Source: Candidatus Acidiferrales bacterium
Lineage (GTDB): Bacteria; Acidobacteriota; Terriglobia; Acidiferrales; UBA7541
Direction: 5' to 3'
DNA length: 55,754 nucleotides
NCBI GenBank assembly: GCA_030037315.1
Contig: JASHRM010000074.1
Location: 1 to 55,754 of the forward strand
The notes beneath the pieces were generated by a model. It searched no databases. It was not told where the DNA came from and was given only the letters and a program-made list of their open reading frames with translations. Made by a program: the position numbers and the translations under genes. Each line of letters starts with the position of its first letter. Position 1 is the stretch's first letter. Below are positions 1 to 55,754 of the stretch, in pieces.

Positions 1-69
1 AATTCGGCAAAGCTTGCTGTTACTTCTGCCAGTCGAACGCGCGACGGCACCGCCTAAAGATCGCGATGC

Positions 70-909
70 ATGGTTCACTCGCGCGCGATCCTTCGAATTG
101 TGATCCTGATTGCGCTTCTTTGGTCTGAGCCAGCGTTTTGTCAGAACCAGCAACAGCCAAGCGGCAGCGAAAGTTCCGAGGATCTGCAGAAAGCCACGCA
201 GAATCCGGTCGCCAGTCTGATCAGCGTACCCATCCAAAACAACGCAAACTTCGATGGCGGGGATTTCGGCCGCACTCAGGACGTCATCAACATCCAACCG
301 GTCATCCCGGTGCGCCTGAATGACAGCGTGATGCTGATAACGAGGATTATTCAGCCGTTGGTATGGCAGCCCTACATCAGCCAAAACACGGGCGGCGAAT
401 TTGGATTCGGCGACATGAATCCCACGTTTTTCCTATCTCCCGCGAAGCCGGGAAAGCTGATATGGGGCGTTGGGCCGGCCCTTGTGATTCCAACCGCAAC
501 GAATTCGATCTCAGGTCAGGGCAAGTTCAGCATCGGTCCGTCGGCGGTGGCGCTCGTGCAACCCGGCAAGTGGACGATCGGAGTTTTAGCGAACAATGTG
601 TGGTCCGTGGCCGGTGATTCGAGCCGTCCCGACGTGAACCAGCTACTCTTGCAATACTTCGTGAACTACAACCTTCCCAACGGTTGGTTTCTATCCATGT
701 CCCCGATTCTCACGGCGAATTGGGAAGCATCGAGCCCGAATCGATGGACCGTGCCCTTTGGCGGAGGGCTCGGCCGTATCATGCGGCTTGGTGCGCAACC
801 TGTGAACATGAGTGCGCAGTTTTACGCAAATCCGATTCGGCCGATTGAAACTCCCACATGGGGAGTGCGTGCACAGATTGCGTTTCTATTCCCGAAGAAA
901 TCCCAATAG
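70..909 (+). CDS. Outer-membrane beta-barrel protein, transporter-like (unknown substrate)
   Basis: A 279-residue protein with a Sec signal peptide (residues about 1-24: positive start, Leu/Ile-rich core, small residues and FCQ at the cleavage region). The mature part has alternating polar/hydrophobic strands with many Gly, Asn and aromatic residues and ends in a strand running to the C-terminus, as expected of a small outer-membrane barrel. It resembles proteins often annotated as neuromedin U or phenol-degradation-like barrels, but I see no diagnostic motif and no substrate can be inferred. The ATG at 70 has only a weak purine stretch upstream. It stands alone; the next gene is convergent. 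Low risk of being spurious because the signal peptide and barrel pattern agree. Confidence 0.72.
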   Translation: MVHSRAILRIVILIALLWSEPAFCQNQQQPSGSESSEDLQKATQNPVASLISVPIQNNANFDGGDFGRTQDVINIQPVIPVRLNDSVMLITRIIQPLVWQPYISQNTGGEFGFGDMNPTFFLSPAKPGKLIWGVGPALVIPTATNSISGQGKFSIGPSAVALVQPGKWTIGVLANNVWSVAGDSSRPDVNQLLLQYFVNYNLPNGWFLSMSPILTANWEASSPNRWTVPFGGGLGRIMRLGAQPVNMSAQFYANPIRPIETPTWGVRAQIAFLFPKKSQ

Positions 910-1004
910 GCACCATGCAAAAAGCGCCTGAGGTCCTGCTTGGCGGTTTTCCCTGTGACTGCTTTTGCTCACTCGGCATTTCCGAAAAGACCCCCGCACC
1001 GGCC

Positions 1005-1769
1005 TCACCCTCGATGGGCAACCGGGAGCGAGAGGAGCACACCAGATGCCATGACAACAAACACCAGGCTGAGCGCAATTGCCATCCATCTCGTTCGAAG
1101 GTCGTCGAATCCCGTGATAAGGCCTCCCAGAAAAAGAGCCGACGTGAAGAGCAGAACGGATAAAGTGTAGCTATCCCCGTTCGTGTTCGCTTTCTGCGCC
1201 TGGTTATGCTCCGTGCTTGCCTGCGCGTCAAGTTCAGATGCTTCTCGCTGCGCCTGAAGGCTGTACTGAGGCATTTCAAACGGAGTTGCGGGCGCTCCCT
1301 TATTTTGCAGGGGCTTGGTTGCAAGCCATGCCTCCATAGCAGGCCGAAATTCCGGACGCAACCGATCGTGAAGGAAATTCGCGAGCGGCATATTGTGCTC
1401 GCTCAGCGCACGGCAATATTCCACAAACATCGCGGCGTCGAGATTCCGCTGCAGATCTGCGGTCAGCGAATCCTGTGAAGATATTCGGGCAGCCTTAGTG
1501 TAGTCAGTGAGACGGAACGTCTGGATTCCATTCCACAAACCTGCTTGAAATCCACACCAGGCCGATCCCAAGGTTGCTAGCGCCATTAGGACCAAGGCCA
1601 CGAGGCGAGTCACCCGATCGTCACGGCGGTTACTATTCGCAACTTCGTCAGGGCGGGGAGGTGCCGCAGTTTCATCGGAAGAAGGCGATTCTCGGTCCGC
1701 GGGCGCAGCGTTCCTGCCGGTTCCAGCGCTCACTCCAACCAAAGCTGAAGCAGCGGTGCTGCTCGCCAT
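1005..1769 (-). CDS. Hypothetical membrane protein with three predicted TM segments
   Basis: About 254 residues from the ATG at 1769. The order is an Ala/Pro/Ser/Glu-rich N-terminal stretch (about 1-50), TM1 (about 55-77), a soluble Gln/Ala-rich helical region of about 100 residues, and a C-terminal pair of hydrophobic helices (about 195-245) separated by a short Asp/Arg loop. The topology recalls DUF4337-like membrane proteins, but I cannot assign a family. The reading frame continues upstream to a TTG at 1934; no SD favours either start, and I chose the ATG because the upstream part looks non-conserved. It is convergent with the barrel gene. Function unknown. Confidence 0.55.
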   Translation of the reverse strand: MASSTAASALVGVSAGTGRNAAPADRESPSSDETAAPPRPDEVANSNRRDDRVTRLVALVLMALATLGSAWCGFQAGLWNGIQTFRLTDYTKAARISSQDSLTADLQRNLDAAMFVEYCRALSEHNMPLANFLHDRLRPEFRPAMEAWLATKPLQNKGAPATPFEMPQYSLQAQREASELDAQASTEHNQAQKANTNGDSYTLSVLLFTSALFLGGLITGFDDLRTRWMAIALSLVFVVMASGVLLSLPVAHRG

Positions 1770-1991
1770 CGCCAATTCGCGCCGCTCTGCCCGGACCGTA
1801 CGCTCACGCACGAACCACGTGAAGATGGCGTCGAAAATTGATCGTTTCGCTCCAAACACGGCACATCGACTCCGCTCCGCCAACCGAATGAAGGTGTAAG
1901 TAAAGCCGAGCCTGCGCGGCACAAGAACTGGCAAAGCTCACAGGTCGCGGGAACCAAGTGGAACGAATCTAACTCTCACGCGCCGGTAGTT

Positions 1992-2007
1992 CTGGCAATT
2001 CTGCCAG
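1992..2007. promoter_or_regulatory. Perfect 6-bp-arm palindrome upstream of the DUF1254 gene
   Basis: CTGGCA-ATTC-TGCCAG is a perfect inverted repeat 105 bp upstream of the DUF1254 start. The 10-mer TTCTGCCAGT covering its right arm also occurs at 24-33, upstream of the barrel gene. It could be an operator half-site. The spacing between GG and GC is too short for a sigma-54 promoter. Functional role is inference. Confidence 0.25.
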
Positions 2008-2112
2008 TAGAGCGATCAATTTTAGAAACGCTAGTGTGCATGTGATCGCTTCCCTCCGATAACGACGCGATCGTCAGGCTTTCCGCAAAGCCAAGAGAAA
2101 CGGGAGATCATC

Positions 2113-3540
2113 ATGGCGACAACATCCAGAATTCCTGCGTCACCGGAGAAGTCGCCTGGCTCGTTTCTTGGCAGCTACGAATTTCAGCGAGGCTTCCCGA
2201 CCGAAGACACCGTCCAACGCGCATACGATCACGCCGATCTTTGCCGCGCGATCGAAGCGTACCGCTTCTTTTATCCCACAGTCTCAGGCGCAGCAATTTT
2301 CAAAGGCAACGCGAAAATCGGCATTGTCCCTAACAAGGTTTTTGGCACCCTCGATAGCAAGCCAATGCATGTAGGATTCACCCTGAACTCCGACACGCCA
2401 TACGCACCGCTCCTGATAGATCTTTCCGATGGTCCGATGGTTATCGAGTTGCCGCCAGGGCCGCTCATCTGCATTGCGATGGATGTGAACCAGCTCTGGA
2501 TCGCCGACCTGGGCCTTCCCGGACCGGCGGCAGGAAAGGGAGACAACGTGGTTTTCCTGCCTCCAGGCTACAAAGGCGATTCTCCGTCCGGGTGTCGCGT
2601 GGCGAACTCATCGTCGAACAAGATGCTCGTCGGTGTGCGCTCCCTTCCAGTGAACGGCGATGTTTCTCAAGCGGTCGAGCGGATCAAGACGATAAAGGTC
2701 CATCCTCTCAGGTCAGCGTCTGGTTGGCCGGAAACGAAGTGGCTCGATCTCACTCCGCTACCTCAAGACACGACGCCGCTTGCTTGGGAGAACAACCTGC
2801 AGTTCTGGCGCGAGCTTCATGAGGCGATGAATTCAGAGCCGCCGAACCCGCGCTTTCACAATATCTACGGCGAATTGGCGGCTCTTGGAATCGAGAAAGG
2901 TGAGCCCTTCAAACCGGACGAGCGGGTGACCGCAATTCTCGTGAGTGCTGCCAGAGCCGGCAATGCGCAGATGCGAGTCGAATCGTTCGCCGACCGGCGT
3001 CCTGATCGCATCGTTTGGCCCGATCGCACGTGGGAGTGGGCTGCTCTTCGATTTGAGGACGGCGACTTCAATACGGAAAACTACGCCGACCTATACGCTC
3101 GCGATAAATGGTTCTATCAAGCCATTGGTGCCTCGCTTGCCATGTTTCGGCGTGATGCCGGCGCAGGCTCGCTCTACTGGCTCGGCCTGCGCGACAACAA
3201 CGGTCTGAATCTTGACGGAGGGAAGACCTACAAGCTTGCGGTTCCTCTGCCCGTGCCGGGCAAGCTCTTTTGGTCGGTAACTGTCTACGACACCGATACG
3301 CGAAGCCAGGTCCAAACCGATCAAGGCAAGGCCGCGCTTCGCTCGATGTTCGAACTCAAAAACAAAACGGGATCGTCGTTGGATCTTTATTTCGGACCGA
3401 AAGCTCCTGCTGGTCGCGAGGGTGAGTGGATCAAGACGATTCCAGGAAAGGGGTGGTTCACGTATTTCCGCATTTACGGCCCGGAAAAATCGGCGTTCGA
3501 CGGTTCTTGGAAGCCCGGCGATTTCGAAGAGATCAAATAG
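2113..3540 (+). CDS. DUF1254/DUF1214 domain-containing protein
   Basis: A 475-residue protein matching the two-domain DUF1254 (about residues 45-180) plus DUF1214 (about 340-455) architecture. The C-terminal part shows the typical pattern of strands around YWLGLRDNNG, YKLAVPLPVPGKLFWSVTVYD and LYFGPKAP. The family is widespread in soil bacteria, is often found beside sulfatases and hydrolases, and has no established reaction. No signal peptide is visible, unlike many relatives that are exported. An SD (GGGAG) lies 8 bp before the ATG. The stop is 17 bp before the arylsulfatase start, so the two genes are almost certainly co-transcribed and probably share a substrate or process. Confidence 0.85.
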   Translation: MATTSRIPASPEKSPGSFLGSYEFQRGFPTEDTVQRAYDHADLCRAIEAYRFFYPTVSGAAIFKGNAKIGIVPNKVFGTLDSKPMHVGFTLNSDTPYAPLLIDLSDGPMVIELPPGPLICIAMDVNQLWIADLGLPGPAAGKGDNVVFLPPGYKGDSPSGCRVANSSSNKMLVGVRSLPVNGDVSQAVERIKTIKVHPLRSASGWPETKWLDLTPLPQDTTPLAWENNLQFWRELHEAMNSEPPNPRFHNIYGELAALGIEKGEPFKPDERVTAILVSAARAGNAQMRVESFADRRPDRIVWPDRTWEWAALRFEDGDFNTENYADLYARDKWFYQAIGASLAMFRRDAGAGSLYWLGLRDNNGLNLDGGKTYKLAVPLPVPGKLFWSVTVYDTDTRSQVQTDQGKAALRSMFELKNKTGSSLDLYFGPKAPAGREGEWIKTIPGKGWFTYFRIYGPEKSAFDGSWKPGDFEEIK

Positions 3541-3557
3541 CAACCCAGGAGGGCACC

Positions 3558-5933
3558 ATGGCGAACAGCAATGGCAAGATGAAATCCGCGAGCACGGAGA
3601 CGGCGCATAACAGCACTCCGAACATACTGCCGCGGCCAGATTTCCATTTTTCAGGAGAAGTTGGCCGCACATATTTGGATTCGGATCCGGCGCAATTTCC
3701 AAAACCGGTGCAAGCGCCTACAGGCGCGCCGAATATTCTGCTGATCCTGATCGATGACTGCGGTTTCGGTCAGTACAGTACTTTTGGAGGCGGCATTCCT
3801 TCGCCGACAATGGATCGGCTTGCTGCCGAAGGTCTGCGTTACAACTGCTTTCACACGACTGCACTTTGCAGCCCCACGCGCGCTTCCCTAATTACGGGCC
3901 GCAATCATCATTCCGCGGCGTTTGCGGGCATCACTGAGATGGCTACCGGTTACGACGGATACACGTGCATCCTGCCAAGAAGCTGCGGCACAGTGGGCGA
4001 GGTCCTCAGGCAGAACGGCTACATGACCGCGTGGATCGGGAAAAATCACAATACTCCCACCTGGGAAACCAGCGCGGCCGGGCCATTCGATCGTTGGGCC
4101 AATGGTCTGGGATTCGACTATTTCTACGGATTCAATGCGGGAGACATGAATCACTGGGATCCGATTCTCTACGAGAACCGGAACCTTGTCCCGTCGTCGA
4201 AGGACCCCCAATACCATCTGACCACCGATATCGCCGAGAAGGCCATCGCTTGGGTCCGCCAGGCAAAAAGCATTTCGCCCGACCGGCCATTTTTCCTCTA
4301 CGTTGCCACTGGGGCGACGCACGCCCCGCACCAGACGCCCAAGGAATGGATCGACAAATTCAAAGGCAAATTCGACCAGGGATGGGACAAGTATCGCGAA
4401 CAAGCCCTCGAACGCCAAAAGAAGCTCGGAGTTGTTCCGGCCGATACGAAACTAACCGTTCGTTCGAAAGGGCTTCCTGCGTGGGATTCCCTCAATGCGG
4501 AACAAAAGCGCCTTTACGCGCGAATGATGGAAGTGTTCGCAGGTTATGCCGCCCAGTGCGATTACGAATTGGGGCGAGTCGTCGACGCGGTGAAGCAGCT
4601 TCCCGACAGCGAGAATACCCTGATCATTTACATCGCGGGGGACAATGGGGCCAGCGCCGAAGGCGGACTCGAGGGTTCGCTTTGCGAGAACCTCTTCTTC
4701 AATGGCATCGCTGAAAAATGGCAGGACAACATCAAGGCGATCGACGAACTTGGCGGCCCGAAGCATTTTAACCATTTTCCTTCCGCGTGGGCCCACGCGA
4801 TGAATGCTCCTTTCCAGTGGACGAAACAGGTTGCGAGCCATTTCGGCGGTACTCGGAACCCAATGATCATTTCCTGGCCGGCGCGCATTAAAGACAAAGG
4901 CGGGCTGCGTTCGCAGTTTCTGCACACGATCGATATCGTGCCTACAATCTATGAACTGTGCGGCATCGCTGCGCCCGCGGAATTGAACGGCGTGCAGCAG
5001 AAGCCGATCGAAGGCGTCAGCTTTGCGTTCACATTTGACAATCCGAAGGCAGAGAGCAAGCGCAAGACGCAGTATTTCGAGCTGGGCTGCAATCGCGGGC
5101 TCTATCACGACGGTTGGATGGCCTCGTCGCCATCATTCGTACCCTGGGAGCCGACTCGCGGCCACTGGGACCCGGACAAAGCTCCGTGGGAACTTTACAA
5201 GGTGGATGAGGATTTTTCGCAGGCCAACGACGTAGCCAAGCAATATCCTGAAAAGCTGAGGCAACTTCAGGACCTGTGGTGGGTGGAAGCGTCAAAATAC
5301 AGCGTGCTTCCGCTCGATTGGCGCGGCACGATTCGGTTGAATGCCGAGGCAATGGGCCGTCCGAACCTGATGGCAGGCAGAACAACGATGGTTTATTACC
5401 CCGGAACGTTTGGACTTCCCGACGCCGCTTCGCCGCCAATGTGCAACAAGTCTTGGACGATTGCAGCTGAGATTGAAACCTTCGACGAAAAAGCCAGCGG
5501 AATGATCGTCACCCATGGCGGACTGGAAGGTGGCTACGGCCTTTATCTGCGCGACGGCAAGCCTACATTCGTCTACAACTATCTCTCGATCGACCGCCCT
5601 ACTTTGACGGCCAAGGACCCTTTGCCTAGGGGAAAAACTAAGCTTGTGGTCGATTTTGTCTACGATGGTGGCGGACTAGGAAAGGGCGGAAAGCTAACAA
5701 TGAACGCCAACGGCAAGACGATCGCCCAGGGCCGCTTGGAGCGCACGATCCCAATCCAATTCTCACTCGGCGAAGGACTGGATGTGGGATGCGACATCGG
5801 TTCACCGGTCGATTTCACCTACGAACTCCCGTTCGCATTTGCTGGAAAAATCGAAAACGTGCGGATCGAACTGAAATCTGAGGCTGCGGCGCCGCGGAAG
5901 GCGGCCGCGAAAGAGGCAAGCACCGCAGCGTGA
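3558..5933 (+). CDS. Arylsulfatase (type I sulfatase, cytosolic form)
   Basis: A 791-residue sulfatase of the alkaline phosphatase superfamily. It would hydrolyse sulfate esters using a formylglycine made from Cys104 in the signature C-S-P-T-R (followed by ASLITGR). Metal ligands are supplied by the early ILIDDCG segment and by the later AGDNG motif. The last 240 residues form a beta-rich C-terminal domain, as in long AtsA-type arylsulfatases. There is no signal peptide, so it should be cytoplasmic and would need imported sulfate esters. The frame is open upstream to 3426, but the ATG at 3558 has a strong AGGAGGG SD at 3547-3553. It lies 17 bp downstream of the DUF1254 gene. No maturase (FGE or anSME) gene lies in the window. 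Confidence 0.92.
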   Translation: MANSNGKMKSASTETAHNSTPNILPRPDFHFSGEVGRTYLDSDPAQFPKPVQAPTGAPNILLILIDDCGFGQYSTFGGGIPSPTMDRLAAEGLRYNCFHTTALCSPTRASLITGRNHHSAAFAGITEMATGYDGYTCILPRSCGTVGEVLRQNGYMTAWIGKNHNTPTWETSAAGPFDRWANGLGFDYFYGFNAGDMNHWDPILYENRNLVPSSKDPQYHLTTDIAEKAIAWVRQAKSISPDRPFFLYVATGATHAPHQTPKEWIDKFKGKFDQGWDKYREQALERQKKLGVVPADTKLTVRSKGLPAWDSLNAEQKRLYARMMEVFAGYAAQCDYELGRVVDAVKQLPDSENTLIIYIAGDNGASAEGGLEGSLCENLFFNGIAEKWQDNIKAIDELGGPKHFNHFPSAWAHAMNAPFQWTKQVASHFGGTRNPMIISWPARIKDKGGLRSQFLHTIDIVPTIYELCGIAAPAELNGVQQKPIEGVSFAFTFDNPKAESKRKTQYFELGCNRGLYHDGWMASSPSFVPWEPTRGHWDPDKAPWELYKVDEDFSQANDVAKQYPEKLRQLQDLWWVEASKYSVLPLDWRGTIRLNAEAMGRPNLMAGRTTMVYYPGTFGLPDAASPPMCNKSWTIAAEIETFDEKASGMIVTHGGLEGGYGLYLRDGKPTFVYNYLSIDRPTLTAKDPLPRGKTKLVVDFVYDGGGLGKGGKLTMNANGKTIAQGRLERTIPIQFSLGEGLDVGCDIGSPVDFTYELPFAFAGKIENVRIELKSEAAAPRKAAAKEASTAA

Positions 5934-6408
5934 AACGCGTTCCGCGGCAAAGCCAGTCTTGCGGGCGCGCGAACCGGAAAACGATCGTGCTCGGAAGGCT
6001 TCGGCTGCCGAATCTGAGTTCTCCCGCTTGGTACCGCAAGTGACAGACTGCGTGTAAGTGACCGTTCCGGAGTCTGTTTTTTCACGGGCCGCGCAGAGTG
6101 AGGCGCACAGAGCCAAAGCTACTATCAGTGTTAGCCGGCTTCTGGCTTTTGGAACCAAGCGGAGCCCGTATCAGTCAGATTCCAGGTGCCTTGGCCCCCG
6201 GAGGGTCGCCGCGGACCGACCGCAATATGCCTGCGGTCCTCGTTGCGCGGAACTTGCTAAATTTCGTAGGTCGACGGGAGCGATGGATGATTTGAGTGAC
6301 TACCAACGATTCAGTCTATTGGAAATGTGAGGCCTAACAGTTGCGGTACTCCCCCCAGCGGTGTTATGTGTAGGTTACGGTACGGCCGTCACGGGGAGGG
6401 TCAAGCTG
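5934..6408. other. 475-bp intergenic region without a supported gene
   Basis: Between the sulfatase stop and the kinase start I see no convincing gene. A minus-strand frame from 6158 begins with a signal-peptide-like stretch, but it soon becomes Arg/Ser-rich and runs antisense into the sulfatase, so it is not called. The region probably holds the promoter of the PAS kinase; no clear -35/-10 pair was recognised. Confidence 0.5.
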
Positions 6409-8664
6409 ATGGATCCCCTTCAAACCCCACCTGACCGCGACTCGGAAAAAGCGCACACTCAGACAAGCGCGCCTATTTTGGCTGAGGATAGGATTCATCT
6501 GGCCTTGGCGGCAAGCCAAACTGCCGGCTGGGACTGGGATCTGGAAACTGGTCGCGACAGCCGGTTTGGCGACCTGAAAACCATATTCGGAATTGACAGC
6601 CACTCCCACACAGCTCACATAGACGATTTACGGCGGAGCATCCATCCATCTGACATTGATGCGGCGACCGCGGCGATGGTGCACGCCCGAGACAACCGGG
6701 AAGGGTATTCAGCTGAGTTCCGCATCGTTTGGCCGAACGGAACTGTGAAATGGCTGAAAGCGGTCGGAAAATTCTATTACACGAGCGAAGGCCGGCCCTA
6801 TCGAATGGTGGGCGTGGCAGCGGATATTACGGAACGCAAGTTCGCCGAAGAGGCCGCGCGAAAAACTGAGGACAAATATCGCAGGATTATCGAAACCACG
6901 ATGGAGGGAATTACCGTCGTCGATTCAAACTTTCGAATCTCGTTCGTGAATCCTCGAATCTCCGAGATGCTCGGTTACTCGGTCGAGGAATTGTTGAGCA
7001 TGAACGTGGTCGATCTTCACTTCCCCCAGCACATCGATAAGAAAAAGGAAATCCTAAATCGACGGCGAAGAGGCGTCTCGGAGCGATACGACGATCTGAT
7101 GCGCCGGAAAGATGGATCCGAATTGTGGGTTCGTATTTCGGCAACTCCCATTCTGAACGATGCGGGGAAGTTCGATGGGGCCCTGGCTATGATCAGTGAC
7201 ATCACCGACCAGAAGCGAGCTCACGACGCGTTGCGCGAAAGCGAACGAGAACTAATCGAAGCCCAGCGCGTAGCCCAGGTTGGTAGCTGGCAGTGGGATC
7301 CCACGACCGATGTGATCATCGGGTCGCCGGAATGTTCCCGCATAGCAGGCCGAGATCCACGGCCATCGGCTGTGAACTTTAAAGATCTAGAGAGTCTCTA
7401 CACTCCCGAAAGTTGGGAGCGGCTGCAGAGCGCGGTCGCAAAGGGGCTGCAAGACGGAACACCATACGACTTTGAATTACAAATCGTGCGAGCAGACGGA
7501 GAGCCGAGGTGGATCCGCACGCGGGGCGAAGCATCACGTGGCCCCGACCGACGCGTCACGGGACTGCACGGCACCATACAGGACATCACGGAGCGAAAAC
7601 ACGCCGAGCGCACATTGCGCGAGAGCGAAGCGCGATTTCGCGATCTTTTTAGGAATGCGGGTGTGGGCATGGTCGTGCTTTCGCCGGACGGGCGCTATCT
7701 GGCTGCCAACGATACATTCTGCGACTACCTTGGATATACGGAAGAAGAACTCCGCCAGCTCACCGTGGAATACATCACCGAGCCGGAAGATTGGCCGTCG
7801 TTTTCCGACAAGATGGGGGAGGCCATTTCAACGGGAGCCAATTTCAAACGAATCGAGAAGCGTTGTCGGCACAAGAGCGGTCGCACGGTCCACACCGAAA
7901 GCAGCGCGTCATTAATTCGAAGTGCCAGCGGTGAGCCGCAATATTTCGTGGGCGAGGTCGTGGATGTCACGGAGCGGAAAGAAGCGGAAGAGTCGCTCGC
8001 CGATGCCAATCGCAGGATGATCGAAGCACAAGAGCAAGAGCGGGCGCGGATTGCCAGGGATCTGCACGATGACGTCAACCAGCGTCTTGCGATGCTCGCA
8101 ATCGAGCTCGATCAGCTGATCCAAGAGTCTCCGCAGATAGGGAACCTCCGCGAGCGGCTGGAGGAAATTTTCAAGCGAACACAAGACATCTCGATCGATA
8201 TTCAGTCGATCTCGCATCAATTGCACCCCGCGAAAATCGAGCAGCTTGGAATCGTTGCCGCCGTGCGAAGCTTCTGCAGTGAATCGGCGAAACGGCAAGG
8301 CGTCGAAGTTTTTTTCTCAAACGACGAAGTACCGGCTGATATTCCCAACGAGGTGTCGGTGTGCCTTTTCCGCGTGCTCCAAGAGGCGCTCCACAATGCA
8401 GTGAAGCATAGCGGCGCGCGGCATTTTGAAGTCAAACTCTACTGCACGCCAGATGGCATCGGGGTCAGAGTTTCAGATCATGGGGTCGGTTTCGATGTTG
8501 CCTCAGCCGGCATTTCCCCGGGACTGGGCCTCACAAGCATGCGCGAGCGCCTCCGATTAGTTCAGGGTTCGCTGGAAGTTCAGTCAAGTCTCAACGCCGG
8601 CACGACGATTGACGCGTGTGTGCCGATCCTCCGCGAAGTGAAGTCCAAAAGCGCCGCCAAGTAG
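6409..8664 (+). CDS. Multi-PAS sensor histidine kinase (HisKA_3/NarX-type), orphan
   Basis: A 751-residue kinase with four tandem PAS/PAC units (about residues 25-145, 150-275, 290-410, 415-535), each ending in the PAC-like DITER/DITDQ/DVTER boundary. These are followed by a HisKA_3 dimerisation and phospho-acceptor helix with His553 in ARDLHDD and a HATPase_c domain (N box QEALHNAVKHS, G boxes DHGVGFD and GLGLTSM). No membrane segment or signal peptide is visible, so the signal is probably cytosolic (redox, light or ligand through PAS). The start at 6409 has a GGGGAGGG SD; an upstream ATG at 6361 has none. Kinases of this class normally pair with a LuxR/NarL response regulator, and none is adjacent. 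Confidence 0.9.
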   Translation: MDPLQTPPDRDSEKAHTQTSAPILAEDRIHLALAASQTAGWDWDLETGRDSRFGDLKTIFGIDSHSHTAHIDDLRRSIHPSDIDAATAAMVHARDNREGYSAEFRIVWPNGTVKWLKAVGKFYYTSEGRPYRMVGVAADITERKFAEEAARKTEDKYRRIIETTMEGITVVDSNFRISFVNPRISEMLGYSVEELLSMNVVDLHFPQHIDKKKEILNRRRRGVSERYDDLMRRKDGSELWVRISATPILNDAGKFDGALAMISDITDQKRAHDALRESERELIEAQRVAQVGSWQWDPTTDVIIGSPECSRIAGRDPRPSAVNFKDLESLYTPESWERLQSAVAKGLQDGTPYDFELQIVRADGEPRWIRTRGEASRGPDRRVTGLHGTIQDITERKHAERTLRESEARFRDLFRNAGVGMVVLSPDGRYLAANDTFCDYLGYTEEELRQLTVEYITEPEDWPSFSDKMGEAISTGANFKRIEKRCRHKSGRTVHTESSASLIRSASGEPQYFVGEVVDVTERKEAEESLADANRRMIEAQEQERARIARDLHDDVNQRLAMLAIELDQLIQESPQIGNLRERLEEIFKRTQDISIDIQSISHQLHPAKIEQLGIVAAVRSFCSESAKRQGVEVFFSNDEVPADIPNEVSVCLFRVLQEALHNAVKHSGARHFEVKLYCTPDGIGVRVSDHGVGFDVASAGISPGLGLTSMRERLRLVQGSLEVQSSLNAGTTIDACVPILREVKSKSAAK

Positions 8665-8855
8665 AAGCCGCAAAACTGAAATCTGATTGCGACAGCATGC
8701 GGCGAATCAAACGGCCAGGGTGCCACCCTCCCGGACCGACGCTCGAGCAACCTCGGAACGCCCCGACAAAGGTTCCAAATTGCGAAGCCACGGGGCGCTG
8801 ATAATGGTAGGGTGAGACGCTCATTATGCTCACTGGCTGCTAAAGGTGGATACGT

Positions 8856-9266
8856 ATGCCTCTCGTACGAATCGATATGATTGAAGGCCGCAAGGCCGAC
8901 GAGATCAAGTCCCTGCTGGACGCCATCCATCGTTCGCTCGTCGCGGCTTTCAAGATTCCGCCGCGCGACCGCTACCAAATCGTTCACGAACATCCGGCCT
9001 CGCACTTCATTGTGGAAGACACCGGACTCGAGATTCCGCGGACGCGCAATTGCATCGTGATCCAAATTACAAGCAGGCCGCGGGGACGCGACCAGAAGAT
9101 AAGCTTCTACAAGCTGCTCTGCAGCGAGTTGGAGACGGCGTGCGGGTTGGCGCCGTCTGACGTCATGGTGTCAATGGTCACAAACTCGGACGAGGACTGG
9201 TCTTTTGGCAATGGCCGCGCGCAGTTCCTGACAGGCGAATTGGGTTCTGCACAGAGCCACTCATGA
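8856..9266 (+). CDS. Tautomerase family protein
   Basis: A 136-residue protein of the tautomerase superfamily (4-oxalocrotonate tautomerase fold, long form). The initiator Met is followed directly by Pro, which becomes the N-terminal catalytic general base Pro1 after Met removal. Conserved positions are the early DMIEGRK segment and the mid-chain VHEH turn. At 136 residues it is about twice the length of a 4-OT monomer, so it likely contains two beta-alpha-beta units in one chain. An AAAGGTGG SD precedes the ATG. The substrate is not evident and neighbouring genes give no pathway. Confidence 0.8.
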   Translation: MPLVRIDMIEGRKADEIKSLLDAIHRSLVAAFKIPPRDRYQIVHEHPASHFIVEDTGLEIPRTRNCIVIQITSRPRGRDQKISFYKLLCSELETACGLAPSDVMVSMVTNSDEDWSFGNGRAQFLTGELGSAQSHS

Positions 9267-9433
9267 CAATCAAAAGCGCGAAACCTCTCACAAAGTTTTG
9301 CGCGCCACGGCAATTGATAGATAATCCCGGCGCAGCCATTCGGTTGTACTCAAGAACGGCCACGTCGAATCCAGCGCGCAAAGACTCGGGCAGCACCGCG
9401 AGGCGAGTACCCAAATCGAAACGGAGATAGCTC

Positions 9434-10738
9434 GTGCAGAAATCACAAGTGATTTGCAAGGCGTTGATTGTGGCGGTGGTGATGGCGTTGATGGGAGCGA
9501 GCTTCGTTCCCCAGGCACGAGCGGAAGATCACTGGGTTGCAACGTGGGCGGCTTCGCCACAATCGGCGCGGTTCGTTTTTCCTCGAATGAGGCCGGCCAC
9601 GCCTCCGCCCGGTGCACAACCAAATGGCAATCCGCCGCCTGCGCCGATTTTCCCCGCACCGCCAACGATCAACAACCAGACTGTGCGGATGATCGTGCAC
9701 ACGAGCATCGGCGGGCATCGCGTCTGCGTGCAGTTTTCTAATGCCTTTGGGACTACGCCGCTGGAAATCGGCGCCGCTCATATCGCCCTGCACGATAAGG
9801 ATTCGGGGATTGTTGCCGGTTCCGATCGCCCGCTGACATTCAGCGGAAGATCGTCCTTCAGCATTCCTCCGGCCGCGGAGGTGCTCAGCGATCCCCTAGA
9901 ATTTGACGTACCTAAACTCGGCGATTTGGTGATCAGTGTGTTCATTCCCAGTGAGGCGTCAACACCGACGGTTCACCTCACGGGGCTGCATACGACGTAC
10001 ATCTCACAGGCGGGAGATTTTACGGGCGCCAGCTCGATCAGCGATCCTAAAACCATGGAGCTCTGGTATTGGGTCTCAGCCGTGGACGTAGAGGCCCCTT
10101 CGAAGTCAGGCGTCATCGTGGCTTTTGGCGATTCGATCACCGACGGAGCGACGTCAACCGTAAACACAAACCGCAGCTGGCCCAGCCAACTGGCTGAACG
10201 CCTGGCAGCCAATCAATCGACTTCGGATGTTGCAGTGATCAATGAGGGGATTTCGGGCAACCGACTGCTGAATGACGGAGCTGGAGTTTCGGCACTCGCG
10301 CGCTTCGATCGCGACGTCCTGAGCCAGCCCGGTGTGAAATGGCTGATCGTTCTCGAAGGAATCAACGACATCGGCATTGGCAATTTGCCGGGCGCGGAGC
10401 CGCCCGACACCGTAACAGCGGACGACCTGATCGCAGCACACAAGCAGATCATCGAGCGCGCTCACATGCACGGAATCAAGGTGATCGGCGCAACCCTGAC
10501 CCCCTACGTTGGCGCGACATATGCCACGGAAAAGGGTGAGGCGATGCGCGAGGCGGTCAACAACTGGATGCGCACGAGTCACGCATACGACGCAGTGGTT
10601 GACTTCGATGCCGCGGTGCACGACCCGGCAAATCCCGAGCAGATTCGCGCTGCGTTCAATATTCGCGATCATCTCCATCCGAACGATGAGGGCTATAAGG
10701 CGATGGCGTCGGCTGTCGATCTTTCTTTGTTCAAGTAA
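9434..10738 (+). CDS. Exported SGNH/GDSL-family hydrolase
   Basis: A 434-residue esterase/lipase-type enzyme. Residues 1-30 form a Sec signal peptide ending in an ARA cleavage site. An N-terminal beta-rich domain (about 35-215) precedes the SGNH domain: block I with catalytic Ser234 in FGDSITDG, block II Gly in GISGN, block III Asn in GINDI, and block V D-x-x-H near the C-terminus (DHLHPND). The start is a GTG at 9434 with an ACGGAG SD seven bases upstream. The arrangement resembles secreted carbohydrate esterases or rhamnogalacturonan acetylesterase-like enzymes. The substrate is unknown. Confidence 0.88.
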   Translation: MQKSQVICKALIVAVVMALMGASFVPQARAEDHWVATWAASPQSARFVFPRMRPATPPPGAQPNGNPPPAPIFPAPPTINNQTVRMIVHTSIGGHRVCVQFSNAFGTTPLEIGAAHIALHDKDSGIVAGSDRPLTFSGRSSFSIPPAAEVLSDPLEFDVPKLGDLVISVFIPSEASTPTVHLTGLHTTYISQAGDFTGASSISDPKTMELWYWVSAVDVEAPSKSGVIVAFGDSITDGATSTVNTNRSWPSQLAERLAANQSTSDVAVINEGISGNRLLNDGAGVSALARFDRDVLSQPGVKWLIVLEGINDIGIGNLPGAEPPDTVTADDLIAAHKQIIERAHMHGIKVIGATLTPYVGATYATEKGEAMREAVNNWMRTSHAYDAVVDFDAAVHDPANPEQIRAAFNIRDHLHPNDEGYKAMASAVDLSLFK

Positions 10739-10826
10739 GACCGCTGATCGAGGCCGCCTCTTCGTTGCAAACGTGGTTGATGCTTTCCGACCAGGATCCG
10801 GTCGCGTGATTGAGCGTAGAATACGC

Positions 10827-11675
10827 ATGAGCAGGGTTATGCGGGCTTCACTCGCCATCGCGCTTGCAGCTCTTTTACTTGGCACCGCCACGTCTGTGGC
10901 GAAGGCACGCGAGCGCAGGCTTACTCGCAACGCCCTACCGAGGCAGACAACGAGCCCAAGCTCTTCGGCTAAGAGTGGTGTTCCGGTCGTGGTGGAGTTA
11001 TTTACCTCCGAGGGATGTTCCAGTTGTCCGCCAGCAGACAAGCTTCTGGCAGCATTAGAAGAAAAACAGCCGGTACCGGGCGCACAGGTTATCGCCCTGG
11101 AAGAACACGTCGACTATTGGAACAGCCAAGGCTGGCTTGACCCGTTTTCTTCAGTCGAATTTACCGATCGCCAAGATGAGTACGAGCATTCGCTCCACGC
11201 CTCAACAGCATTCACGCCTCAGATGATCGTCGATGGCATGACTCAATTCGTCGGCAGCAATGTGAAGGCTGCGGTAGATGCCATCGCTAAAGCGGCGCAA
11301 ACTTCGATCGGGCATGTCGATCTGCAAGTGAAAAGCGATGCTGGGGCAAAGGCGGTGCCCGTCAATGTCCGTTTCACGAGCGACGCGAACGTGCCTGCTC
11401 ATGGATCGGCAGACGTGATGCTGGCAATAACCGAGGACGGGCTGTCGTCAAACGTTACCCGCGGCGAAAATGCGGGGGCCACGTTGGCTCACCAGGGCGT
11501 GGTGCGCGAGCTTCGCGTGATCGGCCGTGTAAGTTCGGACGGCACCTTCACCGCGCAGCCTGATGTGAAAATTTCCAAGAGCTGGAATCGCGCACACTTG
11601 CGAGTCGTGGTCTTCGTTCAGATGCATGGTGACGGCCGCATTATCACCGCCGCTACTCTTCCCCTGCAGAGCTGA
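10827..11675 (+). CDS. DUF1223 domain protein, thioredoxin-like, exported
   Basis: A 282-residue protein of the DUF1223 family. A signal peptide (about residues 1-28) precedes a thioredoxin-like domain that starts with VVELFTSEGCSSCPPADK; the C-x-x-C pair (CSSC) sits where thioredoxins carry their redox site. A later ALEEHVDYWN segment is typical of the family. The role is presumed to be envelope redox chemistry, but no substrate is known. The frame is open upstream inside the SGNH hydrolase gene; I chose the ATG at 10827 because the signal peptide begins there (a second Met at 10839 is possible). Confidence 0.82.
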   Translation: MSRVMRASLAIALAALLLGTATSVAKARERRLTRNALPRQTTSPSSSAKSGVPVVVELFTSEGCSSCPPADKLLAALEEKQPVPGAQVIALEEHVDYWNSQGWLDPFSSVEFTDRQDEYEHSLHASTAFTPQMIVDGMTQFVGSNVKAAVDAIAKAAQTSIGHVDLQVKSDAGAKAVPVNVRFTSDANVPAHGSADVMLAITEDGLSSNVTRGENAGATLAHQGVVRELRVIGRVSSDGTFTAQPDVKISKSWNRAHLRVVVFVQMHGDGRIITAATLPLQS

Positions 11676-11815
11676 CCGACCACCACTTTCAGTGAATGGC
11701 CGTGTGTCAGAGTCGTGCGACGAGTCCGATGGACGCAACCGCCGCCGGTCGAGCTATCGCCGCCGAACATCTGACGCGCTGCTTCGGCACTCCGGTGAGG
11801 TTGATGACGTAACTT

Positions 11816-12412
11816 TCAAGTCACGCCGTGGCGATTCTTCGGTGTCCTCGGCGGCGGCCGGCTTTGTTTTCGTGATTTGCGTGCGCGCCACTCATCGGCC
11901 GTGATTTCCCACATTTCCGAAGGCAGACGTCCCGAAACGTAATCTCGATCTTCCGTGCGAATCACGCGCATTCCTTGTTTTTCGGAAATGCGGCGAGACG
12001 CGACATTCGCGATCGCTTTTGGAACGCGCATCACAGGAAAGTTCAGTTCTTCGAACCAATGGTCCGTGACGGCATCGCATGCTTCCGTCATCAACCCGTG
12101 CCCGTGCCATTTTGGATCGAGCCAGAAGCCGCGATTTTCGCTTTCGCCCCGCCTCAGCTCGATCACTCCGATGATTTGACTCGGGTTCGTTTTCAAGCGT
12201 AGTGTCCAGCTCCAAGCGTCACCCCGTGCGAGGGCCGGGAGGGCAATTTCGTCCAGAAATTTGAAGGCCGCATCAACGGGATATGGCCACGGTACGCGAT
12301 TGCTTAGATAGCGGACAATTTCCCACTGCGGAAAAATTTGCTGAATCTGCTCGGCGTCTGCAAGCTTAAGCGGGTCGAGAGACAGACGTGACGTTTCGAG
12401 CGTAGGCGTCAT
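11816..12412 (-). CDS. GNAT-family N-acetyltransferase (RimJ/RimL-like)
   Basis: About 198 residues resembling ribosomal-protein or amino-acid N-acetyltransferases (Acetyltransf_3). The N-terminal strand ETSRLSLDPLKLADAEQI, the strand IGVIELR, and the acetyl-CoA loop region FWLDPKWHGHGLMTEA are visible, followed by NVASRRISEKQGM, the usual asparagine-containing alpha-4 segment. The C-terminus ends in a basic Arg/Lys/Pro tail of about 20 residues. The start is uncertain: an ATG at 12412 (used) or a GTG at 12442, neither with a good SD. The acceptor substrate is unknown. Confidence 0.8.
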   Translation of the reverse strand: MTPTLETSRLSLDPLKLADAEQIQQIFPQWEIVRYLSNRVPWPYPVDAAFKFLDEIALPALARGDAWSWTLRLKTNPSQIIGVIELRRGESENRGFWLDPKWHGHGLMTEACDAVTDHWFEELNFPVMRVPKAIANVASRRISEKQGMRVIRTEDRDYVSGRLPSEMWEITADEWRARKSRKQSRPPPRTPKNRHGVT

Positions 12413-12466
12413 TCTTGCGATCCGGGAATACTTGTCAGCCACGCTGCACGTAAACGCCGGGACGGC

Positions 12467-13447
12467 CTAGGAAATCGCGCGCTTCAAAAACGCATCAATA
12501 CGCGCGTTGGCTTCCGGGGCTTGTGGCAACGGGAAAACATTGAAGGCGTGCGGAGCTCCAGGGTAGATTGCCAGCTCCGCTTCGTTGCCGGCTGCGATCC
12601 AGCGCGAGTACATGAAGAGCGTATCGTCCAGCAACGGATCGATCGTGCCGATCGTGAAAATCGTACGGGGCATGTTTTTCAGGTCAGCGTACAGGGCAGA
12701 GACATCCGGGTTGCGCGGGTCCACACCCTTCGGCAGGTAAGCTTCGCAGAATTTCTTGATGCTCGTTTTGCCGACCAGAATGCCTTTGTCGGGTGAAAGC
12801 ATCTGGCTCGGGGTCATCGATGAATCGAAGTTGCCATACGACAAATTCGCCGCGCGGAATCCCGAGTAATTGTGGCGATCGCGCATTCGCAGCAAAGTGG
12901 CAGCAGCAAGAGTGGCTCCAGCGGATTCGCCGCCGATCGTCATCACGTCCGTACCAAATTCGGATTTGCCGTTCTTGATCAACCAGAGCGCCGCCCACTC
13001 GCAGTCGTCCCATGCGGCGGGATAAGGATCTTCCGGTGCGAGACGATATTCCACGCTTGCACAAGCCATTCCAGTGCCTTGGGCGATTCGTTCGAGCATC
13101 TTGTCCTGCGTCTCCGCCGAGCCGAGGACGAGCCCTCCACCGTGCATGTGCAGGTAGATCCCTTTGGCGTTTTCTGGCGCGATGACTCGCAAGCCGATTT
13201 TATGGCCACCCTTGCCGTCGATTTGAATCGTGCGACCACGCGGCGACCTTTCGGGCGGCGGAAAAGGCCCTCGGCCGCTGGCCGCTGCGGCGCGGTAGGC
13301 TGGCGCGCCAATATCCCACCAGTCCGGACCACCGGAGAGCAGTTTTTGGAATTGCTCGTTTGCCGCCGTGATCTCCGGCGAGATTGCCTCGGGCCGGAAC
13401 AGTTTCGGATCGAGCGGGTTGCTTTTCGCGGCGGCTGCTTCACTCAT
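12467..13447 (-). CDS. Alpha/beta hydrolase, HSL (hormone-sensitive lipase) family
   Basis: A 326-residue carboxylesterase. The family IV signature HGGG (oxyanion hole, in [11 protein letters not shown]) and the nucleophile elbow GESAG with Ser175 are present, followed by the acid in the IDPLLDD segment and the catalytic His in PHAFNVFP. An N-terminal cap of about 75 residues precedes the core. No signal peptide, so it is cytosolic. A GGAG SD lies nine bases before the ATG. It would act on short-chain acyl esters; the physiological substrate is unknown. Confidence 0.9.
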
Positions 13448-13539
13448 TGCTGTGTCTCCGATCGTATTTTGCGGGGGACGCTCTTATACACCCAGCTTTT
13501 CGCGGTGTCCATTTCCAAGTGACTAGCACTGCCTAGACT

Positions 13540-15600
13540 TCATGGTTGCGCGCCCACGGCTTCGGCTAGGCCCTTATCGTACATCGCGCCGAAGCGCAGA
13601 TATTGACTGACCGCGTCGGGCGGATAGCTGAGGTTCACTTTCGCTGCGGCGCCATTCTGCTGAAGGGAAAGACGGGAATAAACGCCGGCAAAGTAGGTCG
13701 GAAGATTGAGCTTGTCATAGCGCGCCACCACTTCATCGCGCAGCTTGGGATCGAAGTGGACTGCGTATTTGTCGGCCAGGGCCTTGATCGCGTTGTAGTC
13801 GCCCTCGGCCTTAATGCGCATCAACTCAGCCAGCAGCATCCCGACGCCCTTTCGCATTTTCTGGTAATCGGTCACGCGAATATAGGTTTTTCCGTTTCGC
13901 TGAAACTGTTCGATGCCGCCCGTTTTATCCATGATGTAGCGAACGATGAGCTGCCGGTCCCGGGCGTGATCTTCTTCGATTGTGTCGCCCTTGGGAATGC
14001 GGCGCAGCTGTGTTAGAGCAACGCGCGCAGCCGAGTCATACATCGCTTTCGCCACTTCTTCCTGATTGCTGATTAATCCGAGTTCCTTCAGCTTCGGATC
14101 CCATACGTTCCAAAGGGCCATCAAGTCCGCGCGGCCCTCCTCAAGAGTAGAAAAATATTCCTTTAGCTCGGGTTCGGCGCCGTGCGTCAGCCGAGAGCTC
14201 AGCTTGCCGGAGCCGTGGCCGATCACTTCGTGAAGTGCCGTCATCAAATCCTCGGCTTCATCGCCGTATTTCTTGTCGCGGGCGATTTCCTCTGGCGAGG
14301 AACCGAATTCTTCGAGAGCGGCGTTTCCGACGGCTTGATTGATTGCGCGAGTGCTGCTGATGAGCAGAAAGTTTTTCGTACCGTACTTTTCGTGGATCTC
14401 ATTTTCGTTCGGAAGGTTGTCTCCGACGGTGTTCACCAGATAATCGCCCGTTTCTATGAGTGTTTCGATCGCTTTCACGACCGGCGGTTTAAAGGAATGC
14501 TTTTTGTACTTGTCGTCCCAGGGAGCCTTCTCCTCGAAGTACTCGGCATTGCTGGCGAGCTTGGTCATGGTGTCTGTCACCGGCTTGTCGGTGATGGAAA
14601 CGAAACTTTGCGAGCTACCCTTTGCTCCGCGAGCGTCGCGATAAATTTCAACGAAACCGTTCACGAAATCGACGGTGGCGTTGTCCTGCACCCAATCGGC
14701 GTCGAACTTCAGCCAATCGTCGAAGTCGCCGGTTTCGTAATACCGAACGAGATCAGCGATGACCTGAGATTCCTGAGGATCAGCGAAAGTGCGCGCTTTT
14801 TCGAGGCAGTCATTCGCCTTTTTCAGATAGATGGCGTATAAGCCTGCCGGAATTTTGCCGTCGGGAGTGCCGGCGCGATAAACCTCTTCGCGCAGCTGGC
14901 CGTTTGCATCTTTGACGACCCGCGAATTCAAGGGATGCTGCTCGTGAAAATTCTTCAGGTCGGCCAGTGAGACGCCTTCATAGAAGGTGTTTGAGCTAGC
15001 CTGCACGATATCCAGATTGCCGTTGGGACTCTTCGCGGTATCCATTGGCTCAAAATTGGGATCGAAGAGGGGCGCGCGAAGGTCGCTGAGCTCCTTTTCG
15101 AGCTGATCGGCAGTCGTCAGCGCGGGAAGATCGCCGTAAGACGTTTTCATAGCGCCACTTTTTTGTGCAATCAGCGCGGCCGTTTTTAGTTCATCGAAAG
15201 TGAAGCTCGGCAGAAATTTCTGTGCGGTTTCATCGTTGTGGTTTCCGCGATTTGCCCAGAACAACTGGGCGAAGCCTCTGATGCGCGACATTGTTTGCGG
15301 ATTGATGCTGGAGGGATGGGCGACGATTTCTTCAAGCAGCCGCTTCTCGCGAAGGCCGTAGCGCGATAACTGATCGTAGATAATGGGATCGATTGCGATC
15401 GAAGCCTGGGCCAGCCAATAGGCGAGCTCTTGCTGCTTTGGCGTCAGCGAACCGAAGCTATCGACCTTTACTTCCACGAAGCCGGTAGGTCCGACCCGCG
15501 CCATCCGCGAGCTTTTGGCGGGCGACGGCTTTCCATCCTGCCCGAACGCTGGCGGCAGAATTGCAAGGCAGCAGAGAAAAAGCAGAAATTTAAATCTCAT
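13540..15600 (-). CDS. Dipeptidyl peptidase III (M49 family), exported
   Basis: A 686-residue zinc metallopeptidase that removes dipeptides from N-termini. The M49 hallmark H-E-V-I-G-H lies near residues 457-462, and the third ligand motif E-E-G-R-A-D near 485-491 spans the normal distance. The family in eukaryotes is cytosolic, but this protein begins with a clear Sec signal peptide (MRFKFLLFLCCLAILPPAFG), so it should act in the periplasm or outside. The start at 15600 follows a GGGGGAA SD; the frame is open further upstream to 15690 without support. It is divergently transcribed from the M42 double peptidase, suggesting joint extracellular or periplasmic peptide use. Confidence 0.9.
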   Translation of the reverse strand: MRFKFLLFLCCLAILPPAFGQDGKPSPAKSSRMARVGPTGFVEVKVDSFGSLTPKQQELAYWLAQASIAIDPIIYDQLSRYGLREKRLLEEIVAHPSSINPQTMSRIRGFAQLFWANRGNHNDETAQKFLPSFTFDELKTAALIAQKSGAMKTSYGDLPALTTADQLEKELSDLRAPLFDPNFEPMDTAKSPNGNLDIVQASSNTFYEGVSLADLKNFHEQHPLNSRVVKDANGQLREEVYRAGTPDGKIPAGLYAIYLKKANDCLEKARTFADPQESQVIADLVRYYETGDFDDWLKFDADWVQDNATVDFVNGFVEIYRDARGAKGSSQSFVSITDKPVTDTMTKLASNAEYFEEKAPWDDKYKKHSFKPPVVKAIETLIETGDYLVNTVGDNLPNENEIHEKYGTKNFLLISSTRAINQAVGNAALEEFGSSPEEIARDKKYGDEAEDLMTALHEVIGHGSGKLSSRLTHGAEPELKEYFSTLEEGRADLMALWNVWDPKLKELGLISNQEEVAKAMYDSAARVALTQLRRIPKGDTIEEDHARDRQLIVRYIMDKTGGIEQFQRNGKTYIRVTDYQKMRKGVGMLLAELMRIKAEGDYNAIKALADKYAVHFDPKLRDEVVARYDKLNLPTYFAGVYSRLSLQQNGAAAKVNLSYPPDAVSQYLRFGAMYDKGLAEAVGAQP

Positions 15601-15722
15601 CCTATTCCCCCCGCGAATCTGAGTTAGACGATCCAAGACATGCAAGTGGCATAGCGCGCGGCGGCTATCTTCGCGCCCGATCCTCCACACAAACGCACCG
15701 GATCGTGTTAGGTTGAGTCGCC

Positions 15723-18041
15723 ATGATCATGACTCAGACGCGCTCAATTGTACGATTGTTAGCGATGCGAATGGAGAAAGTTGTCCAGCGCTCCGCCGTC
15801 GCATGCGGTTTTTTTCTCTTTGCTGTATTCGGTTTTGGAGCTCCGCCCGCCGGCGCTCAGGCACCCGTTCGGAATTCAAGCTTGCTTTCTGATTGGCGAG
15901 AATTCGTTGAGACGCCGTCCGTCTCGGGATACGAAAATCAACTCGCTGCCAGGATTCGGGCAGAAATAGAGGCGTTTCATCCGGCAAGCGACAACATTGG
16001 CGATCTAGTGGTCACCATCGGCAGCGGATCGCCGAACAGACTGATCGTCGCACCAATCGATGAGACAGGATTTGTCGTTGGCGACATCACGGACGACGGC
16101 TATCTGCGATTGCAACGGCTTCCGCAGTCGGGCCTTCCACCCATCTACAACGACCTATATTCCGCCCAGCCTGTAAAGGTCGAGACATCCGGCGGGAAAT
16201 GGCTTGACGGAGTCGTGGCCGGGCTTTCGGTCCACTTGCAAAACGGCCGGGAAAATCCGCCGAAATCCGGCGACATCGACAATATGTACGTCGATATCGG
16301 CGCCAGCTCTGCAGCCGAAGTTCGCAAGGCGGGCGTGGATATCCTGAGCCCCGTAGCGATCGATCGCGAATTTCGAAGCTTGGCGAACGGGGAATTTGCA
16401 GGCGCGTCGATTGGCGACAAATTTGGAGCAGCGGCGCTCCTAGAGCTGCTGCACTTTATCGACCCGACGAAGATTCAAGGAACTCTGACAGTTGCATTCG
16501 TAGTTCAGCAGCGGACCGGCGCGCGCGGCCTGCAGAGAATTCTTCGCACGGGGCACTTTGACGAGATGATTTACGCCGGGCAACTGACTCCCGGCGGCGC
16601 AGTGCCTGGCGTGCAAAACGTGCATCGGGCGCCGCGGCGGGAACCGGGAGAAGGCGTACTCATCGGATTTGGGCAAACCAACGACACGTTCTCCGGATTC
16701 GCCCAGGATTTGAAGCACCTCGCAGATGCCAACAAGATAACTCTGGCAACCGATTATTCCGCAGGACTCATTCCGGCGGGCTATTTGTCTCTGCCCGAGC
16801 TTCCGATGCGCTCGGCTCACATCGGGATTGCTGTCGCGTGGCCGGATACGCCTGCCGAGATGGTGTCAGGCGATGATCTGGAGCAACTGAGTTCGCTGTT
16901 GGCGGCTTATGTTGGTGTGCAGCGGCCGGTGACGCGCATGGAGCCGGTAGAACCTGAGCGCGAATCGAGTCTTGCGGCGCCAACTTCGCATCCTCCCTCT
17001 GATGTCCAGGTGTTGGCGTCGCTGGTTTCCACATACGGTGCAAGCAATCACGAAGGCGCAGTGCGCGATGATGTGAAGAAGCTGCTCCCCAACTGGGCAA
17101 AGCCAGAAACCGACGAGGCGGGGAATCTGATCTTGCACGTGGGAAGCGCACCCGGCCGCACCAGGACGCCCAGGATTTTGATCGTGGCACATATGGACGA
17201 AATCGGATTTGAAGTGACATCGATCGCGAACGACGGTCGGCTAAATGTAGACATGCTGGGCGGCATGGACCTGAGCTTTTATGAGGGCCATCCGATGCTC
17301 GTTCACACGGCGGCAGGAGATCGAGACGCGATCATGGAATTGCCGCGCGGCTGGGACGAGGCGAATTTTCAGTGGCCGAGGGAGACAGAGACGGCCCTGC
17401 GGATCGATGTCGGCGCACGTAACCCGCAAGAGGCAGCCAACCTCGGCATCAAAGTGGGCGATTGGGTTACGATTCCGAAGCGCTATCGCCCGCTGCTTGG
17501 GACGCGTGCAAACGGACGCAGCTTTGACGACCGCGTGGGCGATACAGCGCTAATTTCCGCGGTTTGGGCCCTTGGAGCCCCGCTCAAAAATCGCGATGTG
17601 ACTTTCGTTTGGTCCACAGGAGAGGAATTAGGACTCGACGGCGCCGCTGCGCTCGCGAAAAGACTCGCCTCGCGGGGAGAAGAGCCCGACTATGTTTTCG
17701 CTGTTGATACCCTGGTGAGTTCGGATTCACCGCTTGAGTCAAAACGTTTCGCGGATGCCCCGATTGGCAAAGGGTTTGCCATCCGCGCGGTCGACAATTC
17801 GAACATTGCTTCACGAACGTCCGTCGAACGGCTTGCGCAGCTTGCGCGAGAAAATCAGATCTCAGTGCAGATCGGCATCACAGGCGGCGGAAACGATGGG
17901 TCAGCCTTCGTCCCCTACGGAGCCGCCGACATTGCGATTGGGTGGCCCCTTCGCTATTCGCATTCACCGGCAGAAGTTGTCGATACACGGGACGTGGATG
18001 CACTCGGACGAATCGTGGCTGTGATCGCGAAAAGCTGGTAA
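15723..18041 (+). CDS. Exported tandem M42-family aminopeptidase; N-terminal half degenerate
   Basis: 772 residues containing two M42-type (glutamyl aminopeptidase/cellulase-like) units after a signal peptide (about residues 1-45). The second unit (about 430-772) keeps the metal site: His490 and Asp492 in AHMDEIGF, SFDDRVGD (Asp602/603), general base and ligand Glu634/Glu635 in STGEELGL, and a late YSHSP His. The first unit (about 50-400) aligns with the same landmarks but has Pro111 for the His, Gly231-Asp232 for the Asp pair and Gln263-Arg264 for the Glu pair, so it should bind no catalytic metals. It probably has a structural or regulatory role. The start is the first of several in-frame ATGs (15723, 15729, 15765, 15771). 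It shares a 122-bp divergent promoter region with DPP III. Confidence 0.85.
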   Translation: MIMTQTRSIVRLLAMRMEKVVQRSAVACGFFLFAVFGFGAPPAGAQAPVRNSSLLSDWREFVETPSVSGYENQLAARIRAEIEAFHPASDNIGDLVVTIGSGSPNRLIVAPIDETGFVVGDITDDGYLRLQRLPQSGLPPIYNDLYSAQPVKVETSGGKWLDGVVAGLSVHLQNGRENPPKSGDIDNMYVDIGASSAAEVRKAGVDILSPVAIDREFRSLANGEFAGASIGDKFGAAALLELLHFIDPTKIQGTLTVAFVVQQRTGARGLQRILRTGHFDEMIYAGQLTPGGAVPGVQNVHRAPRREPGEGVLIGFGQTNDTFSGFAQDLKHLADANKITLATDYSAGLIPAGYLSLPELPMRSAHIGIAVAWPDTPAEMVSGDDLEQLSSLLAAYVGVQRPVTRMEPVEPERESSLAAPTSHPPSDVQVLASLVSTYGASNHEGAVRDDVKKLLPNWAKPETDEAGNLILHVGSAPGRTRTPRILIVAHMDEIGFEVTSIANDGRLNVDMLGGMDLSFYEGHPMLVHTAAGDRDAIMELPRGWDEANFQWPRETETALRIDVGARNPQEAANLGIKVGDWVTIPKRYRPLLGTRANGRSFDDRVGDTALISAVWALGAPLKNRDVTFVWSTGEELGLDGAAALAKRLASRGEEPDYVFAVDTLVSSDSPLESKRFADAPIGKGFAIRAVDNSNIASRTSVERLAQLARENQISVQIGITGGGNDGSAFVPYGAADIAIGWPLRYSHSPAEVVDTRDVDALGRIVAVIAKSW

Positions 18042-18052
18042 CACGGGTTTGC

Positions 18053-18058
18053 TATAAT
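18053..18058 (+). promoter_or_regulatory. Consensus -10 element very close to the kinase start codon
   Basis: A perfect TATAAT lies eight bases before the ATG of the deoxynucleoside kinase at 18067. Transcription from it would begin within a few bases of the start codon, giving a leaderless or near-leaderless mRNA. No good -35 hexamer is present at 16-18 bp, so the element may be weak, activator dependent, or fortuitous. Confidence 0.35.
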
Positions 18059-18066
18059 CGCGCGCC

Positions 18067-18732
18067 ATGCCCGAGCGATTGCCGTTGGAGCCAGCTTTCA
18101 AAGCACCGCGTTACATCGCCATCGAGGGACCCATTCGCGTCGGCAAGTCCACACTTGCCAAGGCCCTGGCAGACCAGCTTCACGCTAGGCGGGTCTTCGA
18201 CTGCGAAGACAATCCCTTCCTTGAGGATTTTTATAATGAGAGACCCGGTGCCGCATTTTGTACGCAGATGTATTTTCTTTTGGAGCGGCACAAACGGCTC
18301 GCTGACGCTCGGCCCGACGAAAATGCAGCGCCCATCCTGAGCGACTTCCTCTTTGAGAAAGACAAAATCTTTGCGTACATGAATCTCGATAACGAAGAGC
18401 TGAAGCTCTACGAAAGATATTTCGATCTGCTCGCGCCATCGGTGCCGTCGCCCGATCTGGTGATTTACCTTCAGGCGAAGCCAGAAATTTTGAGGAAACG
18501 CGTCTCAAAAAAAGGCGATCCGACGGAAAAGCAGATTTCATCGGAATATCTAGAAGCAGTGGCCAACGCCTATGAGCACTTCTTCTTTCGCTACTCCGGA
18601 TCGAATTTGCTGGTGGTCGATACCACGGACATCGACTTTGTGGAGCGTAATCAGGATTTGCAGGAACTTCTCCGACGGTTGCGTCAGCCTGTCAAAGGCA
18701 CCCAATATTTCCTTCCTCTGGGCCAAGGCTGA
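18067..18732 (+). CDS. Deoxynucleoside kinase (dGK/dAK/dCK family)
   Basis: A 221-residue salvage kinase that phosphorylates deoxynucleosides using ATP. The P-loop is GPIRVGKST near residue 27; the substrate-binding Glu/Asp region follows in the DCEDNPFLEDFY segment, then FLLERHKR and the DFLFEKDKIF helix. The lid region has LRKRVSKKGDPTEKQI, matching the family's R-x-R-x-R-like lid. The C-terminal VVDTTDIDF strand fits the fold. Length matches bacterial dGK/dAK proteins (about 210-225). The gene starts 25 bp after the M42 stop and may be read through from it. Confidence 0.9.
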   Translation: MPERLPLEPAFKAPRYIAIEGPIRVGKSTLAKALADQLHARRVFDCEDNPFLEDFYNERPGAAFCTQMYFLLERHKRLADARPDENAAPILSDFLFEKDKIFAYMNLDNEELKLYERYFDLLAPSVPSPDLVIYLQAKPEILRKRVSKKGDPTEKQISSEYLEAVANAYEHFFFRYSGSNLLVVDTTDIDFVERNQDLQELLRRLRQPVKGTQYFLPLGQG

Positions 18733-18917
18733 AAAAGGATCGGGCGAACGAAACCTTCGCCAAAACTACGCAGGGTCAACTATCGCGCCTTCAGAGCTCT
18801 CAATTTAGGGGAATCCGGGGCTGGCCAATTCGCTCGCCAGTTGCGTGCGTGCGAATTCGCGGGTGGCCTGCCCCGGACTACAGCACGGGGAAAAATCGCC
18901 CTACGAAATTCCTTCGC

Positions 18918-19403
18918 TCAAGCAGCCTGAGACGGGCCGGCAAAGCGGTGCCGCCATTTTCCAAGCGTTCGGTTAAGAGGATGGCTCCTATGCAAGAAGG
19001 ATAGGATCGGTTCGCGCCTGGTCCCGATTTTTTGTAGGGCGCGGCGAATTCGAAAATCCCGGCCAGCAGAAACCAGCCCCTTCTCGAGCACATCAATCGC
19101 CTCTGATGTCCGGCCACACTGTTGGTAGACCTCGGCCAAGTTCAAATAGAGCTGGGCATGATTGTGGCGCATGCTCAAAGCTTCCTGGCAAAGGGACTCG
19201 CCATCTGCGTAGCGGCGCTCTGCAACCGCGGCTAGCAGACCGGTATACGACAGGTAGAAAGGATTCTTGGGAGCGACGCCGAGGGCTCGCCGGGCCGCGA
19301 GCAAGGCATCCGTCGGGTTACCGTCGCGAAGCTGCTTTAGGCACTCCTTAAAGTCCGTCATCCCGGCGTCGGCAGGGGAAGTAGTTCCAATCCAGTGGGA
19401 CAT
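18918..19403 (-). CDS. TPR-repeat protein
   Basis: A 161-residue protein with about three tetratricopeptide repeats (residues about 18-120), shown by the A/L/G/Y/A/P spacing in KECLKQLRDGNPTDALLAAR, RYADGESLCQEALSM and YLNLAEVYQQCGRTSEAIDV. The Arg-rich C-terminus (about 125-161) is unusual and has no recognised fold. The start at 19403 has a strong AAGGAG SD three bases before the ATG; an internal ATG at 19361 lacks one. Protein-protein interaction role is likely; the partner is unknown. Confidence 0.7.
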   Translation of the reverse strand: MSHWIGTTSPADAGMTDFKECLKQLRDGNPTDALLAARRALGVAPKNPFYLSYTGLLAAVAERRYADGESLCQEALSMRHNHAQLYLNLAEVYQQCGRTSEAIDVLEKGLVSAGRDFRIRRALQKIGTRREPILSFLHRSHPLNRTLGKWRHRFAGPSQAA

Positions 19404-19570
19404 AGGCTCCTTCCATACCCTGCTGGTCGGTGGGTCGCAGGGCGGTAGGGGAAAAGTACCCGGCTGGAGTGCGCAAGGAAATAGATCGCGCGGCCAGATT
19501 TGGTCCCAAGGCTTCGCCTGTACGGAATGACAGGCAAAAAATTGTCAGTCCGTTGTGGCCCAACGAGACG

Positions 19571-20791
19571 CTAGTGGACGAGATCGGACGCGAAGACGAT
19601 GCCTATTCCACGGTCGGAAAGCCGCGGAACACCTTCGGCAAGAGCCGCGATTGTAGCCGGATGAGGGTGGCCGATGGCGATCGCGGAGCCATCTTTCAGG
19701 GCGTCATGGGCGGCGAGTTCGAGTTGCCGAAGGACCGCCTCGCGGGTGGGGACATCATCCAGGAAAACCTTCCGCGATGCAGCGTGCACGCCGGTTTGTT
19801 CTGCGATTTTGTAGGCTACAGTCGCTGCAGTGGTGCGGCTGTCGATGAAGAAAAGATTGCGCTGCCGGAGCAAGGGCATGAGTTCCTGCATGAGCTCCGG
19901 GTCACAGGTGGCAAGGGAACCTTGGTGATTATTGACCCCGACCGCGTGCGGCACTGTCTCAAGCATTTCGTTGACGGCAGCCGCTATCTGCCCTTTGGTC
20001 ATCCCAGGATGCAGCTCGAGAGGCTCTGGAATTGCGCCTTCAGCTCCGTCGCCTTCGGATAAGGCTTCCATGGGGAGATGAAGGATCACCTCGTCACCTC
20101 GGCGATTTGCCTCATTGGCGACTGCGGCCGAAAAAAGCAGATTGGGAAGAACCGAAATGGTGACCGGAAATGGAAGATCCAAAATCGAATCCGCCGAGGA
20201 TTGATCGTGGCCGAGATCGTCGAAGATTATCGCCAGATAGCCTTTGGCAGTCCCCGCCTGATGAGGGAGGCTCACGGCGGGGGCAGGTGAACTGCGCAAG
20301 TAAATGCTGTGCGTGATCGTTTTGCGGGATGCGAGATCGATGCGTGTTTCATCTCCTCCTTCATTCGCGCCTTCCGCGAAGGAAAGCTTATGGCGCCGGG
20401 CAATCGTGTTCAGAGTTTTCTCAAACTGTGCTTCCTCTGACGAATTTCGAAGCGTTATTTCAATCTCATCCGATTCCGATCCGCCCGGTCGCTGGATTCC
20501 CCGTTTGACTGTAACTTTGGCATTATGGTCTGTAATTCTTTGAGCCGAGGTAACGATTTCGTCGGTAATCTCATGAAGCTGAGATTGGCTCAAAGGCTTT
20601 TTTGCGCATCCCGCCAAGAACATCGACACAGCGAGAGACGAGATGAGGCTGATCGCAAAGCAGGGCTCAACAGAATGCGTAGTAATCCAGGATCGGCTGC
20701 GACATCCTGCAAGTAGAGCCTTTTTAAGCAGCTTTGCGCGCCGTTGCGGTTCCCTGCAGTATTTCCACGGCCTTTTTGACAACCGGATCAT
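19571..20791 (-). CDS. Divergent polysaccharide deacetylase family lipoprotein (YibQ-like); start uncertain
   Basis: The C-terminal 220 residues match the divergent polysaccharide deacetylase (YibQ) family: AIIFDDLGHD, VTISVLPN, EVILHLPME, GVNNHQGS, FFIDSRTT and AIAIGHPHPAT. Such proteins often lie beside murein hydrolase regulators or carboxy-terminal proteases, and their enzymatic activity is unproven. Before this a lipoprotein signal ending in the lipobox LAGC and a Ser/Gln-rich linker are seen. The start is a problem: the hydrophobic segment has no nearby in-frame ATG. The first is at 20791, inside the upstream S41 gene (68-bp overlap), giving a long basic N-terminus. A rare start codon or a sequencing frameshift are alternatives. 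Co-transcribed with the S41 gene. Confidence 0.75.
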   Translation of the reverse strand: MIRLSKRPWKYCREPQRRAKLLKKALLAGCRSRSWITTHSVEPCFAISLISSLAVSMFLAGCAKKPLSQSQLHEITDEIVTSAQRITDHNAKVTVKRGIQRPGGSESDEIEITLRNSSEEAQFEKTLNTIARRHKLSFAEGANEGGDETRIDLASRKTITHSIYLRSSPAPAVSLPHQAGTAKGYLAIIFDDLGHDQSSADSILDLPFPVTISVLPNLLFSAAVANEANRRGDEVILHLPMEALSEGDGAEGAIPEPLELHPGMTKGQIAAAVNEMLETVPHAVGVNNHQGSLATCDPELMQELMPLLRQRNLFFIDSRTTAATVAYKIAEQTGVHAASRKVFLDDVPTREAVLRQLELAAHDALKDGSAIAIGHPHPATIAALAEGVPRLSDRGIGIVFASDLVH

Positions 20792-21932
20792 CCGGTGAGC
20801 TTGAAGGAGCCGGCAGGGTTTGCTGGTCGATCTCAGCGACGTCATCCGGCAGAGGGCGGACGACCCGCGTCGGAGTCACGCCATCCACGGGGATCTCTTT
20901 GCCAGCAGGCGTGTAATAGTTTGCGAGAGTCAGGAAAAGCGCGGAACCATCGTCGAGTTCAATCAGCTTCTGCATCGAAGCAGTGCCATACGTGCGATCG
21001 CCCACCGTCTCGCCGCGATGGTTATCGGAGATTGCCGCTGCGACGATTTCAGCAGGGCCGGCGGTTCCGTTTCCAATCAGGATGGATACAGGCTGAGTCC
21101 ACACAACTTTCGAAGGATCAGCGGCCGAAACAACTGGACTGATGGTTTGGCCCTTGAGCGTGGCGATGTTGCCCGAGGAGAGGAACAATTGCGCGGTCGA
21201 AATTCCCTCTTGGTCGTCTCCCAGCGCGCAATCGCGCAGATCAAGAATTAATTTGTGGGCGCCCTGTTTATCGAACTGGACGAGTTCGTCGCGAATCTGC
21301 TTTGTCGTTCCGGCGTAGAATTCCGGAACGTGAAGATACGCGATATCGCCTTCGAGCCGGTCTTCGATAAGTTTCGGGGAAGGCAATCTTTCAAGGCTGA
21401 CTTCCATATCCTGCGGCTCGGTCTTGCCTCGACGAATCACTGAAAGCTTCACAACAGCGCCCGGATCGCCGCTCAACAGCAATTGAGCCTGCTCGATGGC
21501 CATCTGCCCGGTCGTAAACCCGGCGATCTTCTCCAGAACGTCACCCAGTTGAAGGCCGGCCTTGGCAGCAGGACTGTCAGGTAAAGCGGAAATAACGCTG
21601 ATATAACCAAATCGCTTTGTCAGGGCGAGTCCGGCATGGGCTTTGGCCGCAACGGCGCTTTTCTCTTTGTAATCGGAGTACTCGAGGGGACTCAAATAGC
21701 TCGATTCGGAATCGAGAGAATCAACCAAACCGTGAAGCGCGCCGTTGGTCACTTGATGCATGTTCGGTTCATCGACATAATCCTTCTGAATATGATCCAG
21801 AACCTCGCTGTACACAGTCAGAGCTCGAAAAGCCTTGTCATCTGACGAACGCGCGCGTACGTAGCCGGCTGTCACGTAGCCGAAAACGATGAGTGAAAGT
21901 ACGATGACTGTCTTGCGTATGAAGGGACTCAT
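20724..21932 (-). CDS. S41/CtpA-family protease homologue lacking the catalytic Ser-Lys pair
   Basis: A 402-residue carboxy-terminal-processing-protease homologue: N-terminal membrane anchor or signal (about 8-26), cap helices with the YVDEPNMHQVTNGALHGLVDSLD pattern, a PDZ domain (about 95-170) and an S41 core. In active enzymes a Ser in G-S-A-S-A-S-E and a Lys 25 residues later in G-K-G are essential. Here the block is GTAGPAE with Gly292 at the Ser position, and the second block is GTASMQ with Thr317 at the Lys position, exactly 25 apart. Gln321, which assists the dyad, is kept. The protein is predicted to be a non-proteolytic scaffold. A good SD (AAGGAAA) precedes the ATG. The YibQ-like gene follows and overlaps. 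Confidence 0.88.
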   Translation of the reverse strand: MSPFIRKTVIVLSLIVFGYVTAGYVRARSSDDKAFRALTVYSEVLDHIQKDYVDEPNMHQVTNGALHGLVDSLDSESSYLSPLEYSDYKEKSAVAAKAHAGLALTKRFGYISVISALPDSPAAKAGLQLGDVLEKIAGFTTGQMAIEQAQLLLSGDPGAVVKLSVIRRGKTEPQDMEVSLERLPSPKLIEDRLEGDIAYLHVPEFYAGTTKQIRDELVQFDKQGAHKLILDLRDCALGDDQEGISTAQLFLSSGNIATLKGQTISPVVSAADPSKVVWTQPVSILIGNGTAGPAEIVAAAISDNHRGETVGDRTYGTASMQKLIELDDGSALFLTLANYYTPAGKEIPVDGVTPTRVVRPLPDDVAEIDQQTLPAPSSSPDDPVVKKAVEILQGTATARKAA

Positions 21933-21979
21933 CCCGGTTTCCTTTTGCTTGCGGCGCGCCCCGCGCTCAAGAGCGCTTC

Positions 21980-21988
21980 ATTATAACA
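21980..21988 (-). promoter_or_regulatory. Extended -10 promoter of the S41 homologue
   Basis: On the minus strand the sequence is TGTTATAAT, a perfect extended -10 (TG-n-TATAAT), 47 bp before the ATG of the S41 homologue. No -35 match is evident, which extended -10 promoters can do without. Confidence 0.45.
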
Positions 21989-22084
21989 TTTCGGCGGGGG
22001 AGGCGCAGGAAAGACACGCTCGCGGGTCCGCGGATGTTGCTACGGCAGCCGGCAACTGGGTGATCGATGTTGTGGCTTGAAAAG

Positions 22085-23005
22085 CTATTTGTGGGCGAGG
22101 CTCTGGCGGCGCGACGACATGTTCATGCCAAAGGTGCTCACTTCGCGCAACGGAGCTGCCGCCGTTATATAGGTTTGGGAAATGCGATCCTGCCACGTGA
22201 AACGGTCCTCATCCCACAAGGACCAGACGAAGCCCATCGCAAACGTCGCTCCTGAAAGGACGTACCCGAAACTGCGCCAAACGAGCTGGCGCGTATCTGG
22301 CAGACTGCCATCGAGCCGGACAATGGTAAGACCCATAAGCTGCATCCCGGGGGTGGCTCCCGCAAGAGTGACGAACAATGAAAAATACAGGGTGTAGAAA
22401 AGAAATATCGCGGTCAAATAGACGCCCGTATCGACTTTTTCGAAAACGAATGTCCCTCCCACGGACCTGCTGGTGAAGAGGAAGAGCGCGACGAATGCGG
22501 TACACGCGGCTGCCAAGCAAATCAGATCAATGAGGCCGGCCCAACGACGCTGTGCGAGGCTGGCGACGGGGACGAGCGCAGTCTGAGGACGTCCGCGATC
22601 GACCGAAGCGCTGGAGAAGTCCAGCTCGGGTTGCGCGGAAATTTCGACTCGCTCATTTTGCTTGCCGCGAAGAATTGATCGCGAGCGAGGCGCGTCTGGC
22701 AAAGTTTGCGGCGGGTCATCGACTCGGTCCGCAGGCCGGAAAGGAAGCGCCGGTTGATCCTCGCGCATGTCGACCGGATGTGGACGGGGACGGCCGCGCT
22801 TCGCGCAGTACTCATCCAAGCGCCGCGCCACTTCGAGGCGCCATTCAGGGATGGGTTCGCCTACTGTTTTGGCGCGGGCAGCAAGTGAATCAGATTGCTC
22901 GCGCTCGGAAGCCTGAGACTTCTCGGGGCTGGATAAATTGCAGAAGGAACAATTTTCGCTATCGTCAAGCAGAAGGGCGCCACACCCCGAGCAGATACGT
23001 ATCAC
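22085..23005 (-). CDS. RDD-family membrane protein with N-terminal zinc ribbon
   Basis: 306 residues. A zinc-ribbon (C-S-G-C then C-S-F-C, residues about 5-22) is followed by a long charged linker (about 30-155) and an RDD membrane domain: R-W-A-G-L-I-D-L at about 156 gives the family's first Arg and Asp, then three or four TM helices, with GATPGMQLMGLTIV and the late WDEDRFTWQDRISQT segment typical of RDD proteins. The function is unknown; some RDD proteins are proposed ion or small-molecule transporters. The start is a GTG without a strong SD. It is divergent from lptD (211 bp between). Confidence 0.82.
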   Translation of the reverse strand: MIRICSGCGALLLDDSENCSFCNLSSPEKSQASEREQSDSLAARAKTVGEPIPEWRLEVARRLDEYCAKRGRPRPHPVDMREDQPALPFRPADRVDDPPQTLPDAPRSRSILRGKQNERVEISAQPELDFSSASVDRGRPQTALVPVASLAQRRWAGLIDLICLAAACTAFVALFLFTSRSVGGTFVFEKVDTGVYLTAIFLFYTLYFSLFVTLAGATPGMQLMGLTIVRLDGSLPDTRQLVWRSFGYVLSGATFAMGFVWSLWDEDRFTWQDRISQTYITAAAPLREVSTFGMNMSSRRQSLAHK

Positions 23006-23217
23006 CGGTCCGTTTTGCGCCGCGGAAGGTCCAGTGGAACGCCGCGGATCATATCACATCGGCACGAGGGCCAACCTTTGAACCGAACCATGTGAAGGAT
23101 AAGGCAACACCGCCAGAGACAAGCGACTCAAAACGTTTTCTGAGTTAATCGTTGGCGCTTTGCGGGTGCAGGAATCGCATGTTAGGCTCAATTCTCTTTT
23201 CTGGCCAAGTTTAGGTG

Positions 23218-25530
23218 ATGCAGACTGCGAAGCTCTTGAAATCTCTCCGCCAGTTTGTCTTCCTCAACGCAATCGTTTTGCTTTTCATCGCTAGTGCCGT
23301 CCTGGCCCACGCTCAGAATGCACCTTTTAAGCCGCTTGCCGGAATAACAGGCGGAGGTGAAGCGACTCTTGAGGCCGATCAGCAGCGAGCAGTCGGCAAG
23401 GTGTACTACGCGGACGGCCATGTCGATGTGCGGTATGAGAATGCGCGGCTTCGTGCAGACCACGTCGAGTACAACACAGAGACTCAGGTGGTAACGGCGC
23501 GCGGCCACGTCCAATTGGATTATTTGACTCAACACGTGGAGGCGGACGACGCTCGTTATGAACTGCGAACGAATAAGGGGGTTTTTCACCACGCTCACGG
23601 AACCTTTGCAATGCAGCGGCGTCCTTCCGCGACACTGCTGATTAGTCCCAATCCCATTTACTTCGAGGCTGAGGAAGCCGACCGCCTGGACGAAAACACT
23701 TACCGCGTGCGCAAGGCTTGGCTTACTGTTTGCAAGCCAGACAAGCCAACCTGGAAATTTTATGCGCCGGCGGCAACCATTCGCCTGAAAAAGTCGATTC
23801 ACCTTGAAAATGGCAACTTCCGCGTTTATTCGGTTCCAGTCCTTTATTTACCCTACGCATCAATCCCTGCGGAGCAGCGTCGCGATTCCGGCTTCATGAT
23901 CCCGGATATTGGAGATACTTCGCAGAAAGGATTTGTGATTGGAGACGCCGTCTATTGGGCGCCGCTCGATTGGCTGGACCTGACCCTGGGAGCCTTTGAT
24001 TTCAGCAAGCGCGGCTGGAGCCAAAAGGGCGAATTCCGAATGAAGCCGTGGGAGAACGCCAACTTCGACGCCACCTACTTCGGCGTGATTGACCGCGGAT
24101 TGGAACAGCCGACTGGACCGCCGATCAAGCAGGGGGGACATGAGGCGAAGTTGCTTTTCACTTCCCCGTTGCCCGATGGTTGGCGTGCGGTTGCCGATCT
24201 CGATCAATTGACGTCGCTGACCTTTCGCCTCGCCTGGATGGACACGTTCAAGGAAGCCGTGAATTCAGAGGTCATCAATACCGCTTTCATTCAAAATAAT
24301 TTTCAAGGCTTCAGTTTGGGGGTGGCGGCGCTGAGCTATACGAACTATTTGAGTGCTGCGCCCCAGACTTCGATTACTTTGCGTACGGCGCCACAATTGC
24401 GATTCAGTTCCGTGGATCAAATGTTCTGGAATTGGCTTCCGGTCTATCTGTCGTTCGATGCGTTCACGGGCGGCGAGCAACGCAGCGAAAATGTGACGCC
24501 CTTTGACACGCCCAACCTGGTCTCGCGAAGTGAGTTTGCGCCGACGGTGACAGTGCCGTTTCATTTTGGGCCGTGGCTCAACGTGACGCCGAGTTTTACC
24601 TTCCGGTCAACCTACTACGGCGCGCAACTGCGAAACGGAATGTTCCTCGGCGAGGGCTTGTTTCGCGACACCGAGGAATTGTCGGTCGATATGCGGTTTC
24701 CAGTGCTCGAGCGAACGTGGAGCCGGGGCGATACGAAATGGAAGCACGTCATCGAACCTTATACGATTTATCGCTACGTCAATGGTGTGAACGATTTCGG
24801 CCGATTTATTCGATTCGATGAGGACGATACCATTACCGATACCAACGAGCTTGAGTACGGCGTGACTCAGTATTTATATCGACGCACGAGCTCCGGAGAC
24901 GCCGAAGAATTCATCAGTTGGCAACTTGCGCAAAAGTATTTCTTCGATCCCACGTTCGGCGGCGCGCTCGTTCCCGGACAGCGGAATGTTTTTGAGACCC
25001 TGGATCAACTTACGCCATTTGCGTTTGCCGACGTGCCAAGGCATTTTTCGCCGATCGTAAGCGATCTGAAGATAGAGCCGGGCAAGCGTTTCGATACGGA
25101 ATTTATAGTGAACTACGATCCGACACGCAACCGGCTGACCGCCATTGGGACTCTGCTGAAACTGAAACCTTACAAGGAATCGTTTATCACCCTGGCCCAT
25201 TTTTATACGCTGAACTTGCCAGTCAACCCGAATCCTATTCCTGCGAATTTCGAACAGCACTCAAACCAGGTTCGCACGTTGTTCGGTTATGGAGACCAGA
25301 ATCGGCGCGGCTGGAATGTGATGCTGGGTGCAAGCTATGACTTCAACCTAAACGAATTTCAGAACCAGATCTTCGAAGCCGGCTATAACTCTTCGTGTTG
25401 CGGCATTGGTTTTGAATACCGGCGGTTCTCCTTCGGAACAATTCGGAACGAAAACCAGTACAGCGTGGTGATCCGGATCGCCAATATCGGCTCGGCCGGA
25501 AATATGAGGCGCCAGGAAAAAATCTTTTAG
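23218..25530 (+). CDS. lptD: LPS-assembly protein LptD (organic solvent tolerance protein)
   Basis: About 770 residues. A signal peptide (about 1-32) leads to a periplasmic OstA/LptA-like beta-jellyroll domain (about 55-200; pattern GKVYYADGHVDVRY, ARLRADHVEYN, GHVQLDY) and a large outer-membrane barrel (about 205-770). Its entry RVYSVPVLYLPYASIP is the LptD landmark, and the closing strands contain SCCGIGFEYRR. It inserts lipopolysaccharide into the outer leaflet together with LptE, proving a diderm cell envelope. The Cys pair arrangement differs from the E. coli pattern: one Cys at about 173 and an adjacent Cys pair near the C-terminus. Start ATG 23218 or the GTG directly before it (23215). 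Confidence 0.92.
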   Translation: MQTAKLLKSLRQFVFLNAIVLLFIASAVLAHAQNAPFKPLAGITGGGEATLEADQQRAVGKVYYADGHVDVRYENARLRADHVEYNTETQVVTARGHVQLDYLTQHVEADDARYELRTNKGVFHHAHGTFAMQRRPSATLLISPNPIYFEAEEADRLDENTYRVRKAWLTVCKPDKPTWKFYAPAATIRLKKSIHLENGNFRVYSVPVLYLPYASIPAEQRRDSGFMIPDIGDTSQKGFVIGDAVYWAPLDWLDLTLGAFDFSKRGWSQKGEFRMKPWENANFDATYFGVIDRGLEQPTGPPIKQGGHEAKLLFTSPLPDGWRAVADLDQLTSLTFRLAWMDTFKEAVNSEVINTAFIQNNFQGFSLGVAALSYTNYLSAAPQTSITLRTAPQLRFSSVDQMFWNWLPVYLSFDAFTGGEQRSENVTPFDTPNLVSRSEFAPTVTVPFHFGPWLNVTPSFTFRSTYYGAQLRNGMFLGEGLFRDTEELSVDMRFPVLERTWSRGDTKWKHVIEPYTIYRYVNGVNDFGRFIRFDEDDTITDTNELEYGVTQYLYRRTSSGDAEEFISWQLAQKYFFDPTFGGALVPGQRNVFETLDQLTPFAFADVPRHFSPIVSDLKIEPGKRFDTEFIVNYDPTRNRLTAIGTLLKLKPYKESFITLAHFYTLNLPVNPNPIPANFEQHSNQVRTLFGYGDQNRRGWNVMLGASYDFNLNEFQNQIFEAGYNSSCCGIGFEYRRFSFGTIRNENQYSVVIRIANIGSAGNMRRQEKIF

Positions 25531-25540
25531 CGTTCCCAAC

Positions 25541-26950
25541 ATGACTCGTCGATCCAGCGAATTGTTATTCACCTCGATTGCGCAAGTTAGCCGGTTGCTG
25601 CAACGCAAGGAAATTTCCTCACTCGAGCTCGTAGACGCCGTCCTGCTCCGTATCGAGGAACGGAATCCCAAAGCGCATGCCTTTATTACAGTTCTTGGCG
25701 ACCAAGCGCGAAGAGCTGCTAAATCGGCCGATCGTGCCATGCAGCGCAGCAAGCCGCGAAGTCCGCTCTACGGCATTCCGATTTCGCTCAAAGACAATTT
25801 TTGGACAAAGGGAATCCGCACGACAGCAGGATCGAAGATTCTGGCGAAGTTTGTTCCTGAGGAAGATAGCGACGTGGCCAGGAAACTTGCGGCGACCAGC
25901 GCGATTGTCGTCGGCAAAACAAACATGCACGAGTTCGCGTATGGCATTACCGGCGAGAATCCGCATTACGGAAGCTCGCGGAACCCCTGGGACGGGCATC
26001 GAATTTCGGGCGGCTCGAGTGGAGGCTCAGCGGTCGCCGTGGCTAGCGGCATGGGATTCGCGTCGCTTGGCACGGACACCGGCGGTTCCGTTCGCATTCC
26101 CGCGGCACTGTGCGGCATTGTGGGCCTCAAGCCAACTTACGGGCTGGTGAGCGCCGCTGGTGTGGTGCCTTTGAGCGTGAGTTTCGATCATGTGGGAACA
26201 CTCGCCCGCAGCGTCCCGGATGCGTGCATCGTTTTTGAGGCGATCGCCGCGCCATATCCGCGCGGCCATGCGCGGCCGAACTGGCGAAAACTATCGAATC
26301 GGTGGTCCCACAAGCCGCGGATCGGTTGGCCGCGCAATTTTTTCTTTGAACGCATCGAGCCCGAAGTGCGAGACGCGGTAGAAACTGCGGCAAGGCAGTT
26401 CGAGTCCCTGGGTGCCGACATCCGGGAGGTGCGGCTGCCCCACGTTGCCGATTTGATCGATAGGGCCACCAATCTTGTGATTGCGGAAGCAAGCCACTAT
26501 CACGAGTCGCAAGGTTATTACCCGAGATTTGCGAGCAAGTACGGCAAGGATGTCCGCGGGCTCTTGGCCTGGGGTCACGAGCTGCGCGCAGTGGATTACC
26601 TAAACTCTTTCGCGGCTGGCGAAACTATCCTGAAAGACTTTGAGGCAGCATTTGAGCATGTGGACGCAATCATCGCTCCCACATCGCCGATCGTCGCACC
26701 GCGACTGGGAGAAGGTGAAATTCGCGTGGCCGGGGAACGAGAAACGAAAGTTCGCGCGGAGCTGTTGCGGATGACGCGGCCATCGAACATAACAGGAATG
26801 CCGGCGATATCGATCCCATGCGGCTTCACGAAGCAGGGACTGCCGATCGGGACGCAGTTGATTGGCCCGAGATGGAGCGAGGCGCGCCTTTTACATATTG
26901 CGGCCGCCTACGAAGAGTCGACCGATTGGCACGCACGACATCCAGATTAG
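25541..26950 (+). CDS. Amidase (amidase signature family)
   Basis: 469 residues with the Ser-cisSer-Lys amidase triad: Lys in ISLKDNF (about residue 87), cis-Ser in GGSSGGSA (about 160) and the nucleophile Ser in GTDTGGSVR (about 184). The protein hydrolyses a C-N amide bond; the substrate is not evident. It resembles GatA, but several GatA-specific positions differ (NMHEFAYG instead of NMDEFAMG), and no gatB or gatC is adjacent, so I would not call it the tRNA amidotransferase subunit. It begins 10 bp after lptD and is probably co-transcribed with it. Confidence 0.88.
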   Translation: MTRRSSELLFTSIAQVSRLLQRKEISSLELVDAVLLRIEERNPKAHAFITVLGDQARRAAKSADRAMQRSKPRSPLYGIPISLKDNFWTKGIRTTAGSKILAKFVPEEDSDVARKLAATSAIVVGKTNMHEFAYGITGENPHYGSSRNPWDGHRISGGSSGGSAVAVASGMGFASLGTDTGGSVRIPAALCGIVGLKPTYGLVSAAGVVPLSVSFDHVGTLARSVPDACIVFEAIAAPYPRGHARPNWRKLSNRWSHKPRIGWPRNFFFERIEPEVRDAVETAARQFESLGADIREVRLPHVADLIDRATNLVIAEASHYHESQGYYPRFASKYGKDVRGLLAWGHELRAVDYLNSFAAGETILKDFEAAFEHVDAIIAPTSPIVAPRLGEGEIRVAGERETKVRAELLRMTRPSNITGMPAISIPCGFTKQGLPIGTQLIGPRWSEARLLHIAAAYEESTDWHARHPD

Positions 26951-27144
26951 TTTGAGCTCAGGTGTAAAGCCTATCCCACTTCTTTTTTGCAGCGCATTTG
27001 CTCATGCTTCGTAATTTTGTTCTCCTGTTTTGCAGAACCAAAAAGACATGGCGCACGTCCAAACGATATGGTCAAATTGCAGGTTAATCGGAGCCGGAGC
27101 GGAAGGCCGGTACCCGTCTACTGAGGGAGTGAGGAAATAATCGC

Positions 27145-28533
27145 ATGGGTGTAGCTGTACTTGCAGGACTTTTTGTCTTTGCCGCAGGGTTGGGTTCCTT
27201 CTTATCGCCGTGCGTCCTGCCTCTGGTTCCTGGTTACCTTTCTATGCTGTCCGGCGTTGGCGTGGATAAGCTAAGGGAAGGCGAAGGAGAAACGAGCAAG
27301 CTGCTGAGTTCGGCGTTGGCGTTCGTCGTTGGTCTATCGATGGTGTTCATCACCATGGGAGCAACGGCGAGCGCGGTGGGACAGTTTCTACTCAAACATC
27401 GCGACCTGCTAGCGCCCATCGCAGGCGCGCTGATCATTCTTTTCGGATTGCATCTGATCGGTTGGCTGATCAAGCTCCCTGTTCGCGCTGGCCTGATCGT
27501 TGGCGCGATTCTTGTCGCCATCGGGATCGTGCTGAACCTGCGAGCGGCCAATTCGGTCTTGAAGCCGATTTATTTCTACGCGGCCTCTATAATTTTTCTC
27601 TTCGGTCCGCCTTTGACGCGCTGGCTGAATCGCGACGTTCACATGCGCGATGTCGGCGGGAAAAATCCGGGCATCGTGAGCGGCTTCCTTCTTGGCTTTG
27701 CGTTCGCGCTGGGCTGGACGCCTTGCATCGGACCAATTCTAACCACCGTGCTGGCGATCGCAGCTTCGCGGGGCAGCGTGAGAGATGGTGTCATTCTTCT
27801 CACACTGTATTCCGCGGGTCTGGCGATTCCGTTTTTGATCACCGCGGTCGGCGTGGCGCGATTCATGAAGTTCTACCAGAAGTTTCGCAAGCACCTGCAC
27901 ACTGTCGAAGTCTGCAGCGGGGTGCTGCTGCTTTTTATCGGCGGCCTGATTTTCACGAATGCTCTCACACTCATCTCTTCGCATATCAGTGGAGTCAGCT
28001 TTGAGACGGTGGTGGAAAAGTGGATGCCTGCCAGCGTTAGCCGTTGGCTCCACAGCGCCGGAAATCCCGGCACGCCGGCCGCAGAGGCGAATCTGAAGGC
28101 GGAACCCGATGTCACTTTCAAGGATTTGCAGGGCAATCGCGTCGCGCTTTCAAACTTCAAGGGAAAAGTCGTGCTGCTCAATTTCTGGGGCACCTGGTGT
28201 GAGCCCTGCCAGCATGAAATCCCGTTGCTGATTGATCTCCAAGACAAGTATGCGTCGAAAGGATTCACTCTAATTGGAGCGGCGACCAACGATGAGAATG
28301 ACGCCGTAAATAAATTCATTCACACGTCGAAGTTCGATGTCGGCGGCCAGGAAGTACTGATGAATTATCCGATTGTGATGAATACCGACGACATTGTGAC
28401 CCAATTCGGCGGGATCATCGGCATGCCGACGACTTATCTGATCACTCGCGACGGAAAAATCTATAAGCGCTACATCGGCGGTTTGGATACGAACGCTGCA
28501 CAATTGGAAAAGGACATCGAGAGCCAGCTATGA
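27145..28533 (+). CDS. CcdA-thioredoxin fusion (DsbD beta-gamma-like thiol reductase)
   Basis: 462 residues. An N-terminal CcdA membrane domain (about 1-280) carries the two redox cysteines Cys23 (LSPC) and Cys194 (TPC) that pass electrons across the membrane. A linker follows, then a periplasmic TlpA/ResA-type thioredoxin (about 310-462) with Cys352-Glu-Pro-Cys355 and a late cis-Pro in GMPTT. Between the usual third and fourth membrane helices there are about 50 extra residues holding two further hydrophobic segments (about 112-155), so eight rather than six helices are predicted. It would supply electrons for cytochrome c maturation or disulfide reduction. SD GAGG before the ATG. Overlaps the next gene by 4 bp (ATGA). 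Confidence 0.9.
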   Translation: MGVAVLAGLFVFAAGLGSFLSPCVLPLVPGYLSMLSGVGVDKLREGEGETSKLLSSALAFVVGLSMVFITMGATASAVGQFLLKHRDLLAPIAGALIILFGLHLIGWLIKLPVRAGLIVGAILVAIGIVLNLRAANSVLKPIYFYAASIIFLFGPPLTRWLNRDVHMRDVGGKNPGIVSGFLLGFAFALGWTPCIGPILTTVLAIAASRGSVRDGVILLTLYSAGLAIPFLITAVGVARFMKFYQKFRKHLHTVEVCSGVLLLFIGGLIFTNALTLISSHISGVSFETVVEKWMPASVSRWLHSAGNPGTPAAEANLKAEPDVTFKDLQGNRVALSNFKGKVVLLNFWGTWCEPCQHEIPLLIDLQDKYASKGFTLIGAATNDENDAVNKFIHTSKFDVGGQEVLMNYPIVMNTDDIVTQFGGIIGMPTTYLITRDGKIYKRYIGGLDTNAAQLEKDIESQL

Positions 28534-29078
28534 AGAAGCTTTCCTGTTTGTTATCGCTGGGCGCGTTATTGATTCTTTCGGGATCGATTTCAGGTCAGGA
28601 ACCTCCAAAGAGCGCGAAGGATGTTGTCAAAACTCAGTCGTACGTCTCCATCGATCCAGTGCCGCGCGGCAAGGATTTCCAGATTGCCGTGGTGCTGTCG
28701 ATCGACAGTGCCTATCACATGAACTCTCACAAGCCTGCCGACGCCTACCTGATTCCGACGACGCTTACACCCCAGTTGCCCGAGGGCTTCAAAGTGACGG
28801 ACACGACCTATCCGCCGGGCCAGGACAGAAAGTTTCCCTTTTCACCGGATAAACCGCTGAACGTCTATTCGGGTACCGTGACCTTGCGGATGAAACTGAC
28901 AGCAGAAAATAATGCTCCGCTTGGCGCGACCCCCATCCCGATCACACTTCGCTATCAGGCTTGCAACCAAAGTGCCTGCTTGCCGCCTGTAAAGATTCCG
29001 GTGACAGCGCAGGTTAAAGTTGCTGCGGCCAGCGCAGTGGGCCACTCAGAGCATCCGGAGATTTTCAAGAAGGATTAA
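28530..29078 (+). CDS. Secreted DsbD alpha-domain-like protein (DsbC_N/DsbD N-terminal)
   Basis: 182 residues. A signal peptide (about 1-22) precedes an immunoglobulin-like DsbD alpha domain: HMNSHKP, the hydrophobic strands of PTTLTPQLPEGF, and Cys145-N-Q-S-A-Cys150 near the end, matching the C-x4-C pair of DsbD alpha that receives electrons from the gamma domain. In E. coli DsbD the order is alpha-beta-gamma in one protein; here alpha is a separate secreted protein translated after the beta-gamma fusion, with a 4-bp stop/start overlap. Together they probably form a complete thiol relay. The C-terminus after the domain is short and His/Glu/Lys-rich. Confidence 0.85.
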   Translation: MKKLSCLLSLGALLILSGSISGQEPPKSAKDVVKTQSYVSIDPVPRGKDFQIAVVLSIDSAYHMNSHKPADAYLIPTTLTPQLPEGFKVTDTTYPPGQDRKFPFSPDKPLNVYSGTVTLRMKLTAENNAPLGATPIPITLRYQACNQSACLPPVKIPVTAQVKVAAASAVGHSEHPEIFKKD

Positions 29079-29103
29079 GGTTTTTCAGACGGCTCGCATG
29101 CGT

Positions 29104-30597
29104 TTACGCGCTCGTCTTGGCCGAGGTCATGCTCGGCAGCGCTCTGCGAATCCTGGCCACTACCCGATCTTTGCCAATCACAGCCATCGTTTCAAACAGC
29201 GGCGGCGCAACCGCACGCCCAACGATCGCCACTCGAATCGCATTAATTAGCAATCCCGCTTTCACGCCTTCCGCCGCGGCTAGTCCTCGCACGGCAGCGT
29301 CGCATGCGTCGTGGTTCCATTCGGGCAGTGTCGCCAGCGCGTCCGCGAGTTTCGCCAGCATTCCCGGCAAGCGATCGTCTTTCCAGAATTTTTCGCGGGC
29401 CTCGGCGTCGTAATCGAAATCGTCCGTGAAAAATGCGCGCGCCCATGCGCTGAAATCCCCTAGAAATCGCGTCCGGGGACGTATCAAATCGACTGCGTGC
29501 GCAAACCACGCCTTTTCCGGCCCGCCCCACGCATCCTGCCAGATGCTGGCGCGCTTTAATTCCGCCTCGACATAAGGCAGAAGATCTTCAACCGGTGGCT
29601 TTTGGAGGTACTGTGTGTTGAACCATTCGAGCTTAGGCCTGTCGAATACGGCATTCGTGCGGCTCACGCCCGAAAGAGCGAATCGTTCGATCAGCTCGTG
29701 CGTGCGCATGAATTCCGAATCATCTCCGGGCGACCATCCTAGGAGCGCGAGAAAATTCCTAAATGCTTCCGGCAAAAATCCTTCGTCGGCGTATGAACCG
29801 ACGCTGGTAGCGCCGTGACGTTTTGAAAGCCGCGTGCGATCTGGCCCGAGAATGAGCGGAACATGCGCAAAAATCGGAGGTTCGGCTCCAAGCGCCCTGT
29901 AAATCATCACCTGTTTCGGCGTGTTCGAAAGATGATCGGCGCCCCGGATGATATGTGTGATCCGCATGTCGATATCGTCCACCACCACGCTCAGTTGATA
30001 GGTGGGTACGCCGTTCGAGCGTAGCAGGACGAAATCCTCGATCTCAGCGTTCTGCACTTCGCGGGGACCGAAAACCGCATCCTCAAAATTCGTTACACCT
30101 TCACGCGCCACTCGGAACCGAATTGCGTACGCCATTCCCTCTTGTTTTCTGATTTCGCGTAAACCTGGCGACAGATCGCGGCAGGGGCAGGCCGCAGCTC
30201 TCTGGCTATTGGGCCCCTCGTCGTCGCCCTCGCCTTCATCCGTTTCTGACGGCGCGGCGTCCCCGCCGGCATATGCAGTCGCCTTGCAGTAGCAGGGAAA
30301 CGCTGCACCGCTTGCCAGCAACCGTTCCGCCGCCGAGCGATACATTGGCAGCCGGTCGGACTGGAAAATCGGGCCTTCATCCCACGCAATTCCGAGCCAT
30401 CTAAGGCCTTCCAGGATCCCACCCACAAGCTCGGGCCGATTACGCTCCGCATCGGTGTCCTCAATGCGCAGAATCAAAATACCGCCCTCATGCCGGGCGA
30501 ATAGCCAGTTAAAGAGGGCTGTGCGCGCCCCGCCGACGTGTAAGTAGCCGGTCGGCGAGGGTGCAAATCGGACGCGAGGAGTTGTAAGGTTGGGCAT
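29104..30597 (-). CDS. gltX: Glutamyl-tRNA synthetase
   Basis: A 497-residue class I synthetase that charges tRNA-Glu with glutamate. The HIGH-equivalent is HVGG near residue 21 in FAPSPTGYLHVGGARTAL; the KMSKS-equivalent is LSKRHG near 258. A catalytic Rossmann domain (1-320) is followed by the alpha-helical anticodon-binding domain typical of bacterial GluRS. An insertion with acidic residues (EGEGDDEG, about 120-135) sits beside a Cys/His-containing stretch in the region of the SWIM-like zinc-binding loop. The gene is convergent with the DsbD-like gene, with only 25 bp between stops. Confidence 0.95.
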   Translation of the reverse strand: MPNLTTPRVRFAPSPTGYLHVGGARTALFNWLFARHEGGILILRIEDTDAERNRPELVGGILEGLRWLGIAWDEGPIFQSDRLPMYRSAAERLLASGAAFPCYCKATAYAGGDAAPSETDEGEGDDEGPNSQRAAACPCRDLSPGLREIRKQEGMAYAIRFRVAREGVTNFEDAVFGPREVQNAEIEDFVLLRSNGVPTYQLSVVVDDIDMRITHIIRGADHLSNTPKQVMIYRALGAEPPIFAHVPLILGPDRTRLSKRHGATSVGSYADEGFLPEAFRNFLALLGWSPGDDSEFMRTHELIERFALSGVSRTNAVFDRPKLEWFNTQYLQKPPVEDLLPYVEAELKRASIWQDAWGGPEKAWFAHAVDLIRPRTRFLGDFSAWARAFFTDDFDYDAEAREKFWKDDRLPGMLAKLADALATLPEWNHDACDAAVRGLAAAEGVKAGLLINAIRVAIVGRAVAPPLFETMAVIGKDRVVARIRRALPSMTSAKTSA

Positions 30598-30838
30598 GTT
30601 TTGCCGAGGGATTTCATCTTAGCGAATCGAATGGACAAAATCGAGCCGTGTCCGCGGAGGTGTGTGAGCCATACAGCTTGGCATCTCCGACTACTGTTGA
30701 CTTGAAGCGGCCCACAATACATATTCGCGGTGGGACTGCCAGCGGGTGGGCCATTGCTAGAAGGTTAATTTCCACGAAACCTCGCACGGCACACATCATT
30801 CGCGGGCCGCTCTTTTCTGCTATCCTCGAGCGACGACC

Positions 30839-33800
30839 GTGCGCCCCATCATTTTGGACCTTCAACTGAACAGTTACGTCAGTGTAACCGGCGTGGTGCT
30901 GCTGACGAGCAGTTTTCTGCTCTCGTGTTTTTTCTATTTCCTCTATCGACTCAAGCGTCAGGAATACCTTCTCAGTTGGTCGGTCGGTTGGTTGCTGTTG
31001 TCGCTGCAGTTTGCGTTGGGTGCATTGAGCGCCAGCGTGGGGAGTAATTCGTGGAAGCATCGGCTCCTCGAACTGAGTGAGTATCTCAGCGTGCTTACGG
31101 CGCTAGCTTTTTATTGGGCTGCTCGCTTGTACGCTAACTTGAGAGTTCCCGTACGAGCAATCGCCGTTGCCGCCGTGATTTTCGCCGCATGGCCGGCAGC
31201 GCACGTAAACAACATCCTGAAGGTTCCGCCTACCGCCTTAGCCGTGGGATTCATCTTCCTGCTGGTTGGATACACATTCTTGCAGGAAGGGCGCAAGCAG
31301 GAATCCCATGCGGACTTGCTGCTTGCAATAACGTTTGCCTCGTGGGGTCTCTTGGATCTTTCAGCTGCTTTTCGTTTGTACCTGCCATTCATGCAACGGA
31401 GCGGATTGCTGCCGCTGGTGCTGCTGCCGGAATTGTTCACGTGCGTCATGATGGTCATGTCGGTCTACGAAGAGGAACGTCGGCGCGTCGAGCGCAATAT
31501 GTTGGCGCTTTCGAACTTGAATCTTGTCGCGTCGGGATTTGTGGGCGGCGAAATACAAAAAATGCTCGCGCAAGCGTTAGAGCGCGTGTTGAATGTGGTG
31601 CGTATTCCTGCCGGAGCGCTTTGCCTGCCGACCACAGAAGCGCGTGGCAGTGCATCCGTAATCGTGACGGGGCTCGCCGATACTTTCAGTTCCGCGCTGC
31701 AAGAATCGGGACTCGACCAGTATTTGATTAACTTGGTGGCGCGCCTGGGCGGTTTAGTCGTGTTCCGCGATTTAACCCGCGAAGCGAGCTGGCACGCGCT
31801 TGAAAAAGAAGAGGCATTTCGCGGGGTTCGCCAACTCTTGCTGGCCCATAACCTCCGCACAGTGGTGGGGATCAGCCTGCAAACCAAAGATCGCGTATCA
31901 GGCGTGTTGTTGCTGGGCACTCCCGACAATCGTAGCTTGACGCCCGCAGAGAGAAGGCTGCTCCTCGGACTCGGGCAGCAGATCGGAATGGCAGTCGAAA
32001 ACAGCTATCTGATCCAGCAAACGTCGCGCCGCACCGAAGAGTTGCACATCCTCAACGAAATTGGGAGAGCTTTGAGCTCGACGCTGGATCTCGATACGTT
32101 GCTCGAGCGTGTTTACTCGGAAACCCGCCGCATGCTCGACGCCGAGAGCTTTTTCATCGCCTTTTATCAGCCGAAGGCGGCGGAAGTCCGGTTTGAGATG
32201 GAGGTAACAGGAGGAGAACGGCGCCCCAAGAGCGCGCGTCCGGCCGGAAATCAGTTGGTGGAGTACGTAGTCCAGACGTCGCAGCCTCTATTGATTGGCC
32301 ATAAGTATCTCGAACAAGCGCAGCGCCTTGGTTTTGACGTGACCACACCAGCAAATTCGATTTGCGCCGTGCCAATCATTCTGTATGGCAAGCCGATCGG
32401 AGTGATGGTTGTTCACAGCATGAAGGAGCATGCGTTTGACGAGGGCCACGTTGAATTTCTGCGCGTGTTGGCCAGCGAAGCTGGCATCGCAATAGAGAAC
32501 GCGCGCCTCTTTACCGAGGAGCAGAAAAAAGCGCATCAACTGATGCTGATCAACAGCGTCTCGAATCACGCGATTACGACTTCAGATCCGACCGAGATGC
32601 TGACGAGAATTACAGCGGAAATGGAAAACCATCTTCCGTACGACCATATCGGCGTTGCGATCCTCGATTACTCCACAAAAGAGCTCGTCGTTGAAGCCGA
32701 AGCAGGCAAGCGTCGCGAAGCTGTGGGACGGCGAATTGCTCTCGGGGAAGCGCTCATCGGCCAGGTGGCGCGCACGGGACAAATGGGTGTGGTGCGGGTG
32801 GTCGGTGCGTCGGCCCCGCAGCTTGTTCTGCCAAGCTCGGTGGCTTCGGTGGCATTGCCCGTCGTATATGGGGAGCAATTTCTCGGAGTGCTGTACGTCG
32901 AGTCCTCCGAGTACTGCGAATTTCCGGAGCAGGATATTTCGCTGCTGCGCACGCTTGCAGATCTTTTTGCAGGTGCGTTGCACAACGCCACGACTTTCCA
33001 GAAGGCGCAGGAGCAGGCGATCACGGACGGCCTCACCGGCGTAAAAACGCACCGCTATCTGATGGAAGCGCTTTCAGCAGAATGGAAGCGTTCAACGAGG
33101 TCCAATCGATCATTTGCACTTGTGTTGATGGATCTCGATCGCTTCAAATTCGTCAACGATTATTACGGACATCTTGAGGGAGACGTGATCCTGCAACGGG
33201 TTGGTCACATTCTCGAACAAAACTGCCGGCGGTCAGACGTGGTGGCTCGCTACGGCGGCGATGAGTTCGTGATCTTGATGCCTGAAACGGCAGTGGACCA
33301 GGCACGCCAGCTTGCGAACAAACTGCGCGGATGGGTGGCTTCCGATCCTCTGCTCCGCGATAAAAATATCACAGCCAGTTTCGGAATCGCGGCATTTCCC
33401 GTCCATGGATCGACTCCGCAGGAATTGATCCAAGTGGCGGATTCTTCGATGTACCTCTCGAAGCATCAGGGAGGCAACTCGGTTTCAACCGCGGAACAGG
33501 GAGATTCGAACGATCGCAAGAGCTGGAAGAAAGATGTGCTCGAAGCGTATCTCGGAGTCACCTTGAAGAGGCTTTTCTCGACCGGCCCCGGAGCTTTCGA
33601 AGAAATTTATCGGCGACTCGAGCAGTTCACGCGCTCATTGACCGAACAGAGCGGCGAAGACTCCTCACAAACACTGCCTCCGGCGGTGGTGGAAACGGTC
33701 ACTTCGCTGGCGTTCGCGATCGACGCCAAAGATCACTACACGCAAGGCCATTCACAGAAAGTGTCTGCCTATGCGGTGATGATCGCCAAAGCGTTGGGCC

Positions 33801-34297
33801 TGCCCCATGCGGAGGTTGAAGAAATCCGCCTCGCCGGCTTGCTGCATGACATCGGGAAAGTTGGAATCCCAGAGCACATTCTGAACAAGTCCGGTCCCCT
33901 CGATGCCTGCGAATGGGAAACAATGAAAACGCATCCGGATCTCGGCGCGAAAATTCTGGAGCCTCTCAAGCCTATGGTCCGAATTCGCCAGATGGTCCGG
34001 CATCATCACGAATTTTATGATGCGACCGGATATCCCGACCGCCTGAAAGGCGAGAATATTCCGCGCGGTGCGCGCGTGATCGCCATCGCGGATGCTTACG
34101 ACACGATTACTTCCGAACGAACGTACAAGAAGGCGCGGACGGCGGAGGATGGGCTTGCCGAGCTGGAGCGTTGTGCCGGGCATCAATTCGATCCCGAAAT
34201 CGTGCGCATCTTCGTCGAAGTGATGCGCCGGACCCCGCGACCGACCGTCGATGCGATCGCCAATTCGTCCAGCCGCGCCACGAGCCCGGTTCTATAA
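30839..34297 (+). CDS. 7TM-GAF-GAF-GAF-GGDEF-HD-GYP bifunctional c-di-GMP receptor
   Basis: A 1152-residue protein. Seven predicted membrane helices (about 1-212, 7TM receptor type) lead to a short coiled coil, then three GAF domains (about 240-385, 400-560, 575-725). A GGDEF domain follows with an intact active site (GGDEF at 806-810) and an inhibitory site (RRSD, R-x-x-D) five residues earlier. After a linker of about 90 residues an HD-GYP domain has His1003-Asp1004 and GYP at 1064-1066. The protein can therefore in principle both make and degrade c-di-GMP, with ligand or redox sensing by the GAFs and the 7TM module. GTG start without a strong SD; a possible promoter (TTGACT, 17 bp, CATATT) lies at 30697-30725. 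Confidence 0.9.
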   Translation: MRPIILDLQLNSYVSVTGVVLLTSSFLLSCFFYFLYRLKRQEYLLSWSVGWLLLSLQFALGALSASVGSNSWKHRLLELSEYLSVLTALAFYWAARLYANLRVPVRAIAVAAVIFAAWPAAHVNNILKVPPTALAVGFIFLLVGYTFLQEGRKQESHADLLLAITFASWGLLDLSAAFRLYLPFMQRSGLLPLVLLPELFTCVMMVMSVYEEERRRVERNMLALSNLNLVASGFVGGEIQKMLAQALERVLNVVRIPAGALCLPTTEARGSASVIVTGLADTFSSALQESGLDQYLINLVARLGGLVVFRDLTREASWHALEKEEAFRGVRQLLLAHNLRTVVGISLQTKDRVSGVLLLGTPDNRSLTPAERRLLLGLGQQIGMAVENSYLIQQTSRRTEELHILNEIGRALSSTLDLDTLLERVYSETRRMLDAESFFIAFYQPKAAEVRFEMEVTGGERRPKSARPAGNQLVEYVVQTSQPLLIGHKYLEQAQRLGFDVTTPANSICAVPIILYGKPIGVMVVHSMKEHAFDEGHVEFLRVLASEAGIAIENARLFTEEQKKAHQLMLINSVSNHAITTSDPTEMLTRITAEMENHLPYDHIGVAILDYSTKELVVEAEAGKRREAVGRRIALGEALIGQVARTGQMGVVRVVGASAPQLVLPSSVASVALPVVYGEQFLGVLYVESSEYCEFPEQDISLLRTLADLFAGALHNATTFQKAQEQAITDGLTGVKTHRYLMEALSAEWKRSTRSNRSFALVLMDLDRFKFVNDYYGHLEGDVILQRVGHILEQNCRRSDVVARYGGDEFVILMPETAVDQARQLANKLRGWVASDPLLRDKNITASFGIAAFPVHGSTPQELIQVADSSMYLSKHQGGNSVSTAEQGDSNDRKSWKKDVLEAYLGVTLKRLFSTGPGAFEEIYRRLEQFTRSLTEQSGEDSSQTLPPAVVETVTSLAFAIDAKDHYTQGHSQKVSAYAVMIAKALGLPHAEVEEIRLAGLLHDIGKVGIPEHILNKSGPLDACEWETMKTHPDLGAKILEPLKPMVRIRQMVRHHHEFYDATGYPDRLKGENIPRGARVIAIADAYDTITSERTYKKARTAEDGLAELERCAGHQFDPEIVRIFVEVMRRTPRPTVDAIANSSSRATSPVL

Positions 34298-34985
34298 ACG
34301 CGCCGCAAATTGCGAATTTTGAGCGTTCGGCAAAATGCCGGAGTTTTGTCGGGTAGAACTTGGCGGGGAGAGGCTTTCGTTCGGCATGAACGGAATCTCG
34401 GACGCATGCCGCGGCGGCAAGCGGGCTTGTTCCATCGTTGGTCGTGGCGGTTGTCATGGTCTCGAAACCGTGTCGATTAGAGCCGTCCTCCAATGTTCAT
34501 TCTCATGGAGATAAGGCGGTTTCTAATCGCCAGTGCGCCGGTTAGAATTGCGACTGAAGCCGTAAGTTTTCGCCGCGTGCGGCTTCATTGATGCCCGGCT
34601 GCCTCCGAATTCCTTTGTGCTTTGAGTATTGTGTTTCTCCTTCTCTCCGTTCTCTCGTCGTGTTGCAGTTTCAAATTGTGCTTCCTCCTCGACGCGAAAT
34701 ATCTGCCAGCGGGATTGCAAGGACCTGGTTGGCGTAAAGAATCGGTACGGGGGGCGAATCGGAAGGCTGCTAGACGAAGACAGGGAACCAAAGAGTCCCA
34801 CCGTCGCAAAAACCGCGACGATGGGGCACGCCGCTTCTTAGTTTTATAAGCAGAGAGACGAAATTGATCGATCGGCGCTCGACGGTGGAGTGGTACTGGC
34901 TTTCGGCTCCGGAGGCGTCAGACCTTTGCATGGCGACTGGCCATTTGCAGAGCGGCGTCCTATAGTGTTGCGAACGGGGGGAGCA
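34298..34985. other. 688-bp region without a supported gene; contains a hairpin element
   Basis: No frame here looks coding on either strand: candidate frames are Arg/Ser-rich and lack SD sites or family resemblance. From about 34610 a pyrimidine-rich tract (CTCCTTCTCTCCGTTCTCTC type) is present. At 34797-34825 lies an imperfect hairpin (arms CCCA-c-CGTCGC and GCGACG-a-TGGG, loop AAAAACC) that resembles dispersed intergenic hairpins of soil bacteria. The last 100 bp probably hold the promoter of the Tat-signal gene at 34986. Confidence 0.4.
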
Positions 34986-35528
34986 ATGAAGCTGTTGAAC
35001 TGGACGCGGAGGTTTTCGCGGCGGGGGTTTTTAGCGGGCAGCGCCACGACGGTGGCCGCCGTCGCGGCGAGTCACGGAGATGTTTTCGCGGAGGTTGAGG
35101 GAACAGGGGATGCGAAGACCGCCGAGCTGAGTCCCGAACAGGTTCGCACGCTGGTCAGATTCGCGCGCGATCTTTTTCCGCACGACCGTTTGGATGATTC
35201 TTATTATCACAGAGCCGTCGCGGCTACACTTGCCGAAGCTTCCAAAGACCCATCTACATTTCGAATTGTGTCCGCTGGCGTGGCGCAGCTTGATCGCCTT
35301 GCGCTGGCCGCTGCAAACAAACCATACGCGGACGTGGCGGAGGAAAATAAGCGCATTGCGATCATCAAGCAGATTGAAAATCAGCCATTTTTCAACAAAG
35401 TTTACGGTGACGCGGTGGTTGGTCTTTACAACAATCCCGATGTTTGGCCGAAATTCGGCTATGAAGGGCCTTCGTCCGCAGAAGGCGGTTATTTGCGCCG
35501 CGGTTTCGATGACATCAACTGGCTCTGA
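34986..35528 (+). CDS. Tat-exported small subunit of a GMC dehydrogenase (gluconate 2-dehydrogenase subunit 3 family)
   Basis: 180 residues from the ATG at 34986 with a GGGGGGAG SD. A twin-arginine signal (RRFSRRGFLAGSA) is followed by a helical domain (about 55-180) fitting the gluconate 2-dehydrogenase subunit 3 family. It starts 6 bp before the large-subunit gene ends its spacer, so the two are coupled. In fructose, gluconate and sorbitol dehydrogenases the small subunit provides the Tat signal and carries the flavin subunit out of the cell as a passenger; the same role is inferred here. The usual third subunit, a multi-heme cytochrome c, is not encoded nearby. Confidence 0.82.
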   Translation: MKLLNWTRRFSRRGFLAGSATTVAAVAASHGDVFAEVEGTGDAKTAELSPEQVRTLVRFARDLFPHDRLDDSYYHRAVAATLAEASKDPSTFRIVSAGVAQLDRLALAAANKPYADVAEENKRIAIIKQIENQPFFNKVYGDAVVGLYNNPDVWPKFGYEGPSSAEGGYLRRGFDDINWL

Positions 35529-35534
35529 GGTCCA

Positions 35535-37106
35535 ATGCCTGCGAACTTCAATCTGAACGATTCATCGGTCGTCGTGATTATCGGGTCCGGAGCCGGCGGC
35601 GGCACGATTGCGAATGAGCTTGCGCGCAAAGGAATCTCGTGCGTTGTTCTCGAAGCGGGCAAGCGCGTCGAAATTACGGATTTTCGCAACGATGAAGACG
35701 GGATGTTCAGCCTATTTACATGGCTTGACCCGCGCACGGCGACGGGATCGTGGTACGTGGCGAAAACATCGCCTGACCTTCCGTCTTGGACTTGCAAGCT
35801 GGTCGGCGGCACTACCGTGCATTGGGGCGGAGTGGCGCTGAGATTCCAAGAGCACGAATTCAAGACGCGCACGCGTTACGGCGCGATCTCCGGCGCGAAC
35901 CTGATGGATTGGCCGGTTGACCTGAAAGAAATGGAGCCGTATTACGACCGCGCGGAATCACGCATTGGGGTGACGGGCACGCACGGAATCCCGCGCCTTC
36001 CCGCAAGCAATCACTGCAAAGTGCTTTTTGCGGGCGCAAAGAACATCGGATACTCGAAATATTGGACGGCGAATCTGGCTATCAACCCAGTGCCGCGCGA
36101 CGGCCGCGCGGGATGCCAACAGGCGGGATTCTGCGTGCAAGGCTGCACTTTCGGGGCGAAGTGGTCGGCTCTCTACACGGAGATTCCACAGGCCGAAGCA
36201 ACGGGCAAATGCGAAGTCCGCGCGGAATCGCAGGCACTTCGCATAGAACACGACGCGCACGGCAAAGTAACGGGCGTGGTGTATGCCGACCGCAACGGAG
36301 CAGTTCAGCGGCAAAGGGCACGCATTGTCTGTGTGGCCGGAAATTCGATTGAAAGCCCGCGACTGTTGCTCAATTCCTCGTCGAATATGTTTCCGCAGGG
36401 ACTCGCAAATTCTTCAGGGCAAGTCGGCCGAAACTACATGCGGCACACGACCGCGCTTGTATTCGCGGATTTCGGAAAGCCCGTGCACATGTACCGCGGC
36501 ACCGCGAATGGCGGCATCGTGATGGACGAGGCAGGACTCAACACGAAGCGCGGATTTGCGGGCGGCTACAATCTCGAAACACTTCCGCAAGGATTGCCGA
36601 GCTTTGCACAGAATCTTGTGCCCGGAGGCTGGGGACGGGAGCGCGCGTCCTGGGTCGATAGCTACGTGAATCTGGCGGGTGTTTGGATCATTGGCGAGGA
36701 TTTGGCGCGCGAGAACAATCGCGTCACGTTGCATCCGGATCGCAAAGACAAGTTCGGTGTGCCCATACCCAATGTCCACGTCGACGACCACGAGAACGAT
36801 CTAGCCATGCAGAATCACGGCATGCGGCAAGCTGACGCTATTTTTGAGTCGATCGGAGCGAAGCGTACCATACACCGGCTGCCGTTCCCATCGACACACA
36901 ATATGGGCACGAATCGGATGTCAGCGAATCCGCGCGATGGCGTGGTGAATTCCCACGGGCAAGCGCACGACGTGAAAAATCTGTTCGTGTCGGACGGCAG
37001 CCAGTTTGTTTCGAGTGGAGCAGAGAATCCCACGCTAACGATCGTCGCGCTCGCCCTGCGCCAGTCCGAGTACATCGCGGATCAAATGGGCAAGAACGCG
37101 ATTTAG
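35535..37106 (+). CDS. GMC-family FAD-dependent oxidoreductase (large subunit)
   Basis: 523 residues. The FAD-binding Rossmann motif IIGSGAGGGTIANELA lies at residues about 13-28, followed by VVLEAGKR. A Cys-rich insertion CQQAGFCVQGC lies near 200, as in membrane-bound gluconate/sorbitol dehydrogenases. The catalytic His is in STHNMGTNRM (about 458) and the Asn in SSGAENPTLT (about 498), both typical of GMC enzymes, and the C-terminal VSDGSQF FAD motif is complete. No own signal peptide; it should be exported with its Tat-signal partner just upstream (6-bp spacing, GAGGT SD). It oxidises an alcohol or sugar; the substrate is unknown. Confidence 0.9.
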   Translation: MPANFNLNDSSVVVIIGSGAGGGTIANELARKGISCVVLEAGKRVEITDFRNDEDGMFSLFTWLDPRTATGSWYVAKTSPDLPSWTCKLVGGTTVHWGGVALRFQEHEFKTRTRYGAISGANLMDWPVDLKEMEPYYDRAESRIGVTGTHGIPRLPASNHCKVLFAGAKNIGYSKYWTANLAINPVPRDGRAGCQQAGFCVQGCTFGAKWSALYTEIPQAEATGKCEVRAESQALRIEHDAHGKVTGVVYADRNGAVQRQRARIVCVAGNSIESPRLLLNSSSNMFPQGLANSSGQVGRNYMRHTTALVFADFGKPVHMYRGTANGGIVMDEAGLNTKRGFAGGYNLETLPQGLPSFAQNLVPGGWGRERASWVDSYVNLAGVWIIGEDLARENNRVTLHPDRKDKFGVPIPNVHVDDHENDLAMQNHGMRQADAIFESIGAKRTIHRLPFPSTHNMGTNRMSANPRDGVVNSHGQAHDVKNLFVSDGSQFVSSGAENPTLTIVALALRQSEYIADQMGKNAI

Positions 37107-37123
37107 CGAGAACAACTTCCGCC

Positions 37124-37771
37124 TCACAGCTGCTTCTTCGAGGTGATCTTCATATACGGCGCAATACGCGCTGCCAGAGGCTCATTGGGGTCCTCACCTA
37201 CGAATCTCTGGAGCACGTTGCCGCTTTCATCGGTAAGAATAAAAGTTGGGTAAGCATTCACGCGATACTGCCGTGCGGTTTCTCCCGCGGAATCGAATTG
37301 CTGTTCCCAGGTCATGTCGTTCTGTGCGACGAAGCTGCGACCAGCACTTTCGTTGCGATCTTCATTGATGCTGACTAGTTCTATTTGATCGGGGCTGAAT
37401 ACTTTTTGCAGTTGCTTCAAATCCGGAACCGATTGCCGACAAGGTCCGCACCACGACGCCCAAAAATCAAGGAGGATGACCTTGCCGCCGGATGCACCCG
37501 TGGATCTCGATTCGGCCGACGATCCGACAGCAGAAGACCCGACCACGCTGATTCCGGATCCGCTTCTCGTAAGATTATCGTCGTCGATTACCCGTGCCGC
37601 CTTCGGCTCGTTCTGTTTCTGCGCCCGCACGGCCCGCGCGATATCCCCCAGCGACATTTGTGCTTGGGGACTGGAGCGTTCGTCCTGCGCCGAGGCATAG
37701 CCATAAGCGACTAGGACCAGAGAAATCGCTGCCATTAACGTCCACAATTTTCTGATTGCCTGGGTGACCAC
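37124..37771 (-). CDS. TlpA-like periplasmic thioredoxin
   Basis: 215 residues from a GTG at 37771 with a GGAGG SD five bases upstream. The longer frame to 37870 adds a Lys/Arg-rich stretch and has no support. A signal peptide or anchor (about 1-29) precedes a Ser/Gly-rich linker and a thioredoxin fold with WCGPC (Cys108-Cys111), a conserved cis-Pro in AYPTF and the usual TlpA insertion. It would reduce or oxidise disulfides in the periplasm. It lies convergent to the GMC dehydrogenase gene (17-bp gap between stops) and divergent from the molybdenum hydroxylase genes, so a link to redox-enzyme maturation is possible but not shown. Confidence 0.85.
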   Translation of the reverse strand: MVTQAIRKLWTLMAAISLVLVAYGYASAQDERSSPQAQMSLGDIARAVRAQKQNEPKAARVIDDDNLTRSGSGISVVGSSAVGSSAESRSTGASGGKVILLDFWASWCGPCRQSVPDLKQLQKVFSPDQIELVSINEDRNESAGRSFVAQNDMTWEQQFDSAGETARQYRVNAYPTFILTDESGNVLQRFVGEDPNEPLAARIAPYMKITSKKQL

Positions 37772-37986
37772 GGCCGCCTCCAAAAGCACCCTCGCCGTTC
37801 GCTTGAGCTTGGCGGTCCGAAACGTGTCTGGCAATGGTACGAATGGTGTATGTGATTCAAAACACAGCAATTCGTATAGGGTCTTTCTGGCTGCGTATCG
37901 AGCGGAATCGCACTGACACGAATTGACACCATGCAGGCGGTGAGCTACCGTTCTTGGCGTTTCCGATTTATTTCGGAGGTCAACCC

Positions 37987-38484
37987 ATGGCTTACAAGCT
38001 GACCGTGAACGGCGAACCCCATACCGTGGACGTGCCCGAAGGCACGCCTTTGCTTTGGGTGATTCGCGACGTGATCGGCCTTCATGGCACGAAGTACGGC
38101 TGCGGCATGGCTCTTTGCGGCTGCTGCACGGTGCACATCAACGGCGAAGCGACGCGCTCGTGCACCACCGCAATTCAAAACGCCGCCGGAAAGCATGTCA
38201 CAACGCTCGAGGGCCTTTCCGCCGACGGCACTCATCCCGTGCAGCTGGCGTGGGAGGAAATCGATGTCCCGCAGTGCGGCTATTGCCAAGCCGGGCAGAT
38301 TATGTCCGCCTCGGCACTGCTTGCTAAGAATCCCCACCCGACTGACGCCGACATCGATGCTGCGATGGACGGCAACATCTGCCGCTGCGGCACCTATCTT
38401 CGCATCCGCAAGGCAATTCATCGCGCATCGGAAATCGCCGCCAAGCAATCGGCGAAAGCTCCCGCTGCCGCAGCTCATTCGTGA
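37987..38484 (+). CDS. (2Fe-2S) subunit of a molybdenum hydroxylase (IorA-like)
   Basis: 165 residues holding two 2Fe-2S clusters. The N-terminal plant-type ferredoxin motif is C-G-M-A-L-C-G-C-C (residues about 40-48, with a further Cys near 60); the C-terminal helical cluster motif is C-G-Y-C at about 99 and C-R-C-G at about 132. The small size without an FAD domain matches isoquinoline 1-oxidoreductase alpha subunits. The start at 37987 follows a GGAGG SD; an upstream in-frame ATG at 37954 is less likely. It passes electrons from the molybdenum subunit encoded 66 bp downstream to an acceptor, probably cytochrome c. Confidence 0.92.
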
Positions 38485-38550
38485 AGTTGCGCGCGCGTAT
38501 CGAGCGAGGAACGAAAACGCAGTACGAACGAGACTGAGCAGGGAGGTCCC

Positions 38551-40800
38551 ATGGAAAAGACAATGGTTAGCCGCCGATCATTTCTTCGCGCGTCCGTAAT
38601 CGCCGGCGGCGGCATGATGCTCGCCTATTACATCGAGCCGCTCGAAAAGGCACTCGCGGCTCCCGCGCTGCCGCAGTTTGGACCGCCGGTGACACTGCTG
38701 CCTGCGTCATTCATTACGATCGCGCCTGATGGAGCGATCACGATCATGGCGAAGAATCCTGAAATTGGGCAGGGTGTGAAAGTCATGCTGCCGATGCTTA
38801 TCGCCGAAGAGCTCGATGCGGATTGGAATGCCGTTGAGATCGAGCAGGCCGACTTGATTCCGGAAAAATATGGGTCCCAGATTGCGGGAGGCAGCACTGC
38901 CACGCCAACGAATTGGGTTCCCATGCGGCAGCTGGGCGCACAATGTCGCGCAATGCTTATTGCCGCCGCTGCTGAAAATTGGGGCGTGCCAGCATCGGAA
39001 TGCACCACCTCGCCGAGCCATGTGCACCACGAAGGCAGCAAGCGCACAGCGAGCTATGGCGAGCTTTCCGCCAAGGCGGCGTCGATGCCGGTTCCAGATC
39101 CGAAAACGCTCAAAATGAAGGATCCGAAGGATTACCGGATCATCGGGCACACTCAGGCGAATCCTGACATCAAGAAAATCGTCAGCGGCAAGCCGCTTTT
39201 CGGCATCGACCACACGATGCCTGGCATGCTGTACGCAAATTTCGAGAAATGCCCAGTCTTCGGCGGCAAAGTTTCGAGCGCCAATCTCGACGAGATCAAG
39301 ACACAGCCGGGAATTCGTTACGCGTTCGTCGTCGAGCCGGGTCCTGATCCAAGCGCGCTCGCTGGTGGCGTGGCGATCGTTGCCGATTATTGGTATCAGG
39401 CGCGCCATGCTCGCGACAATGTTCTAAAAGTTGTTTGGGACGAAGGTCCGACTGCGAAGCAGGGAACAGACACTTACAATGCGACCGCTGAAGACCTCGC
39501 AAAAAAGGATCCGGGGCAGACATTGCGCAAAGACGGCGATGCTGAAGCGGTCTTTGCAGGCCTGGGCGTGAAAGTCGTCGAAGCCTCCTACAGCTATCCG
39601 TTCCTTTCGCATGTGCCGCTTGAGCCCATGAACTGCTCGGCCTCATTCAAGGACGGCAAGCTGGAGCTGTGGGCGCCGAGCCAGATTCCGTCCGGCGGCG
39701 TCGCGCAGGCGGCTGCCGCTTTGGGCATCTCGCAGAAAGACATCACTCTCCACCTCACACGGATTGGCGGCGGGTTCGGCCGGCGCCTGACCAACGACTA
39801 CGTGGTCGAGGCTGCCTATATCGCCAAGCAGGTTGGTGTGCCGATAAAGCTTCTCTGGACGCGCGAGCAGGACATGGGGCACGACTTCTATCGCCCGGCC
39901 GGGTATCACAATCTGAAAGGTGCAGTGGACGCAAGCGGCAAAATCGTTGCGTGGCGCAACCACTTCGTTACGTTTGGCGAGAATGGGCGTTTCGCGCAGA
40001 GTGCAGGCCTTTCCGGCGAGGAATTTCCATCGCGGTTTGTTCCGAATTTCTCGCAATTGGCATCGATGATGCCCAGCGGCGTTCCGATGGGAGCAATGCG
40101 TGCGCCTGGGAGCAACGCGATCGCGTTCGTGATGCAGTCTTTCATCGACGAACTCGCGCACGCGGCTGGGAGAGACCCTTTGCAGTTCCGTCTCGATCTG
40201 CTCGCGCAGACTCCTCTGCCGCCGGCCGCTCCGCCACCGGGAACGCCGGTAGCCTTTGCACCCGTGGCCTTCGATGGGCCGCGTATGGCGAAAGTTCTCA
40301 CGACGGTTGGCGAGCGCTCAGGCTGGGGCAAGACTAAATTGCCGGCGAACACCGCTATGGGCGTGGCATTTCACTTTTCGCACCGCGGCTATTTCGCCGA
40401 AGTCGCCGAAGTGCACGTGTCAAAAGACAACGCTATCCGCGTCAACAAGGCTTGGGTTGTCGGCGACATCGGCAGCGTGGGCGCCATCAATCCGGGAGCC
40501 GCACAGAATATTTCGCAGGGTGCGGTGATCGAGGGCATGAGCCACACGATGGGCTACGAGATCACGATTGATAAGGGCCGCGCCGTGCAGAGCAATTTCC
40601 ACCAATACCCGCCTCTGCGGCTGACGGAGGCTCCAAAGGAAATCGACATTTTCTTTGTGAAGTCAGACAATCCGCCGACAGGGCTCGGCGAGCCGGCTCT
40701 TCCGCCGATGATTCCGGCTATCACAAACGCGATTTTCACGGCCAGCGGCAAGCGGATTCGCTCTCTGCCGATCGAACCTCAAGGATACAGTTGGGCATAG
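38551..40800 (+). CDS. Molybdopterin-binding subunit of a xanthine-dehydrogenase-family hydroxylase (IorB-like), Tat-exported
   Basis: 749 residues. A twin-arginine signal (SRRSFLRASVIAGGG) marks Tat export of the folded cofactor-loaded enzyme. The molybdopterin-binding domains show IGQGVKVMLPMLIAEEL, GGGFGRR, VPMGAMRAPG and the catalytic Glu in GLGEPALPP near the C-terminus. The IorB-type split (molybdenum subunit separate, no FAD subunit) fits isoquinoline 1-oxidoreductase-like aldehyde or N-heterocycle hydroxylases; the substrate is not evident. GGGAGG SD. Because only this subunit carries a Tat signal, the IorA-like subunit is presumably exported as its passenger. No XdhC-type maturase is nearby. 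Confidence 0.92.
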   Translation: MEKTMVSRRSFLRASVIAGGGMMLAYYIEPLEKALAAPALPQFGPPVTLLPASFITIAPDGAITIMAKNPEIGQGVKVMLPMLIAEELDADWNAVEIEQADLIPEKYGSQIAGGSTATPTNWVPMRQLGAQCRAMLIAAAAENWGVPASECTTSPSHVHHEGSKRTASYGELSAKAASMPVPDPKTLKMKDPKDYRIIGHTQANPDIKKIVSGKPLFGIDHTMPGMLYANFEKCPVFGGKVSSANLDEIKTQPGIRYAFVVEPGPDPSALAGGVAIVADYWYQARHARDNVLKVVWDEGPTAKQGTDTYNATAEDLAKKDPGQTLRKDGDAEAVFAGLGVKVVEASYSYPFLSHVPLEPMNCSASFKDGKLELWAPSQIPSGGVAQAAAALGISQKDITLHLTRIGGGFGRRLTNDYVVEAAYIAKQVGVPIKLLWTREQDMGHDFYRPAGYHNLKGAVDASGKIVAWRNHFVTFGENGRFAQSAGLSGEEFPSRFVPNFSQLASMMPSGVPMGAMRAPGSNAIAFVMQSFIDELAHAAGRDPLQFRLDLLAQTPLPPAAPPPGTPVAFAPVAFDGPRMAKVLTTVGERSGWGKTKLPANTAMGVAFHFSHRGYFAEVAEVHVSKDNAIRVNKAWVVGDIGSVGAINPGAAQNISQGAVIEGMSHTMGYEITIDKGRAVQSNFHQYPPLRLTEAPKEIDIFFVKSDNPPTGLGEPALPPMIPAITNAIFTASGKRIRSLPIEPQGYSWA

Positions 40801-40806
40801 AAGAGG

Positions 40807-41817
40807 CTATGCGAGGCGGCCGGTTGGAAAGAAACTGAGCGGAAGATCGCGAACCGTGCGCAGCCCTGCCGGGGCGGCCACGATTGCGGGAATGACGTTG
40901 ACGGCAATCGCGGCCGTAGCGATATCGCCATGGGTGCCACCGGGAATCGTTAGCTTCAGATTCGGCTGACCGACCAACTCCACGCTGTCCGCGGGCTCCT
41001 TGGCGCCGACGTACATTTGCAACTCCATAAAGATTTTGTCTTTCCCTTCATCGGTACCGCGAGCGATTTGGTGCACTCCGGCAACTTGGCCGGGCGCGAC
41101 CGTCAGGAATTCGGTTTTAATGGCTTCTTCCGCAACGATTGGATGAATCGTCTCGGAAATTTCATCGAGCGTGAATCCCAGAGCATCGGCGACCATGGCA
41201 ACAGACTCCGGCAGACCGTGGTGTTTGATTGCACCGGCCGCGACCTGGGCGCGGAATTCGTCCGGAGTCATGCCGGCTCCGATCTTTTTCTGCAGCGGCA
41301 GGCGGCGCTTTGAGGCGTCGACAATGCGGACAGCCTTGACCCAGTCGATTCGCTGCGAAGCTGCGGAGAGAGTCAAGACGAGCTTGTCCATGGCGAATCC
41401 GGGATTCACGCCGGCGCCTACCAGCGCGACGCCTTCTTCTTTAGCGGCTAAGTCGAGTTTCGCGGCCAGTTCGGGATATTTGCGAAACGGGTAGGCCAGC
41501 TCTTCGCAGGTTGAGACCAGGCAGCAGCCTGCAGAGAGACACTCAAGAAGTTCCCCCATCACATTCGACAGATGAGAAGAAGTCGTGTGCATGACAACGT
41601 CGACAGAGTTTTCCAGCAATTTTCGTGGTTCGGCGTATACGGGAATATTCCAGGGACCGTCGGCCGCGCCCACGACCTCGGCGAGGTCACGGCCGGCTTT
41701 TGCGGGATCCTTGTCGATCGCGCCGACGATCTCAATCGAGGCTTTTTCTCGCATCAAGCGAACGATCAATGCGCCAATCGGGCCAACGCCAAACTGAACG
41801 ATGCGAATCTTTTTCAC
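40807..41817 (-). CDS. NAD(P)-dependent reductase, dihydrodipicolinate reductase-like (2,4-diaminopentanoate dehydrogenase type)
   Basis: 336 residues. The N-terminal Rossmann fold has VQFGVGPIGALIVR with a G-x-G-x-x-G-like turn, then VGAIDKDPAKAGRDL; a DHDPR-type second domain follows with GAGVNPGFAMDKL and the family's HHGLPES helix. It resembles 2,4-diaminopentanoate dehydrogenases and related proteins labelled dihydrodipicolinate reductase, but is longer than true DapB (about 270). The start is a GTG at 41817 with an AAGGA SD; a TTG at 41838 is possible. It stands alone, convergent with the IorB gene (6-bp gap). The substrate is an inference from family only. Confidence 0.75.
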   Translation of the reverse strand: MKKIRIVQFGVGPIGALIVRLMREKASIEIVGAIDKDPAKAGRDLAEVVGAADGPWNIPVYAEPRKLLENSVDVVMHTTSSHLSNVMGELLECLSAGCCLVSTCEELAYPFRKYPELAAKLDLAAKEEGVALVGAGVNPGFAMDKLVLTLSAASQRIDWVKAVRIVDASKRRLPLQKKIGAGMTPDEFRAQVAAGAIKHHGLPESVAMVADALGFTLDEISETIHPIVAEEAIKTEFLTVAPGQVAGVHQIARGTDEGKDKIFMELQMYVGAKEPADSVELVGQPNLKLTIPGGTHGDIATAAIAVNVIPAIVAAPAGLRTVRDLPLSFFPTGRLA

Positions 41818-41949
41818 GGATATGTCCTTGAGCGGCAAGACGAGTTTATAAAGTAAGGACTTCGCTGACGGTGCGCAATGGAAAAGCAGAAAAAGCGCCG
41901 GATTTGCGAGGAATGAAATTGGGTGCCGAGCGCTCTCCGCAGGGGGCGC

Positions 41950-42219
41950 TTAGAATCCGGCCCGCGTGGCACGGAGAAACTCGCGAAGGCTGGACACATT
42001 AGGACCGTAAGAGCCCACGCGACCGGCATCGACGGGTAGACCGAGAAACTCGGCTTGTTCGACGCTTAGGCCAGCATCATCTAGTTCAGCGAGGCTATAA
42101 CCTTCGGCCGGGACAAGGCGATTCAACGTGGAGCGGTCAACAGGGCGCAGGGGGCGGCGCATACCGCTGCGCTTGGTTACGATGTTGAAAAACTCGGCCC
42201 AGTCTCGGCGGTTCCACAT
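41950..42219 (-). CDS. Small bacterial protein with eL13-like (Ribosomal_L13e) domain
   Basis: 89 residues from the ATG at 42219; GGAGG six bases upstream supports this over the tandem ATG at 42222 (longer starts lack an SD). Residues about 25-85 follow the eukaryotic/archaeal ribosomal protein eL13 pattern: a basic lead, then VPAEGYSLAELDDAGLS, a small helix, G-L-P-V-D and a final NVSSLREFL helix, comparable to the eL13 GRGFTLEELKAAG, IGIAVDHRRRN and LQANVQRLKTY landmarks. A similar short family exists in bacteria. Function unknown; ribosome or RNA association is a guess. An N-terminal WNRRDW stretch is unlike eL13. Confidence 0.5.
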   Translation of the reverse strand: MWNRRDWAEFFNIVTKRSGMRRPLRPVDRSTLNRLVPAEGYSLAELDDAGLSVEQAEFLGLPVDAGRVGSYGPNVSSLREFLRATRAGF

Positions 42220-42424
42220 CATCGGCCTCCGTCGCCTGCCTACGATCACCGTTTGGATGCTAAATTCCAACCCCGGGTATCAAAAAATCTGAATCCGTCT
42301 GCCGTATTTATAGACGCTGCAACCATGCAGATTGTAACCCTGCGTTTTGTGGAAAGTTGTGATGTAAGACGCACTGTTTCCTTTGAGTTAGTGCCTTGTG
42401 CGTAAGAGTCAAGGTGCTTGAAAT

Positions 42425-42448
42425 CGGCCAGGCGGCCACACCTGGCCG
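42425..42448. repeat. Perfect 8-bp hairpin upstream of thiI
   Basis: CGGCCAGG and CCTGGCCG form a perfect 8-bp stem with the loop CGGCCACA, 66 bp before the thiI start. No T-run follows on either strand, so it is not a standard terminator. It could be an mRNA leader structure of thiI. Confidence 0.3.
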
Positions 42449-42513
42449 TGCCGCTTCCCTACGATCGGCGGTCCGGCTTGCCGGCTGATATACTTCCAGT
42501 CACTCAGACGCAT

Positions 42514-43764
42514 ATGAGCAATCCTGTTATCGTCGTGCATTACCACGAGCTTTGGCTCAAGGGCGGCAATCGCCGTTTCTTCCTCGGCAAGCTCTTTACG
42601 GCTTTGCGCCAGAGTTTGCAAGGAATCTCAATTGAACGGATTGAGCAACCTGGTGACCGCTTTCTGGTGCGTTTGGGTGACGCGGCTTTACTGGACGAGG
42701 CGCTTCGGCGGGTGGAGCGCGTATTCGGCGTGGCCTATTATGCGGTCGCCCGGCCTGCCGAACGTGAGATGGAGGCACTGTGCCGTGCGGCCTGGGATGA
42801 GATTGGACCTCTTGCGTTTGCTACTTTCGCTGTGCGCGCGAAGCGGAGTGACAAGACGTTTGCACATTCCGCCATGGAGATAGAGTCCGCTGTCGGACGC
42901 TATCTGCTGCAAAAACTGCACGGTCAGGGCCGCGATGTTCGCGTGCACCTGAAGCACCCCGAGGTCACGTGCCGAATCGAAGTTACACCGGGTCCTCTGC
43001 TCGTCTACGCGCAGAAAATTCCTGGCGCCGGCGGATTGCCGCCAAATACGGCAGGCCGGATGACTTGCCTGCTTTCCGGTGGATTTGATTCGGCCGTTGC
43101 CGCGTATCACATGATCAAACGAGGATCTCATCTGAATTTCGTGCACTTTTACGGCACGGGCGCCCGTCCCGGGGAATCCTCGCTGCATGTAGCGAGCGGA
43201 CTTGTAAGGACACTTGTGCCGTATCAATTTCGCGCCAAGCTGTACCGAGTGCCGTTTGATGGAATACAACGAGAGATCGTGCGGTATGCGCCGGAAAAAC
43301 TGCGTGTCCTGCTGTACCGGCGAATGATGCTGAAGATTACCGAGCTGATCGCGCGGCGATCTCGCAGCCTTGCGCTCGTTACCGGAGACAGTCTGGGACA
43401 GGTTGCGTCGCAGACGTTGCGAAATCTGGCGGCGATTGATGCGGTCGCGACGATGCCGGTCTTCCGCCCTCTGATCGGCACTGACAAGACGGAAATCCTA
43501 GCCACTGCGCGGAAAATCGGCACGTACGATATTTCGTCAGAACCGTTTCATGACTGCTGTCCGGTTTTTCTGCCGCGCAGTCCCGAGCTGTATGGCAGCG
43601 CAAAACAGTTGGCCGAAGCGGAGAATGGGTTGGATGTCCCTGGTTTGATCGATCAAGGAATCCGCGGAATTACGGTTCAGCGGTTTGCTTACACCGATGG
43701 GCAAGTGCACGCGGCCGAACCTACAGGATTGCGTGAAGGACAGAGCAGTACGGCCGTCGCGTGA
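42514..43764 (+). CDS. thiI: tRNA 4-thiouridine synthetase ThiI (short form, no rhodanese)
   Basis: 416 residues. N-terminal ferredoxin-like domain, THUMP domain (about 70-165) and an adenylating PP-loop domain with SGGFDSAVAAY near 195; the conserved DCC in EPFHDCCPVF lies near 352. It adenylates U8 of tRNA for thiolation, with sulfur delivered by a separate IscS/NifZ-type partner because the C-terminal rhodanese of the E. coli form is absent. The frame is open upstream to 42418, but the ATG at 42514 starts the conserved VVHYHELWLKGGN segment. Convergent with the RRM gene. Confidence 0.93.
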   Translation: MSNPVIVVHYHELWLKGGNRRFFLGKLFTALRQSLQGISIERIEQPGDRFLVRLGDAALLDEALRRVERVFGVAYYAVARPAEREMEALCRAAWDEIGPLAFATFAVRAKRSDKTFAHSAMEIESAVGRYLLQKLHGQGRDVRVHLKHPEVTCRIEVTPGPLLVYAQKIPGAGGLPPNTAGRMTCLLSGGFDSAVAAYHMIKRGSHLNFVHFYGTGARPGESSLHVASGLVRTLVPYQFRAKLYRVPFDGIQREIVRYAPEKLRVLLYRRMMLKITELIARRSRSLALVTGDSLGQVASQTLRNLAAIDAVATMPVFRPLIGTDKTEILATARKIGTYDISSEPFHDCCPVFLPRSPELYGSAKQLAEAENGLDVPGLIDQGIRGITVQRFAYTDGQVHAAEPTGLREGQSSTAVA

Positions 43765-43825
43765 AATTTCCGCACTGCTCTTCGTCGCCGCGCACCGCTA
43801 AGGGAACAAAAGCTGCAGGCGAGGG

Positions 43826-44200
43826 CTACCGATCGCGGTCGCGACCATAGCCGCCGCGGCCTCCGCCACCGCGTCCACCGCCGCCTCCATGCCCGCCACG
43901 CCCGCCTCCGCCACCATAACCTCCCCGGCCTCCGCCACCACCGCCCTCACGCTGCTGGGGACGGGCTTCATTGACAACGAGGGCTCGGCCCATAAATTCC
44001 TTTCCATTCAGCGCAGCGATCACTTTTTCGGCCTCGGCATCATCGCGAATTTCCGCAAAACCGAATCCGCGAGGCTGGCCCGTGAATCGATCGCGCAGAA
44101 GGGTCAATGAATCCGGCTGTACACCAGCTTCCGCAAATAACGCGGTCACATCCTCTTCCGTAGCCTTAAACGGCAAATTGCCCACATACAGTTTCTTCAC
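43826..44200 (-). CDS. RRM RNA-binding protein with glycine-rich tail
   Basis: 124 residues from the GTG at 44200 with a GGGGAGGAA SD; the longer upstream frame is unsupported. An RNA recognition motif covers about 1-80: RNP2 is LYVGNL and RNP1 is RGFGFAEI. The remaining 40 residues are almost entirely Gly with Arg, Tyr and His (RGG-like), ending in a basic RDRDR. Such proteins (Rbp-type) are common in cyanobacteria and several other phyla, where some are cold-induced RNA chaperones. It lies 218 bp downstream of argJ on the same strand and probably has its own promoter. Confidence 0.9.
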   Translation of the reverse strand: MKKLYVGNLPFKATEEDVTALFAEAGVQPDSLTLLRDRFTGQPRGFGFAEIRDDAEAEKVIAALNGKEFMGRALVVNEARPQQREGGGGGGRGGYGGGGGRGGHGGGGGRGGGGRGGYGRDRDR

Positions 44201-44418
44201 GGTTCCTCCCCTGCGCGAACAACGACGGCCAACGCATCTCGCGAAGCTGGAAGAGGCAGGATTTAGGCCCGCGGGCGATTCCGATGCCAGCGACTCGGGG
44301 CCGAAGCGAGCACCCCAGCGACTCAACGAGCATCTTGCGGCAACTCAGATCGGCAGTCAACCTTAAGGCTTCGGCGACTAGGATCAGATGGAGCGGGTGG
44401 CGACTGGTGTTTATCGCG

Positions 44419-45633
44419 CTATGTTCGATAACTGGAATTGATGTGGACATACTCGACGGTGAAATCGCAGGTCCAAAACTGTGCTGAGGCTTGGCCGGAA
44501 TTTAGATCGACACGAATGGGAACTTGCTTGGCCAGCATCTTCTCGTGCACTGAGCGTTCATCGAAACTCCGTTCGCGCCCGCCGCGGCACACCGGCACGC
44601 CGGCAATCCAGATATTCGCGCGAGCCGGATCGAATTTGACGCCAGAGCGTCCCGCAGCGGCGAGAATGCGGCCCCAATTTGGATCGGCGCCAGCCACAGC
44701 CGTTTTGACCAGGGGAGAGTTTGCGATCGTGCGCGCTACTTGCCTCGCGGCGTTTTCTGAGGGCGCCCCGTAAACCTGTATTTCGATAAGGCGTCCAGCG
44801 CCTTCTCCATCTTCGACAATGGCAAGCGCAAGCGACTTGCAGATGCTCTCAAGCGCCTTAGAAAAATTCAGATAGTCGCGTCCGGAAGCAGTGGAAATCC
44901 TCCGCGCGCCGGATTGACCGTTGGCCAAAATCGCAGCTGTGTCATTCGTGGAGGTGTCACCATCGACGCTAATCGAATTGAATGTGCGCTTGACGGCATC
45001 ACGCAGCGCGCAATCCAGGGGAACCGGCGCGATGGTTGCATCTGTCGCAATAAACGCGAGCATCGTGGCCATGTTCGGTTGGATCATGCCCGATCCCTTC
45101 GCGCAACCGAGCAGGCGAACGGGCTTGCCGCCGATGCGGCAGCGTGCCGTGGCCCATTTCGGAACCGTATCAGTGGTCATAATCGAGCGCGCAAATTCCT
45201 CGAATGCACCGGGTTCGGCAGTGCGCATTAGCGCGAGGTGCGGCACCGCAGCGAGGATCTTTTCGACGCGCAACGGAGCGCCAATCACCCCGGTGGAGCA
45301 AACAAGAATCTGCGATGGATCTACGCGAAGTTCGGCGGCGAGCTGCGATGTTGTGGCAATGGATGCCGGGTAGCCGTCTTCGCTGGTACAGCAATTCGCA
45401 TTGCCGGAATTGACGATGATCCCCCGCATTCGAGCGCGGGATTTTTTTATGTGCTCGCGCGAGGCAACTACGGGCGCTGCGCAGACTTGATTGGTCGTGA
45501 AAACAGCGGCTGCGGTTGCGGGAGCGTCAGTCACCAGAATACCCAGATCGAGCCGCGCGCGTTTTAATCCGCAATGAGTTGCGGCGAAGGTGAATCCGGC
45601 TGGAACATCAGCGGCGGAAAGATGCGGGTTCAT
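44419..45633 (-). CDS. argJ: Arginine biosynthesis bifunctional protein ArgJ
   Basis: 404 residues. ArgJ transfers acetyl from acetylornithine to glutamate (step 5, and step 1 in the bifunctional form). The self-cleavage site M-A-T-M-L, with the Thr as new N-terminal nucleophile, is at about 186-190 in [21 protein letters not shown]; the STNDTAAIL and GGADPNWGR-like ([10 protein letters not shown]) blocks are present. The start at 45633 begins [14 protein letters not shown], 19 bp after the argH stop; the longer frame to 45717 lies inside argH. It is the last gene of the arginine operon. Presence of ArgJ and absence of an argA fit the cyclic pathway. Confidence 0.95.
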
Positions 45634-45652
45634 TGCGTGATTAGGGCGGGCA

Positions 45653-47062
45653 TCAGGAGTTTTTTTCAAGCGCAGCGAGGCGCGAATCAAAATCTTCCAT
45701 CGCCGCACGGACAGCACCGGGCGCGGTGCCGCCGATCACGCTGCGCCGCGCGAGAGCAGATTCCAGCGTGAGCACAGTTGACAGCTCAGGTCCGAACGCA
45801 GGTGACAATTCTTTTAGCTTGGCAATCGGCATTTCACGAATCGATTTGCCCTCTTTTTCAGCAGCGCGCAGCGCCTTGCCCACGATTTCGTGCGCGTCGC
45901 GAAAGGGTAGGCCCTGAGCGACAAGATAATCGGCCACTTCTGTGGCGACCAGCGTCGGATCCTGCGCTGCTTCGCGCAGCCGCGCTTCGCGGAATTTCGT
46001 GGCGGACAGAGCGGCGCCTGCAATACGCATCATCGCCAGCACCTGATCATGAGCTTCGAAGAACGGTTCCTTATCTTCCTGTAGATCGCGCTGATAGCTT
46101 GATGGCAGGCCTTTGCAAGTGGTCAAAAGCGCGAAAAGCGCTCCGTAAATTCTCCCGGTTTTTCCGCGAATCAACTCCCATGCATCCGGATTTTTCTTCT
46201 GGGGCATCAGGCTGCTACCTGTCGAGTACTCATCCGGCAGTTCGATGAAGCCGAACTCGGTGGACGCGAACAGAATCATGTCTTCCGAGAGGCGCGACAG
46301 ATGCATGGCCAGCGTGGCAAGCGCAAAAAGCGCATCGAGCACGAAATCGCGGTCGCTAACGGCGTCTAGGCTGTTGGTGCTGACGCGCGCGAAGCCGAGA
46401 TCCTGGGCGATGCCTTTGCGATCGAGAGGGAAGGCGCAGCCGGCCAATGCCCCGGAACCAAGCGGGCAAGAATCCGCAAACGCAATGGCCGCGACAAGCC
46501 GCTGCGCGTCGCGATAAAACGCTTCACCATGCGCGAGCAGCCAGTGGGAAAGAAGAAGAGGTTGCGCGCGCTGCATGTGCGTCATGCCGGGAAGCGGGGT
46601 TCCGAGATGTGCTTTCGCCTGCGATGAGACGGCCCTCAGAAGGGAGCGGACTGCGTTGAGAATCTCCAGCAGGGCCTGCTTCACGTACATGCGAAATTCA
46701 GTGGCCACCATTTCGTTGCGGCTGCGGCCCGTGTGGAGTTTGGCGCCAAGCGGCCCGAGTTTCTCAATCAGCGCGGTTTCGGCGAAGTGATGGACATCTT
46801 CGGCTTTCGAGGCATCGAGCCAAGCTGAGTCAGATTTCGCCCGCTTTTCGATCTCATCGAGAGCTGCAACGAGTTTGTCGCTTTCCTGGTCCGTAAGAAC
46901 GCCAGCCTTGGCAATCGCTCGCGCCCAGGCGCGATCGAGGGCAAGCTCCTGCGGGAGCATGCGGCGATCGAATTGCCAGGAGCGCTCGAACTCGTAGAAC
47001 GAAGCGTCGGGCGCGCGCTCAAAGCGCCCGCCCCACATCTTTTGTTCTTCCGGTGCGCTCAT
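45653..47062 (-). CDS. argH: Argininosuccinate lyase
   Basis: 469 residues of the fumarase/aspartase superfamily. It splits argininosuccinate to arginine and fumarate, the last step of the pathway. Signature [12 protein letters not shown] (about 283-294), [14 protein letters not shown] (about 110) and the TGSSLM loop are intact. The start codon overlaps the argG stop (ATGA), indicating translational coupling. argJ follows at 19 bp. Length is typical of the family (about 460). Confidence 0.96.
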
Positions 47063-48252
47063 CGCGCGCCGGCCTCAAGCGGGACGGTGATCGGCAAGGC
47101 GAAGAGATTGATGAAGCCTTCGGCGTCTTTCGGGTTGTAGCCGGTCATGCTGAAGCTAGCTAAACCGGGCCGGTACAAGGAAAACGGAGACTTGCGCGAA
47201 GTGGCGTTCACGGTGCCTTTCAACAGCGAAAGGCCAACGGAACCTGTGACCCTCTGTTGGGACGTTTTAAAAAATGCGTCAAGCGCCTCGCGCAGCGGGG
47301 TGAACCACATGCCGTAATAAACCATTTCGGCATAGCGAAGAGAGAGAAGCTGCTGGTAGTGAGCGGTTTCACGATCCAGGCAGAGGGATTCGAGTTCGCG
47401 ATGCGCTGTCACCAGCAGGGTTCCCCCGGGAGTCTCATAGGCGCCGCGGGACTTCATACCGACGAGACGATTTTCGACAATGTCCATGCGGCCTACGCCA
47501 TTCGCCGCGGCAACTTTGTTGAGGTCTTCGATCAGTGCGAGGGGTGCAAGTTTCTTCCCGTTTACGGATACCGGAGTACCGGCCTCGAATCCAATCTCGA
47601 CAGCGGTTGGCTGTTCCGGGGCCTTCGCGGGAGAGACGATCCACTGCCACATGGACTCTTCGGGAGCATTCGCGGGATCTTCGAGCACGCCACCTTCATG
47701 GCTCAAGTGCCAGATGTTGCGATCGCGGCTGTAAATATTCTTGGTCGTTTGCTCGATCGGAATTTTATGTTCGCGTGCGTACGCGATTGCATCTTCACGC
47801 GAATTGATCTTCCATTCGCGCCAGGGAGCGATGATCGAGAGCCCGGGTGCAAGCGCTTTCGCAGCCAGCTCGAAACGCACTTGGTCGTTACCCTTGCCGG
47901 TACAACCGTGGGCGAGAGCGTCCGCCCCGACTTTTTTTGCAATTTCAACTTGACGCTTTGCCAACAGCGGCCGGGCAAACGAAGTTCCCAACAGGTATTT
48001 GTGTTCGTAGACGGCACCAGCCCGTAGCGTTGGCCAGATATAGCCGGTAATAAATTCCTCGCGGAGATCTTCGATATAGGCAGCGCTGGCGCCTGTGGCG
48101 AGAGCCTTTTTATGCGCTGCTTCCAGATCTTCCTGCTGGCCGAGATCGCCAATCATGGCGATCACTTCACAGCCATAGGTCTCTTTCAGCCAGGGGATGA
48201 TGATGGAGGTATCGAGTCCCCCGGAATACGCCAGAACAACTCTTTTCGGCAA
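47059..48252 (-). CDS. argG: Argininosuccinate synthase
   Basis: 397 residues. It joins citrulline and aspartate with ATP. The PP-loop YSGGLDTS is at residues about 8-15; the [10 protein letters not shown] motif and the downstream [10 protein letters not shown] citrulline-binding region are present. The start is a TTG at 48252 with an AAGGAG SD six bases before it; no ATG is close, and an open frame to 48438 lies inside argF and has no support. It starts 10 bp after the argF stop. Its stop overlaps argH by 4 bp. Confidence 0.95.
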
Positions 48253-48262
48253 CGGATTCTCC

Positions 48263-49204
48263 TTAAACGAGCAAGGTGTGCAAAATTGCTTTTTGGACGT
48301 GGAGGCGATTCTCGGCCTGATCGTAAATGATTGAACGAGGCGAATCGATGACTCCGTCAGAAACCTCAAGGCCGCGATGTGCGGGCAGGCAGTGCATGAA
48401 GACTGCATCCGGCGCGGCGTGGGCAAGCATCGCCTCATTCACTTGATAACCCGCAAACGCAACCTCGCGAGCAGAGGCTTCGTTTTCCTGGCCCATACTC
48501 GCCCAGACGTCTGTGTAGACGGCTTGGGCATTGGCAACGGCTTCCTCGGGCGAACAGAAGATTTCGATTTTGGCGCGCGTCTCGCGTGCGGCCCGTTTTG
48601 CCTCGGCAACCACTGCCGGATCGGGCTCATAACCCGCAGGAGTAGCGACTCGAACGTGCGCCCCCACTCGTGCGCCGATATTCAGCAGCGAATGACACAT
48701 GTTGTTCCCGTCGCCAACATACGCGAATTTTAGCCCGCGCAGATTGCCGAAGCGCTCCTCAAGCGTGAAGAAATCGGCCAGCACCTGGCACGGATGGAAT
48801 TTGTCTGAAAGCGCATTAATGACGGGAACGTTGGCGTTCGCAGCCAACTCCTCGAGAGTTTCCTGAGCGAAAACGCGCGCGATGATCCCCTGAACCCAGC
48901 GCTCGAGATTTTTGGCGATGTCCCGAACAGGTTCGCGCTCGGAGAGGCGCGAGGCTGTGTGATCGAGGAAGATCGAAGAGCCGCCGAGGTTCGCAATGCC
49001 GGTTTCAAACGTCACTCGTGTGCGAAACGATGGCTTCTCGAAAATTAGAACAAATACGCTGCCCGCAAGCGCGTTGCGGTAGCGGTCCGGATGGGCCTTC
49101 ATATCGGCGGCGAGGCCGAAGAAAGAGCGCAACTGCTTCGGACTCCATTCCGTGCCCGTGAGAAGGTCGCGCTTTAGTGCAAGGGTCGTGGTTGTTCCGT
49201 TCAT
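48263..49204 (-). CDS. argF: Ornithine carbamoyltransferase
   Basis: 313 residues. It makes citrulline from ornithine and carbamoyl phosphate. The carbamoyl-phosphate loop is FEKPSFRTR (the usual STRTR is altered to PSFRTR), followed by [17 protein letters not shown] and HCLPAHRG. The SMG loop and HCLP site fit ornithine rather than acetylornithine carbamoyltransferase. It starts 2 bp after the argD stop. Carbamoyl-phosphate synthase genes are not in the window. Confidence 0.94.
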
Positions 49205-49206
49205 GT

Positions 49207-50529
49207 TTACCTCGCAGCAGCCAGAGCGAACGGCTGGGCCGCTGCTTCAGCTTGGGCTTTCGTAACAGCAGTCGAAGGGGTCTTGGCAGCGGCTTTACCG
49301 CCGCTGGCAAGGATCTTTTCAAATTTCACCAGAAATTCAGCTGTGTCCTTCGTCCGAACGATGAATGGCGGAAGCAAGCGAAGTATATGTTCGTGAGTGC
49401 AGTTGATGAGCAAGCCCTGGCGCAGGGCCTCAGTTACGAAAGGAGCGCCATCGATCGACAGGTCGATGCCGATGATCAGGCCCTCGCCGCGAATCTCGCG
49501 GATGAAATCAAATTTCGCGGCGAGTTTCTCAAGGCCTGCGCGCAGCTCGGCTCCGCGGGCGCGAACATTTGCGAATAGGTCTTCTTTTTCCACAACGGTG
49601 AGAAATTCAAGCGCCGCGGCACAGACTAGGGGACCGCCGCCGAACGTGGAGCCGTGCATGCCCGGGTGCATCACGGAAGCGAACTTTTCGCTGGCAATGA
49701 ACGCACCCAACGGAAGACCGCCGCCAAGGGGTTTGGCAACCGTGACGATGTCCGGCAGTGAAGTGAATCTCTGATAGGCGAACTTCCGTCCAGTGCGCCC
49801 CAGGCCGGCCTGAATTTCGTCGGCGATCAGAGCCGCATCATGGTCAATCGTGAGCGTGCGTGCGCGCTGCCAGAACTCTTCGCTGACCAGATAGATGCCG
49901 CCTTCACCTTGGATGGGTTCAATTACGACGGCGCACACCGTTTCATCGAATTTCGCGTCGAGATCCGAGACATCGTTGAATCGCACAAAATCAACATCGG
50001 AGATGAGTGGTTCAAATGGTTCGCGATACTTTGCGGTCCAGGTGATGGAGACCGCACCCATTGTGCGGCCGTGAAATGAGTTTTCCAGCGCGAGTATGCG
50101 CGTCTTTTTCAACGAACCGTTGGCCGGCTTCGAATGCGAGTAGGCGCGGGCGAGCTTGAGCGCGCCTTCAATCGCTTCGCTGCCGCTGTTGCAAAAGAAT
50201 GCGCGATCGAGTCCAGACCATTGCGCCAGCTTATGAGCCAACGGCGCCTGGTAAGGGTTGTGAAACAGGTTCGAAACGTGCGTCGCGCGGCCAGCCTCGC
50301 GCCGAATCACGTTCACAATGCGCGGATGGGCATAGCCGAGCGCATTCACTGCGATTCCGCCAAGAAAGTCGAGATACTCGCGTCCCTGGGAATCGTAGAG
50401 GCGGCATCCCCGGCCATGCGTGAAAACGATGGGCGGACGCCGATACGTTTTCAGCATGTAGCGCGATTCTTCCGCGACAATCTTCACCGGCGATAATTTC
50501 CTGCCTTTTGCGGCTTTCTTCGTAGGCAT
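49207..50529 (-). CDS. argD: Acetylornithine aminotransferase
   Basis: 440 residues of the class III PLP aminotransferases. It converts N-acetylglutamate semialdehyde to acetylornithine. The PLP-binding Lys is in VTVAKPLGGGLPLG; ADEIQAGLGRTGR gives the Asp that holds the pyridine nitrogen. Both ends are longer than in compact ArgD proteins: an N-terminal Lys-rich leader of about 25 residues and an Ala/Lys-rich tail of about 30 residues with no fold. The start at 50529 lies one base after the argB stop (TAA-C-ATG), so the genes are translationally coupled. Confidence 0.94.
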   Translation of the reverse strand: MPTKKAAKGRKLSPVKIVAEESRYMLKTYRRPPIVFTHGRGCRLYDSQGREYLDFLGGIAVNALGYAHPRIVNVIRREAGRATHVSNLFHNPYQAPLAHKLAQWSGLDRAFFCNSGSEAIEGALKLARAYSHSKPANGSLKKTRILALENSFHGRTMGAVSITWTAKYREPFEPLISDVDFVRFNDVSDLDAKFDETVCAVVIEPIQGEGGIYLVSEEFWQRARTLTIDHDAALIADEIQAGLGRTGRKFAYQRFTSLPDIVTVAKPLGGGLPLGAFIASEKFASVMHPGMHGSTFGGGPLVCAAALEFLTVVEKEDLFANVRARGAELRAGLEKLAAKFDFIREIRGEGLIIGIDLSIDGAPFVTEALRQGLLINCTHEHILRLLPPFIVRTKDTAEFLVKFEKILASGGKAAAKTPSTAVTKAQAEAAAQPFALAAAR

Positions 50530-50530
50530 G

Positions 50531-51358
50531 TTATTGAGCCGCTCCATGTGCGGCTTTCGCGCTGGTGCGCATTACGGGCAGCACTCGCGTTCCCGGGCCG
50601 CGCATTCCACTTGCAGCGCTTGCCAGCGCCCGCGGCTGCGTGCCGCCCACGATACGCACTTCGGCCACGCCGCCAGCGAGGGCTCGCTTTGCGGCTTCGA
50701 GCTTCAGGATCATTCCGCCGGAAACTTTGTTGCGGCGAATCAAATCTTCGATTTCGGTGCCACGCACCGCACGAAGAACTTTCTCGCCATCGAGCACGCC
50801 GGCAACATCGGTGAGAAAAATCAAGCGGTCGGCGCGAATAAACTCCGCGGCTGCGGCGGCCATGTGGTCCGCATTAATGTTGTAGAGCTCTCCATCCGCA
50901 CCGAGGCCCATGCAGGACGCAACAGGAACGATCCCTTCGCGCCAGAGCGAGCGCAGGAAATCGACATTTACCTCGGTCAAATAGCCGACGAAGCCCAGCC
51001 CGCCCTCGTGGTCATCAACCTGGAGCGGCTCAGCCAGAAAAGAGGCGGCATCGGCCGCGCTAATGCCCACCGCCGGTTGTCCCGCGAGGGAGATCGCGCC
51101 AGCCAGCTTTTTGTTGAGCAGTCCGGCGAAGACCATGATGGCTGCATCTCTCGTCTCGCGATCGGTGACCCGCAAACCATTGACGAACCGACTCGTGATG
51201 CCCATGCGAGCCAGAGTGGCCGTAAAAATCCTGCCGCCGCCGTGAACGACGAGAAGTTCATGCCCGGCCCTGGCAAGTTCGGTGATTTGCCGCGCCAGCT
51301 TCTGCACGTCTTCGTCGTGTTCGAGCAGCGCTCCTGCGATCTTGACGACCATTCTCAT
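50531..51358 (-). CDS. argB: Acetylglutamate kinase
   Basis: 275 residues of the amino-acid kinase family. It phosphorylates N-acetylglutamate, the committed step. Seen: N-terminal VKIAGALLEHDEDVQKLA, the glycine-rich HGGGRIFT loop (about 45), GLGADGELYNINADHMAAA and LTDVAGVLDG. The usual KxGG of the N-terminus is KIAG here. The start at 51358 overlaps the argC stop (TTATGAG); a second ATG at 51352 is also possible. The short N-terminus lacks the helix of arginine-inhibited hexameric NAGKs, so feedback inhibition by arginine may be weak (inference). Confidence 0.93.
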   Translation of the reverse strand: MRMVVKIAGALLEHDEDVQKLARQITELARAGHELLVVHGGGRIFTATLARMGITSRFVNGLRVTDRETRDAAIMVFAGLLNKKLAGAISLAGQPAVGISAADAASFLAEPLQVDDHEGGLGFVGYLTEVNVDFLRSLWREGIVPVASCMGLGADGELYNINADHMAAAAAEFIRADRLIFLTDVAGVLDGEKVLRAVRGTEIEDLIRRNKVSGGMILKLEAAKRALAGGVAEVRIVGGTQPRALASAASGMRGPGTRVLPVMRTSAKAAHGAAQ

Positions 51359-52395
51359 AACAATCCCGCCGTTTCCGGATAACCGAGCATCCCATTGAAG
51401 TTTTGTACCGCTTGCCCTGCCGCGCCTTTTCCAAGGTTGTCCAGGCACGAAACCACGATCAGCCGATCGCCAGTTGAATCCAATGCAAACCCAATGTCGC
51501 AGAAATTTGTATGCGTGACATACTGCAGTTCTGGCAATTTTCCCGCCGTCATCACGCGGACCAACGGCCGCCCTGCGTAAAAATCCCGGAAAAGCGCCTC
51601 AACTTCGTGTGCCTGACGCGGAGACTGGAGCCAAACATACAGCGTGGAAAGAATTCCCCGGTCAACAGGCAGCAGATGGGTTGTAAATACGAAATCTTCG
51701 AAGGCAAGTCCGAGATGGTCGGAAACTTCCGGCGTGTGCCGATGTGAAAAAAGATTGTAGGCGCGGAAATTTTCGTTCACTTCGACAAAATGCGTATCAC
51801 GCTTGGGTTCCTTTCCGGCGCCAGTTACGCCAGACTTGCAGTCACACACGACACCGCGCGACGTATTGATCCATCCAGCGTCGATGAGCGGCCTGAGGCC
51901 GAGGATCACGGACGTGGGGTAGCAACCTGGATTCCCTACCACCTGGGCGTTTGGGAGCCTATCCGCATAGAGTTCTGGCAAACCATAAACACTAAGGCGA
52001 AGCGCTTTCGCATCTGGTGCGGGAAGCTTGTACCACTCGCTGAAAGTGGCTGCGCGGCCAAATCGGAATGCCCCGCTTAAATCAATGATCCGCAGCGACG
52101 GATTGGCCGCAAGCAGCTGAGGAACGAGCTCAAGCGAGGCTTCGTGCGGTGTGGATAAGAATGCGACGTCAGCCCCGCTAGAGGCAATCGCATCAACGGA
52201 GAGCACACGGCACGGCGCATCGCCCCAGCCGCGAAGTTGCGGAAAAAGTTCACTAAGGCAATGGATATCGGCATGGCTTTCGCGCAGAAAGAACGTGGTT
52301 TTTTCGACATGCGGATGCCGCAAAAGGAGCTTGGCCAGCTCGAATCCTGCGTAGCCAGTCACTCCGACGACGGCGACCCGCGACGGGTCGTTCAT
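51355..52395 (-). CDS. argC: N-acetyl-gamma-glutamyl-phosphate reductase
   Basis: 346 residues. It reduces acetylglutamyl phosphate with NADPH. The Rossmann motif VGVTGYAGFELAKLL is at residues about 10-24, the catalytic Cys is in VGNPGCYPTS (about 155), and SGVTGAGKEPKR plus HRHTPEV give the substrate site and His. The start overlaps the argR stop (ATGA). First structural gene of the operon after the repressor. Confidence 0.96.
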   Translation of the reverse strand: MNDPSRVAVVGVTGYAGFELAKLLLRHPHVEKTTFFLRESHADIHCLSELFPQLRGWGDAPCRVLSVDAIASSGADVAFLSTPHEASLELVPQLLAANPSLRIIDLSGAFRFGRAATFSEWYKLPAPDAKALRLSVYGLPELYADRLPNAQVVGNPGCYPTSVILGLRPLIDAGWINTSRGVVCDCKSGVTGAGKEPKRDTHFVEVNENFRAYNLFSHRHTPEVSDHLGLAFEDFVFTTHLLPVDRGILSTLYVWLQSPRQAHEVEALFRDFYAGRPLVRVMTAGKLPELQYVTHTNFCDIGFALDSTGDRLIVVSCLDNLGKGAAGQAVQNFNGMLGYPETAGLL

Positions 52396-52841
52396 CGGAG
52401 CATCTCCTCCACACGTTTATGTACGGTGTTGCAAGCCGAACGTGACGAGCAGATCACGAGGACTGTGTCGTCCCCAGCGAGCGTACCCGCTACTTCCTTC
52501 CAGTGTTCGGAGTCCACAGCTGCTGCCAGAGGCTGTGCGCCACTGGGCGGAGTTTTCAGGATGAGCATGTTCTGGGCTGGACGAATATCCAAAAGGAAAT
52601 CCTTCAGGGCACGGGCGAGCGTCGGCAGCGGGGAGCTTTCCTCCGCCGCCGTCATCAGCGGGCGATACCCCGCAGATGTTTTCACCAGGCGCAGCTCCCT
52701 AAGATCGCGCGAGAGAGTCGCCTGCGTGACGCGAACACCCAAATGGCCGAGCCGCCGGCGCAGCTCATCCTGGCTGGCCACCGCTTGACCGTTCAGCAGC
52801 TTCAAAATCTGTCCGTGCCGGAATCGTTTCTGTACGCCCAT
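52392..52841 (-). CDS. argR: Arginine repressor ArgR
   Basis: 149 residues. The N-terminal winged helix-turn-helix contains QDELRRRLGHLGVRVTQATLSRDLRELRLVK (SR-DL core in TLSRDL); the C-terminal arginine-binding hexamerisation domain has AGDDTVLVICSS. With bound arginine it would repress its own operon. The ATG at 52841 has a weak AGGA SD; the open frame continues to 52898, but that would put the start within the predicted promoter. The stop overlaps argC by 4 bp, so repressor and enzymes are translated from one message, giving autoregulation. Confidence 0.92.
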   Translation of the reverse strand: MGVQKRFRHGQILKLLNGQAVASQDELRRRLGHLGVRVTQATLSRDLRELRLVKTSAGYRPLMTAAEESSPLPTLARALKDFLLDIRPAQNMLILKTPPSGAQPLAAAVDSEHWKEVAGTLAGDDTVLVICSSRSACNTVHKRVEEMLR

Positions 52842-52848
52842 ATTCCTA

Positions 52849-52908
52849 GGATGCTTGAATATGCATCCGACTGCATAATAATACATCAATGGACACATTG
52901 ATTGTCAA
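52849..52908 (-). promoter_or_regulatory. argR operon promoter with stacked dyads (candidate ARG boxes)
   Basis: On the minus strand there is a perfect -35 TTGACA (52903-52908) and an AT-rich -10 region (TGTATT or TATTAT, 52878-52885; spacer 17 or 19). Between them lies a perfect 7-4-7 palindrome ATCAATG-GACA-CATTGAT (52885-52902), 18 bp like an ARG box. At 52872-52885 the core TGCATAATAATACA matches TGAATWWWWATTCA at 12 of 14 positions. At 52849-52868 a 6-bp stem (GGATGC/GCATCC) enclosing TGAATAT lies in the predicted leader just before the argR start. ArgR binding here would block RNA polymerase. Operator assignment is inference from the consensus. Confidence 0.5.
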
Positions 52909-52960
52909 GCACTTATCGGCGCTTTTAGGAGAAGGGTTACATGAAGTTAGTGGGAAGCAA

Positions 52961-53037
52961 TGGTAGGCCCGTGCGGGCTCGAACCGCAGACCTCCACCGT
53001 GTCAAGGTGGCGCTCTAGCCAACTGAGCTACGGGCCT
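52961..53037 (-). tRNA. tRNA-Val (anticodon GAC)
   Basis: A cloverleaf fits on the minus strand: acceptor stem AGGCCCG/CGGGCCT, D stem GCTC/GAGC with an AGTTGGCTA loop, anticodon stem CCACC/GGTGG with loop TTGACAC (anticodon GAC, reading GUC and GUU), T stem TGCGG/CCGCA with loop TTCGAGC, and discriminator A followed by an encoded CCA. The body is 74 nt (52964-53037); CCA extends it to 52961. It is transcribed towards argR and ends about 50 bp before the argR -35 element, with no terminator visible between. Confidence 0.97.
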
Positions 53038-53173
53038 ATAACTGGCGATAGTCTAGCACAGGCGGTTGTCGCTCCGTCGCGTTGGACAGCACACAATACG
53101 TGATATGCTCCGCGCTGAAGTGGAGCCCGGTGAGCAGGAACGTGCGGCCGAAACAAGCAGGAGGAAATCTCGC

Positions 53174-53683
53174 ATGTCCGATGCGAACACAAAATTATCG
53201 GTCGAGGATCGACTCGACATCATAGAACTCTTCGCAAAATACGCGTGGGGTATCGATACAGGAAATATCGATGCCGTGATCGCGTGCTTCGCCGAAGATG
53301 GCTATCTTGATCACCTCTGGCAGGGCAAGTTAGAAGGCCGCGAAGCGCTGCGCAAGGCGTTTGAGGAGCTTTGGTACGACCGTCCGAGCTGGTGGATTGG
53401 ACGGCAGCATCTCGCCAATCATTTTCTTATCGAGCGCGAAGGCGAAGGCGCACGTGTGAAGGCTTTTTTCTCGATCCTCCAGTACAACGTCGACTACCGT
53501 ACCAACTTCGTCTTCGGCATCGGCACGTGGGATAACTTCTGCGTGAAGCGCGACGGCAAGTGGGTGTTTAAGTCGGTTTACATCAATGCGTGGACGGGCC
53601 CGGACAAGGTGCCATGGTTTGGCGAGACGCGCGCGTATTCGCCACAACCTCAACAACCGGTGGCGACGACGGCAGCAAAGTAA
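53174..53683 (+). CDS. SnoaL-like/NTF2-fold protein
   Basis: 169 residues of the SnoaL-like superfamily (alpha+beta barrel cone). N-terminal helices EDRLDIIELFAKYAWGID and VIACFAEDGYLD are typical, followed by sheet strands ending in KWVFKSVYINAWTG. Members include ring-hydroxylating dioxygenase beta subunits, polyketide cyclases and dehydratases; no catalytic residues can be pinned and no pathway is adjacent. The ATG at 53174 has an AGGAGG SD; the frame is open upstream to 53066 without support. Convergent with the response regulator. Confidence 0.8.
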   Translation: MSDANTKLSVEDRLDIIELFAKYAWGIDTGNIDAVIACFAEDGYLDHLWQGKLEGREALRKAFEELWYDRPSWWIGRQHLANHFLIEREGEGARVKAFFSILQYNVDYRTNFVFGIGTWDNFCVKRDGKWVFKSVYINAWTGPDKVPWFGETRAYSPQPQQPVATTAAK

Positions 53684-53711
53684 CTATTTGGTGAGGCCAA
53701 TCCCGCCTGCG

Positions 53712-54455
53712 CTACGCGACGAACTTGTATCCCACGCCGCGCACCGTCAGCAGATGTTGCGGCTTCGAGGGATTTGCTTCTAAATAGCGCCGTAAACGAA
53801 CGATGAAATTGTCAATCGCGCGTGTGTCGGTATCTTCACGCAGTCCCCACACATCTTCAAGGATCGACTTTCGCGAGACGGTCTTTCCGCTATTGCGAAT
53901 GAGGTGTCGGAGAAGCTTCGCTTCCATCAGCGTGAGCTGAATCGTATTGCTCGCAGTCCGCAACTCAAGAGTCTCAAAATCAATCGTTTTGCCATCAAAG
54001 GAAAATCGTTCGTCGCTTTTTCCCGCGGCTTTGCCTTCCCGAGAAGCGGACAGCGGTCCTTCGGGAACTTTCGAATTTGTCAGCCAGGCAGTTCTTCGCA
54101 GCAATCCTTGGAGCCGCGCCAGAAAAATCGGGAGCTCGAAGGGCTTTGGCAGATAATCATCCGCCCCAGCGGCGAAGCCCGCAAGGACGTCCTCCGGACG
54201 GCCGCGCGCGGTGAGCATCAGCACCGGCACATAATTCTTCGCTTTGCGGAGGGCGGATACGACTTCAAAGCCGTCCATGCCGGGAAGCATCACATCAAGC
54301 ACAACCGCGTCAAACGTATCGTTTTTGCCGGAGAGCCGGTCGATTGCGCCCTCGCCGTCACCAGCGACTTGCACGGAATGGCCCTCCGCTTCCAAATTGA
54401 AGCGCAGCCCGTCAGCGAGATGTGCTTCGTCCTCGACAACTAGAACTCGGCTCAC
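53712..54455 (-). CDS. OmpR/PhoB-family response regulator
   Basis: 247 residues. Receiver domain 1-120 with the acidic pair near 8-9 (VVEDEAH), phospho-acceptor Asp in VVLDVMLPGMDG (about residue 54), Thr in MLTARG and Lys in LPKPFE. A Ser/Lys-rich linker of about 25 residues precedes a winged-helix DNA-binding domain ending in HLLTVRGVGYKF. It is the partner of the kinase encoded upstream (4-bp overlap) on the same transcript. Target genes and signal are unknown. Confidence 0.94.
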   Translation of the reverse strand: MSRVLVVEDEAHLADGLRFNLEAEGHSVQVAGDGEGAIDRLSGKNDTFDAVVLDVMLPGMDGFEVVSALRKAKNYVPVLMLTARGRPEDVLAGFAAGADDYLPKPFELPIFLARLQGLLRRTAWLTNSKVPEGPLSASREGKAAGKSDERFSFDGKTIDFETLELRTASNTIQLTLMEAKLLRHLIRNSGKTVSRKSILEDVWGLREDTDTRAIDNFIVRLRRYLEANPSKPQHLLTVRGVGYKFVA

Positions 54456-55363
54456 GATAAATTCCTGGGCAATTCCAGAGTTATCGTGGTGCCGCGAGCT
54501 TCGCCTCCACTTTCGGCGAAGACGCGGCCGCCATGCGCGCGGGCGATGCCGCGCACGATAAAGAGTCCAAGCCCTGTGCCTTTCACTTTCGACGCAGCCC
54601 GGTTTGGCACGCGGTAAAACCTTTTGAAGATACGCTTCAGTTCGGCAGGTCGAATTCCCATTCCTTTATCCCGAATACGCAAGGCGATCCGCTGGTCATC
54701 CGACGTATCGATTTGCACCGAGACCTCGACCTGATCGCCGGAGTATTTGATCGCGTTGTCGAGAATATTGCCGATCGCTGTCCGAAGTTCATCGGCATCG
54801 CCGTGAATCGTAATGGGATGGCCGTTGAGGGGTTGCTGCCAGCGCAGAGCCGTAGAATCGAGATGGTGCCGCACGCAGGCGAGATCCATACATTCGGTCA
54901 CCAAGGCACCGAAATCAATTTCCGCCGGGTGTAGGGGCGCATGTTTATAGCCCACCTCGCCGGCCTTCAAAACCTGATCGACTGTTCCGCGAAGGCGATC
55001 CATATCGTCGAGCATCAGGTCGTAAAACTTGTGACGCTGCGTTTCGTCGACTTCCCGCCGTTGGAGAGTTTCGAGATAAAGGCGAACGGAAGTGATAGGC
55101 GTCTTCAGTTCGTGGGTGACTGCGTTGATGAAGCTATCATGCTGCTCATTACGCCGAATTTCTCGAACGAGGAAGCCGGTGTTCAGAATAAGTCCGGTAA
55201 TGATCGCCAGAAAAAATACGAGGCCGAAGAAGAGTAGAACGCGTTCGCGCCAATTCAAGATGATCCAGCTGCCAGTCAAAAACACGGCCGCAGTAACGAG
55301 ACAAATGCCCAGAATGACGAAAAAGGCGATTGCCTTCCTGCGGCCGGTGAGTCGCATGGGCAT
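54452..55363 (-). CDS. Membrane sensor histidine kinase (HisKA class)
   Basis: 303 residues. Two TM helices (about 10-32 and 40-63) enclose only a very short periplasmic loop, so the signal is probably sensed within the membrane. The HisKA phospho-acceptor is in AVTHELKTPI (about residue 85), followed by an HATPase_c domain with NILDNAIKYS (N box), DKGMGI (G1) and GTGLGLFIV (G2). No HAMP or PAS domain is visible. Its stop overlaps the response regulator start (ATGA), which makes a canonical two-component pair. Confidence 0.93.
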   Translation of the reverse strand: MPMRLTGRRKAIAFFVILGICLVTAAVFLTGSWIILNWRERVLLFFGLVFFLAIITGLILNTGFLVREIRRNEQHDSFINAVTHELKTPITSVRLYLETLQRREVDETQRHKFYDLMLDDMDRLRGTVDQVLKAGEVGYKHAPLHPAEIDFGALVTECMDLACVRHHLDSTALRWQQPLNGHPITIHGDADELRTAIGNILDNAIKYSGDQVEVSVQIDTSDDQRIALRIRDKGMGIRPAELKRIFKRFYRVPNRAASKVKGTGLGLFIVRGIARAHGGRVFAESGGEARGTTITLELPRNLS

Positions 55364-55483
55364 ACAAGGAATTGTACGTCAATCGGTCAACTCAGTCGGC
55401 AAGAGCAGCCAGCGATCGGGCAACATCCGGAAATACGTTGGGGAACCGTGAAGGATCCGCTTCGGTTGGATCTTAAGTTGAAG

Positions 55484-55754
55484 CTACGCAGAAACCAGAT
55501 CGGTTTCGACTTGCTGGACGGGAACGATTTCTTCCGGGACGAGATTCGATTCGCCCTCAGTTTCCATCGTCTTAGCCGATTGAAGTGTGTAGCGATATAC
55601 ATCCCACGCGAGACCGAGTTTTTGAAGCGTCCAAATGCCGTACCAGTTCAGATCGACTTCGTACCAGGTGAGGCCATGACGCGCGGACGTGGGATGCGCG
55701 TGGTGATTGTTGTGCCAACCCTCGCCGAAAGAAAGCAGCGCGACCCACCAGCTA
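55484..55754 (-). CDS. Fatty acid (acyl-CoA) desaturase, C-terminal part, cut by the window end
   Basis: Only the last 90 residues lie in the window; the 5' part is beyond the edge. The sequence contains the third histidine box of integral-membrane desaturases ([12 protein letters not shown]), followed by [24 protein letters not shown], which matches bacterial delta-9 acyl-CoA desaturases. The C-terminal tail of about 30 residues is acidic and Val/Gln-rich. It introduces a double bond in fatty acyl chains using a di-iron centre and controls membrane fluidity. Reads on the minus strand towards the two-component genes. Confidence 0.88.

Follow-up and report, generated by a model that had tools for sequence, protein, structure and literature searches.

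What becomes of a membrane-anchored protease when the residues with which it should cut are gone? The question is raised by the reading frame at 20724..21932 (minus strand) of the window, the whole 55,754-nucleotide stretch of acidobacterial DNA analysed here. Its product of 402 residues (P0001) was characterized by the reading frame itself, Pfam, alignment to solved CtpAs, an AlphaFold2 model and Foldseek, and is described here as a degenerate CtpA-type S41 pseudoprotease, for short a dead S41. Pfam detects a Peptidase_S41 domain (E 4e-35) at residues 196-357 (20862..21347, minus strand) and a PDZ domain (PDZ_6 and PDZ_2) at about residues 101-172 (21417..21632, minus strand). A hydrophobic N-terminal helix at residues 3-26 (21855..21926, minus strand), modelled as helix H3-31, is a predicted membrane anchor. 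The AlphaFold2 model, for which 47 orthologues served as input, has a mean pLDDT of 87.3, and its best PDB matches in Foldseek are the CtpAs of H. pylori and P. aeruginosa. The domains and the predicted fold bear out the intact PDZ and S41 folds claimed by the first-pass annotation and indicate that the protein belongs to peptidase family S41/CtpA by descent. Its score against the NCBIfam prc subfamily TIGR00225 is 181.2 bits, below the curated cut-off of 218.6. Upstream on the same strand, at 22085-23005 (minus), lies the gene of a membrane protein of the RDD family, whose N-terminus bears a zinc-ribbon-like CxxC/CxxC motif. A scan for promoters and terminators gave no signal exceeding chance.

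Based on the alignment to solved CtpAs, the Ser-Lys dyad is absent. Gly292 (codon GGC, 21057..21059, minus strand) aligns to the serine that differs between PDB entries 7rqh and 7rpq, named S302 of P. aeruginosa CtpA (PMC6050968), and Thr317 (codon ACT, 20982..20984, minus strand) aligns to the catalytic lysine. The assisting Gln is kept as Gln321 (20970..20972, minus strand). The spacing of positions 292, 317 and 321, 25 plus 4 residues, is the same as that of S300/K325/Q329 in H. pylori CtpA (entry title). Alignment and codons thus agree with the earlier reading of Gly for Ser, Thr for Lys and a retained Gln at the 25-residue Ser-Lys distance. That reading held for both dyad residues and fell short on the extent of the loss, as it named only these two. 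When the operon-type clade was compared with 23 dyad-intact proteins, further losses emerged at position 76 (a conserved His within 'DPHS'), at Val320, and at Asn235 and Gly237, which in the 'NxGG' loop close to the oxyanion hole are the Asn and the first Gly. The window protein reads C-A-L-G at this motif, and in the dyad-lacking proteins of the survey described below the Asn is present in 4% and the first Gly in 32%. What the clade retains is the fold core, Glu295, Gly311, Gly316 and mostly Gln321 (Gln in 92% of the dyad-lacking proteins).

The conservation pattern bears on whether the old pocket has found a new use. Gly292 (95%) and Thr290 (98%) are highly conserved although the Lys position varies freely, and IRBP modules, which resemble CtpAs (PMC2000878), give a precedent for a new catalytic or ligand-binding role at this site. 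An alternative chemistry is possible as far as the residues tell. Free variation at the Lys position and the lack of a newly invariant residue set typical of catalysis nevertheless make such a role improbable, and we rank it below every other functional alternative considered here.

The PDZ domain has also changed. The first Gly of its carboxylate loop, position 99, is lost in many proteins and is His99 in the window protein; over 180 aligned sequences this position is Gly in 49 and acidic in 78. The altered loop argues against simple C-terminal peptide capture and weakens the peptide-binding part of the first-pass proposal. It also bears on a decoy role, in which the protein would bind the C-terminal tails of wall hydrolases or of the SddA deacetylase and block their cleavage. 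The retained PDZ and S41 cleft architecture would suit a decoy, and data suggest that SddA is a substrate of Prc in E. coli (PMC12569750). With both the carboxylate loop and the oxyanion region degraded in many proteins, however, tail capture is doubtful and we consider a decoy unlikely.

Is the loss peculiar to this genome? A profile search of 119 Acidobacteriota genomes, together with sequence checks of fetched loci, gave 159 non-redundant S41 sequences, including 19 long paralogues and two CtpAs from the PDB. The scope of the dyad survey is acidobacterial loci, the only ones that the contig scan returned; outside the phylum the S. meliloti operon was read. An intact dyad is missing in 136 of the 159, and Gly occupies the Ser position in 129 of these 136, so that the conservation of Gly in relatives is upheld. 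The 23 intact sequences are the 19 long CtpA paralogues (497-717 aa), two operon-type proteins of family f34 and the two PDB references. All orthologues read in the genus and family of the window carry Gly at 292. Lys is absent from position 317 in all of them, and Thr317 is not conserved: the residue there is Thr, Ile, Ser, Ala, Leu, Met or Asn. Other Terriglobia and the Blastocatellia/Pyrinomonadaceae show the same dyad loss with one exception (L049), in which Ser is kept and Ile stands at the Lys position.

Unsaturated pairs of the same genus gave dN/dS of 0.03-0.17, which indicates purifying selection and therefore that the loss in the window is not a local mutation. The genome assembly is fragmented (339 contigs, 83% complete), which could favour a sequencing error, a local mutation or a decaying pseudogene. 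These explanations are refuted for practical purposes by a loss common to orthologues across the phylum, by stop-free frames and by dN/dS well below 1. The phylum-wide conserved loss, purifying selection and the intact predicted fold strongly support the view, already put forward in the first-pass annotation, that the protein is non-proteolytic.

Then, in what setting is such a protein kept? To avoid selection on S41 itself, EnvC was taken as the anchor, blind to the state of S41, and 70 acidobacterial EnvC loci were read. An S41 gene adjoins EnvC in 47 of them, and the catalytic positions could be read in 46: two proteins have Ser and Lys, three Ser only, two Lys only and 39 neither. Ser, Lys or both are therefore missing in 44 of the 46, and f34, which contributes both intact proteins, is the only family keeping the pair. 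The f34 loci L126 and L163, with envC upstream and yibQ downstream, hold the sole operon-type S41s read in the phylum with Ser and Lys and provide a natural active control. Outside the window's class, many families have the dead S41 gene directly behind an EnvC-like gene with an M23 domain, often ahead of yibQ. The full order envC-S41-yibQ is present in several families of the phylum; the window retains S41-yibQ alone. Full-length EnvC was not detected in the window's class, and a search of the window's own genome found M23-domain matches only. The order envC-ctpA-sddA is the same in the S. meliloti operon (plasmid records), where S41 is intact, and P. aeruginosa has envC-ctpA-PA5135, PA5135 being the yibQ/sddA orthologue (PMC12569750). 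Two other arrangements were seen. In family f36 (L215, L217 and L218) envC adjoins yibQ with no S41 between them, like E. coli, and at L240 (f60) and L241 (f16) the S41 between envC and yibQ is very degenerate, scoring 115 and 88 bits against the S41 profile. This supports the envelope-enzyme context proposed earlier and makes it more precise: the partner gene belongs to the SddA/YibQ type, and S41 also stands behind envC in many families of other classes.

The neighbour in the window is a divergent polysaccharide deacetylase of the YibQ/SddA type (19571..20845, minus strand; PF04748, E 2e-70, domain at 19577-20230), whose reading frame overlaps the end of the S41 gene. Its start codon is ambiguous, as the frame stays open far inside the S41 gene; in several relatives the YibQ frame opens immediately after the S41 stop. 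An LAGC lipobox with its Cys codon at 20606-20608 fits the earlier call of a YibQ-like deacetylase lipoprotein next door. YibQ is a predicted lipoprotein in the window's lineage, and no lipobox was found in several deep families. The DD, HxP and NNH motifs (metal and catalytic) are intact in the window YibQ and correspond by motif to D31/D32, H78 and H123, the residues mutated in E. coli SddA. SddA removes acetyl groups from denuded glycan strands; it is expressed together with envC and has a modulating effect on the activation of amidases (PMC12440217).

The pairing of S41 with YibQ is frequent without being universal. Among the first 102 loci, 53 have YibQ abutting or overlapping S41; they include almost the whole genus of the window and the greater part of its family. 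In Terriglobia relatives that have YibQ it is always sited at the S41 locus. Many genomes (Blastocatellia and several Terriglobia) keep a dead S41 and have no YibQ, so the supposition that the two are always paired is false, and a strict dependence of the dead S41 on YibQ was rejected. No single partner is obligatory, since lineages without YibQ or without EnvC keep the dead S41. Some YibQ-less loci have other neighbours: in Blastocatellia L074 and L081 the dead S41 is divergent beside ruvX-like and mltG (YceG) genes, and in one Terriglobia genome a PBP1-type transglycosylase/transpeptidase gene directly follows the dead S41 (L046:4023-6071).

In the tree, the operon-type proteins form one clade, separate from the long CtpAs and the PDB CtpAs (100/100). 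The intact f34 pair is nested among sequences missing one or both dyad residues, and the deep forks are poorly resolved. A single loss, with all dyad-less sequences as one clade, was rejected by the AU test (p 1.6e-5). This rejection, together with the nesting of f34, suggests at least two losses of the dyad, or one loss followed by a regain in f34.

The same tree speaks to a role as a regulatory subunit of the intact CtpA paralogue, with which the dead protein would co-assemble or compete and so tune the choice of substrate. Pseudoproteases often tune their active relatives. The phylum contains long CtpAs (497-717 aa) with an intact dyad, and the genome of the window has one of them (L001); the dead protein retains its N-terminal and core regions, and the CtpA structures of H. 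pylori and P. aeruginosa are multi-chain. A long, fully supported branch nevertheless divides the two clades, and the active paralogue is unlinked to the dead gene, whereas EnvC and SddA are linked to it. We regard this role as rather unlikely, though as the strongest of the alternatives.

Taken together, both catalytic residues are gone, a loss that, as judged by sequence, almost all operon-type S41s read in the phylum have in common, while the anchor, the PDZ domain and the S41 fold are kept under purifying selection, next to EnvC/SddA genes and an SddA with intact active-site motifs. In the explanation that we favour, at a probability of roughly 0.6, the window gene is ctpA in the cell-division operon envC-ctpA-sddA(yibQ), its product made a pseudoprotease across the Acidobacteriota and acting as a docking or oligomerising subunit of septal peptidoglycan factors. 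The membrane-anchored protein would no longer cleave; it would dock or oligomerise with periplasmic septal peptidoglycan factors, with EnvC in lineages that have it and, in that of the window, mainly with the YibQ/SddA deacetylase. It may thereby position or limit the action of SddA on denuded glycan strands left by amidases, and proteolysis would fall to the separate intact CtpA paralogue of the same genome (C204). Regulation of YibQ in particular is an inference. The role is probably not bound to YibQ alone, because different lineages have lost partners and still keep the dead CtpA. The broader proposition, that the whole phylum converted the protease of the EnvC-CtpA-SddA operon to a dedicated structural or regulatory subunit and that the dyad was lost repeatedly, is offered tentatively, and we hold it at somewhat less than even odds.

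CtpA/Prc proteases are usually studied as degraders of peptidoglycan hydrolases. A conserved dead copy in the operon implies a non-proteolytic role of CtpA in the EnvC/SddA module, a role that may exist unnoticed in active enzymes too. If the whole phylum did make this conversion, these proteins would be a natural model of a wall-hydrolase-controlling protease that works without proteolysis. A large number of acidobacterial proteins carry a misleading label when they are annotated as 'S41 family peptidase'. A search of the open-access literature, which cannot prove absence, found no description of such a pseudoprotease.

Several known systems share parts of this picture. IRBP (RBP3) modules are kin of C-terminal processing proteases with a binding instead of a proteolytic role; IRBP, however, is a eukaryotic retinoid carrier of the CtpA/crotonase superfamily, and no such ligand is suggested for the window protein. 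EnvC, adjacent in many acidobacteria, is likewise a relative of wall enzymes, a degenerate LytM amidase activator that kept the fold, lost catalysis and became a regulator. It differs in its M23 fold and in its well-studied mechanism via FtsEX and amidases, and the search of the window's class did not detect it. E. coli Prc/Tsp and B. subtilis CtpB have the PDZ-S41 architecture and the 25-residue Ser-Lys spacing of the window protein; unlike it they are active, and Prc is much larger and lies outside this operon. P. aeruginosa CtpA (PA5134), with LbcA, is a protease that degrades peptidoglycan endopeptidases and requires S302 for the degradation of MepM (PMC6050968), whereas the window protein is without the Ser, the Lys and the oxyanion-region motif. 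It shares the fold and is the best PDB sequence match to the window protein, and its operon site, between envC and the sddA/yibQ orthologue, is also found in several acidobacterial families.
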